A DNA stretch of 64,000 nt from Pseudothauera hydrothermalis (GCF_003345255.1 NZ_CP029331.1:1-64000), one strand, 5' to 3'. Positions 1-64,000 are shown, counted from the stretch's first letter. The notes: generated from the letters alone by a model not told the origin. Made by a program: numbers and translations.

Positions 1-1434
1 GTGAGCCAAGACTTCTGGTCCTTCTGCCTGTCGCGTCTCGAGCAGGAATTGCCCGCCCAGCAGTACAACACCTGGATCAAGGCACTTTCGGCCCGAGAAA
101 CGCACACCGCAGACGAACCCCGCATCGCTTTGCAGGCACCCAACCGTTTCGTGCTGCAATGGGTGCGCGAACGCTACCTGCGTCGCATCGTCGAGCTGGC
201 CGCCGAGTTCTACGGTTGCGACCCGTCGATCGAACTCACCCTGCCGCCAGCCGGCAGCCCGCGTCCGGCGGTTTCGGCAAAACCGGCAACCGGATCGATC
301 TCGGCCGCCAACATGCCCACCCCGGTCGGTGCCACCGCTGCCGCGGCACCCGTAGTGGTCAGTCCCCAGCCGGAACCCGAACCGGACATCTCGGCCGCCG
401 ACCTGGCTTACGAAAGAACCCGGCTGAATCCCGACTTCACCTTCGATACCCTGGTCACCGGCCGCGCCAACGATCTGGCCCGCGCAGCGGCGATGCAGGT
501 GGCGCAAAACCCCGGCACCTCCTACAACCCGCTGTTCGTCTATGGCGGCGTGGGCCTGGGCAAGACCCACCTGATCCACGCCATCGGTAACGCGGTGCTG
601 CGCCACAATCCGCGCGCCATGGTGCGCTATGTGCATGCCGAGGATTACTACGCAGACATGGTGCGCGCGCTGCAGCAAAACAGCCACGACGCCTTCAAGC
701 GCTACTATCGCTCACTCGACCTCTTGCTGATCGACGACATCCAGTTCTTCAACCGCAAGAACCGCACCCAGGAAGAGTTCTTCCACGCCTTCAACGCGCT
801 CACCGAGGCCAAGAAACAGATCGTCATCACTTGTGACACCTATCCCAAGGACGTGCAAGGCCTCGAAGACCGCCTGATCTCGCGCTTCGACTGGGGCCTC
901 ACGGTGCAAATCGAGCCTCCCGAGTTGGAGATGCGGGTTGCCATCCTGAAGAAAAAGGCCGAGGCGCTGCGTGTTACGGTCGACGACGATGTCGCCTTTC
1001 TGATCGCCAAAAATCTGCGTTCCAATGTGCGCGAGCTCGAGGGTGCGTTGAACAAGGTCGTGGCCTTCGCGCGCTTCAACGGGCGCGCTATCTCACTGGA
1101 AGTGGCCAAGGAAGCGTTGAAAGATCTGCTCAACGCCCACAACCGGCAACTCACCATCGAGCACATCCAGAAAACCGTGGCCGACTACTACAAGATCAAG
1201 GTCGCCGACATGCATTCGAAAAATCGCACCCGGGTGGTCGCGCGTCCGCGTCAGGTGGCGATGTGGTTGGCCAAGGAGCTCACCCCGATGTCGCTGCCGG
1301 CCATCGGCGAAGCTTTCGGCGGACGCGACCATACTACGGTGCTTCATGCGTACCGCACCATCGCCGAGCTGCGCTTGAGCGATGCGCAACTCAATCATGA
1401 CGTTCATGTGCTGACCCAGGTTTTGCGCGGTTAA
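1..1434 (+). CDS. dnaA: Chromosomal replication initiator protein DnaA
   Basis: Binds DnaA boxes at oriC as an ATP complex, melts the origin and loads DnaB. The 477-residue product is full length: an N-terminal DnaB/DiaA-interaction domain (about 1-85), a Pro/Ala-rich linker (about 85-140), then the AAA+ domain with Walker A GGVGLGKT at 182-189 and Walker B ending in Asp245-Asp246. The C-terminal DNA-binding domain carries the signature [12 protein letters not shown] near 440. It starts with GTG at base 1, so its promoter and the expected rpmH-dnaA origin lie outside the window. dnaN follows after 33 bp, as in most bacteria. Only the very first residues depend on the window edge; the identity is certain. 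Confidence 0.97.
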
Positions 1435-1467
1435 GCCCTCCGATCAACCTTTCTACAAAAAGACGCC

Positions 1468-2577
1468 ATGCTCCTGCTCAACACCACCCGCGACGCCCTG
1501 TTGGCCCCGCTGCAATCGGTGGCCGGCATCGTCGAAAAGCGCCACACCCTGCCGATTCTGTCGAACGTGCTGATCGAAAAACAGGGCGATACCCTGACCC
1601 TGCTGGCCACCGACATCGAAATTCAGATCCGCACCACCACTGCCGGACACCAAGACGGAACGGATGCTGCCATTACCGTCGGAGCACGCAAGTTGCAGGA
1701 CATTCTGCGCGCCCTGCCGGACTCGGCCATGGTGTCGATACTGCTCGACGACAAGCGTCTGACCGTAAAGGCCGGCAAAAGCCGCTTTGCGCTGCAGACC
1801 CTGCCGGCGGCCGACTATCCGCGTATGAGCCTGGCCGACGGCGACACCGTGCGCCTGACCCTCAGCCAGCGTACCTTCAAACGCCAGCTCGCCCAGGTGG
1901 CTTACGCCATGGCGCAGCAGGACATTCGCTACTATCTCAACGGCTTGCTGGTGATCGCAGATGGCGGCGAGCTGCGTATGGTGGCCACCGACGGCCACCG
2001 TTTGGCCTATGCCGCCAGCACACTGGAACAACCGGTCGAACAACGTACCGAAGCCATTTTGCCGCGCAAAACCGTGCTCGAACTGTCCCGTCAGCTTGCC
2101 GACAGCGACGATCCGCTGGAAGTCCAGCTCGCTGGCAATCAGGTGGTATTCCGCTTCGGTGCCATCGAACTGATCTCCAAGCTGATCGACGGCAAGTTCC
2201 CCGACTACGAGCGCGTGATTCCGCAAAACCACCCGCGCATGATCACCTTTGAGCGGGTGTCGCTGTTGGCCGCGCTGCAGCGGGCGGCCATTCTCACCTC
2301 CGACAAGTTCCGCGGTGTGCGTTTGGTCATCGGCGACGGCAGCCTGAAGATCGTGTCGACCAACACCGAACAGGAAGAGGCAGTCGAAGAATTGGAAATC
2401 GATTACCACGACCTGCCGCTGGACATTGGCTTTAACGTCACCTATCTGCTCGACGTGATGAACAACCTGTCATCCGAAAAAGTGGAGTGGCGCTTCAACG
2501 ATGGCACCTCCAGCGCGCTGATCACCCTGCCTGGCAACGAGCATTTCAAGTACGTGGTGATGCCGATGCGCATTTGA
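1468..2577 (+). CDS. dnaN: DNA polymerase III sliding clamp, beta subunit
   Basis: Ring-shaped dimeric clamp that tethers DNA polymerase III and other clamp-binding proteins to DNA. The 369 residues match the usual length (about 366) and fold as three repeated clamp domains. The N-terminus MLLLNTTRDALLAPL and the C-terminus ending VVMPMRI are typical of the family, whose C-terminal tail helps interact with the clamp loader. It lies 33 bp after dnaA and is probably cotranscribed with it. In many bacteria recF follows dnaN, but here the next gene is gyrB. Confidence 0.97.
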   Translation: MLLLNTTRDALLAPLQSVAGIVEKRHTLPILSNVLIEKQGDTLTLLATDIEIQIRTTTAGHQDGTDAAITVGARKLQDILRALPDSAMVSILLDDKRLTVKAGKSRFALQTLPAADYPRMSLADGDTVRLTLSQRTFKRQLAQVAYAMAQQDIRYYLNGLLVIADGGELRMVATDGHRLAYAASTLEQPVEQRTEAILPRKTVLELSRQLADSDDPLEVQLAGNQVVFRFGAIELISKLIDGKFPDYERVIPQNHPRMITFERVSLLAALQRAAILTSDKFRGVRLVIGDGSLKIVSTNTEQEEAVEELEIDYHDLPLDIGFNVTYLLDVMNNLSSEKVEWRFNDGTSSALITLPGNEHFKYVVMPMRI

Positions 2578-2595
2578 GCGCGCTAAAAACCACCT

Positions 2596-2615
2596 GGGCC
2601 GCAAGGCCGCGGCCC
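2596..2615 (+). other. GC-rich inverted repeat between dnaN and gyrB
   Basis: A 7-bp perfect stem (GGGCCGC / GCGGCCC) with a 6-nt loop lies 19 bp after the dnaN stop. No run of T follows, so it is not a convincing intrinsic terminator. It could be an attenuating or mRNA-processing hairpin in the 125-bp dnaN-gyrB spacer. Function is not shown by the sequence. Confidence 0.3.
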
Positions 2616-2687
2616 GTCTTCCTGCACCAGGCAATGCAGGCGAGCCCACTGCTGAACCACCTCCGCGCAGCACTCGTTCTCTGGTAA

Positions 2688-5195
<2,508 letters not shown>

Positions 5196-5231
5196 ACACG
5201 CGGCGCCGGCCATTGGGCCGCGCGCGGGGGT

Positions 5232-5567
5232 TCAGCGTGGCTTGTGCACCTCTTGCTCTTCGCGTACTTCGCGAATCACCTCGCCTTCGATCACCACACC
5301 GCCGCCCGGTGCTGCGCGTCGTGGCGCTCGATTACGCATTTCGTACATTTGACTGCGCAATGCCCGGGTCTTCCACATGAACCAGCCCCAAAACACCGCG
5401 CCCACGGTGAGCAACACCGCAAACAACACCACTGAAAACATCAACGCCAACACGAACACGGCGCCAGTAACCACAGCCGCAACGATTTTCTGCCACAGGC
5501 TGAGCGGCTTACCGGAAGAAACAAAAACACGCCCGTAGCCAAATGGGCGGCGATAATTGGATGGCAT
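5232..5567 (-). CDS. Small inner-membrane protein of unknown function
   Basis: I do not recognise a named family. The 111-residue protein starts with a polar, aromatic and basic segment (MPSNYRRPFGYGR). Two closely spaced hydrophobic helices follow at about 24-44 and 45-64, ending in an aromatic WGWFMWKTR motif. A basic, Pro/Gly-rich and then acidic cytoplasmic tail closes the protein. This is a hairpin membrane protein with both ends probably cytoplasmic. It is convergent with gyrB (36 bp apart) and downstream of the AEC transporter gene on the same strand, 151 bp away. Coding potential is supported by third-position GC use and the coherent membrane topology. Confidence 0.7.
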   Translation of the reverse strand: MPSNYRRPFGYGRVFVSSGKPLSLWQKIVAAVVTGAVFVLALMFSVVLFAVLLTVGAVFWGWFMWKTRALRSQMYEMRNRAPRRAAPGGGVVIEGEVIREVREEQEVHKPR

Positions 5568-5718
5568 GTCGATCCTTGTTTGGCTGCGTCATCGACGCGA
5601 TGAAAAGTACGATTGTGAGTGCCGGCGGAGCGAAAAATTCCTCTCCTGATCGGTTTACCGATCACGCCTGCAAGCTCGCGCAGTCCGACAATAGCCTCAA
5701 CCTACGCCAGACCCGCAC

Positions 5719-6672
5719 TCAGATCATGCCCAGGACGCGTAACAGGGTAATACCGGCACTGGTGGTGAGCAATGAACCGACTGTGGTCAGTGCGACGATG
5801 TTGGCCGCCAGCGGTGCATTGCCGCCCATCGCGCGCACCATCACATAGCTGGCCGCGGCGGTTGGTGCCGAGGACATCAAGAGCAGCACGCCCAGCTCGA
5901 TGCCGTGCAAACCGATCGCCACGCCGCCTGCCACGAACAGCAGCGGAATCGCCACCAGCTTGGCGACCGCGGCAAACAATGTGCTCGACAACTGGTCGCG
6001 CAAGCTGCGGAAATTGAGCGCAGCCCCGGTACATAGCAGGGCTAGCGGCAGGGTCAGGTCGGCGAAGTATTGCCCGGATTTCAACACGATTTGCGGCAGT
6101 TCCAGCCCACTTACCGACACCAGCAACCCGGCCAGGATACCGATGATCAGCGGATTGGTGGCGATGCCGCGCAGCATGCGCCCAATACCGCCTCCTCCAC
6201 GCTGCAATGAGCGCTGCAAGGTAATGACCGACAACACATTGAACAAAATGGTGACCAAACCCAGGTACAGGGAGGCGGCGACCAACCCGGCTTCGCCATA
6301 AGCATTCACACAGTAGGCCAGGCCGATGATGCCCATATTGGAGCGGAACGCACCTTGGACCACCACACCACGGTCGCGTGCCGGTTCAATAAAACGTGCG
6401 GCCAACCATTCCAGCAACAGGAACACCACACAGGTAGCCGCCATACCGTAGCCCACCAGCACAAAATTGGCCGTCTCACCGATATGGGTCTGACTGATGC
6501 TGATAAACAGCAGCGCCGGCAGGGCGATATTGAATACCAACCGCGACCCGCTATCGACGAAGGCGTCGGTCAGCATGCCGATGCGTAGCAGCAGCACGCC
6601 CGCGCCAAGGATGACGAAAATCGGCCCGGTGACTGAGAACGAAAACGCCAGGATGTGCAGAAAATCGTTCAT
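5719..6672 (-). CDS. AEC family (auxin efflux carrier-type) transporter
   Basis: Predicted secondary transporter with about ten hydrophobic helices in two five-helix halves, characteristic of the AEC/bile-acid-arsenite superfamily. The 317-residue length fits. Typical features are FRSNMGIIGLAYC in the first half, ALPLALLCTGAALNFRSLRD in the middle and SSAPTAAASYVMVRAMGGN near the end. Bacterial members move malate, malonate or other small carboxylates, but the substrate cannot be read from the sequence. It starts 20 bp before the end of the small DUF2798-like gene upstream on the same strand, so the two are probably cotranscribed. Confidence 0.85.
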   Translation of the reverse strand: MNDFLHILAFSFSVTGPIFVILGAGVLLLRIGMLTDAFVDSGSRLVFNIALPALLFISISQTHIGETANFVLVGYGMAATCVVFLLLEWLAARFIEPARDRGVVVQGAFRSNMGIIGLAYCVNAYGEAGLVAASLYLGLVTILFNVLSVITLQRSLQRGGGGIGRMLRGIATNPLIIGILAGLLVSVSGLELPQIVLKSGQYFADLTLPLALLCTGAALNFRSLRDQLSSTLFAAVAKLVAIPLLFVAGGVAIGLHGIELGVLLLMSSAPTAAASYVMVRAMGGNAPLAANIVALTTVGSLLTTSAGITLLRVLGMI

Positions 6673-6691
6673 CCGTTCGCCTACCGGCCGT

Positions 6692-6919
6692 TCATCGCGC
6701 CAGTGCTGCCAGAATGCGCTGCGTCAGGCGTGCAGCAATCGGCAGGGCAATGTAGGCTGCCATCACTGCCAACGGCCAGGCGATCGCAAAGGCCCGTGCC
6801 CACAAAGCCAGAAAATCCGGACGCAGGCCAAGGTTGATGAGAGTAATCACCGCGGTCATCAAGAACGACATGATGGTCGCCATGATCACGGGTTGGATAT
6901 GCTGGGGCTTGAGTTTCAT
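6692..6919 (-). CDS. DUF2798-like small membrane protein
   Basis: A 75-residue protein from the ATG at 6919 (MKLKPQHIQPVIMATIMSF). Two hydrophobic helices are separated by a short loop containing FLALWARAFAIAWPLA, the layout of DUF2798 proteins. Those proteins are usually about 75-85 residues and of unknown function. A longer reading frame extends upstream to 7018, but its extra 33 residues lack hydrophobic logic, and the ATG at 6919 gives the family-like start. It is directly upstream of the AEC transporter gene on the same strand and may be part of its operon. Function is unknown. Confidence 0.7.
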   Translation of the reverse strand: MKLKPQHIQPVIMATIMSFLMTAVITLINLGLRPDFLALWARAFAIAWPLAVMAAYIALPIAARLTQRILAALAR

Positions 6920-7130
6920 AGTGTGATCCGGTCGCGGCCGGCATCTGTACGCAAAGTTGTCTATTGTGAGCGCTTTAGGCTGCCGCGCGCATCCGCAAAA
7001 CCACCGAGTGGGTACCATTCAAAGCGCTAATCGACTGATTTTTTGCTAGAATTGCTAACACTTTGCCGCCTGCCCGGCTGGTCTGTGCCAGCGAGCCGGC
7101 GGTTTCGCTTTTTTCGCCGTCCGCACACCG

Positions 7131-8744
<1,614 letters not shown>

Positions 8745-8795
8745 AAATTCCGCCGACCGGCAAAAAACACAGCCCCTGCTCGCAATGGCGGCCGT

Positions 8796-9659
8796 TCAGG
8801 CGCGACCGCCCAACTTGCCGATCAGCCCGCGCAGGGTCTCCTGCAGGTCGGCAGGCAGCACCACGATGCGCGAATTCTCGGAATCGCCGAGTTTTTCCAG
8901 CGCGGCAATGTATTTTTCTCCTAGCAGATAAAGCATCGGCGTAGTCTGTTCGCCAATGCTGGCGGTCACCCGGCGGATGGACTCGGCCGAAGCCTCGGCC
9001 AGCATGACCTGCGCATTGGCGTCGCGCTTGGCCGCTTCCAGGCGCGCTTCGGCTTCCAGAATGGCCGCCTGTTTTTCGCCTTCGGCCTTGGTCACCGCGG
9101 CTTTACGCTCGCGCTCGGCGGCCGCCTGCATTTCCATGGCGCGCTGCATCGACTCAGAAGGCTTGATATCCTGAATTTCCACCGACTTCACAGTTAACCC
9201 CCAGTCCACCGCTTCGTCGGCAATGCTCTCACGTAGCCGCGCCTTGATTTTGTCGCGCGAAGACAATGCCTCGTCCAGCTCCATTTCGCCAACGATCGAG
9301 CGCAGCGTGGTCATGATCAGGTTGCGGATGGCCTCGGAAAAGTCGGTGACCCCATAGACCGCCTTGACCGGATCGGTCACTTTGACGAAGGCAATGGCGT
9401 TGGTCAGGATCACCGCGTTGTCCCGGGTAATGACCTCCTGCTCCTGGACATCGAGAATGATGTCCTTGGTGACCAACTTGTAAGCCACCCTGTCCAGATA
9501 AGGAATGAGGATGTTCAGCCCGGGGCGCAGCGTAGCGTGATACTTGCCCAGACGCTCGACGATCCACTCCTCGCCCTGAGCCACCAGACGCACTCCCTTG
9601 GCAATCGTCACCAGCACGAATACCAAAATGGCGATAGCGATGAACAATCCTTCCGACAT
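8796..9659 (-). CDS. SPFH/band 7 membrane protein (QmcA/paraslipin type)
   Basis: Membrane-anchored stomatin-like protein, 287 residues from the ATG at 9659 (MSEGLFIAIAILVF). It has one N-terminal transmembrane helix (about 4-22), then the SPFH domain with GEEWIVERLGKYHATLRPGLN. An alanine- and glutamate-rich coiled coil of the kind that drives ring oligomerisation follows. An in-frame extension to 9770 would overlap the NfeD gene and was not chosen. The NfeD-like gene ends 17 bp upstream, and SPFH plus NfeD is a standard two-gene module linked to membrane microdomains and protease regulation. The precise role here is not known. Confidence 0.9.
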   Translation of the reverse strand: MSEGLFIAIAILVFVLVTIAKGVRLVAQGEEWIVERLGKYHATLRPGLNILIPYLDRVAYKLVTKDIILDVQEQEVITRDNAVILTNAIAFVKVTDPVKAVYGVTDFSEAIRNLIMTTLRSIVGEMELDEALSSRDKIKARLRESIADEAVDWGLTVKSVEIQDIKPSESMQRAMEMQAAAERERKAAVTKAEGEKQAAILEAEARLEAAKRDANAQVMLAEASAESIRRVTASIGEQTTPMLYLLGEKYIAALEKLGDSENSRIVVLPADLQETLRGLIGKLGGRA

Positions 9660-9676
9660 GAACACTCCCCAAAGAC

Positions 9677-10132
9677 TCAGACCTTGCCCACTTTGACCAG
9701 ACTGCCTTCCACGCTGAGCACTTTCACCCGTTCTCCTGCGGCAATCTCGGTGTCGGCCAAGCACGTCCATTCATCCGAGCCCAAGATGGGGCGCTGAAAA
9801 CGCACCCGGCCACGTTGGAAAGGCGCCACCGACCCAACCAAAAGCCCGACCTCGCCAATGGCTTCGCCACTTGAGGTACCGGCCAGCGTTTTGTTTTGTG
9901 AGCGACGGAAAACCCTGAACCACAGCAGCGCCATTGCCACCGAGGCCATTACCCACAAGCCGATCTGCACTGCCAGGTCGAGCTGCGGGCCGATCAGCAC
10001 AACCAGGCCGACCAGTATGGCGCCCAAACCAAACCAGATGATGTAGAAGGCCGGAATCGCCAGCTCCAGCAACACCAGCCCAAGACCGGCAAGCAGCCAG
10101 TACCACCATTGAAAGATCATCGGAGTACTCAT
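9677..10132 (-). CDS. NfeD-like membrane protein (short form)
   Basis: A 151-residue partner of the adjacent SPFH protein. The N-terminal half holds hydrophobic helices at about 8-30 and 35-70 (WYWLLAGLGLVLLELAIPAFYIIWFG). The C-terminal half is a small OB-fold beta barrel (GEVGLLVGSVAPFQRGRVRFQ, GERVKVLSVEGSLVKV). It lacks the N-terminal ClpP-like serine protease domain of long NfeD proteins, so it is the short NfeD1b/YbbK type. It is transcribed ahead of the SPFH gene with 17 bp between them. NfeD-family OB domains are thought to assist assembly of the SPFH scaffold. Confidence 0.88.
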   Translation of the reverse strand: MSTPMIFQWWYWLLAGLGLVLLELAIPAFYIIWFGLGAILVGLVVLIGPQLDLAVQIGLWVMASVAMALLWFRVFRRSQNKTLAGTSSGEAIGEVGLLVGSVAPFQRGRVRFQRPILGSDEWTCLADTEIAAGERVKVLSVEGSLVKVGKV

Positions 10133-10161
10133 TCCATGATGCTAGCGCATCTTGCTGCGCA

Positions 10162-11112
10162 TCAGAATGGCGGATCATAGGCCATCGCCGGCATTGCCGA
10201 CGCTGGCGGCAGCGCGGCCTTCAATTCGCCGCCCAGCGCTTCGACCAAAGCCGGCAGCAGCAGGCGCAACTCCCCGGTCATCAACGCGAAGCCTGCATCG
10301 AACAGTGCCTGGGCGTCGGTTTCCTTGTCGTCGAGCTGCTCGCGTACCACGTCAAGAAATTGCAGCCGCTTGATCTCGGTTTTTTCGGTCAACACAAAGC
10401 TCACCCGGTCGTCGAAAGTCAGCGCCAGCCGGGTAGGCAGTTTGCCAGCGGCCAAGTGCGCACGCACATCTTCGCCGTCCAGCGCATGGCGCACATAGCG
10501 CACCGCGGCTTTTTCATCAACCACCGAGCGCAGCTCGGCATCCTGGTCGATGGTGAAGTTGCCCGGCGCCTCGCCGCCGGCCAGCCAATCGGCCATCGCT
10601 GCCACCGGACCGCGTTCGGTACGCACCAACGACAACGGTAGCGCATCCAACGTTTGGCGCAACACTTCGAGCAAATCTTCAGCGCGGGTCTGGCTGGGCG
10701 CATCCACCCCCAGCCAGCCGTCCACCGGGTCGATCCACGCATACATCTTACGCCGCCGGGTAAAGGCGCGCGGCATCAGCTCCTGCTGCACCGCCTCCCG
10801 CAGTGCTTTCATCTGCTTGCGGCCGGGTTTGTAGCCCTGTTGCGCGGCAATCTCCTCTGCCCGCTCCTCGGCCACCTGACGCACAACGGAGGCCGGCAAC
10901 AGCCGCTGCTCGATGCCGAGCGCAATCAACCACTGGCCGCCAACCGAGTGCACCAACTGCTCACTACCAATCGGCGACACCCAGCCGCGCGACTGCGGCT
11001 CCTGGCTGGCGCAAGGTAAAAAGCGCCGGCGCGCAAGTTGCGCATCGAGCGCTTCCAGGCCAATGTTCCACGGCGCCGGCAGGCGATAGATCTGTAGATT
11101 CTTGAACCACAT
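10162..11112 (-). CDS. rdgC: Recombination-associated protein RdgC
   Basis: Ring-forming DNA-binding protein that limits RecA filament loading and is needed in some replication-restart backgrounds. The ATG at 11112 (MWFKNLQIYRLPAPW) gives 316 residues, matching the family (about 300), and the WFKNLxxYRL start is diagnostic. Other family features are the RGWVSPIG block near 65 and the EIAAQQGYKPGRKQMKALREAV segment. A longer frame to 11190 adds residues with no family logic and was rejected. It is not obviously in an operon; the preceding minus-strand gene ends 90 bp upstream. Confidence 0.93.
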   Translation of the reverse strand: MWFKNLQIYRLPAPWNIGLEALDAQLARRRFLPCASQEPQSRGWVSPIGSEQLVHSVGGQWLIALGIEQRLLPASVVRQVAEERAEEIAAQQGYKPGRKQMKALREAVQQELMPRAFTRRRKMYAWIDPVDGWLGVDAPSQTRAEDLLEVLRQTLDALPLSLVRTERGPVAAMADWLAGGEAPGNFTIDQDAELRSVVDEKAAVRYVRHALDGEDVRAHLAAGKLPTRLALTFDDRVSFVLTEKTEIKRLQFLDVVREQLDDKETDAQALFDAGFALMTGELRLLLPALVEALGGELKAALPPASAMPAMAYDPPF

Positions 11113-11202
11113 AGATTGACTTATCGATTCTGGCTGGTGCTGGCAAACGAAACGCCTGTGCGGTACACCACAACAAGCGGGGGATAGCAATCAAGGTTTT
11201 GG

Positions 11203-11670
11203 TTACTGAAGTCGGCCGGCGGCGGCAATCATACGAATGACCCGCACGGTATCCAGATCGGATTCGTGATAGGCCGAACGTACGATCTGCGCCACCTGCG
11301 CATCCTCGTGCGCCGTTTCAGGCAAGGTGGTTGCGTACTGAAAACGCAAAAAAATTTCACCGGGTTGCGGCTCTTCGATACCGATGGTCAGACTGCCGCC
11401 GGCATGCTCGGCCGTGGGTGCGGATTCAAAGCGCATCCACTGCAAGGCTTGGTAGCTGACCCGGTCTTCGACCACTGCGCCGCCAAAGTGCAGCTCGCGC
11501 ACCAAAGTGCTTTCGCCGCGCTCGCGGATCACGCAACGTTCCAGCCCCGGAAGAAAAGGCCGCGGATCCTCGGCCCGGCATAGCAGACCAAACCAGACTT
11601 CCTCACGGCTCAGCCGCGGTTGTGCCGGATCGGTAAGATCATTGACCTGAACCAAATGCTCAAACCTCAT
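11203..11670 (-). CDS. DUF1857/SRPBCC-like protein
   Basis: A 155-residue protein from the ATG at 11670 (MRFEHLVQVNDLTDP). The pattern of a START/SRPBCC-type helix-grip fold is visible: an N-terminal strand, LSREEVWFGLLCRAEDP, several strands including LVRELHFGGAVVEDRVSY, and a long C-terminal helix. It resembles the DUF1857 family, which is annotated as putative aromatic polyketide or lipid binding but has no proven role in bacteria. The upstream frame to 11712 is an extension without support. A TACAAT -10 hexamer lies 9 nt before this start on the minus strand. Confidence 0.75.
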   Translation of the reverse strand: MRFEHLVQVNDLTDPAQPRLSREEVWFGLLCRAEDPRPFLPGLERCVIRERGESTLVRELHFGGAVVEDRVSYQALQWMRFESAPTAEHAGGSLTIGIEEPQPGEIFLRFQYATTLPETAHEDAQVAQIVRSAYHESDLDTVRVIRMIAAAGRLQ

Positions 11671-11679
11671 GCGCGCTCC

Positions 11680-11685
11680 ATTGTA
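11680..11685 (-). promoter_or_regulatory. Candidate -10 (TACAAT) very close to the SRPBCC-like start
   Basis: On the minus strand, TACAAT is followed by 9 nt and then the ATG at 11670. If transcription starts the usual 6-7 nt after the hexamer, the leader would be about 2-3 nt. A GGAG overlaps the same spacer, so a normal leader from another promoter is also possible. No clear -35 was found. Confidence 0.4.
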
Positions 11686-11732
11686 TTGCGGCCGACAGTG
11701 TACCGTGATCATGGAAACGATGAGACGCGTTC

Positions 11733-11738
11733 TACAAT
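11733..11738 (+). promoter_or_regulatory. Candidate -10 (TACAAT) for the RsuA-like gene
   Basis: TACAAT is followed by only 6 nt before the ATG at 11745, which would make the mRNA essentially leaderless. No Shine-Dalgarno sequence is visible in that gap and no good -35 is seen. The divergent SRPBCC-like gene has the same arrangement 48 bp away on the other strand. Confidence 0.4.
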
Positions 11739-11744
11739 CCTGCC

Positions 11745-12458
11745 ATGAGACTCGAACGCATACTCCATTCCCAAGGTTTCGGCTCGCGCAAGGCCTGTCG
11801 CAGCATGATCCGCAACGGCCGGGTACGCCTTGCCGGCCGCATCATTGACGATCCGTTCGCTGAATTGTCCACCGAAGAGCTTGTTTTCACCGTCGATGAA
11901 CAAACATGGTCTTACCGTGACAAGGCTTATCTGGTGCTGAATAAACCTGCCGGCTATGAGTGCTCTCATCGGCCGCAATGTCATCCCAGCGTGTTTGCTT
12001 TGTTACCCGCGCCACTGGTGGCACGTGGTGTGCAATGTGTTGGCCGGTTGGATCAGGATACCGCCGGGTTGTTGCTGCTCTCGGATGACGGCCAATTCAT
12101 TCATCGCTGGAGCTCTGGCAAGAAAAACGTACCAAAGGTCTATGAAGCGAGCACTGCCGAGGCGGTGACCGATGCGCAAATCCAGGCTTTGCTGAGCGGC
12201 GTGCACCTGAATGGCGAACCGACGCCCGTCCATGCCGTGGCGTGTGAGCGCGTGGCCGAAAATACCTTACGCTTGACCGTGACCGAGGGCAAATACCATC
12301 AGATCAAACGCATGGTGGCAGCGGCTGGAAACCATGTCGAACGACTGCACCGCAGCAAAATCGGCGGCTTTGCTTTACCGTCCGATTTGGCGCGCGGCCA
12401 ATGGCGTTGGCTGACCAATGCTGATGTTGCTGCGCTGGGGGCGTTTGTTTCGCCATAG
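11745..12458 (+). CDS. RsuA-family 16S rRNA pseudouridine synthase
   Basis: Converts a specific uridine in rRNA to pseudouridine, probably U516 of 16S rRNA by its similarity to RsuA. The 237-residue protein has an N-terminal S4 RNA-binding domain (MRLERILHSQGFGSRKACRSMIRNG). The catalytic domain has VLNKPAGYECS near 64-73 and the motif GRLDQDTAGLLLLSDDG with catalytic Asp103. The C-terminal motif EGKYHQIKRMVAAAGNHV is the family's KxHQIRRM block. It could instead act like RluE or RluF on 23S rRNA; the short length and S4 domain favour RsuA. Confidence 0.88.
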   Translation: MRLERILHSQGFGSRKACRSMIRNGRVRLAGRIIDDPFAELSTEELVFTVDEQTWSYRDKAYLVLNKPAGYECSHRPQCHPSVFALLPAPLVARGVQCVGRLDQDTAGLLLLSDDGQFIHRWSSGKKNVPKVYEASTAEAVTDAQIQALLSGVHLNGEPTPVHAVACERVAENTLRLTVTEGKYHQIKRMVAAAGNHVERLHRSKIGGFALPSDLARGQWRWLTNADVAALGAFVSP

Positions 12459-12770
12459 GCAAGTGACTTCCGCTACACGCCAGGCTGAGTCATGGTGCAC
12501 GCTGCAAGGCCGATGGCAGGATGTTTTGCGAGAGCGCCGGTTTTCTTTCTATTTTGAAGTCTTATATAAAAGACAAAGATGTAAATAGTTGTCCAAATTC
12601 TGTGGATAAGTCTTCGATCGACTTGTTATACCCGGACGTTAGTCATTTGATAAACAGTTGGTAACCCCACTGGACGGTTGTGGAGCGAATGTAGACCGAA
12701 TTCACGCTTTGCCAATTGGCCTCGGTTACTCACAAGCGTTCCCCATCATATTCGAGCACTTGTCTACCTC
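12459..12770 (+). other. 312-bp intergenic region with AT-rich island and a perfect DnaA box
   Basis: No gene was found between the RsuA-like gene and earP. Bases 12541-12600 contain only 14 G or C out of 60, and the next 60 bases contain 24, far below the surrounding DNA. TGTGGATAA at 12601-12609 is a perfect DnaA box (TTATCCACA on the minus strand). A second identical box in the same orientation lies at 12824-12832 inside earP, where it coincides with the conserved codons for VVDN. Weaker look-alikes such as TTACTCACA near 12726 are present. A TGTTATACC extended -10-like sequence near 12624-12632 may belong to an earP promoter. Confidence 0.5.
12601..12609 (-). promoter_or_regulatory. Perfect DnaA box in AT-rich spacer upstream of earP
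   Basis: TTATCCACA on the minus strand, at the edge of a 60-bp stretch of 23 percent GC. Such sites bind DnaA-ATP and can lie in origins, in DnaA-titrating loci or in DnaA-regulated promoters. Which applies here cannot be told by reading. Confidence 0.5.
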
Positions 12771-13955
12771 ATGATCCATCCCTCAGCTTTGGCCGCGCCC
12801 GATTGCGAAATTTTCTGCCAGGTTGTGGATAACTTTGGGGATATCGGCGTCTGTTGGCGTCTGGCCCGCGATCTCGCCAGTCGTGGCCTTGCGGTGCGGC
12901 TGTGGGTGGACGATTGGGCGACGTTGGCGCGTCTTTGTCCGCAAGCAGCCGACGAGACCGATGGAATCAAGGTCGCGGGCGTCGAGTTACGCCGCTGGGA
13001 GGCTGCGTTTGCGCCGGTGGAACCGGCCAGATTGGTGGTCGAGGCGTTTGCCTGCGAGTTGCCAGCCGCCCATCTTGCCGCCATGGCAGAACATCGACCC
13101 AAACCGGTGTGGATCAATCTGGAATATCTATCCGCCGAAGACTGGGTGGCTGGGGTGCATGGCATGGCTTCGCCCCATCCGCGTCTGCCGCTTACCAAAT
13201 ACTTTTGCGTGCCGGGTTTCGATGCTGCCAGCGGTGGATTGCCGCGCGGGCCGGGATTGATCGAAGCGCGCGCAACGTTTCAAGCCAACCCTGATGCGCG
13301 CAAGGAATTTTTGAGCGTTCATGGCGGTGCTCCCGCGGCAGACGCTTTGGTGGTTTCCTTGTTTGCCTATGACCATGCGCAGCTAGCTGAACTTTTGGCG
13401 GTCTGGTGCGCCGGGCCGCGGCCGATGTGTCTGCTGGTGCCGGAAGGCCGCATCGTCTGCGACCTTGCCGCAGCGCTCGAACTGCCCCAACTTACCGTTG
13501 GTGACCGGGTGGTGCGCGGTGCGCTGGATCTGCGGGTGATTCCTTTCACCGATCAGGACGGCTATGACCGCTTGCTATGGTCCTGCGACCTGAACTTTGT
13601 GCGCGGCGAAGACTCCTTCGTGCGTGCTCAATGGGCGGCGTGCCCTCTCGTCTGGCAGAGTTATCGGCAGGCCGACAATGCCCATCATGTCAAGCTCGAG
13701 GCCTTCTTGCGGCGTTACTGTGCCGGACTGGAGCCGATCGCCGCGCAGCCGCTACAAGCGTTTTGGCAGGCGTGGAACGGAATGGGCGGCACTGAAAAGG
13801 GGAACCCTGCCAGTCCCGCGGATTGCTGGCCGGCCTTTGCCGAAGCGTTGCCCGCACTGAGCGCGCATGCCAGAAGATGGGCGAAGACACTCTCCGAGAT
13901 CCCCGACCTTGCCGATACGCTGGCGAACTACCTTAAAGAAGCTTTAAAATGTTGA
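12771..13955 (+). CDS. earP: EF-P arginine rhamnosyltransferase EarP
   Basis: Transfers rhamnose from dTDP-beta-L-rhamnose to Arg32 of EF-P, switching on its ability to rescue ribosomes stalled at polyproline. The ATG at 12771 gives 394 residues, the usual length. The N-terminal motif CQVVDNFGDIGVCWRLARDL contains Asp20 and Asp24, in the positions of the catalytic and substrate-binding Asp residues of the family. The C-terminal nucleotide-sugar-binding motif RGEDSFVRAQWA is intact. The target gene efp follows 65 bp downstream on the same strand, the pairing seen in EarP-dependent bacteria. An upstream in-frame extension to 12678 lacks family sequence and was not used. Confidence 0.95.
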   Translation: MIHPSALAAPDCEIFCQVVDNFGDIGVCWRLARDLASRGLAVRLWVDDWATLARLCPQAADETDGIKVAGVELRRWEAAFAPVEPARLVVEAFACELPAAHLAAMAEHRPKPVWINLEYLSAEDWVAGVHGMASPHPRLPLTKYFCVPGFDAASGGLPRGPGLIEARATFQANPDARKEFLSVHGGAPAADALVVSLFAYDHAQLAELLAVWCAGPRPMCLLVPEGRIVCDLAAALELPQLTVGDRVVRGALDLRVIPFTDQDGYDRLLWSCDLNFVRGEDSFVRAQWAACPLVWQSYRQADNAHHVKLEAFLRRYCAGLEPIAAQPLQAFWQAWNGMGGTEKGNPASPADCWPAFAEALPALSAHARRWAKTLSEIPDLADTLANYLKEALKC

Positions 13956-14020
13956 GTTTTTAATACCTTGCAGTGGCCGTTGCTGCGGCCACACCGATCT
14001 CAGAGACCCTAGGGAACAGC

Positions 14021-14578
14021 ATGAAAACCGCACAGGAACTGCGCTCCGGCAACGTAATCATGGTCGGCAACGACCCGCTTGTAGTTCAAAAGACCGAATA
14101 CAACAAATCCGGCCGCAACGCTGCGGTCGTGAAGATGAAGCTGAAGAACCTGCTCACCGGCGCACCGTCCGAATCGGTGTACAAGGCCGACGACAAGTTC
14201 GAAGTCGTCCAGCTCGATCGCAAGGAAGTGACCTATTCCTACTTTGCCGATCCGATGTATGTGTTCATGGACGCCGACTACGAGCAGTACGAAGTCGAAG
14301 CGGAAAACATGACCGACGCACTCAAGTATCTGGAAGATGGCATGCCGTGCGAGGTGGTGTTCTACAACGGCAAGGCAATTTCAGTGGAATTGCCGAACTC
14401 GGTGGTGCGTGAAGTCACTTACACCGAACCCGCGGTCAAAGGCGACACCTCCGGCAAAGTGCTCAAGCCGGCCAAGATTGCCACTGGCTTCGAATTGATG
14501 GTGCCGGCCTTCGTCGAAATTGGCGATAAAATCGAAATCGACACCCGTACCGACGAGTATAAAAACCGGGTGAAATGA
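14021..14578 (+). CDS. efp: Translation elongation factor P (arginine-32 type)
   Basis: tRNA-shaped factor that binds between the P and E sites and promotes peptide bonds at consecutive prolines. From the ATG at 14021 ([14 protein letters not shown]) it is 185 residues, the normal length. It has the KOW-like domain I, OB domain II and the C-terminal domain ending [17 protein letters not shown]. The loop tip reads NKSGRNAA with Arg at position 32, the residue rhamnosylated by EarP, rather than the Lys used by EpmA-type factors. The partner earP is immediately upstream. A strong terminator follows the stop. Confidence 0.97.
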
Positions 14579-14598
14579 CCCTCACGCTGCATCCGCGC

Positions 14599-14626
14599 AG
14601 GCCCGCGTAAGCGGGCCTTGTTTTTT
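14599..14626 (+). terminator. Intrinsic terminator after efp
   Basis: Perfect 8-bp stem AGGCCCGC / GCGGGCCT with a GTAA loop, followed by TGTTTTTT. It begins 21 bp after the efp stop codon and closes the earP-efp unit. Confidence 0.9.
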
Positions 14627-14724
14627 GGGCCGATCAGGGATGTCCGCGCTTGAAAATGGAACCAAAGTCTGTAGTTTGAGATCGACCCGCAGACGCAAGA
14701 ACACCCCACAGCCCAGGAGTGAGC

Positions 14725-15102
14725 ATGAAACCCCTTACGGCAAGCTTCGTGGCGATCATCGCGCTCAGCCACGCGGCCTGTTCCGATCCCAACCCGCCCG
14801 CACAGCAGACAGTCAAACCGGCTGCGCTCGATACTCAGCCGCCAGCGCCAGTGGTCGAGCGCCAACTTTCGTCTGCAGCGACTGCAACCGAGCACGCCGC
14901 AACCCCGCACCGGCCGCCAGTTCATGCGCTGCCCGATCCAGCGACTGACAAGGCTGATGATGAAGCCGCCCGGGTTTTGCGCGACCGCGATGCCAAGCAG
15001 GCCACTGAGGAAGCAGCCCGGCGCATCATCGATGCCGCGCGCGAGGCGGTCAAGGCGGTGCGTCAATCGGCCGCCCCGGTAGCGGAACCGCTTACCGAGT
15101 AA
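14725..15102 (+). CDS. Small exported Ala/Pro-rich protein, possible lipoprotein
   Basis: A 125-residue protein with an N-terminal signal-like segment (MKPLTASFVAIIALSHAACSDP). It could end in a weak lipobox HAAC, but His at -3 is unusual. The middle is rich in Pro, Ala and Thr. The C-terminal third (about 75-115) is a charged, amphipathic alanine-rich helix. The ATG at 14725 is preceded by AGGAG at 14715-14719; a GTG two codons earlier overlaps that site and is less likely. No domain is recognised. It lies between efp and the tandem uvrA gene. Confidence 0.55.
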   Translation: MKPLTASFVAIIALSHAACSDPNPPAQQTVKPAALDTQPPAPVVERQLSSAATATEHAATPHRPPVHALPDPATDKADDEAARVLRDRDAKQATEEAARRIIDAAREAVKAVRQSAAPVAEPLTE

Positions 15103-15154
15103 GCCGCGCGCGGCCCGGATCACAAAACCCCAAAACGCAAACGACCGCTTTTCG

Positions 15155-18100
15155 ATGCTCAAAAAATCCGCTTGCATCCGCATTCGCGGCGCCACTCAGA
15201 ACAATCTGCGCCGGCTCGATTTGGATATTCCGCTCAATCGCTTGCTGGTGGTCACCGGGGTATCGGGTTCGGGGAAATCATCGCTGGTGTTCGACACGCT
15301 TTACGCTGAAGGTCAACGTCGCTACGTCGAAACTTTTTCACCGTACGCACGCCAGTTTCTCGACCGCCAAGACAAGCCGCAGGTCGAACGCATCGAGGGT
15401 GTGCCGCCGGCGATTGCCATCGACCAGAGCAATCCGGTGCGCACTTCGCGCTCCACAGTGGGCACCATGACCGAGCTGGCCGACCACTTCAAACTGCTCT
15501 ATGCCCGTGCCGCCCATTTGTACTGCCGCGGTTGCGGCGCACCCGTGGTGCGCGACACCCCGCAGAGCATTGCCGAGCGCTTGTGTGAGCGTGCCGCAGC
15601 GGCCGGCGATCCGCGCCTGGTGATTGGTTTTCCGGTCACCGTGCCGGAAAACTATTCCGAGGCGGAGGTACTTGCTCTGCTCGAGCGGCAAGGCTACAGC
15701 CGCATTCATGCTCGCCAGGGCAGTACCCTTTATGTGGTCCAAGATCGATTGCGCATCTCGCAGGCTGAACCCAGCCGACTGATCGAGGCACTGGAAACCG
15801 CGCTGCGTCATGGTCAAGGGCGCTTGACGGTCTATGCCCAGAGTGCAGAGGGCGAAGCCCAATGGCGTTACTCGGCCGATTTGCATTGCGCCGACTGCGA
15901 CATCCACTACACCGAACCCACCCCCGGGTTGTTTTCTTTCAATTCGCCGATCGGCGCATGCGAAACCTGCCGCGGCTTTGGGCGGGTGATTGGGGTCGAT
16001 TACGCGCTGGTGATCCCCGATGACAGCAAAACCTTGGCTGAAGGTGCGGTAAAACCTTGGCAAAGCCCCAGTTTCCGCGAATGCCAAGAGGATATGGCGA
16101 AAATGGCCAAAAAGTACGGCGTGGCCATGGACGTGCCCTTTCGCGATCTGCCCGAAGAACATCGCCAATGGGTGCTGGAAGGCGATCCCGCGTGGAAGGG
16201 CTGGGATGCCTCCTGGCCGCATCGATGGTATGGCGTGCGCCATTTCTTCGACTGGCTGGAAAGCAAGGCCTACAAGATGCACATCCGGGTGTTGTTATCG
16301 CGCTACCGCAGCTACACCGAATGCCCGACCTGCCGTGGCGCCCGCCTCAAACCGGAAGCCTTGTTGTGGCGGCTGCCGCTGGACGACGGCAAGGGCTTGG
16401 CCATTCATGAGTTGTTTGCCTTGCCCATCGACCGGCTGCGCGCAGCGATGGAGGCCTTCGCCGGATCGGACCGTGCGGTGCGCACCGGCGCCACGGAGGC
16501 CACCGCGCTGGTGCTGGGTGAAATCCGCAGCCGTTTGCGGTATTTGACCGAGGTCGGTCTTGGTTATCTTACTTTGGACCGCCAATCGCGCACGCTCTCC
16601 GGCGGCGAGGTGCAGCGCATCAATCTGACCACCGCGCTGGGCGCTTCGCTGGTCAATACTTTATTTGTACTGGATGAGCCCTCCATCGGCCTGCATCCGC
16701 GGGATATCGGCCGTATTCTCGGGGTGATGACCCGGCTGCGCGATGCCGGCAACACCCTGGTGGTGGTCGAGCATGATCCGCAGGTCATGCTGGCGGCCGA
16801 CGAGCTGCTGGAAATCGGCCCCGGCCCCGGCGAGCGCGGCGGCAACATCGTCGCACGCGGCAGCCCGGCGACTATCGCTGCAAACCCCAATTCGGTCACC
16901 GGTCCCTGGCTGGCCGGCCACAAACGGCTGGATAGTCGTGCCCCCCGGCAGGTGGATGAGCGCACCCCGCGCCTGATCCTGCGCGGCGCGCGTCAACACA
17001 ACCTGGCGGGGATCGACGTCGCCTTTCCGTTGCAACGCCTGGTGTGTTTGACCGGGGTGTCCGGTTCGGGCAAATCCACGCTGATTCAGGACATCCTCTA
17101 TCCGGCGCTTGCCAAGCATTTCGGTGAAGGCAGCCAGACACCCGGTGCGTTTGACGCTTTGGAGGGCGTACAGCATCTTGGCGGCGTGGTAATGGTGGAC
17201 CAGTCGCCCATCGGTAAAAGCTCGCGCTCCAATCCGGTGAGCTATGTCGGCGCCTGGGACCCGATCCGCAACCTGTTTGCCGCGCTGCCGGAGGCCAAAG
17301 CACGCGGCTATTCCCCCGGCACTTTCAGCTTCAACGCCGGCAGCGGGCGTTGTCCGACCTGCTCCGGCTCGGGCTTCGAGCATGTGGAGATGCAGTTTCT
17401 CTCCGACGTCTGGCTGCGCTGCCCGGATTGTGACGGCCGCCGTTACCGCCCACAGGTGCTGGAACTGCAATGGCGGGGTAAGTCAGTGGCCGATGTGCTG
17501 GATCTGACCGTGCGTGAAGCGCTGGATTTTTTTGCCGACCAGCCCAAAGTGCATACCGCGCTCGCGCCGCTGGTGGCGGTGGGACTCGATTACCTGCGCT
17601 TGGGGCAGCCGGTGCCGACCTTGTCCGGCGGCGAGGCACAGCGCCTCAAACTGGCCGGTCATCTGGCCGAAGCCGCGCAGAAAAAGGGCATTGGGCGCAA
17701 TTCCGGTAAAGCGGATGGGCCTGGATTGCTTTTTCTGTTCGACGAGCCCACCACCGGTTTGCATTTCGAGGATGTCGCCACCCTGCTCGGCGCCTTCGAT
17801 ACCTTGCTGGCCGCCGGCCATTCGCTGGTGGTCATCGAACACAATCTGGATGTGATCGCTGCGGCCGACTGGATCATCGATCTCGGCCCCGAAGGCGGCG
17901 ACCGGGGCGGGCAGATCGTTGCCGAAGGCACACCCGAGTGCATACGCCAGCACCCCGCTTCACACACCGCGGCGGCCTTGCGTGACTATTCAAGGGCGCT
18001 GGCCGACACCCGCGCCCGTGCATGCGCCGCGGTGGCCGAAGTGCCGGCGCAATACCGTACAGCGGCCGCGCCGGCGATCGACATCCGTCACGCCCGCGAA

Positions 18101-20722
18101 CACAACCTTAAAAATATCAGTTTGCAGATTCCGCGCGATCGGTTCACCGTGGTCACCGGCTTATCCGGTTCGGGCAAATCCACGCTGGCTTTCGATATCG
18201 TTTTCAGCGAAGGTCAGCGCCGCTACCTGGAGTCGCTCAACGCCTATGCCCGCCAGTTCGTTCAACCCGCCCGCCGGCCGGATGTGGACGGCCTGTTCGG
18301 CATCCCGCCCACGGTGGCCATCGAACAGCGCACCAGCCGTGGGGGGCGCAAGAGCACGGTGGCCACGCTGACCGAGATTCACCCCTTTCTGCGCCTGCTC
18401 TACACCAAGCTGGGCACCCAGTACTGTCCAAGCTGCCATGTGCCGGTCACCCCGCAAACCTTCGAGGCCATCGCCGCGCAGATTCTGCGCGACTTCGACA
18501 GCCGCGCGGTGGAGTTGCTCGCCCCGCTGGTGGTAAACCGCAAGGGCCTCTACACCGAACTGGCGCGCTGGGCCAAGGGCAAGGGCTACACCCTGCTGCG
18601 GGTCGATGGCGAAGATCTACCCACCAACAAGTGGCCGCGCCTGGACCGCTACAAGGCACACGACATCGATTTGCCGCTCGGTATGCTGGTAGTCGGCCCG
18701 GCGCAGGAAGCTGTGCTGCGCGCCCAGCTTGCTGAAGCCCTGGCGCACGGCAAAGGGGTGGTGAAGGTGCTGGAACGGCGTCAAGTCGGCGCCCGTCCGG
18801 TGACCTTCTCCACGCTGCGGGCCTGTCCGTGTTGCGGGACCAGCTTCCCGGAACCCGACCCGCGCCTGTTCTCCTACCACGCCAAACATGGCTGGTGCCC
18901 GGACTGCTATGGCACCGGTCTGAAGCTCAGTACCAAGGTGGATGATCCGGAGGCGCTGGATTTTGGCGAACTGGAGGCGGTCACCGACCAGCCCTGCCCA
19001 AGTTGCGGCGGCGCGCGCCTCAATCCGGTGGCACGCGCGGTGCGTTTCCGCGACTACGGTCTGCATCGGCTGGTCGCATTATCGGTGGAGCAGGCCGCAG
19101 CGTTTTTTGCCAAGCTCCAACTGACCGGACGCGAAGCCGAGATCGCTCGCGATCTGGTCGCCGAGATCCGCAGTCGGCTCGATTTTCTGCGTCGGGTCGG
19201 TTTGGGCTACCTGGCGCTGGAGCGCGCCGCGCCCACGCTCTCCGGGGGCGAGGCGCAGCGCATCCGCCTGGCCGCCCAACTCGGTTCCAATCTGCGCGGG
19301 GTGTGTTACATCCTGGATGAACCGACCATTGGCTTACACCCGCGCGACAACCAAATGTTGCTCGACACGCTCGAAGCGCTGCGCGATGCCGGCAACACCC
19401 TGTTGGTGGTCGAGCACGACGAGGACACCATCCGCCGGGCCGACCATGTCATCGACCTGGGACCCGGCGCCGGCGTGCGTGGCGGCCGCGTGGTGGCCCA
19501 AGGCCGCCTGGCGGCGCTGATGGCTGAGCCCGAGTCGGCCACCGGACGTTATCTGCGTGCGCCGCTAGTTCATCCGATGGGCGCGCGTCGCGCGGTGACG
19601 CCCGATCATCCAGCCATCGAAGTGATCGGCGCGCGGCTTCATAATTTGCAGGAGGTGAGCGTGCGTTTGCCGCTCGGCCGTCTGGTGGTGGTGACCGGGG
19701 TGTCCGGTTCGGGTAAATCCACCTTGATGCGCGACATTTTGCATGCCAACCTGGTGCGCCTGCTGGGTCGTGCCGACCCGGCGGGGCCGCGCAAAGGCCG
19801 TACCGCTGAACAAGAAAACCCGGCGCCAATCGCTTGCCGAGCCCTCGTCGGCTGGCAGCAGGTCGGACGCGTATTGGAAGTGGACCAAACACCCATCGGC
19901 AAAACCCCGCGTTCCTGCCCCGCTACCTATATCGGCTTCTGGGACGCTATCCGCAAACTGTTTGCCGACACCTTCGACGCCCGTACCCGTGGCTGGAACG
20001 CCTCGCGCTTTTCCTTCAACACCGGCGCCGGGCGCTGCCCGGCCTGCGAAGGCCAAGGGCAGATCACCGTGGAGATGAATTTTCTGCCCGATGTGAAAAC
20101 CCCCTGCGAAGTCTGCGGCGGAGCACGTTTCAACCCTGAGACGCTGACGGTACGCTGGCGTGACAAAACCGTGGCCGACGTGCTGGCGATGCCGGTCGAT
20201 GAGGCGGTGGCGTTTTTTGCCGCGCATCCGGCCATTGCCCATCCGCTACAGCTTTTGCAGGATGTGGGTCTTGGCTACCTGACGCTGGGTCAGCCCAGTC
20301 CAACGCTTTCCGGTGGCGAGGCGCAGCGCATCAAACTGGTTGCCGAGCTGGCCAAAGTGCGCGGCCGTGGCGCCGGTTCGGCCAACAGCGGCGCTCGCCT
20401 GTTGCCGGCCGACAAGCACACCGTATACGTGCTCGATGAGCCTACCGTGGGCCTACACATGGCCGATGTCGAAAAGCTCATCCAGGTGTTGCAGCGTCTG
20501 GTCGATGCCGGGCATACGGTCTGGGTGATCGAGCATGATCTGGACCTGATCGCCGAGGCGGACTGGATCGTGGACATGGGTCCGGAAGGCGGCGATGGCG
20601 GCGGTAGGGTGGTGGCTGAAGGTCCGCCTGAAGTCATTGTCGCCGCCGAAGGCTCGCACACCGGACGCTACCTGGGAGAATTCCTGGCCGCACGCGCCGG
20701 GAACCGAAGCGCGCAGCGCTGA
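15155..20722 (+). CDS. Double-length (tandem) UvrA-type excinuclease ATPase
   Basis: One uninterrupted 1855-residue frame holds two complete UvrA-like units, against about 940 residues for one UvrA. There are four ABC ATPase heads. Walker A lysines are K41, K640, K1008 and K1521, each in G[VL]SGSGKS. There are four ABC signatures, LSGGEVQR in the first head and LSGGEAQR in the others, each followed by a DEP-type Walker B. CxxC zinc-finger pairs occur in both halves, for example [20 protein letters not shown] and CPACEGQG. Single UvrA dimers detect DNA damage for UvrBC; a covalent double unit could act as a built-in dimer. Double-length UvrA proteins are known in betaproteobacteria, usually alongside a normal uvrA elsewhere, so the repair role is inferred. 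Confidence 0.93.
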
Positions 20723-20763
20723 TCCATCAGGCATTGATCGCAACGCACAAGAGGATCGTATCG

Positions 20764-21462
20764 ATGAATCGCAAACGTATCCGCGTCTGGGATTTACCCA
20801 CCCGCTTGTTTCACTGGTCCATGGTGGCGGTGGTGGCCGGGGCCATCTTGACCGGGCTCAATGGCGGCAACATGATGGTTCACCATCAGCGCTTGGGCGT
20901 GATCCTGGTGGGCCTGATCGCTTTCCGCCTGGCTTGGGGATTTCTCGGGTCGCACACCGCACGTTTTGGCAGTTTTGTGCGTGGACCCGGCGCCATCGCG
21001 GCCTACCTGCGCGGCCAATGGCATGGCATCGGTCACAATCCGCTCGGTGCGTTATCGGTACTGGCCTTGCTTGCGCTGTTTGGTTTCCAGGCCATAAGCG
21101 GACTGTTTGCCAACGACGACATCGCTTTCGAAGGGCCTTTGCGCACCCTGGTCGATAAATCCACCAGCGACTGGATTACCGGCATTCATGCCAGCATGCT
21201 GTGGTGGTTGCTGGCACTGGTGGCGCTGCATGTCGGGGCCGTGCTGTTTTATGCGCATGCGAAAAAGGACAACCTGGTGCGCCCGATGCTGACTGGCTGG
21301 AAAGAAGTAGACGACACGGTCGAAGATCCCCCCCGTCGCGGGGGTCTGCTCAACTTTCTGATCGCACTGGCAATCGGTGTCGTGGCCGCCTGGGTGGCCG
21401 CCGGCGGACTGCTGCCGCCCCCGCCCCCGCCGCCCGATCCGGCCACCTTGCCCAGTTGGTAA
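20764..21462 (+). CDS. Cytochrome b561-like membrane protein
   Basis: Predicted membrane cytochrome b of 232 residues, starting MNRKRIRVWDLPTRLFHW. The first helix carries the RLFHWSM His typical of the Ni,Fe-hydrogenase/b561 cytochrome b family. Further His residues occur in HHQRLG and in the helices ITGIHASMLWWLLALVALHVGAVLFYAH, giving likely heme ligands. Four main helices are seen plus one near the C-terminus. The protein ends with seven consecutive prolines, which should make it strongly EF-P dependent. It is convergent with a cytochrome c' gene. The family passes electrons between quinones and periplasmic cytochromes; the partner is inferred from proximity. Confidence 0.87.
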   Translation: MNRKRIRVWDLPTRLFHWSMVAVVAGAILTGLNGGNMMVHHQRLGVILVGLIAFRLAWGFLGSHTARFGSFVRGPGAIAAYLRGQWHGIGHNPLGALSVLALLALFGFQAISGLFANDDIAFEGPLRTLVDKSTSDWITGIHASMLWWLLALVALHVGAVLFYAHAKKDNLVRPMLTGWKEVDDTVEDPPRRGGLLNFLIALAIGVVAAWVAAGGLLPPPPPPPDPATLPSW

Positions 21463-21505
21463 GACTTTCTTTGCGCGACCGCAAATCGCGCGGAGGTAAA
21501 AGCAA

Positions 21506-21527
21506 ATGGCCGCCCTCGGGCGGCCAT
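21506..21527 (-). terminator. Hairpin terminator between cytochrome b561-like and cytochrome c' genes
   Basis: Perfect 9-bp stem ATGGCCGCC / GGCGGCCAT with a 4-nt loop lies between the convergent genes. Read on the minus strand it is followed by TTGCTTTTA, so it probably ends the cytochrome c' transcript. It may also slow readthrough from the other side. Confidence 0.65.
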
Positions 21528-21549
21528 GTTGGTGTGAGCCGGTTACGGT

Positions 21550-22020
21550 TTATTTGGCGCGGAACTGGTCGTGACAGGCTTTGCAGGTCTCGCCAACCTT
21601 ACCGAAGGCCGCCTTGATCGCGCCCTGGTCGCCGGTGGCCGCGGCGGCGGCCAGTTCATTGGCGGCGGCGTTGAAATTGCCGGCCAGCTTGCCGACTTCC
21701 TGCATGTTTTGGAAAAACTCCGGTTTCACCTTGGTTTCATGAAAGCCACTGCCTTTGTCGCTGCCGGGAGGATAAAGCGCCCCCATGCCCGAATTGGCCA
21801 CCGCGGCGATGACGTTGGCAGCGGCAACGATCTGCTCCTTGTTGAACGGTACTTCACCATCGACCACCTGGGCCTTGATCTTGCCCATGTTCCAACTCAT
21901 GAAGGCGTAACCGGCTTGACGGAACTTAATCGCGTCTTCGGTTTTCATTTGGGCAAACGATACGGTGGCAATCGACAGGGTCGCGATGCCAAGCACCGCG
22001 CCAGCGAGGCGTTTTTTCAT
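21550..22020 (-). CDS. Cytochrome c' (periplasmic)
   Basis: Periplasmic four-helix-bundle heme protein of 156 residues including signal peptide (MKKRLAGAVLGIATLSIATVSFA, cleaved near residue 23). The single heme motif CKACH is at 146-150, close to the C-terminus as in all class II cytochromes c'. The first helix starts KTEDAIKFRQAGYAFMSWNMGKI, with the Arg and Met typical of the heme pocket. Family members bind NO and CO and protect against nitrosative stress, or act as electron carriers. The ATG at 22020 is chosen because the signal peptide starts there. It is convergent with the cytochrome b561-like gene and may be its redox partner. Confidence 0.92.
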   Translation of the reverse strand: MKKRLAGAVLGIATLSIATVSFAQMKTEDAIKFRQAGYAFMSWNMGKIKAQVVDGEVPFNKEQIVAAANVIAAVANSGMGALYPPGSDKGSGFHETKVKPEFFQNMQEVGKLAGNFNAAANELAAAAATGDQGAIKAAFGKVGETCKACHDQFRAK

Positions 22021-22283
22021 GGATGACCTCTCGATGTGTTTGTGGTTGGAAAACTGTCCGGGATCGCGCACAACCGGCGCGCTTGCCCGGCGCAGCTACG
22101 ATCCCGGTCATGCAAAATGGTTCAGGCGGGTTAGTGTATCAGTGTTTTTGAATATTCGTTAACCGATGCAAACACCGAACCGCATGGCCACACCAGTCTA
22201 AAGGATTTGCGGCCGCGGCCGTAGATCATGGCAAACTGGCATTGAAGACCGGCTGATCGCTCGGCCGGCAACAGGAGTAAATC

Positions 22284-23906
22284 ATGCGTCGCCTTGCCGA
22301 CATGCCCATTTGGTTTCGCTTGACCGCCGCAATCTGGCTGATGTTGGTCCTGACCTGGACCACGATGATCATCTGGGAGACTCAGGTGAACAAAGAAACG
22401 GCCATCGAGCAGGCAAAAGACTTTGCCATGACTGTCAATGAGATGACCATGGCGGGCTTGACCGGCATGATGATCACCGGCACGGTGGATCAGCGCGATG
22501 TCTTCCTGGATCAGATCAAAGAGCTTTCCGCGGTGCGCGACCTCAAAGTGCTGCGCGGCGAAGCCACCGCCCGCCTGTATGGTCCGGGTCATGCCGCCGA
22601 ACGCCCCACCGATGCGGCCGAAAACGCCGCGCTCGAAAGCGGTGAGGCGGTCATGCGGGTAGAGCGCGACGAGCAATACGGCGAACATTTGCGCGTGGTG
22701 CTGCCGGCGCGGGCCTCGGCCAACTACCTGGGCAAGGACTGCCTGGTTTGCCACCAGGTACCCGAAGGCACCGTGCTCGGGGCGGTGAGCATGCGTATTT
22801 CGCTCGACAAGGTGAATGCCGCGGTCGAAAGCTTCCGCAACAAAATTTTCATTTTTGCGGTATTGGTCTCGGTGCCGCTACTTGGCTTCGTCGTGCTTTT
22901 TGTGCGCTCTTTCGTCACCCGGCCGTTGTCCAACCTGACCGACAGCCTGTCGGACATCGCCCGCGGCGAAGGCGACCTGACCCGTAGACTGGACGTGCGC
23001 GGTCAGGACGAGATCGGTCACACCGCCAACACTTTCAACCAGATGATGAGCACCATCGGCGGCCTGGTGAAGCAGGTCAGCCAGTCAGCCGAGGCGGTCG
23101 CCCAGTCGGCGCGCAGTCTGTCGCAAAGTGCCGCGCGGGTAGCGGAAAGCTCCCATCGGCAGAACGATCAATCGGTCAATGCGGCCAGCGCGGTCGAAGA
23201 AATGCTAGGCAATATCACCCACATTGCCACCAGCACAGAAGAAGTGCGCAGCCGCTCGCGCGAAAGTCTGGCGCGCTCGCACGAAGGCAAAAACAGTCTG
23301 GAACAATTGATCGCTGAAGTCAGTCAGGTCCAGGAAGCTGTGCGCCATATGGCCGATTCGGTGGCGGCTTTCGTCGACTCCACCCAGTCGATCACCACCA
23401 TGACCCAGGAAGTGCGCGAGATCGCCGAACAGACCAATCTGCTGGCGCTCAATGCGGCCATCGAGGCCGCGCGCGCCGGAGAACAGGGCCGCGGTTTTGC
23501 GGTGGTGGCCGATGAAGTGCGCAAGCTGGCGGAAAAATCCGCCCGTTCAGCCAGCGAAATCGATGAAATCACTCAGCAAATCACCCGTCAGTCGCAGTCG
23601 GTGCAACAATCCATCCAGCGCGGCATGGCCCATCTGGAATCCAGCCGCAAGGCCGCAGATGTGGTATCCGGCGTACTCGACGCCGCCAATGCCTCGGTCA
23701 CCGAAGTGGGCGAAGGACTCGATCGCATCGCCAGCGCCACCGCCGAACAGCGCCGCGCCAGCGAACAAGTCACCTCCAGCATCGAGGCGATTGCCTCGAT
23801 GGCCAAAGAAAACAACCGCGCCATAGAAGATACCGTACAAGCCGCCCGGGAACTCGAGCGCCTGGCCGCCGGGTTACAGGAGTCGGTTTCAAGGTTTCGG
23901 GTTTAA
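22284..23906 (+). CDS. Methyl-accepting chemotaxis protein with c-type heme motif in the sensor domain
   Basis: Transmembrane chemoreceptor of 540 residues. It has a first helix at about 10-30, a periplasmic sensor domain (about 31-187), a second helix at about 190-212, a HAMP domain ([23 protein letters not shown]) and a cytoplasmic signalling hairpin. The hairpin tip [35 protein letters not shown] is the invariant CheA/CheW-binding region. The sensor domain contains CLVCH at 153-157, a covalent c-type heme site that would face the periplasm where cytochrome c maturation occurs. Heme-c chemoreceptors are known from Desulfovibrio and Geobacter as redox or gas sensors. No pentapeptide tail is seen. 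The cytochrome c' gene is the divergent neighbour. Confidence 0.93.
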
Positions 23907-23912
23907 CGCGCT

Positions 23913-24063
23913 TTAACAGGCCGTTGAAAAACGTAGCGAGGATGGCCAGATGCAAGGCGCACGGAGCGCAGCGACCGAGACATATCAAATAGATAGGCGA
24001 GGAAGCGAGCACCGCGCAACGCCGCAGATGGCCCACCGCAGTAGTTTTTCAACGGCCTGTTAA
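23913..24063. repeat. MITE-like 151-bp element with 20-bp perfect terminal inverted repeats
   Basis: The left end, TTAACAGGCCGTTGAAAAAC at 23913-23932, is repeated as a perfect inverted copy at 24044-24063. The two ends enclose 111 bp without an open frame. The inner part is GC-rich and has short repeats of GATGGCC near both sides. No transposase is present, which fits a miniature inverted-repeat element mobilised in trans, or a palindromic dispersed repeat. The outermost TTAA could be part of the repeat or a target-site trace. It lies directly after the chemoreceptor stop codon. Copy number elsewhere cannot be seen from one window. Confidence 0.7.
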
Positions 24064-24074
24064 GCCTACAAAAG

Positions 24075-24099
24075 ACCCCGGCCTTCAGGCCGGGGTTTT
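24075..24099. terminator. Bidirectional intrinsic terminator between chemoreceptor and protease genes
   Basis: Perfect 9-bp stem ACCCCGGCC / GGCCGGGGT with a TTCA loop, followed by TTTT on the plus strand and preceded by AAAAG, which gives a short T run on the minus strand. It separates convergent genes, just beyond the MITE-like element. Confidence 0.85.
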
Positions 24100-24125
24100 G
24101 CACTTGAGATGAACTGTGTTGCGGA

Positions 24126-25583
24126 TTACCCAATACGTACCGGCACGAACAAGCGGGCGTCGCCGCGCTGGATCAGCAGGGCGAAGCGGTTGCCGGCGGC
24201 GGCGACCAGTTTGCGGAACTCGTCGACGGTGCGTACCGGTTGGTTGTTGAGCGCAAGGATGATATCGCCAGGGCGTAGGCCGGCGCGGGCGGCGGGGCCG
24301 TTGACCTGCTCGACCGCCAGGCCACCGGCAATGCCGAGCTGATCGGCTTCTTTTGGCGTGAGTGCACGCGCGGCCAGCCCCAAGCGGCCGCCGGTGTTTT
24401 CACTGCCGGTCGATTCGGTGGCGGCCAGGGTCTCCCCGCCCATCTCGCCGAGTACTGCACTGACTTCGCGGCTGCGGCCGTCGCGCCACAGTTGCAGGCG
24501 TACTTTGCTGCCCGGGCGCTTTTCGCCGATCAGGCGCGGCAAATCGGCCGAGTCGGCCACTTCGACGCCATCGACGGCCAACACCACGTCACCGGGGCGG
24601 ATGCCCGCCTTTTCAGCCGCGCTGCCGGGTTCCACACTGGACACCAAGGCGCCTTTGGGCTTGTCCAGGCCGAACGATTCGGCCAGCTCACCGCTGACTG
24701 CCTGGATGGTGACGCCCAGTTTGCCGCGCTGCACACGACCGAATTTGACCAGTTGATCCTTGACGTTCATCGCCACATCGATCGGGATGGCGAAGGAAAT
24801 CCCCATGAAGCCGCCGGATCGCGAGTAAATCTGCGAGTTGATGCCGATGACTTCGCCGGCCAGGTTGAACAGCGGACCGCCCGAGTTGCCGGGGTTGATC
24901 GCCACATCGGTCTGGATGAAGGGCACGTAGTTTTCATCCGGCAGACGACGCGCTTTGGCGGAGATGATGCCGGCGGTGACGGTGTTGTCGAAGCCGAAGG
25001 GCGAGCCGACCGCCATCACCCATTCGCCCACGCGTGCGTGTTCAGGATCGCCGATTTTCACCGTGGGCAGGCCAGTGGCATCGATTTTCAGCAGGGCGAT
25101 GTCGGTGCGCCGGTCGGTGCCCACCACCTTGGCTTTGAATTCGCGCTTGTCGGTCAGGCGGACGGTGACATCGCTGTCACCTTCGCCGACCACATGGGCA
25201 TTGGTCAGCACATAACCGTCCGGGCTGACGATGAAGCCGGAGCCGATGCCACGGCTGATCCTCGGGCCGGCGCCGGGCTGGCCCGGCATGCCGGGCAGCG
25301 GCACGCCAAAGCGGCGCAGAAAATCGTAGAACGGGTCGTCGGCAAACGGATTGCCTTCGGCCATCGGAGCGTTGGTTTGGGTGACCACGCTGATGTTGAC
25401 CACCGCAGGGCCGACTTTTTCCACCAGATCGCCGAAATCGGGCAGGCCGTAGCGTCCGGGGCTGAGGGGGGCGGCCGGTGCGCTGACCGTGTCGCTGGCA
25501 TGGGAGGACGAGACCGTGAAGCCTTCGGGCAGGCAGGCCGAAAGCGCCAACACCAGGCTACTGGCAAGGATCAGGTTTCGCAT
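24126..25583 (-). CDS. Do/MucD-type periplasmic serine protease with lipobox
   Basis: Trypsin-like HtrA-family protease and chaperone for damaged envelope proteins. The 485 residues comprise an N-terminal signal, a protease domain with the triad His130 (TNAHVV), Asp161 (TDIALL) and Ser234 (GNSGGPLF), and two PDZ domains (about 280-370 and 395-475, each ending in a PGD motif). The signal ends LVLALSAC with Cys17 in a good lipobox, so the enzyme is probably lipid-anchored rather than soluble like DegP. The gene stands alone here, without the rpoE-mucA-mucB genes that often precede mucD. A TonB-dependent receptor gene lies upstream on the same strand, 118 bp away. Confidence 0.92.
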   Translation of the reverse strand: MRNLILASSLVLALSACLPEGFTVSSSHASDTVSAPAAPLSPGRYGLPDFGDLVEKVGPAVVNISVVTQTNAPMAEGNPFADDPFYDFLRRFGVPLPGMPGQPGAGPRISRGIGSGFIVSPDGYVLTNAHVVGEGDSDVTVRLTDKREFKAKVVGTDRRTDIALLKIDATGLPTVKIGDPEHARVGEWVMAVGSPFGFDNTVTAGIISAKARRLPDENYVPFIQTDVAINPGNSGGPLFNLAGEVIGINSQIYSRSGGFMGISFAIPIDVAMNVKDQLVKFGRVQRGKLGVTIQAVSGELAESFGLDKPKGALVSSVEPGSAAEKAGIRPGDVVLAVDGVEVADSADLPRLIGEKRPGSKVRLQLWRDGRSREVSAVLGEMGGETLAATESTGSENTGGRLGLAARALTPKEADQLGIAGGLAVEQVNGPAARAGLRPGDIILALNNQPVRTVDEFRKLVAAAGNRFALLIQRGDARLFVPVRIG

Positions 25584-25701
25584 CGTGGTTGTTTTCCGCG
25601 TTGGTTGATGACAGGGCCTTGGACGTGAAACGATTCAGGCCGTTCCCAGTAATCCTAGCTGGGGTTGCCACGGCGCGCTTCAAGTCCAATGTGCGCGGCG
25701 C

Positions 25702-27786
25702 TCAAAAGCTTGCATGAAGGCTCAGATGAATCTGTCTGCCGACTTCGGTGGCCGGTTCTTCGCCGCGGACAAACTGCAAGGGGCGGTGGACCAGTTCCTG
25801 ATGGCGGCCAGCCAAGTTGATGCCGGACAGGCGCAGTTCCACCGGTGTAGTGCCCAGCCGCAGGCTGCGCGCCACGCTGAAATCCACGGTGGTGTAGGCC
25901 GGGACCCGGTAACGGAAACCTTGCACATAACCCGAGCCGGCCTCGATCGGCCCCATACGCAGCACGCTCAGCGACCCCGACCATGCACCCCAGCGTTGCA
26001 GCCAAGTGAGCCCGGCGGTGTAGGGCGCCACGCTGTCGCGCACCGCGCGTTCGCTGCTCGATGCGTGGATCAGGGTGTGGTTGAAGATCAATTCGCCCTC
26101 GGCCCACGGGCGCAAGCGTAGCTGGTACTCCAGGCCGTTGAGCCGTACCGGGTGCGGGTGGTTTTGCCAGCGCGTGGAGCCCAGAATCTGCTGGATGATC
26201 GGCGGAGCGGTCACCGGCAGCCCATCGACCCATAGTGGATCGGTCTGCGTGACCGCGCTGCGCAAGATCAAGTCCTGGATGCGCTCATGGAAAATCCGCA
26301 GGTCGAACAGACCGGTACCGTCTTGCAGCACGTCCAGAAAGCCGATTTCGAATGCATCGATACGCTGCGGCTGGATGTTTGGATTGGGCCGGAAACGATA
26401 ATTGAGCACCTCGCCTCGGTGCACGATGCGCACGTCGGCTTCGCGCTCGAACAAGGTGGGCTGGCGCCAGGCACGGGACCAACCGGCACGCCAGGTGCGA
26501 CCGCCACCCGCCTGCCAGTTCAGGAACAGGCGCGGTGCCAAGCGCAGTCGATCCTCATCGATGTGTTCGGCCATGGCGCCGGCGTTGAGCAGCCAGGCAG
26601 GCGCCAGACGCCATTCCAGATTGGTGAAGATCCGCCACTCACGCTGGCTTTGCGCGGGTTTGCCATAGAACAGGAACGGGGCGTCCAGCCAGTCGCGCCG
26701 CCATTCCACGCCCCACAGCGCCTGCAGGTTGTCATGGGTGCGCAGCCGATGTTGAAGCTCGATGTTGTCGCGCCGACTGCTGCGGTTGTTATCGACCGGG
26801 ATGCGCTTGGCATCCAAGAGATAGGCGCGGGCGGCCGGATCGGTGACCAGCCCGATGTTGCGGCTCGAATCGACGAACCATTCATCCACCGTGCGCTCGC
26901 GGTTGTGGTAATAGGACAGTGACCATTCCTCCTCCGGACCTGGGCTAAACCGCCAGCGCAGGTGCAGGCTGCGGTCCAGATGGCGGGCAGTACGCATGCC
27001 GCTGCTGTCGAACAACACGTCCGCGTAGCCCATATCGCGTTCGCCTTCGCTCAGACCGGCGTTCAGGGTCAGCTCGCTTCGTGTGCTCAAGCGTAAGTCA
27101 CCGCGCAGGTTGAGCACCCGTATGTCGCGCCCGTCGTGGGTGCCGGGCATGCCATGATCATGTTGCCGATGGGCGCTCAGACGCAAACCCAGCGGACCGT
27201 CGCGCAAAACCAGGCGTGCGCTGGCGTCGGCAATGCCGTGGCTGCCTTGCTGCACACGCACTGAATGGCCGCCCTCGGCGGCGGTGTGGCGGGTGATGAT
27301 ATTGACGACGCCCAAAAAGGCATTGGCGCCATAGGCGGCCGAATCCGAGCCGCGCACCACCTCGATGCGCTCGATATCGTCCAAGGTAATCGGCAGTGCG
27401 TTCCAATCGGCACCACCAAAGTAATAAGGCGAATACACCGAACGGCCGTCGATCAACACCTGCATCTGATTGGGATAATCGGCCCCCAGGCCGTGGTAGG
27501 TGACCCATTGGTCATTGCCACGCTCTTGACCCACCTGCATGCCAGGCACCAGCCGCAGCAGCCGGGCCAGATCGCGGTATCCGCTGGCGGCAATCTGCTC
27601 GGCGTCGATCACCGTGACCGCGCCGGGCGTGTCTTGTATTGGCTGCGGTAGGCGCGAGACGGTGAGCACCAAAGGCAGCGCTTCGAAAAAGGAGGCTTCG
27701 TCGCCAATCGGGTAGGCATGATCGGCCACCGCATGGGCAGCGAGCCCCAGCCCCAACACGGCGGCAAAAAAAGGTTTTCGGAGCAT
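25702..27786 (-). CDS. TonB-dependent outer-membrane receptor
   Basis: Gated outer-membrane beta-barrel for active uptake of a scarce ligand, energised by TonB-ExbB-ExbD. From the ATG at 27786 it is 694 residues, with a signal peptide MLRKPFFAAVLGLGLAAHAVA. The plug domain (about 45-160) contains PGAVTVIDAEQIAASGYRDLARLLRLVPG, DGRSVYSPYYFGG and IERIEVVRGSDSAAYGANAFLGVVNIITR. The 22-strand barrel ends in an aromatic residue, HASF, as required for Bam insertion. Sequence style is CirA/BtuB-like. No cobalamin riboswitch or Fur box was recognised upstream, so the ligand is unknown. Confidence 0.92.
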   Translation of the reverse strand: MLRKPFFAAVLGLGLAAHAVADHAYPIGDEASFFEALPLVLTVSRLPQPIQDTPGAVTVIDAEQIAASGYRDLARLLRLVPGMQVGQERGNDQWVTYHGLGADYPNQMQVLIDGRSVYSPYYFGGADWNALPITLDDIERIEVVRGSDSAAYGANAFLGVVNIITRHTAAEGGHSVRVQQGSHGIADASARLVLRDGPLGLRLSAHRQHDHGMPGTHDGRDIRVLNLRGDLRLSTRSELTLNAGLSEGERDMGYADVLFDSSGMRTARHLDRSLHLRWRFSPGPEEEWSLSYYHNRERTVDEWFVDSSRNIGLVTDPAARAYLLDAKRIPVDNNRSSRRDNIELQHRLRTHDNLQALWGVEWRRDWLDAPFLFYGKPAQSQREWRIFTNLEWRLAPAWLLNAGAMAEHIDEDRLRLAPRLFLNWQAGGGRTWRAGWSRAWRQPTLFEREADVRIVHRGEVLNYRFRPNPNIQPQRIDAFEIGFLDVLQDGTGLFDLRIFHERIQDLILRSAVTQTDPLWVDGLPVTAPPIIQQILGSTRWQNHPHPVRLNGLEYQLRLRPWAEGELIFNHTLIHASSSERAVRDSVAPYTAGLTWLQRWGAWSGSLSVLRMGPIEAGSGYVQGFRYRVPAYTTVDFSVARSLRLGTTPVELRLSGINLAGRHQELVHRPLQFVRGEEPATEVGRQIHLSLHASF

Positions 27787-27913
27787 GCTTGCAGTGCGTC
27801 GGTCGATGGTGCGGGCGCCAATCATGGTATGTCATTCGGTAGATACCGCCCTTTTGCCGAGTATATCGTCTGTTAGGGCAGGGTATCGTGATATCGCCCG
27901 AAACAGATCGCCG

Positions 27914-30900
27914 CTAGGCGCGCCGAGCATCTTCCAGATAGGTCATCATCGGCGCAAACACCGTGTCGGCCAAGGCATAGAATTCCTCGTCCAACGGCTC
28001 GGCCAGCCCGCGCAGGGCCAAGCGGTACGCGGGGTCGCTGGCTTCGCCAAACGCCGCGTCCTGCCCACCGTGCCAGGTGCGCTGCGCCGCGCTGATGTTT
28101 TGGCCTCCCTCCACATACGCCCAGGCCGATTTGGGGTAGAAATGCAGCGGGCGCATCAACCCGGCGCGGTAGTAGGCGATGAGTTCGGCCAGGCGCGTGC
28201 GCGCTTCTTCCGCCGGCACGGTGAGCAGGACAAAGTCGCCATCGCGCGACACCCCGCGGGTGACGCATTCCACCCCGTCCGGCGGCTGCGCGCACAGCGC
28301 CAGATGCGCAAGCCAAGCGGCAAGATAGTCACCGGCGCGGGTGTCATCGAAGCGCGCATAGACGCGGCCGCCGGGGCGCAGATCGGTGAAGGCGGCGCGT
28401 AGCTCCCAACTTTCGCCTTCCAGCGTGTGCGCAAGGCGGGATTCATGCGCCGGCAGGCACGCACCTGGGGTTGCTGCACGCAGGCGGGCGGTGTAGGTCT
28501 GCAGGGCGGTCAGTTCGGCCCGCAGCGCGTCCTCGCCTAGCGCACCGGCGGGATACTCCGCGCCGGCTTGAGCGAGTGCCAGCAAAGCCTCGGCGGTCAG
28601 GTCCGTTTCCATCAGCACCGGCAGCAGACGGGCCGCCAGAGCTTGACGGGCCGACCAGTCGGGCACAAATGGTTCGACATCGGCCAGCGGCTCCTTGCTT
28701 TCTGGCAGGTCCACACCCAGACGTTCGCGCAGCAGATAACGGCTGGGATTGCGGTAAAAGCGGATCAACTGGGTCAGCGTCAGCGTGCGCCAGGCGGCAT
28801 CCGGTGCGGGCAAAGGTGCGGTGAAAAACGGCGCGGCGGGCGCTTGGGCCGCACTATGCTCGTCGCTCGGCGCTACATCCTCATCCGCACCCACCGCGGG
28901 CAAAGCCAGTCGTGGCGGCGCACTGAGCGCGCCCAGACGCGTGGCCAGCGCTGTGGCGTAGTCTTCGTGGTAGCTCACAAGGCGACGATCCCGCGCTGCG
29001 TTCGGCAGAAAGTAGTCGGCCGAAAAAGGCTGCAGGGGATGCACCACGGTGAGACGGCGGCGGGCGGCGGCGAGCGCGGCGGGATCGGCCGGGTCGCCGG
29101 CGCAGGCTTCGGCGAGCACATCGAGCAGTTCATCGACCAATACCGACGGGGGCAGTTCGCCCCCGTCACGCACACTGCGGCCGGTGTAAGACAAGTGCAG
29201 CACATCGCGCGTGGCCAGCAGCAGGTCGAGGAACAGATTGCGATCATCCACACGGCGCTGGCGATCGCCTTTGGCCGGAAAAGCCGCCATCAGGTCGAAT
29301 TCCGCCGTACGATCGTTGCCGGGAAAGACGTCGCGGTCCAGGCCGATGATGGCCACCACCCGGTAAGGCAAGCCGCGTAGCGCCGCCATTGCCGAGAAGG
29401 TGACCGCACCGCCGGGCACGCCGCCGCGTGCCGGGTCGTCCAAGCGCGCGGCCAGTGCCGGCCGCACCACATCCAGCGGCAGCGCCGCAGTCAGTCTGGC
29501 GGCACCGATGTCTTCGACCAGCCCGGCAATGGCGGCGCGAACCTCGCGCAATGCCTCCGCCCACCGGGCATCATCGGCCACCAGGTGATCGAGTGCAGCG
29601 TTGAGACTGCGCTGCCAGTCCGCCGCCTGCTGCGGGCGCAGCAGCTGCTCACGCAGCAGGCGCAAGACTTCGGCATAGCGCCACAAGCGCCCGAGCAGCT
29701 GGCCCTCGCTGCCTTCCGGCCAGCCCGCCCCGACCCGGCCGGCAAAAGGCGCGGCGCTGACCGCCGTGCCCGCCGCCCAGGCCAGAAAAAGACGATGCAG
29801 CCCCTCTTCCAGGGTATAGGCGGTGGTATGCAACGCATCCTCGGCGCACAACCCCCAACGAAAGCCGGCTTCGTGCAGCCACTGATGCGCCGTTTCCAAT
29901 GCCTCCAGGTCAAGACCGAAACGCGCCGCCACCGGCGGCTGCTGCAGCAAATCGAACACCCGGCTGGCTGGATAGCGGCTGGCCACCAGCGCAAGCAGCG
30001 CGTCGAGCACCTGCGCGATCGGGTTTTCGCGGGTCACAGCCAAACCGGTGATCCGCCACGGAATGCGACGGGCAGCTGGCGCCGTACCGAACACCGCCTC
30101 AATCAGTGGCGCGGTGGTATCGAGTTCGGGCGTGAGCACCAGGATATCGTCCGGACGCAGCGTGGGATCGGCGGCGAACAGGCCGAGCAGGCGGTCGTGC
30201 AATACTTCCAGTTCACGGGTGCGGGAATGGCACACGTGTACCTCGATGCTGCGATCCGCATCGTTCAGCACCACGCTGCCCGGTTGAAGTTCGGTGAGAT
30301 TCAAAATGGCGTTGTGCACCCGTGCCAGCAGATGGTCCGCAGGGTGGGCAATGAATACCGCTTCTTCCTCGACCGCGTGCTCGCCCTCGAACAGCAGGTC
30401 GATATGCGCCTGGGTCTGCCGCCCCCAGGCGGCCAGCAAACGGTTACCGGTATCGACGAACAGATCGCGCTGGCGAGTGGCAAGCCAGGACAAGCGGCGC
30501 GGGTCCACCACGTCAAACCAGTATTCCTGGCACGGGTTCAGCGTATAGAGCTGCACATCCACCACACGGGCAAGCTCGCGCAGCACATCGAGATAGAGCG
30601 GCGGCAAGGCTGGCAGAGCCACCACATGGACGCAACGCGGCAGGCCCAAAGCGGCAAGTTCGGCTTCTTCCATCGCTGTGAGGGCGCGCAGGAAGGCGGC
30701 CGCGGGATGCTCACGGCGCTGCGGCATGGCCGCCTGAATGCGGCGCCACAGCTCGGCCTGCCAGGCTTCGTCGGCGCGCTGTTCGGCAGTGGTCGCACAG
30801 CGCTCCAGAGCGCTGCGGCCGTCGATCCAGGCGGCTAGCCACTGCGGCCGGTAAGTAAGGTAATGATCGAACACCCGCGCGATACGTTCGGCCAACTCAT

Positions 30901-31276
30901 AGCGCATGCGGGCATCGGCTGCGGCCAGATAAGCGGCCAGGCGCGGATGCGCCGCCACCCAGTCGTCCGCGCCCCCTTCGCTCAACAAGCCGAAAATCCG
31001 CCACGCGAGCAGCGCCGGCGCGTACGGCGAGCGCGCCCCGACATCGGGCACCACACGGCCGATCTGCTGCCACAGCCATTGCGCAAGGAAGTCGAATTGC
31101 AGCTGGGCGGCCACACCTTCGCGCTCGGCCACCGCCAGTTCGATACGCCGACGAATGGCGCTGTTGGGCACCACCAGCTCGCGCCGGCCAAAAGGGCCGG
31201 GACGCTCGGCGGCTAGACGGGCGAGCAATAGTTCGAGCAGGGTCTCGAAGCGGTTGGAGAAGGCAACGGCAAACAT
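27914..31276 (-). CDS. recC: Exodeoxyribonuclease V subunit gamma (RecC)
   Basis: RecC subunit of the RecBCD helicase-nuclease, which scans for Chi and splits the strands at broken DNA ends. The 1120-residue length equals that of E. coli RecC (1122). Family features include the N-terminal SNRFETLLELL, the ELVVPNSAIRRRIELAVAEREGVAAQLQFDFLAQWLW block, the RVCHSRTRELEVLHDRLL-type segment (here VHVCHSRTRELEVLHDRLLGLF) and the C-terminal PKSAWAYVEGG. No recB or recD lies next to it. Downstream is a TonB receptor gene and upstream is yidD, so the other subunits must be encoded elsewhere if the enzyme is functional. Confidence 0.93.
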   Translation of the reverse strand: MFAVAFSNRFETLLELLLARLAAERPGPFGRRELVVPNSAIRRRIELAVAEREGVAAQLQFDFLAQWLWQQIGRVVPDVGARSPYAPALLAWRIFGLLSEGGADDWVAAHPRLAAYLAAADARMRYELAERIARVFDHYLTYRPQWLAAWIDGRSALERCATTAEQRADEAWQAELWRRIQAAMPQRREHPAAAFLRALTAMEEAELAALGLPRCVHVVALPALPPLYLDVLRELARVVDVQLYTLNPCQEYWFDVVDPRRLSWLATRQRDLFVDTGNRLLAAWGRQTQAHIDLLFEGEHAVEEEAVFIAHPADHLLARVHNAILNLTELQPGSVVLNDADRSIEVHVCHSRTRELEVLHDRLLGLFAADPTLRPDDILVLTPELDTTAPLIEAVFGTAPAARRIPWRITGLAVTRENPIAQVLDALLALVASRYPASRVFDLLQQPPVAARFGLDLEALETAHQWLHEAGFRWGLCAEDALHTTAYTLEEGLHRLFLAWAAGTAVSAAPFAGRVGAGWPEGSEGQLLGRLWRYAEVLRLLREQLLRPQQAADWQRSLNAALDHLVADDARWAEALREVRAAIAGLVEDIGAARLTAALPLDVVRPALAARLDDPARGGVPGGAVTFSAMAALRGLPYRVVAIIGLDRDVFPGNDRTAEFDLMAAFPAKGDRQRRVDDRNLFLDLLLATRDVLHLSYTGRSVRDGGELPPSVLVDELLDVLAEACAGDPADPAALAAARRRLTVVHPLQPFSADYFLPNAARDRRLVSYHEDYATALATRLGALSAPPRLALPAVGADEDVAPSDEHSAAQAPAAPFFTAPLPAPDAAWRTLTLTQLIRFYRNPSRYLLRERLGVDLPESKEPLADVEPFVPDWSARQALAARLLPVLMETDLTAEALLALAQAGAEYPAGALGEDALRAELTALQTYTARLRAATPGACLPAHESRLAHTLEGESWELRAAFTDLRPGGRVYARFDDTRAGDYLAAWLAHLALCAQPPDGVECVTRGVSRDGDFVLLTVPAEEARTRLAELIAYYRAGLMRPLHFYPKSAWAYVEGGQNISAAQRTWHGGQDAAFGEASDPAYRLALRGLAEPLDEEFYALADTVFAPMMTYLEDARRA

Positions 31277-31337
31277 GCCGTGATGATCCCCGAAGCGTGC
31301 GCCGCTGTGAAGCGCTGGCCGGCTACACCGGCCGCGC

Positions 31338-31607
31338 CTAGCGCGGCGGTTGGTGCATCCGGCCGCAATCGCATGGTTTGCCCGAGCGCGGCGGCACCGG
31401 GTCGAAACCGCCGGGGTGCCAGGGGTGACAGCGCAGAATGCGGCGCAGGGCGAGCCAAACGCCTTTGAGCACGCCGTGGGTGTCGAGCGCTTCGAGGGCG
31501 TAGTGAGAGCAAGTCGGATAAAAGCGACAGCGCGGCCCCAGCAGCGGGCTGATGAAGAGCTGGTAGCCGCGGATCAGCCCGCGCAGCAGGCTGCGCACCG
31601 GATTCAT
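31338..31607 (-). CDS. yidD: Membrane protein insertion efficiency factor YidD
   Basis: Small amphipathic membrane-associated protein thought to help YidC-dependent insertion. The 89 residues start [24 protein letters not shown] and contain the diagnostic [19 protein letters not shown] and [14 protein letters not shown] blocks. Its ATG overlaps the stop of the upstream GTPase gene by 4 bp (ATGA), so translation is probably coupled. yidD normally sits in the rpmH-rnpA-yidD-yidC cluster near dnaA; here it is some 31 kb away, coupled to a CobW-type gene. Confidence 0.93.
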
Positions 31608-32758
31608 CGGGCAGCCTCGGTCGACGGCGCCTGCCCGGCAAGGCTGGCGAAGATGACCTCGACCTCGCTTTGGGACAGATCGCGCACGATGAACACCAGC
31701 CGGCTGCGCCGGTCGCTCAGCGGCCCGCTGGCCGGCCAGGCCGGCAGGCTGGTGGGCGGATAAGCAACATGCTGCACGCACTGCACCACGCGCGGCAGCT
31801 GCTCGCCTGCCACGTCGAGTACGCCTTTGACGCGCAGGATACGCTCGCCATAGACCTGCAGGATGAGACCGAGCGCGTCGGCAAATCCGTACCACTGCAA
31901 GGGTTGGTCGAAGCGGATGACGAAGCTCGATACGCCTTCGTCGTGGCGCGCCGGCGCGGCGGCCGGGCGGGCCGGCGGCGCGCCGGCGCGCCAGGCCAGT
32001 GGCGCGTTGCGGGCGGCGCGTTCGGCCTGCAGCCGGCGGGCGCGCTCCTCGCCCAGCCAAGCGGCCACGTCAGGCAGTTTGCCGGCGGCGCTGTAGAGGC
32101 CGCAGCCAAACAGCGCATCGACGCCGCCTGTGGCTGGCACGCCGCCGCGCACCTCGATCTGCGGTGCGCCGGGGTTGAGTTCGGCCAACCGCGCGGCCAG
32201 CGCGGTAAGTGCGTCATTACCGGCCAGGTCGCATTTGGTGAGCAGCAGGCGGTCGGCCATCGCCACCTGGCGCACCGCCTCGCGCTGGGCGCCGAGCTGA
32301 TCCAGTGCGTGGGTGGTATCCACCGCAGTCACCACGCCGTCGCAGCGGTAGCGCTCGGCGATGAACGGCTCTTCCATCAAGGTATGGATCACCGGGGCCG
32401 GGTCGGCCAGACCGGTGGTTTCGATCAGCACGCGGCCGACCGGGGGAATCTCGCGGCGCAGCGCGCGCATGAAAAGATTCTTGAGCGCGCGCACCAGGTC
32501 GCCCTGCACGCTGCAGCAGATGCAGCCCGAGTCGAGCAGCACCAGGGTGTCGTCGACCTTTTCCACCAACAGATGGTCGACGCCGACTTCGCCGAATTCG
32601 TTGATCAACACCGCAGCGCTGTCCAGACCCGGCTGCGCGAGCAGCCAGTTCAGCACCGTGGTCTTGCCAGCCCCGAGAAAGCCGGTCAGAACGGTAACCG
32701 GGATGCGCCGGTCGTGCGCAGACGGCAGCGCATCGTCGGGCGCTACCTCAGCCGCCAT
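31604..32758 (-). CDS. G3E-family GTPase (CobW/ZNG1-like metallochaperone)
   Basis: P-loop GTPase of 384 residues that probably handles a metal ion. Walker A GFLGAGKT is at 26-33. The metal-binding motif GCICCS with Cys79, Cys81 and Cys82 is intact. TLVLLDSG precedes it, the [10 protein letters not shown] switch follows and TKCDL is the NKxD-like base-recognition motif. The C-terminal CobW_C domain starts near 280. A His-containing linker (about 240-275) is short. Subfamilies act on cobalt, zinc or nitrile-hydratase iron; a zinc role is plausible because the gene overlaps dksA by 11 bp, but this is inference. The yidD start overlaps its stop. Confidence 0.9.
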
Positions 32759-33173
32759 GCATCTTCTTCAGTTTTTCACGCCGCTCCTGAGCTTCCAGGC
32801 TAAGCGTGGCAGTGGGGCGGGCAAGCAGCCGGCCGATGCCGATCGGCTCGCCGGTTTCCTCGCACCAGCCATATTCGCCGCTGTCGATGCGGGCGAGCGC
32901 TTCCTCGATTTTTTTCAACAGCTTGCGCTCGCGGTCGCGCACTCGCAGTTCCAACGTGTGCTCCTCCTCCACGCTGGCGCGGTCGGATGGGTCGGGCGTG
33001 GCCTCGTTTTCCTGCAGGTGGGTGGTGGTTTCATGTGCGTTTTCCAGCAATTGGCGCATTTCTTCCTGCAGCCGATGGCGGAAGAAGGCCAATTGTGCCG
33101 GTGACATGTATTCTTCGGGCGGGGCCGCAAGCAGTTCCTGCTCGGTGGGCAGTTTGGTGACGGTAGCGTTCAT
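32748..33173 (-). CDS. dksA: RNA polymerase-binding transcription factor DksA, cysteine-poor type
   Basis: Secondary-channel regulator that works with ppGpp in the stringent response. The 141-residue protein has the coiled coil with tip motif DPSDRAS, giving the essential Asp61 and Asp64. The zinc-finger region reads GWCEETGEPIGIGRLLARPTATLSLEAQERRE. Of the four canonical zinc cysteines only Cys104 remains; the others are Thr107, Ser125 and Ala128. Such DksA proteins fold without zinc and are common in alpha- and betaproteobacteria. It heads an operon dksA-G3E GTPase-yidD with overlapping genes. A TACAAT -10 candidate lies on the minus strand at 33266-33271. Confidence 0.94.
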   Translation of the reverse strand: MNATVTKLPTEQELLAAPPEEYMSPAQLAFFRHRLQEEMRQLLENAHETTTHLQENEATPDPSDRASVEEEHTLELRVRDRERKLLKKIEEALARIDSGEYGWCEETGEPIGIGRLLARPTATLSLEAQERREKLKKMHGG

Positions 33174-33317
33174 CCTGGCTCCCTTCGTGATCCGTTAGGC
33201 GTCGTGATACCGTGACCGTGCCGTACGCACCTTGCACCGGCCGGTCGCCGACGATTCGATCCGGCATTGTAGCGGAGCCTCGAGACGCGGGGCAGTTCAT
33301 GTCAACAAGCGTGCGGA

Positions 33318-34487
33318 TCAAGCCGCCCGAGCCAGCGCCTCGGCAAACAGTTGGCCCAGGATCGCCACGCCTTGCTCGATGCGCGCTGGCGGCACGGTCA
33401 CAAAAGCCAGGCGCAGCGTATTGACCGCTGCCGGACCGGCATAGAAGGCCGCACCGGGCACAAAGGCCACGTTGCGCGCAATCGCGCGCGGCAACAGTTC
33501 GCCCGCATCGACACCCGCAGGCAGGGTCAGCCACACGAACATGCCGCCACGGGGCCGACTCCAGCGCACGCCGGGCGGCATATGGCGGGCCAGCGCGTCG
33601 AGCATCACTTCACACTGCGCCCGATAACGCTCGCGTACTGCTGCCAAGTGCGGGTCGAGCAAACCATCGCGCACCGTCTCAAAGGCAAGTAGCTGCGCCA
33701 GGCTGGGGCTGTGTAAATCGGCCGCCTGCTTGGCGTGCACCAGCTTGCGAGCCAGCTTTGGCGGGGCGATCAAATAGCCCAGGCGCAACCCGGGGGCGAG
33801 CACTTTGGAGAAACTGCCCAGATAGACCACGCCGTCCGGGTTCATCGACAACAGCGTGGGCAGACGTTGGCCGTCGTAGGCGAGTTCGCCATAGGGGTCG
33901 TCTTCGACCAGCAGCACCCCCAGTTCGCGCGCACGCTCGACCAGTGCCGCACGGCGCGCTAGCGGCATGCGCCGCCCGGTGGGATTTTGAAAGTTGGGCT
34001 GGGCATAGAGCAAACGCGCCTCTTGCGCCAGTCCGACGTCCAAGGCCTCGGGCAGTGGGCCGTCATCGTCCGAGCGCAGCGCGCAAAAGACCGGCTCAAA
34101 GAGCGAGAAAGCCTGCAGCGCACCCAGATAGGTGGGCGTTTCCACCAGCACCGGACTGCCGGGGTCGATCAGCACCTTGCCCAAAAGGTCCAGCGCCTGC
34201 TGCGAGCCGGTGGTCACGATCACCCGCTCGGCCGCCACCCTGTGGCGTGCGCCGATCCATTCGCGCAGCGGCCCGTAACCCTCGGTAGGGCCGTACTGCA
34301 GCGCAGTCTGCGCCTGGCGGGCGAACACCCGTGCGCTGGCGCGCGCGATCGCATCGACCGGAAAGCTTGCCGGCGACGGCAGCCCGCCGGCAAAGGAAAT
34401 GACCTCGGGCCGCTCGGTCACCTTGAGGATCTCGCGGATCGCGGAACTGCTCAGCGCCTGGGTACGGCGGGAAAAACGAATGTTCAT
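33318..34487 (-). CDS. PLP-dependent aminotransferase, class I/II (2-aminoadipate aminotransferase-like)
   Basis: Fold-type I transaminase of 389 residues from the ATG at 34487 (MNIRFSRRTQALSSSAIREILKV). It has YGPTEGYGPLREWI near 65-78, the NPTG block near 168-171, and SFSKVLAPGLRLGY with Lys228 as the Schiff-base lysine. The layout matches LysN/Aro8-like enzymes that use 2-oxoglutarate with aromatic, branched-chain or aminoadipate substrates. It lacks the N-terminal GntR domain of MocR regulators. Amino-acid specificity cannot be set from sequence alone. It is divergent from the lytic transglycosylase gene, with a 157-bp shared upstream region. Confidence 0.88.
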   Translation of the reverse strand: MNIRFSRRTQALSSSAIREILKVTERPEVISFAGGLPSPASFPVDAIARASARVFARQAQTALQYGPTEGYGPLREWIGARHRVAAERVIVTTGSQQALDLLGKVLIDPGSPVLVETPTYLGALQAFSLFEPVFCALRSDDDGPLPEALDVGLAQEARLLYAQPNFQNPTGRRMPLARRAALVERARELGVLLVEDDPYGELAYDGQRLPTLLSMNPDGVVYLGSFSKVLAPGLRLGYLIAPPKLARKLVHAKQAADLHSPSLAQLLAFETVRDGLLDPHLAAVRERYRAQCEVMLDALARHMPPGVRWSRPRGGMFVWLTLPAGVDAGELLPRAIARNVAFVPGAAFYAGPAAVNTLRLAFVTVPPARIEQGVAILGQLFAEALARAA

Positions 34488-34631
34488 GGCGGACCACTGT
34501 GTGTGCGTCGAAGAAAGCCGGGATAGCCGCCAGCCTAGGACAAACGCGTTCATGCGTACCGGTACAGTTGTGCACACAATTCTGAAAAGTGGCCCGGTGG
34601 TTCGCTTTGTCAGCACAGCGGGCAGAACGCT

Positions 34632-34637
34632 TACAAT
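34632..34637 (+). promoter_or_regulatory. Candidate -10 (TACAAT) just before the lytic transglycosylase start
   Basis: TACAAT lies 7 nt before the ATG at 34645, with TTGTCA at 34607-34612 as a possible -35 but at 19-bp spacing. No Shine-Dalgarno sequence is visible. If used, transcription would begin at or next to the start codon. The alternative ATG at 34636 overlaps the hexamer itself. Confidence 0.4.
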
Positions 34638-34644
34638 GCTCCGC

Positions 34645-35856
34645 ATGAGTGCTACTGACCGTTTGTCCCTGCGCGCCGCGCTATGGGCCGCCACCTTCGC
34701 GTGCTCGCTGCCCACTGCGGCCGATGACGCCGGCTTTACCCGCTGCCTAGCCGAACTGCGCACGCAGGCAGCCGCCCACGGCATCGACAGCGCCACCTTC
34801 GACACCCACACCCGCGCGCTACCCCCGGACATGACGGTCGTCGACCTGCTCGACGCCCAGCCCGAGTTCACCACCGCTATCTGGGACTATCTCGCCGCGC
34901 TGGTCGACGACGAACGGGTCGCCGACGGGCGCGCTATGCTGGCGCAATGGGCGAAAACCCTGGCTGCCGTTGAAGCGCGCTACGCGGTGGAACCCGCGGT
35001 GGTGGTGGCGGTATGGGGGGTGGAAAGCAACTACGGGCGCAACTTTGGCCAGCGCCCCCTGGTGCAGTCGCTCGCCACCCTGTCCTGTTTCGGCCGCCGT
35101 CAGTCTTACTTCCGCGGCGAGTTCTTCACCACGCTGAAAATCCTCCAGCAAGGCCATATCGACGCCGACAAGCTCACCGGCTCCTGGGCCGGGGCGTTCG
35201 GCCACACCCAGTTCATGCCGTCGACCTTCATGCGCCTGGCGGTGGATTTCGATGGCGACGGACGCCGCGACCTGGTGGGCAGCGTGCCCGACGCACTGGC
35301 CTCCACCGCCAACTTTCTGGCCCGCGCCGGTTGGCAGCATGGCCGCCCATGGGGTATCGAAGTGCGCCTGCCGCAAGGTTTCGACCCCGCCGGCGCCGGA
35401 CGCCGCGCACGGCGTTCGCTGAACACCTGGCGCGCTGCCGGGCTCACCCACGCCGACGGCCGCGCGCTGCCCGAAGGCGACGAGGCCGCCGGACTGATCC
35501 TGCCGGCCGGTCCCACCGGTCCGGCCTTTCTCACCTTGCGTAATTTCGACGCCTTGTTCAGCTACAACGCCGCCGAAAGCTACGCGCTGGCCATCGCCCA
35601 CCTGGCCGACCGCCTGCGCGGCGGCGAGACCGGCTTTTACACCCCTTGGCCGACCGACGACCCGGGCCTGTCGCGGGCCGAACGCCGGGAACTGCAGCGC
35701 CTGCTGCGCGCGCGCGGCTACGACATCGGCGAGGTCGACGGTGTGCTCGGCACCAACACCCGGCGCGCCATCGCCGACCTGCAACGCCAGCTCGGCTGGC
35801 AGGCAGACGGCCGCGCCGGCCGCCGCCTGCTCGAACACCTTCGTCATGCCGACTGA
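34645..35856 (+). CDS. MltB-family lytic murein transglycosylase with peptidoglycan-binding domain
   Basis: Cleaves the glycan backbone of peptidoglycan with formation of 1,6-anhydromuramic ends. The 403 residues begin with a short signal segment ending near TAADDAG. The SLT_2/MltB catalytic domain contains VVAVWGVESNYGRNFG with catalytic Glu127 and GAFGHTQFMPSTFMRLAVDFDGDGRRD, and the C-terminal PG_binding_1 domain (about 345-400) contains RGYDIGEVDGVLGTNTRRAI. The start is uncertain: ATGs at 34636 and 34645 are both possible, and the frame is open further upstream. It stands alone ahead of an SDR gene. Confidence 0.9.
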   Translation: MSATDRLSLRAALWAATFACSLPTAADDAGFTRCLAELRTQAAAHGIDSATFDTHTRALPPDMTVVDLLDAQPEFTTAIWDYLAALVDDERVADGRAMLAQWAKTLAAVEARYAVEPAVVVAVWGVESNYGRNFGQRPLVQSLATLSCFGRRQSYFRGEFFTTLKILQQGHIDADKLTGSWAGAFGHTQFMPSTFMRLAVDFDGDGRRDLVGSVPDALASTANFLARAGWQHGRPWGIEVRLPQGFDPAGAGRRARRSLNTWRAAGLTHADGRALPEGDEAAGLILPAGPTGPAFLTLRNFDALFSYNAAESYALAIAHLADRLRGGETGFYTPWPTDDPGLSRAERRELQRLLRARGYDIGEVDGVLGTNTRRAIADLQRQLGWQADGRAGRRLLEHLRHAD

Positions 35857-35908
35857 GCCCGCTTCGCGGTCTCAGCGCGGCTTCGGAACAAAAGGCAATC
35901 AATAATTT

Positions 35909-36691
35909 ATGCGCCACCAAACCGAACCATTCCGCTCATTGAATTCGATCGCTATCGTCACCGGCGCCGGCAGCGGCATTGGCGCCGCGCTCACCGCGCA
36001 ACTGGTGGCGCGCGGCATGACCGTGCTGGCCATCGGCCGGCGCGCTGCACTGCTCGATGCGCTGGCCGCACGCCATCCGGGCCAGGTCGAGCCGCTGGCG
36101 GTCGACCTCAGCACCGAGGAGGCACCGGCCGCAGTGCGCGCCGCGCTCGGCGACCGCCCCCTGCACTACTTGGTACACAACGCAGCCGTGCTCGGGCCGA
36201 CCGGTCCACTGGCCGGCGTGGCGCGTGCCGCCTTCCGCCAGCATTGGGAGACCAACCTTGCCGCGCCGCTTTTTCTCACTCAGGCGCTGCTGCCGTCGAT
36301 GGCCGCCGGCGCACGCATCTTGCATGTGTCTTCGGGCGCAGCGCACCGGCCGCTGGTCGGTTGGGGGCCTTATTGCATCGCCAAGAGCGCACTGCATATG
36401 CTCTATCAATGCTGGCGCGAAGAGTTGCGTGCCCGTCACATTCTGGTCGGCAGTGCCCGCCCCGGCGTGGTGGATACTCCGATGCAGGCCGAAATCCGCG
36501 CGCTGGACGAAGCCACCTTCCCGGAGGTGGACACTTTTCGCAAGCTCAAGGATAACGGCCAGCTCAGCAGCCCGGACACCGTGGGGCGCTTTCTCACTTG
36601 GCTGCTGCTCGAGGCCGATGCCGAGCAATTTTGCGCGCAGGAAAACGATATCCGCGATGCCGCCTTGGCGCGTCGCTGGCAAGGCGGCTGA
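35909..36691 (+). CDS. Short-chain dehydrogenase/reductase (sepiapterin/benzil reductase-like)
   Basis: NADP-dependent Rossmann oxidoreductase of 260 residues. The cofactor motif TGAGSGIG is at 18-25, GRR downstream suggests NADP, HNAAVLG replaces the usual NNAG, and the active-site YCIAK gives Tyr-x3-Lys after a HVSSGAA serine motif. The C-terminus with PGVVDTPMQ and the length fit classical SDRs near benzil reductase YueD and sepiapterin reductase. The substrate is unknown. A GST gene follows 22 bp later, which hints at a carbonyl or electrophile detoxification group. Confidence 0.85.
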   Translation: MRHQTEPFRSLNSIAIVTGAGSGIGAALTAQLVARGMTVLAIGRRAALLDALAARHPGQVEPLAVDLSTEEAPAAVRAALGDRPLHYLVHNAAVLGPTGPLAGVARAAFRQHWETNLAAPLFLTQALLPSMAAGARILHVSSGAAHRPLVGWGPYCIAKSALHMLYQCWREELRARHILVGSARPGVVDTPMQAEIRALDEATFPEVDTFRKLKDNGQLSSPDTVGRFLTWLLLEADAEQFCAQENDIRDAALARRWQGG

Positions 36692-36713
36692 CTGTACGAG
36701 AGCGAACCAACCG

Positions 36714-37334
36714 ATGATCACGCTATACACCTGGGCCACCCCGAACGGCCAAAAAATCTCCATTGCGCTCGAAGAGCTTGGCCTGGCCTATCGAGTCCGC
36801 ACGGTGGATATCACCCGCGGCGAGCAATTCGACCCGGCCTTTCTCGAGATCAGTCCGAACAACAAGATTCCGGCCATCGTCGACCACGACGGCCCGGGCG
36901 GCGCCCCGCTGGCGATGTTCGAATCCGGCGCCATCCTGATCTACTTGGCCGAAAAAAGCGGCCGCCTGCTGCCCAATGAGCCGCGCGCACGCTTCGAGAC
37001 ACTGCAGTGGTTGATGATGCAAATGGGCAGCATCGGCCCGATGCTCGGCCAAGCGCATCATTTCCGTCGTTTCGCGCCCGAGCGCATTCCCTACGCCATC
37101 GAGCGCTATACCCGGGAGGCCGAGCGACTTTACGGCGTGCTCGACAAACGCCTGGCCGACCATGAATGGCTGGCCGGCGGCCAGTATTCGATTGCCGATA
37201 TTGCCACCTACCCGTGGCTTGCGCGGCACGCATGGCAGGGGATCGAGCTTGCCGCCTTTCCCAATGTTAGGCGCTGGTTCGACACCATCGCCGCGCGACC
37301 CGCCGTGCAGCGCGGCATGGAGATTGGGCGATGA
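36714..37334 (+). CDS. Glutathione S-transferase, YfcG/nu-class type
   Basis: Glutathione-dependent enzyme of 206 residues from the ATG at 36714. The thioredoxin-like N-terminal domain has YTWATPNGQKISIALEELG, SPNNKIPAIVD with the cis-Pro, and FESGAILIYLAEKSG. The all-helical C-terminal domain carries GPMLGQAHHFRRFAPE and IPYAIERYTREAERLYGVLDKRL. These blocks are those of YfcG/GstB-like enzymes, which reduce disulfides and peroxides with two bound glutathiones. Its stop overlaps the next start by 4 bp, so it is cotranslated with the hydrolase gene. Confidence 0.92.
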   Translation: MITLYTWATPNGQKISIALEELGLAYRVRTVDITRGEQFDPAFLEISPNNKIPAIVDHDGPGGAPLAMFESGAILIYLAEKSGRLLPNEPRARFETLQWLMMQMGSIGPMLGQAHHFRRFAPERIPYAIERYTREAERLYGVLDKRLADHEWLAGGQYSIADIATYPWLARHAWQGIELAAFPNVRRWFDTIAARPAVQRGMEIGR

Positions 37335-38137
37335 ATACCAAGCGTTTCGGCGAACTCGAAGTCCTCTGCCGCACCCCTGCCGGCACGCCCACCCATCCCA
37401 CGCCACTACTCTTCGTGCATGGCGCCTACACGGCCGCCTGGTGCTGGGACGAGCACTTTCTGCCCTGGTTCGCAGCGCGCGGATGGGCCAGCTATGCGCT
37501 GTCGCTGTCTGGCCACGGCGGCAGCCGCAGCAACGCCCCGCTCGATGCCCTGTCCATCGACGACTATGTCGATGACCTGGTCGAAGTCATCGGCAAACTG
37601 CCTCAGGCCCCGGTACTGATCGGTCATTCGATGGGCGGCATGGTGGTGCAGAAATACTTGGAACGCGGCGACGCGCCCGGCGTGGTGTTGATGGCCTCGG
37701 TGCCGCCGCAGGGGCTGATGGGCTCGGCGGTTGAGCTGATGTTCAAAAAACCCAACCTGCTGGTGGATCTGAACCGCATCATGGGCGGCGGCACGCCGCA
37801 GCTCGACAGCCTGCGCGACGCGCTGTTTCATCAGCCGGTCGAGCGGGACGATCTGTTGCGCTACTACAGCATGTGCCAGCCGGAGTCACACCGCGCAATC
37901 TGGGATATGACGCTATTCAACCTGCCCCGCCCGACCCTGATGCGCCGCCCGCCAATGCTGATACTGGGTGCCGAGTACGACCACCTGATTGCGCCGGCGC
38001 AGGTGATGATGACCGCCGCCACCTACGGCTGCCAGGCCGAGATCCTGCCCGATCTGGGCCACGGCATGATGCTCGAACGCGACTGGGAGCGGGTCGCTCA
38101 AAGGCTTGCCGACTGGCTGGATGAGCGCGGCCTGTGA
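37331..38137 (+). CDS. Alpha/beta-hydrolase fold protein
   Basis: Predicted hydrolase of 268 residues. Visible are LLFVHGAYTAAWCWDEHFLPWFAARGW (oxyanion-hole region), the nucleophile elbow GHSMGG, an acid residue in GAEYDHLI and the C-terminal His in LGHGMMLE, giving a Ser-Asp-His triad. The insertion between strands 6 and 7 forms a cap (about 140-190). It begins inside the GST stop codon. An esterase or lactonase role alongside the SDR and GST is possible, but the substrate is unknown. Confidence 0.88.
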   Translation: MNTKRFGELEVLCRTPAGTPTHPTPLLFVHGAYTAAWCWDEHFLPWFAARGWASYALSLSGHGGSRSNAPLDALSIDDYVDDLVEVIGKLPQAPVLIGHSMGGMVVQKYLERGDAPGVVLMASVPPQGLMGSAVELMFKKPNLLVDLNRIMGGGTPQLDSLRDALFHQPVERDDLLRYYSMCQPESHRAIWDMTLFNLPRPTLMRRPPMLILGAEYDHLIAPAQVMMTAATYGCQAEILPDLGHGMMLERDWERVAQRLADWLDERGL

Positions 38138-38337
38138 TCTTTTGCTCCGGCGGTGTGACCTGTGCCCGCATTCAAGGTCATTGCCGACTGGCGACCTTCC
38201 GCGAACGCTCCCATGATCCATACAGGTGCGCCCGCACCGGGTGCGCCAATGCGCAGCGCGCGCCGCTCAAGAACCCAGGTCTGCAGCCGTAAACAATGCT
38301 GACGGGCGGCCATTCGGCGCGCTTTGCGGAGGTCATC

Positions 38338-38544
38338 ATGGTGATCATCATGGACATGAGCGCAGGCAGGATCAAATCCGTCGATCAGGCGGCTTACAGT
38401 GACGAAGTGCTCGATGCAGGCTGGTTGCCGCAGCCCGATCTGGCACTGCAGGGGCAAGAACGCAGCGCGGAAACGGTGGCGCGTATTCTCCCTCCGGAAG
38501 ATATCGACGCCTTTCTGGCGGCGATATACCGCTACCAGGCGTAA
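38338..38544 (+). CDS. Small conserved-looking protein of unknown function
   Basis: A 68-residue protein starting MVIIMDMSAGRIKS, with a GGAGG ribosome-binding site at 38328-38332 five bases before the ATG. The N-terminal hydrophobic strand VIIMDMSAG is followed by an acidic region rich in Ala, Asp and Pro and ends with EDIDAFLAAIYRYQA. No signal peptide or known domain is seen. An upstream in-frame ATG at 38296 has no ribosome-binding site. Coding is supported by the strong ribosome-binding site and GC-rich third positions, but the family was not recognised. Confidence 0.55.
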   Translation: MVIIMDMSAGRIKSVDQAAYSDEVLDAGWLPQPDLALQGQERSAETVARILPPEDIDAFLAAIYRYQA

Positions 38545-38720
38545 GGCCCTATACGCCCGCGCGGGGGCCGTCCGTGGTGGCCGTGTAAAACTTGAAATCG
38601 CAGGGGTTTTGCGGCGTTTTTCGGACAATCGCGCGCCGCCTACCGGCGGCATGATGGCATCACGCGCACAGGGGCACTGCCGCTGGATGTGGCAAGCACC
38701 TCGATAGGACGGAGGGCCTC

Positions 38721-38993
38721 ATGAACAACATGCCATTCGATTTGGTGCCCGGCGATCGTAGCCGGGACACGCGCTCGGCTCGCCTGCATGGCGGGGTCGA
38801 TCAGGCGGTGCATGCCGCCATCCAAGCCGGCTACCGCATCGGCAAAAGGGTGCGTATCGGCCGCGTGGCCGGTCATGTAGTGGGCTACAACATCGGCGTA
38901 TACGGCCGCTATAGCGGCGCTTCTTACCCCTTGCTGGTCAAAACCGCTTTCGGTGTGGCCAAATGCAGCCTGCGCGAAGTGGCGGCCGCCTGA
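38721..38993 (+). CDS. Small basic protein of unknown function
   Basis: A 90-residue protein starting MNNMPFDLVPGDRSRDTRSARLHGG. A GGAGG ribosome-binding site at 38711-38715 lies five bases before the ATG. The C-terminal half is rich in Gly, Arg, Val and Tyr (GYRIGKRVRIGRVAGHVVGYNIGVYGRY) and looks like a small beta-rich fold; it is basic overall. No named domain is recognised. It follows the 68-residue unknown protein by 176 bp and converges on the MidA-like gene 5 bp later. Confidence 0.55.
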   Translation: MNNMPFDLVPGDRSRDTRSARLHGGVDQAVHAAIQAGYRIGKRVRIGRVAGHVVGYNIGVYGRYSGASYPLLVKTAFGVAKCSLREVAAA

Positions 38994-38998
38994 CCCCC

Positions 38999-40159
38999 TT
39001 ACAGCGTGTGCAGCCGGTCGCCGCGGACAAAACCAAGCAAAGGCTGCGTCAGGCCGCGGCCTACGGCCAGCACCTTGAATAGCTCACCCATTTCCTGCGG
39101 CGCGGTCAGGCGCTGCACAGCACGGGCGGCGCGGATATAGTCCGCACTCTCCTGCGGCCCGCGCCGACCCAAGCATGCGAGCACCCCGCAGTTGAACAGA
39201 AACTGGGCCTGACTGGTATAGCCATAGACCTCCAGCCCGGCATCGAAAGCCGCCTCGGCCACCGCGGTGAAATCAACGAAGCTGGTAATGTCGTTCAGGC
39301 CCGGCCAAAAAAAAGGGTCGCCGTGCGCACGGTGGCGGTAGTAACAGAGCAAAGTACCGCTCGAGCGCGACGGCAGGTAGTACTCCTCACGGGGATAGCC
39401 GTAATCGATCAGCAGCAGCGCACCGCTGTGCAAACGTCTGGCCCACTCGGCCACCCAGGCCCGCGCTGCCAGGCAGATTTCGGTGACATACTCGCCTTTG
39501 GCCGGCTGTGGCAGGGCCAGCGCCTGCGCCGCCGCCAGCACCTGCCCGCTCGCCGGCCGGTCGGCCCAGCACAGCGCGCCATCGTCGCCCAACGCCACGC
39601 CGCGCTCGAACAGCCCATCGGCGCGCGCCGCGACCAAGTGCACCGGCATCACATCGAGCACCTCGTTAGCCACCAACGCACCGCTGAAGCGCTCCGGCAG
39701 GCTCTCCAGCCAACGCACCCGCGAAGCCAAATGCGGCACCTTCTGTGCCAAGGTGTCGAACTGGCGTTGGCGCAGCTCGCCGGACAGTTCCAGGATGTCG
39801 TAACGCTCCGGCAGGCAGCCACGGGCTTCGAGTTCCAAGAGCAAGTCGGCAGCCAGCAAGCCGGTGCCGGCGCCGGCCTCGATGACCTGCGCGGCCGAGG
39901 CACGCATGATCTGTTCCACCTGCGCGGCCAATGCTTGACCGAACAGCGGGGTGAGCTCCGGCGCAGTAATGAAATCGCCGCCCGGACCGAACTTTTTTGC
40001 GCCGCCGCTGTAGTAACCGAGTCCCGGCGCATAGAGCGCGAGCGCCATATAGCGTGCAAACGAAAGCCAACCGCCGGATGCGGTCATCTCGTCACGTATT
40101 AGCTCGACGAGCCGTGCGCTTTGCGCCAGCGCGTCGGCGCAAGGTTGAGGCAGATTCAT
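38999..40159 (-). CDS. SAM-dependent methyltransferase, MidA/NDUFAF7 (DUF185) family
   Basis: A 386-residue protein from the ATG at 40159 (MNLPQPCADALAQSARLVELIRDEM). It has the family's LALYAPGLGYYSGGAKKFGPGGDFITAPELTPLFG segment, the SAM-binding motif VIEAGAGTGLLAADLL, LVANEVLDVMPVHL and LLIDYGYPREEYYLP. The mitochondrial relative NDUFAF7 symmetrically dimethylates an arginine of a complex I subunit. The bacterial target is not established. Nothing in the neighbourhood points to a substrate. It is divergent from the pteridine-reductase-like gene, with 134 bp between the starts. Confidence 0.9.
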   Translation of the reverse strand: MNLPQPCADALAQSARLVELIRDEMTASGGWLSFARYMALALYAPGLGYYSGGAKKFGPGGDFITAPELTPLFGQALAAQVEQIMRASAAQVIEAGAGTGLLAADLLLELEARGCLPERYDILELSGELRQRQFDTLAQKVPHLASRVRWLESLPERFSGALVANEVLDVMPVHLVAARADGLFERGVALGDDGALCWADRPASGQVLAAAQALALPQPAKGEYVTEICLAARAWVAEWARRLHSGALLLIDYGYPREEYYLPSRSSGTLLCYYRHRAHGDPFFWPGLNDITSFVDFTAVAEAAFDAGLEVYGYTSQAQFLFNCGVLACLGRRGPQESADYIRAARAVQRLTAPQEMGELFKVLAVGRGLTQPLLGFVRGDRLHTL

Positions 40160-40293
40160 GATGGGGAGTCGGCGGGCAAAAGGCCGCATTCTACCCGCCC
40201 GTTGGCAGGTTGCCGCCTCAGCAGGCATCATCTTCAGGAACGCCCATTGCGCAGCAGGTTCCACATGTCGATTATCCTTGCCGGACCAAACCG

Positions 40294-41034
40294 ATGAACA
40301 CCGCCCCCGTGATCCTGATCACCGGCGCCGCGCGCCGGGTTGGCGCGCAGATCGCCCGCCACGTGCATGAAGCCGGTGCCAACGTGGTGCTGCACTACCG
40401 CAACTCCGCGCGCGAGGCACAAGCGCTGGCCGACACGCTCAACGCTGCGCGCCCGGACTCGGCCTGGCTGGTTTCCGGCGATCTGGCGGCCGATGGGGTG
40501 CCCGAGGCGGTCATCGCGCAGACCATGGCCCAGGCCGGTCGGCTGGACGGCTTGGTCAATAACGCCTCGAGCTTCTTTCCCACCCCACTCGGCCAGATCG
40601 ATCTGGCCGCCTGGCATGATCTGATCGGCTCCAACCTCAAGGGGCCGTTATTCCTGTCGCAGGCCGCCGCCGCTCCCCTGCGTGAGCGCCGCGGCGCCAT
40701 CGTGAATATCGTCGACATTCACGCCGAGCGCCCGCTGCGCCACTACCCGCTGTACTGCGCCGCCAAGGCCGGGCTGCTCGGCCTGACCCGCGCGCTGGCG
40801 CTGGAGCTGGCGCCCCAGGTGCGGGTCAACGGCGTCTCTCCCGGCCCGGTGGCGTGGCCCGAGGACGGGCAGTTCCCGCCCGAGGAACGCGCCCAGATCG
40901 TGCGCCACACCCTGCTGGGGCGCGAAGGCACGCCGGCCGACATCGCCGGCATGGTGCGCTTCCTGATGCTCGATGCGCCCTACGTGACCGGGCAAATCAT
41001 CGCGGTCGACGGCGGGCGCAGCGCCCGTCTGTAG
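40294..41034 (+). CDS. Pteridine reductase-like SDR
   Basis: NADPH-dependent SDR of 246 residues. The cofactor motif TGAARRVG (TGx3RxG in place of the usual TGx3GxG) is the hallmark of pteridine reductases. NNASSFFPTPLG, the YCAAKAG active site and NGVSPGPVAWP also fit that family. Such enzymes (PTR1, FolM) reduce dihydrofolate, dihydromonapterin or biopterin. FolM activity is therefore plausible but not proven. The gene runs up to ttcA, with 64 bp between them and a separate promoter in the gap. Confidence 0.87.
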   Translation: MNTAPVILITGAARRVGAQIARHVHEAGANVVLHYRNSAREAQALADTLNAARPDSAWLVSGDLAADGVPEAVIAQTMAQAGRLDGLVNNASSFFPTPLGQIDLAAWHDLIGSNLKGPLFLSQAAAAPLRERRGAIVNIVDIHAERPLRHYPLYCAAKAGLLGLTRALALELAPQVRVNGVSPGPVAWPEDGQFPPEERAQIVRHTLLGREGTPADIAGMVRFLMLDAPYVTGQIIAVDGGRSARL

Positions 41035-41059
41035 GTCCGCCGGGACGATACGGTAAGCG

Positions 41060-41065
41060 TATAAT
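41060..41065 (+). promoter_or_regulatory. Consensus -10 (TATAAT) upstream of ttcA
   Basis: TATAAT lies 33 nt before the GTG start of ttcA in the gap after the pteridine-reductase-like gene. The region 16-18 bp upstream has no good -35 match, so an activator or extended contacts may be needed. Confidence 0.5.
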
Positions 41066-41098
41066 CCGCCGGCTTTTTTCCTCTGGGGGCCGTCCATT

Positions 41099-42013
41099 GT
41101 GAGCACCACTGCCTCTGCCGCCGCCGCGGACAAGCGCTACTCCAACACCTTCCTGCGTCTGAAGAAAAAACTGGAACGCAGTGTGGGCGAAGCGATCGCC
41201 GACTTTAACATGATCGAGAACGGCGACACCGTGATGGTGTGCGTGTCCGGCGGCAAGGATTCTTACTCGCTGCTATCCATCCTGCTGGCGCTGCGCGAGC
41301 GTGCGCCGGTGAATTTTCGCCTCGTGGCGATGAACCTGGACCAGAAGCAACCCGGCTTTCCGGCCGAGGTACTGCCGGCCTATTTCGAATCGATCGGCGT
41401 CGAGTACCGCATCGTCACCGAGGACACCTATTCCATCGTCAAGGACAAGATTCCAGCGGGCAAGACTACCTGTTCGCTGTGTTCGCGTCTGCGGCGCGGC
41501 ATCATCTACCGGGTGGCGCGCGAGATCGGCGCCACCAAGATCGCCTTGGGCCACCACCGCGACGACATGCTGGAGACCCTGTTCCTCAACATGTTCTTCG
41601 GCGGCAAAATCAAAGCCATGCCCCCGAAGCTGGTCAGCGACGACGGCCAGCACGTGGTGATCCGCCCACTGGCCTACTGCGCCGAGCACGACATCGAGCG
41701 CTTTGCCCGCGCCATGGCGTACCCGATCATTCCGTGCAACCTATGCGGCTCGCAGGAAAACGCCCAGCGCAAGCAGATCAAGCAGATGCTGCAAAGTTGG
41801 GCGCGCGACTATCCGGGCCGTATCGAGTCGCTGGCCACCGCGCTCAAAAACGTGGTGCCCTCTCACCTGGCCGACCAGCGCCTGTTCGACTTCCAGGGCC
41901 TGGACCGCAATACCGTGGTTGCCGAAGGCGACACCGCGTTTGACCCAATGCCCCTGCCGCCGCGCAGCGGAAATATCGTACCGATCCTGGATCTCGACAC
42001 AGCCGCAGACTGA
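41099..42013 (+). CDS. ttcA: tRNA 2-thiocytidine biosynthesis protein TtcA
   Basis: Thiolates cytidine 32 of certain tRNAs using an Fe-S cluster and ATP activation. The 304-residue protein has the PP-loop SGGKDS at 50-55, the cluster cysteines C125-x2-C128 in [10 protein letters not shown], and C213-x2-C216 in [35 protein letters not shown] is the TtcA core. A GTG start is used; GGGGGC precedes it. The tRNA genes it acts on commonly include arginine tRNAs, and the tRNA-Arg in this window has a C at position 32, which is a possible but unproven target. Confidence 0.95.
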
Positions 42014-42109
42014 CACAGCCGATCAGGCTCTTGCGCGGCCCAATTCATTTGCTCATCATGAAGTCCCGCCGCCGCCCCGTATCGGCAGCGTATTGCTGAC
42101 CCGCCGACA

Positions 42110-42979
42110 ATGATCGCGCCAAACCCCATCTGCATCCTGGTTGCCGACATCGCCGACATCGCCCGGCTGGGCGAACGTATGGACGCAGAGGAGGTGCGGC
42201 ATGCGGTGGATCGTTGTCTGAACCGCATCGACCGGGTCATCGAATCTAACGGCGGTGCGCGTCTTGTCCGCGATCCGCACAGCCTGTGCGCCAGTTTCGA
42301 GCACTGCGATGCCGCCGTGCTGGCCGCTTGCGAAATGCTGGAGCGGGTGGCCAGCCTGCCGCCGATCAGCGGCATACAACTGGCGACGCGCGTCGGCGTG
42401 CACTACGGCATGTTGCAGTCCAGCCAGCCGCCCGCAGGCGACGGCCTGACCGTGGCCCGCCGCCTGGCAGCCAGCGCCCAAGCCGGCCAAGCGCTGGCCA
42501 GCAGCGCTGCGGTCATGCAGTTATCCGCGCCGGCTCGTCATTTCGCCAGGCTGCAAGGGTCGCGCAGCCAGATGCTGGAAGGCTTGGACGGGCCGGTCTT
42601 CGAGCTCGGTCACAAACCCGACCACATCGGCCCGCCGCCGGCCGGCAAACGCGCCCAGCAGCAGTTACAGATCATTTTTCGAAACCAACGTCTGCTGGTC
42701 GACGAGCAGCACCCGGTCCTGCTGATCGGCCGCGAACACGGCAACGATGTGGTCATCGACGACCGTCGCGCCTCGCGTCAACACGCCCGCATCGAACGGC
42801 GCAGTGTTGGCTTTTACCTCATCGACCGAAGCCGCAACGGCACCTATGTGACTCTGGACGGCCGCGGCCAACAATGCCTCAAACTTAGCGAAATCCAGCT
42901 CGACGGCCCGGGGCGCCTGGGCTGTGGCTTTTCGACGCTCGAAAAAACAGGTGAGCTGGTGTTCTTTGAATTACTGTGA
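42110..42979 (+). CDS. Degenerate class III nucleotidyl cyclase domain fused to an FHA domain
   Basis: A 289-residue cytoplasmic protein with an N-terminal cyclase-like domain (about 1-160) and a C-terminal FHA domain (about 190-285). The cyclase part has VADIADIARL at the first metal position and RVGVHYG near 103, matching RIGIHTG. The second metal site (normally GD) reads RDPHSL, and the segment that should supply the transition-state Asn and Arg reads GDGLTVARRLA. Catalysis is therefore doubtful. The FHA part shows LLIGREHGNDVVIDDRRASRQHARI and DRSRNGTYV, the residues that bind phosphothreonine. It is probably a regulatory adaptor rather than an enzyme; no kinase gene is adjacent. Confidence 0.82.
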   Translation: MIAPNPICILVADIADIARLGERMDAEEVRHAVDRCLNRIDRVIESNGGARLVRDPHSLCASFEHCDAAVLAACEMLERVASLPPISGIQLATRVGVHYGMLQSSQPPAGDGLTVARRLAASAQAGQALASSAAVMQLSAPARHFARLQGSRSQMLEGLDGPVFELGHKPDHIGPPPAGKRAQQQLQIIFRNQRLLVDEQHPVLLIGREHGNDVVIDDRRASRQHARIERRSVGFYLIDRSRNGTYVTLDGRGQQCLKLSEIQLDGPGRLGCGFSTLEKTGELVFFELL

Positions 42980-43134
42980 CCCCGGCCGGCGGCTTGACGC
43001 CGCTTGCAAACCGCTTGTAGCCATCCGCAGAGACTTCATCGCCCATCCCGGCTCAACGCCGCGCATCTACAGGTATCGAGCCGGCCGATCCGCTAAAATT
43101 ACCGGCTTTTACCTTTCCCACGCAGGCCCTTCGC

Positions 43135-44787
43135 ATGCTGAACAAACATCCGACTTTCTCCGGCATCGCCGGCCCGGTGGTCATCGTCATCATGGACGGC
43201 TACGGCCTGCCCAAAACCGAAGTCGGCAGTGCAATCGCCGCCGCCCGCAAACCGACCCTGGATGCGCTCTTTGCCAACTACCCCACTATCCGGTTGCGCG
43301 CGCATGGCACCGCGGTGGGCATGCCTTCGGACGACGACATGGGCAATTCGGAAGTCGGTCACAACGCCATCGGTGCCGGACAGGTTTATGCCCAAGGCGC
43401 CGCGTTGGTGGCCGAGGCCATTGCATCGGGCGCGATCTGGCGCGGCCAGGCGTGGCAGCAAGTGGTTGCCGGTGCCCAGGCTGGGCGCGGCGTGCTGCAT
43501 TTGATCGGGCTGTTTTCCGACGGCAATGTGCACAGCCATATCGACCACCTCAAAGCCCTGGTGCTGCGCGCGCGTGACGAAGGACTGCGCGCGGTGCGCA
43601 TCCACGCCCTGCTCGATGGCCGCGATGTGCCCGAGACCAGTGCGCTTCTTTACCTGGAGCCCTTCGAAGCCTTCCTCGAGGCGCTGCGGGCAGGCGGTTT
43701 CGATGCACAGATCGCCTCGGGCGGCGGTCGCCAAGTCATCACCATGGACCGCTATGACGCCAACTGGAAGATGGTTGAACTGGGCTGGCACACCCATGTG
43801 CTGGGCCGCGGCGAGCAGTTTGCCAGCGCATCGGCGGCGGTGCGCGCGCTGCGCGCGCGCGCGCCCGGTACCATCGACCAGGATTTACCACCCTTTGTGA
43901 TTGCCTGTGACGGCGCGCCGGTAGGCACCATCGAGGATGGCGATGCGGTGGTGTTTTTCAACTTTCGCGGCGACCGCGCCATCGAGATCACCCGCGCTTT
44001 CGAAGAAGGCGACGAATTCGATAAATTCGACCGCGTGCGCAGGCCCCGAGTCACCTACGCCGGCATGCTTCAGTATGACGGCGACCTCAAGCTGCCCAAG
44101 CGCTTCCTGGTCGATCCGCCGGCCATCCGCGACACCATGGGCGAGTGGTTCTCAAGAAGCGGCATTACCCAGTTTGCCTGCTCCGAGACGCAGAAGTTCG
44201 GTCATGTGACCTATTTCTGGAACGGTAACCGCTCAGGCAAGTTCGCCGGCGAAACCTGGCAGGAAGTGCCCAGCGACATCGTCCCCTTCGAACAACGTCC
44301 GTGGATGAAAGCCGCCGAGATCACCGACGCGATGATTGCAGCGATCGGTAGCGGCCAATACAAGGTGCTGCGTTGCAACTATGCCAACGGCGACATGGTT
44401 GGCCACTCCGGCCATTTCCGCGCCGCCACCATGGCCATCGAGGCGGTCGATTTGGCGCTGTCGCGCCTGCTGCCCGCCATCGACGCAGCCGGCGGCGTGG
44501 CGCTGATTACCGCCGACCACGGCAATGCGGACGAAATGTTCGAACTCGATAAAAAAACCTTGCAGCCGGCGCTCAACCCGGACGGTTCATACAAAGCCAA
44601 GACTTCGCATACCCTCAATCCGGTACCTCTGGCGCTTTATGACAACGTCAGTGGCGGCAAGCTGGGTTTGAAACCGCTCGAGGGCGCCGGACTGTCCAAC
44701 ATTGCCGCCACGGTGGCCAATCTGATCGGCCTTGACAAACACCCCGCCTGGGACGACAGCCTGCTCTCAATTTCTCCTGCCGGCTGA
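43135..44787 (+). CDS. gpmI: 2,3-bisphosphoglycerate-independent phosphoglycerate mutase
   Basis: Manganese-dependent glycolytic and gluconeogenic enzyme interconverting 3- and 2-phosphoglycerate. The 550-residue protein has the metal-binding MDGYG (Asp21) and the phosphoserine nucleophile Ser72 in DDDMGNSEVGHNAIG. DHGNADEM supplies the second metal site near the C-terminus. The large insertion (about 85-320) with HLIGLFSDGNVHSHIDHL and HALLDGRDVPETSA is the mutase lid domain. A TAAAAT hexamer at 43094-43099 could be the -10 of its promoter, without a clear -35. It stands alone between the FHA protein and a chemoreceptor gene. Confidence 0.95.
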   Translation: MLNKHPTFSGIAGPVVIVIMDGYGLPKTEVGSAIAAARKPTLDALFANYPTIRLRAHGTAVGMPSDDDMGNSEVGHNAIGAGQVYAQGAALVAEAIASGAIWRGQAWQQVVAGAQAGRGVLHLIGLFSDGNVHSHIDHLKALVLRARDEGLRAVRIHALLDGRDVPETSALLYLEPFEAFLEALRAGGFDAQIASGGGRQVITMDRYDANWKMVELGWHTHVLGRGEQFASASAAVRALRARAPGTIDQDLPPFVIACDGAPVGTIEDGDAVVFFNFRGDRAIEITRAFEEGDEFDKFDRVRRPRVTYAGMLQYDGDLKLPKRFLVDPPAIRDTMGEWFSRSGITQFACSETQKFGHVTYFWNGNRSGKFAGETWQEVPSDIVPFEQRPWMKAAEITDAMIAAIGSGQYKVLRCNYANGDMVGHSGHFRAATMAIEAVDLALSRLLPAIDAAGGVALITADHGNADEMFELDKKTLQPALNPDGSYKAKTSHTLNPVPLALYDNVSGGKLGLKPLEGAGLSNIAATVANLIGLDKHPAWDDSLLSISPAG

Positions 44788-44869
44788 CGTTATTGACTCA
44801 TCCACGGTAGTTCCTTGGCGTGCAGCCCCCGGCCCGCGTGGCCCCAAACAACAACAATGAGGAAGAGAC

Positions 44870-45991
44870 ATGTTGATCTGGAACCGCAACAAAAACGACT
44901 CGGCGGCCGAAATCGCCCAACTCAGGGCGGCACTGGAGGAGAAAACACGCCAGTTGGCCGTGGCCGAACAGCGCATTGCCGAGGCCGAGCAGCGCGCCCA
45001 CGCCTGTGAAGCGAAGGCCAGGTTTTTACAGGACGTGGTGGCCAACCTCGCCACCTTTTCCCAATCGCTCAAAGAAACCCAGTCCTCGCTGGCGGCACTG
45101 GCCAACACCATGCGGGAAGAGCGGGAGCGGGCGCTGGAAGCGCAGACACTGTCGCAGCATAGCGGCAGTTCGATCGAACGCATTGCCGCCAATCTTGCCG
45201 AACTGGCGGTTGCCTCCAAGGACGCTGCCGGCCGTGTCGGTCAACTGGATGAGCGCGCCCAGCAAGTCGGTGGCATCTTGCAACTGATCAAAGAAATCGC
45301 CGACCAAACGAATCTTCTGGCGCTCAACGCCGCAATCGAAGCCGCACGCGCCGGCGAAGCCGGCAGAGGCTTTGCGGTGGTGGCCGACGAAGTGCGCAAA
45401 CTGGCCGAGCGCACCGCCAGTGCCACCTCGGAAATTGCCACCATGGTCCAGCAAATCCGCGCCGACAGCGCCAGCAGCCGCGACCAGATGGCGGTACTGG
45501 CCGAACGGGCAGGCAGTTTCAGCCACGACGGCCAGGACGCATCGGCCACCATGCATCAACTGCTGAACATGTCCGGCCGCATCGAAAAATCCGTGACCGC
45601 CTCCGCCCTGCGCGGTTTTTGCGAACTAGCCAAGATGGATCACCTGCTCTACAAATTCCGGGTCTATCAAGTGATTTTCGGCCTGTCCGACGAAGACCTC
45701 GGCAGCTTTGCCGACCATCGCAGCTGCCGCCTGGGCAAGTGGTATTACGAAGGCGAAGGCAAAGCATGTTTCTCGGCCTTGCCTGGCTACCGGGACATTG
45801 AAGCGCCCCACATCAAAGTACATGAAGCGGCACTGGCCGCACTCAAGGCGTATCGCAGCGGCGATGAGGCCACCGTGGTCAAGTCGCTCGCCGGCATGGA
45901 GCAAGCCTCACTGGCGGTCATGAACGGCCTGGAGCGCATGGCGCAAAGCGACCTCACCGAAGAAAGCCTGCGCTGCGCCCACGCCCATTGA
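44870..45991 (+). CDS. Soluble chemoreceptor-like protein with CZB zinc-binding domain
   Basis: A 373-residue cytoplasmic protein without transmembrane helices. An N-terminal coiled coil (about 10-100) is followed by the MCP signalling tip [38 protein letters not shown]. The C-terminal CZB domain (about 245-370) holds His258, Cys286, His314 and His318. The spacing reproduces the 3His-1Cys zinc site of DgcZ-type CZB domains. CZB chemoreceptors sense zinc or oxidants such as hypochlorous acid through that cysteine. The sequence [16 protein letters not shown] is the typical core. No che genes lie nearby. Confidence 0.93.
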
Positions 45992-46087
45992 CCACCCATC
46001 GCCCGGTCAAGAAAGAAAGTGGCCGCAGCGATAGAAGGGCCAGCATCTTCGAACCCCCCTCCGCAACAGCTTTATCGCCAAAGCAAA

Positions 46088-46115
46088 TGGGCCAGATCCT
46101 TACGGATCTGACCCA
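46088..46115 (-). terminator. Hairpin downstream of tRNA-Arg
   Basis: A 12-bp stem with one mismatch (TGGGTCAGATCC / GGATCTGGCCCA on the minus strand, loop GTAA) begins 11 nt after the encoded CCA end of the tRNA. It is followed by TTTGCTTTG on the minus strand. It probably terminates tRNA-Arg transcription; the T run is interrupted. Confidence 0.6.
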
Positions 46116-46125
46116 GTCATTATTT

Positions 46126-46202
46126 TGGCGCGCCCGGCGCGATTCGAACGCACGACCCCTGCCTTCGGAGGGCAGTACTCTATCCAGCTGAGCTACGGGC
46201 GC
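46126..46202 (-). tRNA. tRNA-Arg (anticodon CCG)
   Basis: A 77-nt cloverleaf on the minus strand. The acceptor stem GCGCCCG pairs with CGGGCGC. The D arm contains AGCTCAGCTGGATAGAGT. The anticodon stem CTGCC / GGCAG encloses loop CTCCGAA with anticodon CCG at 46166-46168. The T arm contains GTTCGAATC. Discriminator G and an encoded CCA complete the 3' end. It reads the CGG codon, frequent in this GC-rich genome. tRNA genes are common integration targets, but no attachment repeat was seen beside it. Confidence 0.96.
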
Positions 46203-46287
46203 TTTGACCGACGCCCCGGACACTGACGTACCGGGAACGAGGGCGGCAGCTTACTCGGGTTTTGGCGCAAAGTCCATGCTGCGAAGA

Positions 46288-46343
46288 ACATTGACACATT
46301 GACGTGCCAAAATGTGGGCGATGGGCTAGCCACTAGGTTAGCC
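46288..46343. promoter_or_regulatory. Cluster of short repeats upstream of ttrS, candidate operator region
   Basis: ACATTGAC occurs twice in tandem at 46288-46303. CACATT at 46295-46300 and AATGTG at 46311-46316 form an inverted repeat with 10 bp between. GGCTAGCC at 46324-46331 is followed by GGTTAGCC at 46336-46343. TTGACA at 46291-46296 matches a -35 hexamer, but no -10 is seen at the right distance. These lie 57-112 bp before the ttrS start and could bind TtrR or a redox regulator; this is inference from position. Confidence 0.35.
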
Positions 46344-46399
46344 ATGATCTTCTAGGACACTTACCCTGGACCTGCATCCAACCCTCGAGTCATCCAGCG

Positions 46400-48208
46400 A
46401 TGACAAATCGTCTTTGGATTTTCGCCCTTCTCTTACTGTTTGCTCGCCTAGTCTTTTCTGCACCGACCGATCAGCCGGCGGTGCGTGTCGGCGTACTTGC
46501 TTTTCTTGGTGTCGAAGCAGCAAACGATGACTGGTCACCTGTGGTACGCCGTCTTCAAGCGGCCATGCCTGATCGCCAAATCAGCCTGGTCCGCCTCGAC
46601 CACCGCAGTCTGCGGGAAGCGGCCGCGCGTGGCGATATCGACTTTTTGATCACCAACCCAGGGCATTATGTAGAGCTTGAGGCAGCCCTGGGCGCAAGCC
46701 GAATTCTTACACTGGATTCGCCACCCGCACATACGCCCGCACGGGCAATCGGCTCCACCGTGGTAGCCCTGGCCAACCGTGATGACCTGCACACCTTGGC
46801 CGATCTACGCGGCAAACGCCTAGCGATCGTCACCCCGGAAGGGTTTGGCGGCTACCAGGTGCTTTGGCGGGAACTGGCCGAGTCGGGGATCGACCCTGGA
46901 AACGATCTGGCGGACTTGAAGGTCGTCGGCCTGCCAATGACCAACGTGTTTCGCGCGCTGGAGGCGGGTCAAGCGGACGCGGGCATCGTGCGCACCTGCC
47001 TGCTGGAAAACCGTCCAACCTGGCGCGAAACCTTCCGCGTGGTGGGCGCGCGCGACGAGGCGGACTTTCCTTGCGCGACCTCATCCAGGCTGTATCCCGA
47101 TTGGCCACTCGCCACCCTGCGCGGCACGCCACCGGAGCTGGCCAAGGAGGTTGCGCTGGCGCTGCTGGCGATGAACGCGGAGCGGGACGGCATGGCCTGG
47201 GCCGTGCCAGCCGACTATCAAGCAGTGCACGAGATGTTCCGTGCGCTGCAGATCGGTCCCTACGCCTATCTCGCCGAACCGACGCTGATGATGCTCGCTG
47301 AGCGCTACTGGCCCTGGGTAGCGGGCTTTGCCTCGCTGTTGGTGGGGTGGATCCTGTATACGGTACGGGTCGAGCATCTGGTGCATCTGCGCACGGCGGA
47401 ACTGCGCACTGCGCTGGCCGCACGCGACGAGTTGGAAGGGCGTATGCGCGCCCACCAGGAGCAGGCCGACCACTTATCGCGTCTGTCGGTGCTGGGCGAA
47501 CTGTCCGGCACGCTTGCGCACGAACTCAACCAACCGCTGGCGACCATCGCCAACTACGCGCAGAGCCTGGTGCGACGCGCCGACGACGGCCGCCTGACCG
47601 ACAGCGCGGTGCGCGAGGCCGCTGACGAGATTGCCATACAGGCTGAACGTGCCGCGGATATTCTGGGGCGCATCCGCGGCTTTGCCCGCAAGCGCACCAC
47701 CGTACGTGAGCCACTTGCACCGCGGACCTTGGCTGAGGATGCCATCGCGCTGTTCCGCGGCATGCTGGCGAGGGCACCGCAAGTCACCCTGACAGACGAA
47801 CTGCCGCCCAATGTCCGCGTGGAAGTCGATCCGCTGCAAATCCAACAGGTGCTGCTGAACCTGCTGAAGAACGGCTACGATGCCAGCCGCGCGCTGCCGC
47901 CGGAACGTCGCCGCCTTGCGGTACTGATCACCGACGGCGACGGCCACGTTTGCATTGCGGTACGGGACCACGGACCAGGGCTGAACGCCGAGGTACGCGA
48001 GCGCCTGTTCGAACCCTTTTTCACGACCAAACCCGATGGCCTGGGGCTGGGTCTATCGATCTGCCGCAGCATCGCCGAAGCGCACCGCGGCAGGTTGACG
48101 GTCAATTGTACCGATTCGCGGCCAGGCTGCGAGTTCATCCTTAGCCTGCCGCTGGCCGCGCCGGAAGACCCGACCACCGAAGCACAACCCGACCATGCTG
48201 CCAATTGA
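46400..48208 (+). CDS. ttrS: Tetrathionate-type sensor histidine kinase TtrS
   Basis: Membrane sensor kinase of 602 residues. It begins with a signal/anchor segment (about 1-21). A periplasmic PhnD-type binding domain (about 25-290) follows, with RVGVLAFLGVEAANDDWSPVVRRLQ, DFLITNPGHYVEL and KRLAIVTPEGFGGYQ. A transmembrane helix lies at about 303-325. The HisKA domain has His374 in LAHELNQPLATIANYAQS, and the HATPase domain has the N box LLKNGYDA and GLGLGLSICRSIAEAH. In Salmonella the same architecture senses tetrathionate and switches on ttrBCA. Its stop overlaps ttrR by 14 bp. The ligand here is inferred from the adjacent ttrBCA genes. Confidence 0.92.
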   Translation: MTNRLWIFALLLLFARLVFSAPTDQPAVRVGVLAFLGVEAANDDWSPVVRRLQAAMPDRQISLVRLDHRSLREAAARGDIDFLITNPGHYVELEAALGASRILTLDSPPAHTPARAIGSTVVALANRDDLHTLADLRGKRLAIVTPEGFGGYQVLWRELAESGIDPGNDLADLKVVGLPMTNVFRALEAGQADAGIVRTCLLENRPTWRETFRVVGARDEADFPCATSSRLYPDWPLATLRGTPPELAKEVALALLAMNAERDGMAWAVPADYQAVHEMFRALQIGPYAYLAEPTLMMLAERYWPWVAGFASLLVGWILYTVRVEHLVHLRTAELRTALAARDELEGRMRAHQEQADHLSRLSVLGELSGTLAHELNQPLATIANYAQSLVRRADDGRLTDSAVREAADEIAIQAERAADILGRIRGFARKRTTVREPLAPRTLAEDAIALFRGMLARAPQVTLTDELPPNVRVEVDPLQIQQVLLNLLKNGYDASRALPPERRRLAVLITDGDGHVCIAVRDHGPGLNAEVRERLFEPFFTTKPDGLGLGLSICRSIAEAHRGRLTVNCTDSRPGCEFILSLPLAAPEDPTTEAQPDHAAN

Positions 48209-48827
48209 TGATTGTGTGATCCATGTTGTCGATGACGACGAAGCGTTCCGCCGCTCGCTGGTTTTCTTGCTCGAATCCGTGGGCTGGCGGGTAGTCAGTC
48301 ATGCTTCGGCCGAGGCGTATCTGGCCGCCGGCAGCGACGCGACGCCCCCGGCTGGCTGCCTAGTGCTCGACATCCGCATGCCTTCGATGAGCGGGTTGGA
48401 ATTGCAAGAGCGCCTGAACGCAAGCGGCACCTTGCTTCCGATTGTGTTCATCACGGGTCATGGCGACGTCGAGCTGGCGGTACAAGCGATGAAGCACGGC
48501 GCCTGCGACTTTCTGCAGAAGCCATTCAAAGATCAGACTTTGCTCGACGCGGTCGCGGCAGCGGTTCGGCGCGGTGCAGAGCAGCGATCACGCGCTGCCC
48601 AGCGCGACGAGGCGGAGGCTAGGCTTGGCCGCCTGTCACCACGCGAGCTGCAAGTGGCCAGGCTGGTGGCGCGCGGTCTGCCAAACAAACAGGTGGCACG
48701 GGCGCTAGACATCAGCGAAAAGACAGTCCATGTGCACCGTCAGCATGTGATGGAGAAAACCGAAACAGGCAGTGCCGCAGAACTGGCGCGCCTGATGCTG
48801 CGCGCCGATCCAGCGGCACTGGATTGA
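48195..48827 (+). CDS. ttrR: Tetrathionate-type response regulator TtrR (FixJ/LuxR class)
   Basis: A 210-residue response regulator. The receiver domain (about 7-120) has the acidic pair in VVDDDEAFRR, phospho-acceptor Asp59 in LVLDIRMPSMSG, Thr in FITGHGDV and Lys in FLQKPF. The LuxR-type helix-turn-helix (about 147-188) is LSPRELQVARLVARGLPNKQVARALDISEKTVHVHRQHVMEK. It overlaps ttrS by 14 bp and converges with ttrA 36 bp away. By analogy with Salmonella it activates ttrBCA when phosphorylated by TtrS; the binding site in the ttrB upstream region was not identified. Confidence 0.93.
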   Translation: MLPIDDCVIHVVDDDEAFRRSLVFLLESVGWRVVSHASAEAYLAAGSDATPPAGCLVLDIRMPSMSGLELQERLNASGTLLPIVFITGHGDVELAVQAMKHGACDFLQKPFKDQTLLDAVAAAVRRGAEQRSRAAQRDEAEARLGRLSPRELQVARLVARGLPNKQVARALDISEKTVHVHRQHVMEKTETGSAAELARLMLRADPAALD

Positions 48828-48863
48828 CCCGGCCGGCCGCACCTATGACCGGTGCCGCCCTCC

Positions 48864-51800
48864 TCACAGACGAACCAGACGAACCGGCAGCCCGTTGCGC
48901 ACTGAAGTGCCGGACACAGAATCCACCCAAATCGCCTCCCCGTCGCGAGCCGGATCGACAAGCCCAATGTCATTGATGTTGATGCCTGCGGCCAGATCAG
49001 GTCGCTGCGGCTGACGGTACTCGCCCATGCGGTGCGCACGCGCGCCCAGCTCACGATGGCCGTAGCCATGCTCCACAGCCACCACGCCGCGCATCACACC
49101 TTCATGCACGATCACCCGGCATACGCATTCGCCGCCCGGAGACTGTAGCTTGACCAGATCCCCACTGACTAGACTGAGCTTGGCGGCATCGTCCGGATGC
49201 ACAATGACGGGATTATCCGGGTGCAGCGAAGTAATGCGAGTGGCGATGCTATAGGAATTTTGCAAGGCGGACTTGAAGCTGACTGCCAACAGCGGCCAGT
49301 CGGCCTCTCGGTGTATCGCACGCATCGGCGTGCCATCGGCAAAGGCCGGTGGCTGCCAGGTCGCGCAGCCGGAAAAGCGCTTGCCGGTGAGGCTGTTGCG
49401 TGCGCCGCCGACGTTGTCGTTCCACAGCCACAGTACCGACTTGAAGCGGTTGGCCTGCCATTCCGGGTTTTCCTCGTCTTGCGCCTGGTTGGCCGGCTGG
49501 TAGCGCCCACCGCGGGTGTAGAGAAAGGCGACTTTGCGCCATTCGTCTTCCTTGAGCGTCGCTTCGAGCACGGGGCGCAGACGGTCCACGCCGGAAAGTG
49601 CGAGATCCTCGTCGCTGGCATCGCCCACAGGGGTTTTACCGGCAAAAGCGATATTGGCCCCGCCACGTAGATACCAGTGTTCCGGGCGTTCGAGCGGCAC
49701 CCGGTTGCCGTCCATGTCCGCCAGCCCTTCCGAGCCAAAGCCCGGCAGCACCAACGCCTTGGCCAGGGCAATGAAGAAGGTCTCCATGCACACCGGTTGG
49801 CCATCCGCCGTTTTCGCCGCCTTCGGTTCGACCACCGGCCAACGCGCGGTGGTGGCCTTGGTCGGTACGCCATTCCACGGCGATGCCCAGCCCCAGCTCT
49901 CATACATCAGCGAATCGGGTACGATGTAATCGGCAAAGGCGTTGCTTTCGTTGATCAACGGGTCGACCGAAATGATCAGCGGCAGCTTCTTGGGGTCGGC
50001 CAAGTCCTGTTCGATCAGCCGACGAATACCCGGGATGCCATAAACCGGATTGGCGCTCCACAGCACCAGTGCCTTGATCCGGTATGGGTAGCCGCGCAGC
50101 ATGGCGGGGAACCACTCGGTGGCAAGACCCGGCGCGTTGGGGAACCACGCATCGCGCGCCGGATAAGGCTTGCCTTCCGCCTTGCGGCTCGCGAACTCGG
50201 CGGATTTCTCGTACGGCACGTTACGCCCTAGCGGCGTGCCCTTGGGCTTGATCGCACCGGGAAAGCTTTCCAGATCGTAGCGCGGCCCCTTGCCAGCATC
50301 CTTGAAACCGCCACCGTTGGCCACAAAACCGCCCTTCCAGTTTATGTTTCCGATCAGCGCATTGAGCGTAACCACCGCGTAGGCGTTGTAGAAGCCGTTG
50401 CCGGTCATCATGCCACCGTGGGCGACTGCACTGGCGCGACGGCCGTGACTGGTGAATTCCTCGGCCAGGCCGACGATGACCGCCTCCGGCACGCCACAGG
50501 CCTCTGCGTATTCAGACAAACTCAGCTTCATTGCCGATTCACGCAGCAGTTCAAAGGAGGTGCGCACCATGATCTCGCGCTCGCCCACCGACACCGAGCC
50601 GGCGGATTCCAGCGGCACCGGCCCGTTTGCCGCCTCGGCCGGGATTGGTCGCCCATCGGTACCCCACACCAAGTAAGGGTCCGCATCGGTATAGCGGACG
50701 TCGGCTACCATCGCCATGCCAATGTCGGAGCCGCGCAGGAAGCGGCCTTCGCGTGGGTGTCCGGGCTCGACGATCACCAGCCAGGATGCATTGGTGAAGG
50801 ACGGCTCGCCCGCCGCAGTCGCCACGCGGGCATTGGGGTTGGCGAGGTAAGCGGCGTTGAACCGGCCGTTCTCGAACATCCAGCGCATCATGCCCATTAC
50901 CAGCGCGCCGTCGGTGCCCGGCCGGATCGGCACCCAGCGTGCGCGTTCGCCGGCGGCACGGTTGTCGGCGTTAGTAAGCACCGGGTCGACCACTACGTAC
51001 TCCAGCTTGCCTTGGCTGCGTCCCTTGGCAAGCAGGGCGCCTGTGCGCTTGAACGGGTTGCCGGCATTGCCCGGCGCGGTGCCGATGAAAAGCACGAATT
51101 CGGCGTTGGCCAGGTCCGGCTTGGCATGCGGCATTTTCTTGAGATCGCCGAATAACGCCCCAGAGCCCGATCGGTAGGCGCCGCCACAATAAGAACCATG
51201 ACCGATGAAATTCAACGTGCCGTAGGCCTGGTTCCAGAACCGGCGTGCAAAGGCCTCGCGGCCGTCGTTGACGCTGTTCCACACCGCTACCTGATTGACC
51301 CGGGGGCCAAGCTCCGGTGCCTCAGGATCGATCAGCGCAGTGAGATCGCGCAGCGCACGTAAGCCGTCGACATGGCCTTCGCCGAACAGGTCGCCGCCTT
51401 CTACCACTTCCTTGACCAGCTGTTCGAAGGAAATCGGCTGCCACTGCCCGGAATTGCGCGGCCCGACACGCTTCAAGGGGGTGAGCACGCGGAAGGGCGA
51501 ATTCATTTGATCCATCGCTGCGTTACCGCGACCGCAGGCGGTAGAGCGCCCGGCCAGCCCCTTGTCCTGGTAGCGCGACAAAGCGATGAGGCTCTCTTTG
51601 ACCGAGACCTCCATTGGAAGGTGCGGCTCGGTCGACAACGGGTTGTAGGGATTGCCCGCAACGCGTAGCACCCGGCCGCTGGCCTTGTCGATGCGGACCC
51701 GCACGCCGCACTGGGTGGTGCACCCTAGGCAGGAGGTGTAACTGACCTGCTGCGCCGGATTCACCTTCAACTGGCCGCTGGCAGGGTCGATGCTGAACTC

Positions 51801-51947
51801 CGGTTCCGCGGAGCGCCCGTGGATGTTGTGGGCCTGCGGCTCGCTGCCGGTCAAACCGGACACCATGCGGCCGAGGGTCTGGGAGAAACCGGCGGCGAAT
51901 GCAGCCAGACCGCCCGCGGCAATCAGTTCTCGACGTTCGATTTTCAT
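48864..51947 (-). CDS. ttrA: Tetrathionate reductase catalytic subunit TtrA
   Basis: Molybdopterin-guanine-dinucleotide oxidoreductase of 1027 residues from the ATG at 51947. The N-terminus MKIERRELIAAGGLAAFAAG is a twin-arginine signal for export of the folded enzyme. A [4Fe-4S] site is formed by C73-x2-C76-x3-C80 and C138. Cys254 in GHGSYCGGAYRSG is the probable molybdenum ligand. The C-terminal dinucleotide-binding domain (HPDNPVIVHPDDAAKLSLVSGDLVKL) is complete. Family: reduces tetrathionate to thiosulfate with electrons from TtrB and TtrC. Close relatives include selenate and other oxyanion reductases, so the substrate is probable rather than proven. It is last in ttrBCA. Confidence 0.9.
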   Translation of the reverse strand: MKIERRELIAAGGLAAFAAGFSQTLGRMVSGLTGSEPQAHNIHGRSAEPEFSIDPASGQLKVNPAQQVSYTSCLGCTTQCGVRVRIDKASGRVLRVAGNPYNPLSTEPHLPMEVSVKESLIALSRYQDKGLAGRSTACGRGNAAMDQMNSPFRVLTPLKRVGPRNSGQWQPISFEQLVKEVVEGGDLFGEGHVDGLRALRDLTALIDPEAPELGPRVNQVAVWNSVNDGREAFARRFWNQAYGTLNFIGHGSYCGGAYRSGSGALFGDLKKMPHAKPDLANAEFVLFIGTAPGNAGNPFKRTGALLAKGRSQGKLEYVVVDPVLTNADNRAAGERARWVPIRPGTDGALVMGMMRWMFENGRFNAAYLANPNARVATAAGEPSFTNASWLVIVEPGHPREGRFLRGSDIGMAMVADVRYTDADPYLVWGTDGRPIPAEAANGPVPLESAGSVSVGEREIMVRTSFELLRESAMKLSLSEYAEACGVPEAVIVGLAEEFTSHGRRASAVAHGGMMTGNGFYNAYAVVTLNALIGNINWKGGFVANGGGFKDAGKGPRYDLESFPGAIKPKGTPLGRNVPYEKSAEFASRKAEGKPYPARDAWFPNAPGLATEWFPAMLRGYPYRIKALVLWSANPVYGIPGIRRLIEQDLADPKKLPLIISVDPLINESNAFADYIVPDSLMYESWGWASPWNGVPTKATTARWPVVEPKAAKTADGQPVCMETFFIALAKALVLPGFGSEGLADMDGNRVPLERPEHWYLRGGANIAFAGKTPVGDASDEDLALSGVDRLRPVLEATLKEDEWRKVAFLYTRGGRYQPANQAQDEENPEWQANRFKSVLWLWNDNVGGARNSLTGKRFSGCATWQPPAFADGTPMRAIHREADWPLLAVSFKSALQNSYSIATRITSLHPDNPVIVHPDDAAKLSLVSGDLVKLQSPGGECVCRVIVHEGVMRGVVAVEHGYGHRELGARAHRMGEYRQPQRPDLAAGININDIGLVDPARDGEAIWVDSVSGTSVRNGLPVRLVRL

Positions 51948-51969
51948 GATCTTGTTCCCCAGGTTCGGT

Positions 51970-53067
51970 TCAGGCGCCAGAGCGGTCGGCACGGCCGATA
52001 CGATCGAGCGGCAACAGCGTGGTCAGCACGATGAAGAGGAAAATCCACAACCCCGCGGTACCGGCGATGCCCATCAAGCCGTCTGGACCGAGCGGTAGCT
52101 GGTAGTTGTAGTAGCCCGCGCCGGTCTTGGGCACCTCCTGGCCGCCAATGAAGATCGTCCAGCGCATCATCCAGGCTGAATGCAGCGCGAGCAGGCCGAT
52201 CAGCAGCCCGGAGCCAGGCCACTTCAAGGCCAGCAGCAGCGTGGCCACGCTGACCGCCACCGCCCACAGGGCGCTTAACTGCCAGTTGACCGACGGGGCG
52301 ACCTCGGCAAGCGCCTGGGCATGGACCGGCGATACCCCGCTCACGCCCAACCCCAGCCATGTCGCACCCACGATCAACGCCACGCCCTGGGTCCCGGCCA
52401 GCGCCAGCGCCATCCGCCGGGTTGCTGCGGGATCGCCGCCGCCGGGCAGGAAGCGGTTGAACAGCAGGCTCACTCCCAGCCCGCCTGCGAGCGCAGTGAC
52501 GAAAAACTGCACCGGTAGCAGCGGGGTGTGCCACAACGGACGGGCGCGCACCACCATCACTTCCACACCGGTATAGAGCGCCACCAGCGCCGCGCCGACA
52601 AAGGCGAGCAGGGCCGCAGCGACCAGCGCCTTGCGGCTTTCATGCCCGCCGTAGGCCAGCATGCGCGCCAGCCCGGCGAGCTTGCCGCCTTCTTCCGCGT
52701 GGCGCGCGAGCGCAGGGCGGAAGGCCAGCCAGGCGTAGAGGATCAGGCCGCCGAGGTACACCGGGATGAAGAAGGCGCCCCACGACATCCACGAACTCGG
52801 GGTAAAGTAGGCGTAGAAGTGCCAGAAGCGGCCGGGCTGGTGCAGGTCGGCCAGCAGCGCGACCGGCGCGGTGAGCCCGCACACCAACGCCGCCAATAGC
52901 GCCAAGCGCGAGATGCCCTCCCAGCCGGGACGGCGGAACACCAGGCCCGGCAGGGACACCAGATAGGCGCCGTATGACAGACCGATGAGGAAGAAGTACT
53001 GCACCGCCCACGGCAGCCACGCGACTTCGCGCGCGACATTGACGGTTTCGACGATTTCCGTGCTCAT
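51970..53067 (-). CDS. ttrC: Tetrathionate reductase membrane subunit TtrC (NrfD family)
   Basis: Integral membrane quinol-oxidising subunit of 365 residues with about nine hydrophobic helices in the NrfD/PsrC pattern. Marks include WLPWAVQYFFLIGLSYGAYLVSLPGLVF near the N-terminus, HLNQP-like ADLHQPGRFWHFYAYFTPSSWMSWGAFF, and a last helix ending in FIVLTTLLPLDR. It would pass electrons from menaquinol or ubiquinol to TtrB. It lies 19 bp after ttrB and 22 bp before ttrA. It contains no heme motif, in keeping with NrfD proteins. Confidence 0.92.
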   Translation of the reverse strand: MSTEIVETVNVAREVAWLPWAVQYFFLIGLSYGAYLVSLPGLVFRRPGWEGISRLALLAALVCGLTAPVALLADLHQPGRFWHFYAYFTPSSWMSWGAFFIPVYLGGLILYAWLAFRPALARHAEEGGKLAGLARMLAYGGHESRKALVAAALLAFVGAALVALYTGVEVMVVRARPLWHTPLLPVQFFVTALAGGLGVSLLFNRFLPGGGDPAATRRMALALAGTQGVALIVGATWLGLGVSGVSPVHAQALAEVAPSVNWQLSALWAVAVSVATLLLALKWPGSGLLIGLLALHSAWMMRWTIFIGGQEVPKTGAGYYNYQLPLGPDGLMGIAGTAGLWIFLFIVLTTLLPLDRIGRADRSGA

Positions 53068-53086
53068 GATCGCTCTCCTGTAGCGT

Positions 53087-53827
53087 TCAGGCGTGGGCCT
53101 TGCGCGGCCGCCACAGCGTGCCCTGGCCTTCGACCTTGCCCTGGAAGCGTTCGTCGAGGCCGATGTAGAACACGCGCGGCTCGGTGCCGTGCTCGGGCTT
53201 GAGCACCTTCACCTCGCTCTTCGCAGCATCGAGGCGGCGGCGCAGTTCGCCGTCCGGGTCGTTGAGGTCGCCGAAGATGCGCGCGCCGCCGACGCAGGTT
53301 TCCACGCAGGCGGGCAGCAGGCCGGCATCCACGCGATGCGCGCAGAAGGTGCATTTGTCGGCCGTGTTGCTCTCGTGATTGATAAAGCGCGCGTCGTAGG
53401 GACAGGCCTGCACGCAGTAGGCGCAGCCCACGCAGCGCTCGCCATCAACGATGACGATGCCGTCGGCACGCTTCTTGGTTGCACCGACCGGGCACACCGG
53501 AATGCAGGGCGGTTCGTCGCAGTGATTACACAGGCGCGGCAGCACGTAAGTGCCGGCGGGCTGGACGGCGTCGGAGAGTTTTACGCTGTATGTCGACACC
53601 ACGGTGCGGAAGCTACCCTCGGGTACCGCATTTTCCTGGATGCACGATACGGTACAGGCCTGACAGCCGATGCACTTGCGTACATCGACCAGCATCGCCC
53701 AGTGGTGGCCGACCTCGGCCGCCAGAACCGGTGTCGGCAAAACAGCGGCCGCGGCAGTCAGTACCGGAATGCCGCGCAGGAAATTTCGGCGGGAATCCGA
53801 GATTTCATGCGGATGCAGGTTTTTCAT
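53087..53827 (-). CDS. ttrB: Tetrathionate reductase iron-sulfur subunit TtrB
   Basis: Periplasmic electron-transfer subunit of 246 residues from the ATG at 53827. The Tat signal SRRNFLRG is at 12-19. Four ferredoxin-type clusters are indicated: C52-x2-C55-x2-C58-x3-C62 (CIGCQACTVSC), CNHCDEPPCIPVCP, CVGCAYCVQACPYDAR and CTFCAHRVDAGLLPACVETC. It carries electrons from TtrC to TtrA. It is first in the operon. The 242-bp region upstream, shared with the divergent cytochrome c5 gene, should hold the regulated promoter. A frame extending to 53899 has no Tat-signal logic. Confidence 0.95.
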   Translation of the reverse strand: MKNLHPHEISDSRRNFLRGIPVLTAAAAVLPTPVLAAEVGHHWAMLVDVRKCIGCQACTVSCIQENAVPEGSFRTVVSTYSVKLSDAVQPAGTYVLPRLCNHCDEPPCIPVCPVGATKKRADGIVIVDGERCVGCAYCVQACPYDARFINHESNTADKCTFCAHRVDAGLLPACVETCVGGARIFGDLNDPDGELRRRLDAAKSEVKVLKPEHGTEPRVFYIGLDERFQGKVEGQGTLWRPRKAHA

Positions 53828-54069
53828 GACAACGCTCCAGTGGTTGAGGAGTCGCTGCCACTTTATGCCTCGCAAGCAGCATGGGGAAATTGGCAGCATC
53901 GAGGAGCGGACTAGACCGTTTTACCTATTGCACGGCAACGCAGCGCACCGGCGGCCACCTGAGCCAAAGAGCCACCACCTGCGAGCGCGTCGGACATTGA
54001 TGCGGTGCCACAGGCGGCGACAGGGCCGTTATACTTTGTATTTTGCGCCCGTCAGTCAAAGGACCCAGC
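53828..54069. promoter_or_regulatory. Divergent control region between ttrB and cytochrome c5
   Basis: A 242-bp spacer with no gene. On the plus strand TATACT at 54040-54045 is a good -10 for the cytochrome gene, 24 nt before its ATG, with AGGA at 54059-54062 as ribosome-binding site. A single TTGAT half-site at 53997-54001 lacks the second half needed for an FNR box. No clear TtrR operator or ttrB promoter hexamers were recognised. Confidence 0.5.
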
Positions 54070-54528
54070 ATGTCGGATCATCGTGTCGCTCGTGCCGCCA
54101 AGCGGCCTGTCAAAGTCGTACTACCAGCCGTTGCCGTGATCGCAGTCTCACTGCTGGCAGGCTGTGGCAAAGCGCCTGCGGTCGACCCGGAAGTGACCGC
54201 ATCGGCCATTGCCCCGGTTGCCCGCGTCGAACTCAAGTTGGAGAAAATCGCGCCGGGTTCGCGCACCGGCGAACAGATCTACAAGAGCGTTTGCACCAGC
54301 TGTCATGCCGCCGGTGCGCTGGGCGCGCCGAAGACCGGTGAGGCCGGCGACTGGGCCGGACGCTTGGGCAAGGGCCTGGAGGCGCTGGCTGCGTCGGTGA
54401 CCAACGGCATGGGTAACATGCCGCCCAAGGGTGGCGCGGCCGACCTGACCGACAAAGAGATTCTGCGTGCGGTGGCTTACCTGGCCAACACGGCGGGTGC
54501 AAACTTCACCGAACCGCCGGTGGAATGA
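54070..54528 (+). CDS. Monoheme cytochrome c5-type lipoprotein
   Basis: A 152-residue exported cytochrome. The signal ends AVSLLAGC with lipobox Cys32, so the mature protein is probably membrane-anchored on the periplasmic side. The heme motif CTSCH is at 75-79 and the axial Met lies in NGMGNMPPKGG (Met114 or Met117). The fold and the KTGEAGDWAGRLGKGLEAL segment are those of the cytochrome c5 family. It is divergent from ttrBCA and probably shares its control region. It might relay electrons to or from a sulfur enzyme, but TtrABC normally needs no cytochrome c, so the link is inferred only from position. Confidence 0.9.
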   Translation: MSDHRVARAAKRPVKVVLPAVAVIAVSLLAGCGKAPAVDPEVTASAIAPVARVELKLEKIAPGSRTGEQIYKSVCTSCHAAGALGAPKTGEAGDWAGRLGKGLEALAASVTNGMGNMPPKGGAADLTDKEILRAVAYLANTAGANFTEPPVE

Positions 54529-54557
54529 GCTGCGAACGCGGTTAGCACGGTTTGAGA

Positions 54558-54581
54558 AGGGCAGCCTGCGGGCTGCCTTTT
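54558..54581. terminator. Intrinsic terminator after cytochrome c5
   Basis: A 7-bp perfect stem GGCAGCC / GGCTGCC with a TGCG loop, then TTTT. It lies between the convergent cytochrome and rep genes, about 30 bp after the cytochrome stop. Confidence 0.8.
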
Positions 54582-54623
54582 CGATGACACTCCCCAAAAC
54601 CCGCGCTGTACCGGAAAGCGGTC

Positions 54624-56609
54624 TCAACCCCGCCCTTCGAGCATCGCCCGCAGCGCAGCCGCGCGGTTTTTACCTTCCTCCTTGGATAGCGGTTGGTTGC
54701 TGCGCCGATCGCTGATCTTGAGGTCGTCGCCCATCTCGGCCACGAAGCGGCTGATCTCACAAGGGCGGAATTCCTTGCCCGCCTTGCGCCGCTCACACCA
54801 GCTCAGCGTGAGCGTGCGCTGTGCGCGGGTAATGCCCACATACATCAGCCGCCGCTCTTCTTCCACCTTGTCTTCGTCGATACTGGCCTGGTGCGGCAAC
54901 AGGCCCTCTTCCACCCCCACCAGAAAAACATGGGGAAATTCCAGTCCTTTGGAAGCGTGCAAGGTGGCCAGCTGCACGCCGTCAAAGTCGGGGTCGTCCT
55001 TGTCGAGCATGGACATCAGCGCAATGGTCTGCGCGAGTTCGATCAGGTTTTTGCCGTCCTCGGTAGCCTTGCGGCCCAGCCAAGCGACAAAGTCCGCGAC
55101 GTTACGCCACTTGGCGTCCGCCTCACGGCTGTCCAGGTGCTCGAATAGCCAAGCTTCGTAGCCGATGGCCTCGACCAGGTGTTCGAGCAGGCGGCCGGCC
55201 GGCTCGCACGGGACGCGACATTTGAGTTGGCCGATGAAAGCGGCGAATTCCTGTACCGCCTCCAACTGACGGGTGGCGAGGTGTTCGGCCAGCCCCGCTT
55301 CGAACACCGCGGCAAACAGGCTGACATGGCGCGCACCGGCGTAGCGTCCGAGCGCTTCCAGCGTTGCCGCGCCGATTCCGCGACGCGGGGTAGTGATCGC
55401 GCGTATGAAAGCGAGGTCGTCGTCTTCGTTTTGTAATAAGCGCAGGTAAGCGAAGAGATCGCGGATTTCGGCCTTGTCGAAAAAGCTCTGCCCGCCCGAG
55501 ATGACGTAGGGAATGCCGGCGCTGCGCAACGCCTGTTCGATGAGGCGCGCCTGATGATTGCTGCGGTACAGGATGGCATAGTCCTTGAAGCGGGTGCGGG
55601 CGGCGAATTTATGGGCATTGATGGTCATCGCGACCCACTCGGCCTCGGCCTCGGGGTCGCGACAGCTGCGTACTGCAATCTGCTCACCGTGACCGTGTTC
55701 GGACCACAGGCGCTTGTCGAACAGCTTTTGGTTGTTGGCGATCAAGGTATTGGCCGCTTCCAGGATGCGACGCGACGAGCGGTAGTTTTGCTCCAGCTTG
55801 ATCACCCGTAACTGCGGATAGTCCTGCTGCAGCTGCTTCAGGTTGTCCACGTCGGCGCCTCGCCACGCATAGATGGCCTGGTCGTCATCGCCCACCGCGG
55901 TAAACATGCCGCGTTCGCCGGCAAGCTGGCGCAGCAGGCGGTACTGCGCACGATTGGTGTCCTGATATTCATCGATCAGCACATAACGCAGCCGCTGTTG
56001 CCAGCGCTGACGCACCTCTTCATGGTTTTCGAACAGCTGCACCGGCAGGGCGATGAGATCGTCGAAGTCCACCGCCTGATAGGCGCGCAGGATGCGTTCG
56101 TATTCCTGATATGCGGCAGCCGCCGCAGCGGCAAGTTCGTTGTCCGCCCGCTGTGCGGCCTCGGCAGGTGTGACCAAGGCGTTCTTCCATGCGGAAATCT
56201 GCCACTGCAATTGCTTGGCGATGCCTTTGTCGGCATCCCGGGCGGCCTCGGCAACGATCTGCACCGTGTCCGCTGCATCCAGAATGGAAAACTGCGGCTT
56301 CAGCCCGCAGTGCGCGGCCTCCTGGCGGATGATGCGCACGCCCAGCGCGTGAAACGTGCACACCGTCAACCCCCGCGGCGCCCGCCCACCCATCAAATGA
56401 GCGACCCGCTCCTGCATCTCTTTGGCTGCTTTGTTGGTGAAGGTGATGGCCGCGATATGTTCCGGATTGAAACCGCAGGTATCGATCAGATAGGCGATTT
56501 TATGGGTGATCACTCGTGTCTTGCCGCTGCCGGCACCGGCGAGCACCAAGGCCGGACCATCCAGATAACGGATCGCCTCACGTTGCGGCGCATTGAGGAG
56601 TGCAGACAT
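54624..56609 (-). CDS. rep: ATP-dependent DNA helicase Rep
   Basis: Superfamily 1A 3'-5' helicase that clears protein roadblocks ahead of replication forks. From the ATG at 56609 (MSALLNAPQREAIRYLDGPALVLAGAGSGKT) it is 661 residues, against 673 for E. coli Rep. Walker A ends at Lys30-Thr31. Helicase motifs ITFTNKAAKEM, DEYQDTNRAQY, GDDDQAIYAWRGA, KLEQNYRSS and TLHASKGLEFPHV with EERRLMYVGITRA follow. The HIAAITFTNKAAKEMQERV and HASKGLEF blocks and length favour Rep over UvrD. A 100-residue in-frame extension upstream would overlap the divergent TlpA-like gene and is not used. Confidence 0.93.
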   Translation of the reverse strand: MSALLNAPQREAIRYLDGPALVLAGAGSGKTRVITHKIAYLIDTCGFNPEHIAAITFTNKAAKEMQERVAHLMGGRAPRGLTVCTFHALGVRIIRQEAAHCGLKPQFSILDAADTVQIVAEAARDADKGIAKQLQWQISAWKNALVTPAEAAQRADNELAAAAAAAYQEYERILRAYQAVDFDDLIALPVQLFENHEEVRQRWQQRLRYVLIDEYQDTNRAQYRLLRQLAGERGMFTAVGDDDQAIYAWRGADVDNLKQLQQDYPQLRVIKLEQNYRSSRRILEAANTLIANNQKLFDKRLWSEHGHGEQIAVRSCRDPEAEAEWVAMTINAHKFAARTRFKDYAILYRSNHQARLIEQALRSAGIPYVISGGQSFFDKAEIRDLFAYLRLLQNEDDDLAFIRAITTPRRGIGAATLEALGRYAGARHVSLFAAVFEAGLAEHLATRQLEAVQEFAAFIGQLKCRVPCEPAGRLLEHLVEAIGYEAWLFEHLDSREADAKWRNVADFVAWLGRKATEDGKNLIELAQTIALMSMLDKDDPDFDGVQLATLHASKGLEFPHVFLVGVEEGLLPHQASIDEDKVEEERRLMYVGITRAQRTLTLSWCERRKAGKEFRPCEISRFVAEMGDDLKISDRRSNQPLSKEEGKNRAAALRAMLEGRG

Positions 56610-56715
56610 GATGTTTTTACCCGCCGGCGCGAAGGCAACGATGGGCACAGGTGACAAGCCATCTGAAAGCCAGGACAATCCGCAACATCGCGCAGCCTTT
56701 CTGGATAACGGACAA

Positions 56716-57213
56716 ATGAAGGTCAAGATTATCGCCGCGATTACGGTGTTCGTTCTCGCCCTGGCAGGGTTTTGGGTGTTCAGCCACAAGCCGCCCGCAC
56801 CGGAGGTGACCTTTACCACCTTGCAAGGTGAGCGCCTGCGTACTGCCGATCTGCGCGGGCAAGTGGTACTGGTGAATTTCTGGGCCACCACGTGCACCAG
56901 CTGTATCAAAGAGATGCCGGCGTTGGTGCAAACCCATGAAAAATTCGCCTCACGCGGCTACCGCACCATCGCGGTCGCCATGGACTACGACCCCCCGGCG
57001 CAAGTGAAAGCCTATGTGGCGCGTAGCCAACTACCGTTCACGGTGGCGCTCGATACCCGCGGCGAGGTGGCGCAGGCGTTCGACGGTGTGCGCTTGACCC
57101 CGACCAGTTATCTGATCGACAAACGCGGCCGCATCGTACACAAATACCTGGGCGAACCCGATTTCGAACAGCTGCACCGCTTGCTCGACCGTCTGCTCGA
57201 CGAAGCAGCGTAG
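56716..57213 (+). CDS. TlpA-like thioredoxin-fold protein (periplasmic)
   Basis: Membrane-anchored thiol-disulfide oxidoreductase of 165 residues from the ATG at 56716. One N-terminal helix (about 5-23, KIIAAITVFVLALAGFWVF) is followed by a TlpA/ResA-type domain with FWATTCTSCIKEMPAL, active-site Cys60 and Cys63, and the cis-Pro loop LTPTSYLIDKRGRI. Family members keep cytochrome c cysteines reduced or handle periplasmic redox. It is divergent from rep. Several c-type cytochromes in this window could be clients, which is inference. Confidence 0.92.
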   Translation: MKVKIIAAITVFVLALAGFWVFSHKPPAPEVTFTTLQGERLRTADLRGQVVLVNFWATTCTSCIKEMPALVQTHEKFASRGYRTIAVAMDYDPPAQVKAYVARSQLPFTVALDTRGEVAQAFDGVRLTPTSYLIDKRGRIVHKYLGEPDFEQLHRLLDRLLDEAA

Positions 57214-57220
57214 TACGGTG

Positions 57221-57697
57221 CTACGCCGGTGGCGAGCGCAGAGGATAGGCGCGGCCCGCATGGAAGAGATATTCGACCCGCAAAAGCGGCGGCGTCGGGT
57301 GGGCACGCAGCGGGTAACCCACCGCCGCCACCCGCTCGCCGGGTTCAATGGGGGTAAGCTGCCAGGCGTGCAGCAGGCGGGCCGCGCCCAATAACAAGGT
57401 CCATTCGGTGGCCACCAACGGGGCCGGTTGGGTACGCGCCAACAAAGCAGCGCCGTCGACCTGGGCGCGCTGGGCCGGTAACCGATCGGTGCGCAGCTCA
57501 GCGGGCAACGCCAGCGTCGGATCGGGCGCAATCAGCAGCTCGACGCTCGGCAGCGTCCACCGGATTGCGTTCACACGGCCGGCCACATACCACGGCCGCG
57601 CGGTGTCGACGGCGCCCCAGCCCGGCGGCCGCGCCCAGAGCTGCCACGGTGTGGCAGCACACAGTGCAAGGCCGCCAAGAAACAGCCGACGTTCCAT
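57221..57697 (-). CDS. Exported protein of unknown function (DUF6152-like)
   Basis: A 158-residue protein from the ATG at 57697 with a short signal MERRLFLGGLALCAATPWQLWA. The RRLFLGG run resembles a twin-arginine motif. The mature part has WYVAGRVNAIRWTLPSVELLIAPDP and a later EPGERVAAVGYPLRAH. This is loosely like DUF6152, a small periplasmic beta-rich domain often written as an exported unknown. The match is by pattern only. It ends 7 bp from the TlpA-like stop (convergent) and lies downstream of lipA on the same strand, 138 bp away. Confidence 0.6.
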   Translation of the reverse strand: MERRLFLGGLALCAATPWQLWARPPGWGAVDTARPWYVAGRVNAIRWTLPSVELLIAPDPTLALPAELRTDRLPAQRAQVDGAALLARTQPAPLVATEWTLLLGAARLLHAWQLTPIEPGERVAAVGYPLRAHPTPPLLRVEYLFHAGRAYPLRSPPA

Positions 57698-57835
57698 GAA
57701 GCGCTCCGCTCGAAAACCGCACGGCCGCCCGTCTCTCGCATGCACGGGCGGGCTGTCGGTTCGATGCCTGTGAGACGCCGGAGTTCGCAGAGGCTGTCGA
57801 TGGCGGCTCGTCCGAGGCCGACGCGGTGCAAACGG

Positions 57836-58783
57836 TCAAACCACGCCGGCACCGTGGGCTTGTTGGTCGGCCCAATAAGACGAACGCACCATCGGCCCGC
57901 AGGCGGCGTTTTTGAAGCCCATTTTTAATGCTTCGGCCTCGAACATCTTGAAGGTGTCCGGATGCACGTAGCGCAGCACCGGCAGGTGACCGGCGGAAGG
58001 CTGCAAATACTGGCCGATGGTGAGCATATCGACATCGTGCCGGCGCAGGTCGCGCATCACCTCGAGGATTTCCTCGTCGGTTTCGCCCAAACCGACCATC
58101 AGGCCGGACTTGGTCGGCACCTCGGGGTGGCGGGCCTTGAATGCCTTGAGCAGCTCGAGCGAATGCGCGTAGTCGGAACCGGGGCGGGCCTGCTTGTAGA
58201 GCCTTGGCACGGTCTCCAGATTATGGTTCATCACATCCGGCGGAGCCTGGTCGAAAATCTCCAGGGCAATCTCCATGCGCCCGCGAAAGTCCGGCACCAG
58301 CACCTCGATCTTGGTGTGGGGCGAGGCGGCACGGGTGGCGCGAATGCAATCGACAAAATGTTGGGCCCCGCCGTCGCGCAGGTCGTCGCGGTCGACCGAG
58401 GTAATCACCACGTAGTTCAGGCCCATCGCGGCGATCGTGCGGGCAAGTTGTGCCGGCTCGTCGGCATCGAGCGGCGCGGGGCGGCCGTGGCCGACATCGC
58501 AGAAGGGACAGCGCCGGGTGCAGATGTCGCCCATAATCATGAAGGTGGCCGTACCCTTGCCGAAACATTCATGGATGTTTGGGCAGGAGGCCTCCTCGCA
58601 CACGGTATGCAGCTTGTGGTCGCGCAGCGTGGCCTTGATTTGGTTGAAACGTTCGGCCTCTTGGCCTGCGCCGAGCCTGATGCGGATCCACTCGGGTTTT
58701 TTCAGACGTTCGGCGGGGACGATCTTGATCGGGATGCGGGCGGTTTTGTCAGCGCCGCGCTGCTTGCGCACGGGGGTTTCCAT
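57836..58783 (-). CDS. lipA: Lipoyl synthase LipA
   Basis: Radical SAM enzyme that inserts sulfur at C6 and C8 of protein-bound octanoyl groups. The 315-residue protein has the auxiliary cluster cysteines C62, C67 and C73 ([13 protein letters not shown]) and the radical SAM C88-x3-C92-x2-C95 ([13 protein letters not shown]). The C-terminal VRSSYWAD provides the conserved serine ligand to the auxiliary cluster. It is the last gene of the cluster dacA-dat-ybeD-lipB-lipA, 44 bp after lipB. Confidence 0.97.
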
Positions 58784-58827
58784 GTTGGCTTCTCGATGCT
58801 CTGCAGGGGTGACGGTATTGTGCCGGT

Positions 58828-59502
58828 TTATGGGGCAGCCTGGGCACTGGGGCTGTCCGCAACACGCTGCTCCGGGGCTATGGGTGGCAACAGCCGCTGC
58901 AAATGACCGAGCAAGCGATCGCCCACCGCGGCCAAATCGTCCGCAACGCCAAAATCGCGCAAACGAGCGGTGGCCAGCCCCTCATAGCCGCACGGGTTGA
59001 TCCAGCTAAACGGGGCGAGATCTACATCCACATTGAGCGCCAGCCCGTGATAGCTGCAACCGTTTTTCACCCGCAGGCCGAGCGCAGCGATCTTGGCGCC
59101 GTCAACGTACACCCCGGGGGCGCCGGCCTTGCGCGCGGCGGCGATGTCATAGTCGGCCAGACAGTCGATCAGCGCCTGTTCCATCAGATAGACTAGTGCG
59201 CGCACCTTGAGCCGGCGGCGCGGCAGGTCGATCAGCAGATAGGTCACTAATTGGCCGGGGCCGTGGTAGGTAATCTGCCCGCCGCGATCGATGTGGACCA
59301 GCGGGATGCCGGCGTCGCGCCCGGCAGGCAGTAGATGCTCGGGGCGCCCGGCTTGGCCCAGGGTGTAGACCGGCGGATGCTCCAGCAGCCAGATTTCGTC
59401 TGCGGTGGTTTCGGTGCGCGTGGCGGTAAAGCGGCGCATCGCTTCCCAGACCGGGAGGTAATCCACCCGGCCAAGGCGCTTGACCACCCAGCCTGCGCTC
59501 AT
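58828..59502 (-). CDS. lipB: Octanoyltransferase LipB
   Basis: Transfers octanoate from acyl carrier protein to lipoyl domains, the step before LipA. The 224 residues contain [21 protein letters not shown] and the catalytic Lys137 (GAKIAALG) and Cys171 (INPCGYEG). Substrate-pocket motif [12 protein letters not shown] is typical. Its start overlaps the stop of the upstream DUF493 gene by 4 bp. The order lipB-lipA matches E. coli. Confidence 0.97.
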
Positions 59503-59789
59503 AGCACCACCTTGACCATGGGGTGGGCAGTAAGTTCGCGGTACAGGGTATCGACCTGCTGCTGCGACACCGCCCGGAAGGTGCAGGTCACCGCCAGATA
59601 GTTGCCTTTGGCCGAGGGGCGCATTTGTACGCTGCCCGGATCGAAATCGGGCGCATGGCGCTGCACCACTTCCACCACCGCTTGGGCAAAGCCTTCCACC
59701 CGCAGGCCCATGGCCTTGATCGGGAAATCGCAGGGATACTCGATCAGGGTCTGGCGACCCTGGGGGGTGTCGGGCGTGTTCTCAGCCAC
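59499..59789 (-). CDS. ybeD: DUF493/YbeD family protein
   Basis: Small regulatory-looking protein of 96 residues. It has the family's FPIKAMGL and [35 protein letters not shown] with an ACT-like alpha/beta fold. E. coli YbeD sits at the same place between dacA and lipB and is proposed to be a small regulator of lipoate or wall enzymes; no activity is proven. It overlaps lipB by 4 bp and the upstream aminotransferase stop by 8 bp, so the genes are translationally coupled. Confidence 0.92.
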
Positions 59790-60639
59790 CGCGCATCACC
59801 GTGTTCTTGAAGTCCTGATACCAGGCATGCATTTGCCGACCTACCGCGCCCGGCTTGCCGCTGCCCACCGGGCGGCCGTCCAGGGTGGTGATCGGCAGCA
59901 CTTCCTTGGTGGACGAGGTCATCCAGATCTCGTCCGCGTTGCGCACTTCGTCTTCGAGGATCTCGCGCACTTCATGCGCCAGACCATGGCGCTGGGCTAG
60001 TTCGAGCACCACGTCGTAGGTAATGCCGGGCAGCATCAGATGACTCTTAGGCGGGGCGAGCATGACGCCGTCACGGACGATGAAGATATTCGACGCCGCC
60101 CCTTCGGTCAGGAAGCCGTCGCGGAACAGGATAGTCTCGGCGCAGCCCTGGGCCACCGCCTGCTGGCGCAGCAAGCAGTTGGCCAGCAGCGCAATGGTTT
60201 TGAGGTCGCAGCGCAGCCAGCGGAAATCGGCCGCGCTCACTGCGCCGACGCCGTTCTCGAGCTGGGCGGCAGGCGGCGTGACCAGCGCATCGCTCATCAA
60301 AAACACGGTAGGCCGGACCACCGCCGGAAAGGCGTGGTTGCGTTTGTGGTCCGCACCACGGGTGATCTGCAGATACACCGACTGATCCGGCCACTCATTG
60401 CGCGCCACGATCTCGCGCACGATATCCGCCCATTCACTGGCACTGTAAGGATTGGGCAATCCGATGGCTGCCAGCGTGTGGCTCAAACGGTTGAGGTGCT
60501 CTTCCAGCCGGAACGGTTGCCGGGAATACACCGGGATGACTTCATAAGCGCCGTCGCCGAACAGGAAACCGCGGTCCATCGGTGACACACGGGCCTGCGA
60601 CAGGGGCAGATACTGACCGTCGAGATAACAAATACTCAT
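59782..60639 (-). CDS. dat: D-amino acid aminotransferase (class IV)
   Basis: Fold-type IV PLP transaminase of 285 residues from the ATG at 60639 (MSICYLDGQYLPLSQARVSPMDRG). GDGAYEVIPVYSRQPFRLEEHLNRL, catalytic Lys147 in CDLKTIALL, and LTEGAASNIFIV are the hallmarks. The length and Lys position fit D-alanine transaminase. Related branched-chain and aminodeoxychorismate enzymes remain possible. The gene overlaps ybeD by 8 bp and lies 50 bp downstream of dacA, which releases D-Ala from wall peptides. A role in recycling D-Ala is a reasonable inference. Confidence 0.88.
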   Translation of the reverse strand: MSICYLDGQYLPLSQARVSPMDRGFLFGDGAYEVIPVYSRQPFRLEEHLNRLSHTLAAIGLPNPYSASEWADIVREIVARNEWPDQSVYLQITRGADHKRNHAFPAVVRPTVFLMSDALVTPPAAQLENGVGAVSAADFRWLRCDLKTIALLANCLLRQQAVAQGCAETILFRDGFLTEGAASNIFIVRDGVMLAPPKSHLMLPGITYDVVLELAQRHGLAHEVREILEDEVRNADEIWMTSSTKEVLPITTLDGRPVGSGKPGAVGRQMHAWYQDFKNTVMRGG

Positions 60640-60689
60640 GCGTGCCTCCACGCGCAGGGTTGTGCCTGGCCGACACCGGCCAGACCGGT

Positions 60690-61826
60690 TCAGAGATTTT
60701 TGATCCACATCAGCAAGGCGTCCCACAAACGGCCGAAAAAGCCGGCCAGCGGCACGTCCTGCAAGGCGACCACGGGGTACTCGCCCAGCACCCGCCCCTC
60801 CAGCGCAAGCTGCATGGTGCCGACCGTTTGGCCTTTTTGCACCGGGGCCACCAAGGGTTGCTGGCTGGTCAGCGTAGCGCTGATCTTCTCGGCCTGGCCC
60901 TTGGGCAGCGACATCACGAAGTTGCTCACAAAACCCACCGGCACCTCCTTGGCCTGGCCCTTCCAGATGCGGAACTGGCTGAGCGCCTGCCCCGCGGCGT
61001 AGAGCTGAACGGTGTCGAAAAACTGAAAACCGAAGTTGAGCAGCTTGAGCGATTCCTGAGTACGAATGGTGTCCGAATCGGTACCCACTACCACCGAAAT
61101 CAAGCGCCGCGGTCCGCGCTGCGCGGAGGCCACCAGGCAGTAGCCGGCGCTGCTGGTATGGCCGGTTTTGATGCCGTCGACGGTGCTATCCATCCACAGC
61201 AAGCGGTTGCGGTTGGGCTGGGTGATTTTGTTGTAGGTAAATTCCTTTTCGGAATAAAGCGGATAGTACTCGGGAAAATCGCGCACGATCGCCGAGGCCA
61301 GCCGCGACAAATCACGCACCGTGGTGTAGAGCTGCGGGTCCGGCAACCCGGTGGCGTTGGTGAAATGGGTGTTGGTCATACCCAGGCGGCGCGCCTCGCG
61401 ATTCATCAGTTCGGCAAAGGCTTCCTCGGAGCCGGCCAGCAGTTCGGCAAGCGCCACGCAAGCATCGTTGCCCGACTGCACGATCATGCCGCGAATTAAC
61501 TCACCGACAGTGACCGGGCGCCGGGGCTCGATGAACATCCGCGAACCTTCCTGACGCCAAGCCCTGTCGGACACGGTTACCTGCTGTTCCATGGTGATGG
61601 TGCCGGCCTTGAGCGCCGCAAAGGTCACATAAGCGGTCATCAGCTTGGTCAAGGATGCCGGCTCGATACGGGTGTCCGGTTCATGCGCGGCAAGCACCTG
61701 GCCGGTGCCGTGGTCGAGCAGCAACCACGCCTTGGCGGCCAGCGCTGGTGCGGGCACGCTCTGTGCAGTGGCGGAAAAAGCAACAAAGGCAAGCAGCAAG
61801 GACAGAACAAAACGCATCGGGGGCAT
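60690..61826 (-). CDS. dacA: D-alanyl-D-alanine carboxypeptidase (PBP5/6 type)
   Basis: Periplasmic low-molecular-weight penicillin-binding protein that removes the terminal D-Ala of peptidoglycan stem peptides. From the ATG at 61826 it is 378 residues, with a signal peptide ending near residue 21. Active-site motifs are Ser58-x2-Lys61 (ASLTK), Ser118-Gly-Asn120 and Lys220-Thr-Gly222. The C-terminal domain ends in an amphipathic anchor FFGRLWDALLMWIKNL, as in PBP5. ATG 61817 is an alternative start three codons later. It heads the dat-ybeD-lipB-lipA run and follows rlpA by 87 bp. Confidence 0.95.
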   Translation of the reverse strand: MPPMRFVLSLLLAFVAFSATAQSVPAPALAAKAWLLLDHGTGQVLAAHEPDTRIEPASLTKLMTAYVTFAALKAGTITMEQQVTVSDRAWRQEGSRMFIEPRRPVTVGELIRGMIVQSGNDACVALAELLAGSEEAFAELMNREARRLGMTNTHFTNATGLPDPQLYTTVRDLSRLASAIVRDFPEYYPLYSEKEFTYNKITQPNRNRLLWMDSTVDGIKTGHTSSAGYCLVASAQRGPRRLISVVVGTDSDTIRTQESLKLLNFGFQFFDTVQLYAAGQALSQFRIWKGQAKEVPVGFVSNFVMSLPKGQAEKISATLTSQQPLVAPVQKGQTVGTMQLALEGRVLGEYPVVALQDVPLAGFFGRLWDALLMWIKNL

Positions 61827-61913
61827 AACACCTGTAGGAGGATGGGGAAAACGGCGCGGTCGAAACGATACACGCCCCTGGCTGACCGGCAACGCCGGGG
61901 TTGGTTCAAAGTG

Positions 61914-62864
61914 TTAACGGACGACCACGAAAGGCTGCAGGTTCAGCGCTCGTACAACTTGTTCGGCCACGGCGCGTGCCTCGCCCTCGCTGCCCCACGG
62001 CCCCAAATGCACACGGTAATGGCTGCCGTCGGCCAGCAGCTGCAGACGGTTGGCCAGTCCGGACAGTTCGCGCTCGACTTGACCACGCAGGTTTTCGGCG
62101 TTGCGCCGTGAGGCGAACACACCGAGCTGCAAAAAGACCTGTCCACCGTCGGCCCCTGCAGCGATGCGAGCCGGCAAAGTCAGCGCTGCCTCGGCCACCG
62201 TCGCCGGTTCAGGTGCAGCCCGCACCTGCACGCCGCCGTCATCGTCCGGTACGATGAGCTCCACCTCCACATTGGCGTGGCCGGCGTTGATGTATCCCAA
62301 GCGGTACGCCGCGGCGTAGGACAAATCGATGACACGGTCGCGCAAAAAGGGGCCACGGTCGTTGACCCGCACCACCACCGAACGGCCATTGGCAAGATTG
62401 GTCACCCGCACATAGCTCGGGATCGGCAAGGTTGGATGCGCCGCGGTCATCGCATACATATCGTAGGGCTCGCCGCTCGAAGTGGGCTTGCCGTGAAAGC
62501 GGCGGCCGTACCAGCTGGCCACGCCACGCTGGCGGAAGGGCTGGACCGAGGTCAGCGGCACGTATTCCTGGCCAAAAACGTAATACGGGCGGTTGGCAAA
62601 GCGGTGCAGTGGCTCGACACGCGGGACCGCATCGGGCACACGGTCGAGGTCGGCCGGCGGGTTGTCCCCCGGGCCGTCGTCTTTGTAATAGCCGCCGCCC
62701 CCAGATGAGCTGGCCTGGGGGCCGGGCTGGCGGCCGATGGTTGTGGTGTCCGGTGCACGGGGTGCGCTGCCGCAGGCGCTCAGGACGAGGCTGAGCGCAA
62801 GAGCGGACAGCAGAGCGGCGGAGCGATGAGCGTGAAGGGCTGCAAAGTCGGTATTGAACAACAT
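61914..62864 (-). CDS. rlpA: Septal ring lytic transglycosylase RlpA
   Basis: Outer-membrane lipoprotein of 316 residues that cleaves denuded peptidoglycan strands and helps daughter-cell separation. The signal ends SLVLSAC with a clear lipobox near Cys32. The double-psi beta-barrel domain has GVASWYGRRFHGKPTSSGEPYDMYAMTAAHPTLP and VRVNDRGPF. The C-terminal SPOR domain (about 235-316) with VFLQLGVFASRRNAENL binds septal glycan. It lies between rodA and dacA, the classic order mrdB-rlpA-dacA. Confidence 0.96.
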   Translation of the reverse strand: MLFNTDFAALHAHRSAALLSALALSLVLSACGSAPRAPDTTTIGRQPGPQASSSGGGGYYKDDGPGDNPPADLDRVPDAVPRVEPLHRFANRPYYVFGQEYVPLTSVQPFRQRGVASWYGRRFHGKPTSSGEPYDMYAMTAAHPTLPIPSYVRVTNLANGRSVVVRVNDRGPFLRDRVIDLSYAAAYRLGYINAGHANVEVELIVPDDDGGVQVRAAPEPATVAEAALTLPARIAAGADGGQVFLQLGVFASRRNAENLRGQVERELSGLANRLQLLADGSHYRVHLGPWGSEGEARAVAEQVVRALNLQPFVVVR

Positions 62865-62876
62865 CTTGGCGGCGGA

Positions 62877-64000
62877 TCAGTCGGCGGTACTCACCCGATG
62901 GCGGTGGATGCTCATCAGGATACCCACGCCCAGGCATAGTGTCACCAAGGCGGTGCCGCCGTAGCTGATGAAGGGCAAGGGCACCCCCACCACCGGCAGA
63001 ATGCCGCTGACCATACCCATATTGACAAACGCATAGGTGAAGAAAATGGTGGTGATCGCGCCGGCCAAAAGCCGAGTGGCGAGCGAAGGGGCGCGCAAAG
63101 CGATCTGGTAGCCGCGCACCAGCAGCAGGATGTAGACGGCCAGCAGAGCAAGCGCGCCGGCAAAACCGAACTCTTCGGCCAGCACCGAGAAAATGAAATC
63201 GGTGTGGCGCTCGGGAATGAAGGCTAGATGCGTTTGTGTACCGTTCATCCAGCCTTTGCCGAAAACTCCGCCCGAGCCGATGGCGATGGTCGACTGGATG
63301 ATATGAAAACCTTTGCCGAGCGGATCGCGGGTGGGGTCTAGCAGGGTGCAGACTCGCTGTTTCTGGTATTCGCGCATGCCAAACCAATCGACCTCGGGCT
63401 GGCATAATTGGTCGCCAAAGGCCACGATGGCACCCATGCCGAGCACCCCGGCCAACACCGCGGGCACGATCAGCCGCCAGGGCAACCCGGCAAAGTAAAT
63501 TACATACAAGCCGGCGGCGGCCACCAGCAAACTGGTGCCCAGATCCGGCTGGGTGACGATCAAGCCCACCGGCACCGCCAGCAACACTCCGGCAACGATG
63601 AAGGTCTTGAGGTTGGCGACGCCCTCGCGTTGTTGAAAATACCAGGCCAGCATCAACGGCATGGCGATCTTCATCAGCTCCGATGGCTGGATGCGGGTAA
63701 CACCAAGGTCCAGCCAGCGTTGCGCGCCTTTGGAAATCTCACCGAATGCGGCCACCCCGATCAATAGCAGCACGCCGAGCAGATAAAGCGGCAGCGCCAA
63801 AGTCAATAAGCGCTGCGGCGGCAAGCGCGCCGCCGTCCACATCGCTGCCAACGCCACCGCGGCATTGACCAGCAGAGCCTGTTCGCGCTCGGGCGAAGCA
63901 GACATCATCAGCAGGTAGGAGGCTGCCAGCAGGGTGAGTACGATGACCAGCAGGACCGGGTCGAGCGGACGCACCAGGGCGCGGATCAGATTGGCGGGGT
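62877..64000 (-). CDS. rodA: Rod-shape determining protein RodA (MrdB), 5' end outside window
   Basis: SEDS-family peptidoglycan glycosyltransferase of the elongation machinery. The visible 373 codons include about ten membrane helices, GEISKGAQRWLDLGVTRIQPSELMKIAMPLMLAW with the conserved Trp, TQPDLGTSLLVAAAGLYV with the catalytic Asp, and GMVSGILPVVGVPLPFISYGG near the C-terminus. The frame stays open to the right edge through PANLIRALVRPLDP, so the start lies outside and the record is partial. It lies 12 bp upstream of rlpA. pbpA/mrdA is expected further upstream. Confidence 0.94.
   Translation of the reverse strand, partial: PANLIRALVRPLDPVLLVIVLTLLAASYLLMMSASPEREQALLVNAAVALAAMWTAARLPPQRLLTLALPLYLLGVLLLIGVAAFGEISKGAQRWLDLGVTRIQPSELMKIAMPLMLAWYFQQREGVANLKTFIVAGVLLAVPVGLIVTQPDLGTSLLVAAAGLYVIYFAGLPWRLIVPAVLAGVLGMGAIVAFGDQLCQPEVDWFGMREYQKQRVCTLLDPTRDPLGKGFHIIQSTIAIGSGGVFGKGWMNGTQTHLAFIPERHTDFIFSVLAEEFGFAGALALLAVYILLLVRGYQIALRAPSLATRLLAGAITTIFFTYAFVNMGMVSGILPVVGVPLPFISYGGTALVTLCLGVGILMSIHRHRVSTAD

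Follow-up and report, generated by a model that had tools for sequence, protein, structure and literature searches.

A putatively horizontally acquired tetrathionate-reductase-type locus with a candidate TtrR operator in Pseudothauera hydrothermalis

Introduction

Does the betaproteobacterium Pseudothauera hydrothermalis carry a regulated system for anaerobic respiration on tetrathionate, and if it does, how was this system obtained and how is it switched on? The question is raised by a group of genes in the window analysed here, the first 64 kb (64,000 nucleotides) of the single-contig 3.06-Mb genome. An earlier note had described these genes as a complete locus of the tetrathionate-reductase type, in which a TtrS/TtrR sensor pair faces ttrBCA. 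In Shewanella and Vibrio, TtrSR responds to tetrathionate and drives ttrBCA (PMC5408782, PMC11293645), and a paralogous Shewanella pair, ThsSR, is a thiosulfate sensor (PMC5408782). Our main reading, to which we assign a probability of about 0.8, is that the window holds a horizontally acquired tetrathionate respiration locus that belongs to the alpha/betaproteobacterial branch of TtrA and works as in the mechanism proposed below. The comparisons support well the view that this is the less-studied branch of a known system: divergent, mobile, under-annotated and equipped with a new candidate operator, and ordinary in kind.

Gene content of the locus

The regulatory genes lie on the plus strand. 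The ttrS gene (46400-48208) encodes a membrane sensor histidine kinase of 602 aa with a periplasmic PhnD-like domain, and its Pfam domains are Phosphonate-bd, HisKA and HATPase_c. ORF calling gives it a 14-bp overlap with ttrR (48195-48827), which encodes a FixJ/NarL-type response regulator of 210 aa with Response_reg and GerE domains. The enzyme genes occupy the minus strand in the order B-C-A, separated by gaps of 19 bp (ttrB-ttrC) and 22 bp (ttrC-ttrA). The product of ttrB (53087-53827) is a Tat-exported electron-transfer subunit of 246 aa with the four-cluster Fe-S domain of a four-[4Fe-4S] protein; its frame opens at 53899, and the start at ATG 53827 is backed by alignment with Aromatoleum (MKD...SRR). 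It is followed by ttrC (51970-53067), encoding an NrfD-type quinol-oxidising membrane subunit of 365 aa (PF03916), and by ttrA (48864-51947), encoding a Tat-exported catalytic subunit with the molybdopterin oxidoreductase domain. TtrA has 1027 aa when counted from its ATG, and the open frame extends to GTG 51992, which would give 1042 aa.

ORF calling and family searches returned five uninterrupted genes between 46400 and 53827, and the domains of all five proteins match those claimed in the earlier note, so that its description of a complete and intact locus holds. Its observation that the two units converge is also borne out: their 3' ends face each other, the stop codons are 36 bp apart, and no intrinsic terminator was found in this gap. 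The span it gave, to 54528, is too long at the right end, where it includes the gene for a monohaem lipoprotein cytochrome c (54070-54528, plus strand, ATG at 54070; Pfam), a resident neighbour outside ttr.

Annotation and placement of the Ttr proteins

The top NCBIfam models for the window A, B, C and S proteins are the respective Ttr models, all of them under their curated cut-offs. TtrA reaches 1206.5 bits with NF011567 over positions 14-1021 of 1022, below the cut-off of 1750; the second-best model, PhsA, gives 132 bits and the ArrA model 79 bits. This equivalog cut-off is an annotation threshold, passed by the E. coli-plasmid (2075) and Proteus (2039) proteins; Azospirillum scores 1214 and Pseudomonas BYT-5 scores 1413. 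Since the window protein falls below it, it is classed with the alpha/beta TtrA branch and not as an enteric-type equivalog. TtrC obtains 207 bits with NF011568 (cut-off 314), and TtrS obtains 290.8 bits with NF040750 (cut-off 750), its best model over the full length. TtrB obtains 334 bits with NF011569, short of the cut-off of 416, and passes that of DsrO (223 vs 200). TtrR scores higher with the FixJ model (223.7 bits) than with the TtrR model (166.9 bits), both under cut-off. Automatic annotation would therefore misname the locus or leave it unnamed, and, judging by these scores, the window ttr is a diverged branch without an automatic name. The TtrB proteins of Azospirillum, Pseudomonas and Paracoccus relatives are indeed named DsrO in NCBI records. 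Surveys of tetrathionate reduction probably undercount the branch, as the NCBI equivalog cut-offs leave it unnamed.

The placement of the 1027-residue subunit, which had been suggested as a check, was run as a tree of 69 rows (quick search, SH-aLRT) with relatives from named genomes, the same family, the phylum and plasmids, SrdA being absent from the set. Window TtrA falls within a TtrA clade of 55 rows (support 100) that also contains the E. coli-plasmid, Proteus and Aeromonas proteins, and it stands apart from ArrA and PhsA. Two sides make up this clade, one of 14 rows that is mostly gammaproteobacterial and an alpha/beta one of 41 rows that includes the window. Beyond it are the ars-plasmid enzyme of Citrobacter arsenatis (35% identical to window TtrA), haloarchaeal and Chloroflexi relatives, ArrA and, on a separate deep branch, PhsA. 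Identity is 22% to ArrA and 23% to PhsA. In the 3.06-Mb genome there is no other strong TtrA relative, no ArrA homologue at a search cut-off of 1e-150 and no PhsA homologue at 1e-60.

Compared with the ttr loci of Salmonella, Proteus, Aeromonas and enteric plasmids, the window shares the five genes, the B-C-A order, the PhnD-domain kinase and the FixJ/NarL-type regulator. The similarity covers the full length of TtrA, and the cofactor ligands are identical: both have the CX2CX3C...C motif and the Mo-ligand cysteine in H-G-S-Y-C-G, with window C88, C91, C95, C153 and C269 (1042-aa numbering) aligned to the enteric residues. The proteins are nevertheless diverged, at 46-48% identity for TtrA and 27-32% for TtrS against the enteric-type loci sampled, a sample without Salmonella itself. 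Distances for TtrA, TtrS and TtrR over 33 loci are closely correlated (r 0.96, a value reached by 0/2000 permutations). It follows that the three proteins are inherited as a unit, regulator and enzyme staying together irrespective of how their genes are oriented. The position of TtrA in the tree, the order of the operon, the cofactor residues and the co-inherited TtrSR all agree, and together they support a tetrathionate-reductase-type identity as predicted from sequence. Grouping of the catalytic subunit with arsenate or polysulfide reductases, which the earlier note had named as a refuting outcome, was not observed.

The same family could in principle supply a reductase for a different oxyanion, be it selenate, arsenate or a further polythionate, together with a sensor tuned to that compound. 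The wider TtrA/SrdA clade contains selenate- or arsenate-reducing enzymes, with SrdBCA selenate reductase and alternative arsenate reductases as sister functions in that lineage (PMC7331816, PMC10100899), and an Anaeromyxobacter homologue of tetrathionate reductase has been proposed to act in arsenate reduction, according to a title in the reference list of PMC10149662. The scores beneath the equivalog cut-off also point this way. The low identity of TtrS to its enteric-type counterparts, the better FixJ score of TtrR and the thiosulfate sensing of the paralogous ThsSR likewise weigh against the main reading. However, the clade uniting window and enteric TtrA excludes the ars-plasmid and haloarchaeal branches, the inserted block described below holds only ttrSRACB without ars or sel genes, and TtrSR is co-inherited with the enzyme. 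We consider such a reductase improbable. The related proposal, that the alpha/beta branch, which has a TtrSR lineage and an operator to itself, is a distinct reductase for another polythionate, arsenate or selenate that annotation has missed or misnamed, is held to be improbable to the same degree.

Distribution and layout among relatives

The earlier note placed the system outside the enteric bacteria, and its presence in this betaproteobacterium stands. Such an occurrence is not unusual: ttr is carried by 15 of the 151 genomes of the same family, and alphaproteobacteria carry it too. Complete and regulated tetrathionate-respiration loci, as read from sequence, are thereby placed in the Zoogloeaceae, whose members are known as denitrifiers and degraders of aromatic compounds.

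The convergent layout occurs at 17 named TtrSR loci, in Aromatoleum, Azoarcus, Thauera, Parazoarcus, Pseudothauera and Rhodoferax. Facing ttrSR and ttrBCA units are the rule in the Zoogloeaceae and no peculiarity of the window. Enteric ttrSR, in contrast, diverges from ttrB, while window ttrSR converges on ttrA; the divergent layout was found at three enteric-type loci, in Brachymonas and in Comamonadaceae OH2545 (ttrR and ttrS on the minus strand, ttrB on the plus strand). At 11 further loci, 10 of them alphaproteobacterial, TtrSR is co-directional with ttrBCA and lies upstream of it. The ttr-like loci of Azospirillum and the Roseobacteraceae belong to the same enzyme branch (TtrA 55-61%) and differ from the window in this co-directional arrangement, where TtrSR is present. 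The closest likeness is to Aromatoleum, Azoarcus Aa7, Thauera and Parazoarcus, whose TtrA is 74-84% identical and whose loci are convergent.

Insertion and origin of the block

In all five congeners searched, uvrD/rep, the cytochrome c gene and tRNA-Arg (CCG) are contiguous, and ttr is absent from the site. A blastn comparison with one of them (G108, contig L110) shows homology that ends at window position 53998 (3258 in the congener) and restarts at 46202 (3323). The intervening 46203-53997, a block of 7.8 kb containing the whole ttr locus, takes the place of some 64 bp at the empty site (L110 3259-3322). Its left boundary is the resident tRNA-Arg (CCG) (46126-46202, minus strand; ARAGORN), which lies outside ttr, and the cytochrome c gene marks its right boundary. 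Nothing other than ttrS, ttrR, ttrA, ttrC and ttrB was recognised inside it. An island bounded by repeats or carrying an integrase was considered and rejected, the block being ttr genes only and the repeats being of low identity and of the kind expected by chance. The cytochrome c was likewise rejected as an electron partner of ttr, as it is a resident gene that is flanked by uvrD/rep and tRNA-Arg also where congeners lack ttr at that place.

Two congeners (G057 and G144) have ttr at other positions and with diverged sequences, the TtrA of G057 being identical to that of Pseudothauera lacus. Window TtrA groups instead with Aromatoleum and Azoarcus Aa7 (support 97), and the AU test rejects a clade uniting it with the copies of its congeners (p 3.7e-6). 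Aromatoleum has this block near the same resident genes; there it stands between uvrD and the cytochrome c gene, whereas in the window it lies between the cytochrome c gene and tRNA-Arg. The empty site, the AU test and the Aromatoleum neighbourhood therefore make horizontal transfer of the whole locus in one piece, from a donor resembling Aromatoleum, the most likely origin. This suggests that ttr moves between genera as a single 7.8-kb unit.

A candidate operator upstream of ttrB

The earlier note held that the regulator must act from its own operon on a promoter about 5 kb away. The distance is no obstacle, because a response regulator diffuses, and a site of action is suggested by a candidate operator directly upstream of ttrB. 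This element, TAGGKAAA-N4-TCTA, reads TAGGTAAAACGGTCTA at 53912-53927 on the minus strand, 84 bp before the ttrB ATG; it is the sole exact match in the 3.06-Mb genome, and the right arm of its dyad is degenerate. Aligned in register across 20 loci, the element has 11 invariant columns, although these loci were picked for holding the pattern, so that part of the core's invariance follows from the selection. The informative part of this alignment is the fixed distance to ttrB, equal in Aromatoleum, Azoarcus Aa7, Thauera and Parazoarcus, together with the contrast to the flank, where upstream columns -20 to -6 carry little information. When the 151 family genomes were scanned, the exact element was found upstream of ttrB in 11 of the 15 with ttrA, compared with a match anywhere in 10 of the 136 without it (Fisher p 2e-8, a value that overstates independence, since the genomes are related and the pattern was derived partly from the same genomes).

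Related sequences extend to more distant loci. Perfect palindromes were found in deeper branches (TAGGTACTTTTACCTA in G042 and TAGGGATTTTTCCCTA in G105), and the alphaproteobacterial Tropicimonas has a related palindrome, TAGGGGTTTATCCCTA, near -100; no clear element was found in G049. The enteric loci have a different sequence. The ttrR box GTGG-N4-CCAC, shown at the ttrB promoter in Vibrio (PMC11293645), occurs in the ttrS-ttrB interval of the E. coli plasmid, Proteus and Aeromonas, whereas the window has TAGGKAAA-N4-TCTA instead, and no match to the Vibrio box within one mismatch was found upstream of window ttrB or ttrS. Salmonella ttr requires FNR (PMC11293645); an FNR-like TTGA-N6-TCAA site was sought at the window ttrB promoter, was not found and is rejected.

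Whether TtrR would be the protein that binds the element may be judged in part from the company it keeps. A different regulator might be considered, given that TtrR scores nearer to FixJ and that no sigma-70 consensus promoter was found for ttrB to fix the promoter geometry. Against this, a global regulator would be expected to have many sites, and the genome contains one exact match. Moreover, one of the 10 matching genomes without ttrA (G026) lacks ttrBCA and still keeps the element adjoining TtrS (62%) and TtrR (72%), a second copy stands before ttrS in G144, and the element is degenerate or absent at two loci (L035 and L048) with no TtrSR within the fetched stretch. Binding by another regulator is thus unlikely, if less so than a reductase for another oxyanion, and TAGGKAAA-N4-TCTA is put forward as a candidate TtrR operator. 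As an element unique in its genome, it offers a handle on how TtrR recognition changed between the enteric and betaproteobacterial lineages. TtrSR and the element also form a possible new pair of tetrathionate sensor and promoter for laboratory use.

Proposed working and physiology

The proposed working of TtrSR and TtrABC is based on analogy with the characterised TtrSR systems (PMC5408782, PMC11293645). Periplasmic tetrathionate would be bound by the PhnD-like domain of TtrS, leading to phosphorylation of TtrR, and TtrR~P would then act on the dyad at 53912-53927 and switch on ttrBCA. A quinol would pass electrons to TtrC, and the four Fe-S clusters of TtrB would relay them to the Mo-bisPGD site in TtrA, where tetrathionate would be reduced, outside the membrane, to two thiosulfates. 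We infer tetrathionate as the substrate and the TtrS ligand, as well as the quinone and the direction of electron flow.

A locus of this kind may also be present but unused, or may serve redox balancing or detoxification instead of growth. This would fit its patchy distribution in the family, its acquisition by transfer and the result that SoxB was not found in the genome. Nonetheless, every gene is intact and the promoter element is retained exactly, and we regard disuse or such a substitute role as very improbable. For the preferred reading, a locus that supports tetrathionate respiration, the nature of the quinol can be narrowed down. No MenD match above the cut-off was found in the genome, weak matches being taken as related ThDP enzymes, and at least one genus of the family is reported to contain ubiquinone-8 (PMC8565577). 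Ubiquinol is therefore the likely electron donor.

Genomic context of ttr genes in relatives

In Aromatoleum, the ttr genes occupy the uvrD/cytC neighbourhood (retrieved loci L032, L034, L036, L047 and L062), as they do in the window, and at L034 this neighbourhood also contains a tRNA-Arg gene. Since the Aromatoleum and window genes share the same surroundings, but lie on opposite sides of cytC, the uvrD/cytC neighbourhood is suggested to be a recurrent insertion spot for ttr. The usual operon is interrupted in Comamonadaceae OH2545, where about 3.2 kb separates the ttrC and ttrA matches (L042, 3670-11081).

The same-family genome G026 carries the TtrSR pair alone, without ttrBCA (G026:C1; L124, 2690-5773). 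An exact TAGGKAAA-N4-TCTA element, the candidate TtrR operator, is kept there upstream of a gene for a small secreted protein, and the solo pair with its element can be read either as a ttr relic or as a re-targeted sensor.

TtrA-like operons and their annotation

Same-family genomes without TtrA encode MopB proteins of another group (L017-L020; about 1000 aa, 33-34% identical), with a TtrB-like gene downstream. A TtrA-like operon (35% identical) of three genes, DsrO-like, NrfD-like and MopB, is found on the Citrobacter arsenatis plasmid NZ_CP037863.1 (L096, 7115-11919). It is adjoined by arsDABC, and plasmids on record for Citrobacter freundii and for a single E. coli show this arrangement too; at least one of these plasmids is conjugative. 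This operon is a candidate alternative respiratory arsenate reductase. At L091, L092, L093 and L096, the TtrB of this branch is labelled 'sulfate reduction electron transfer complex DsrO' in the NCBI annotation, because its score misses the TtrB cut-off but clears that for DsrO.
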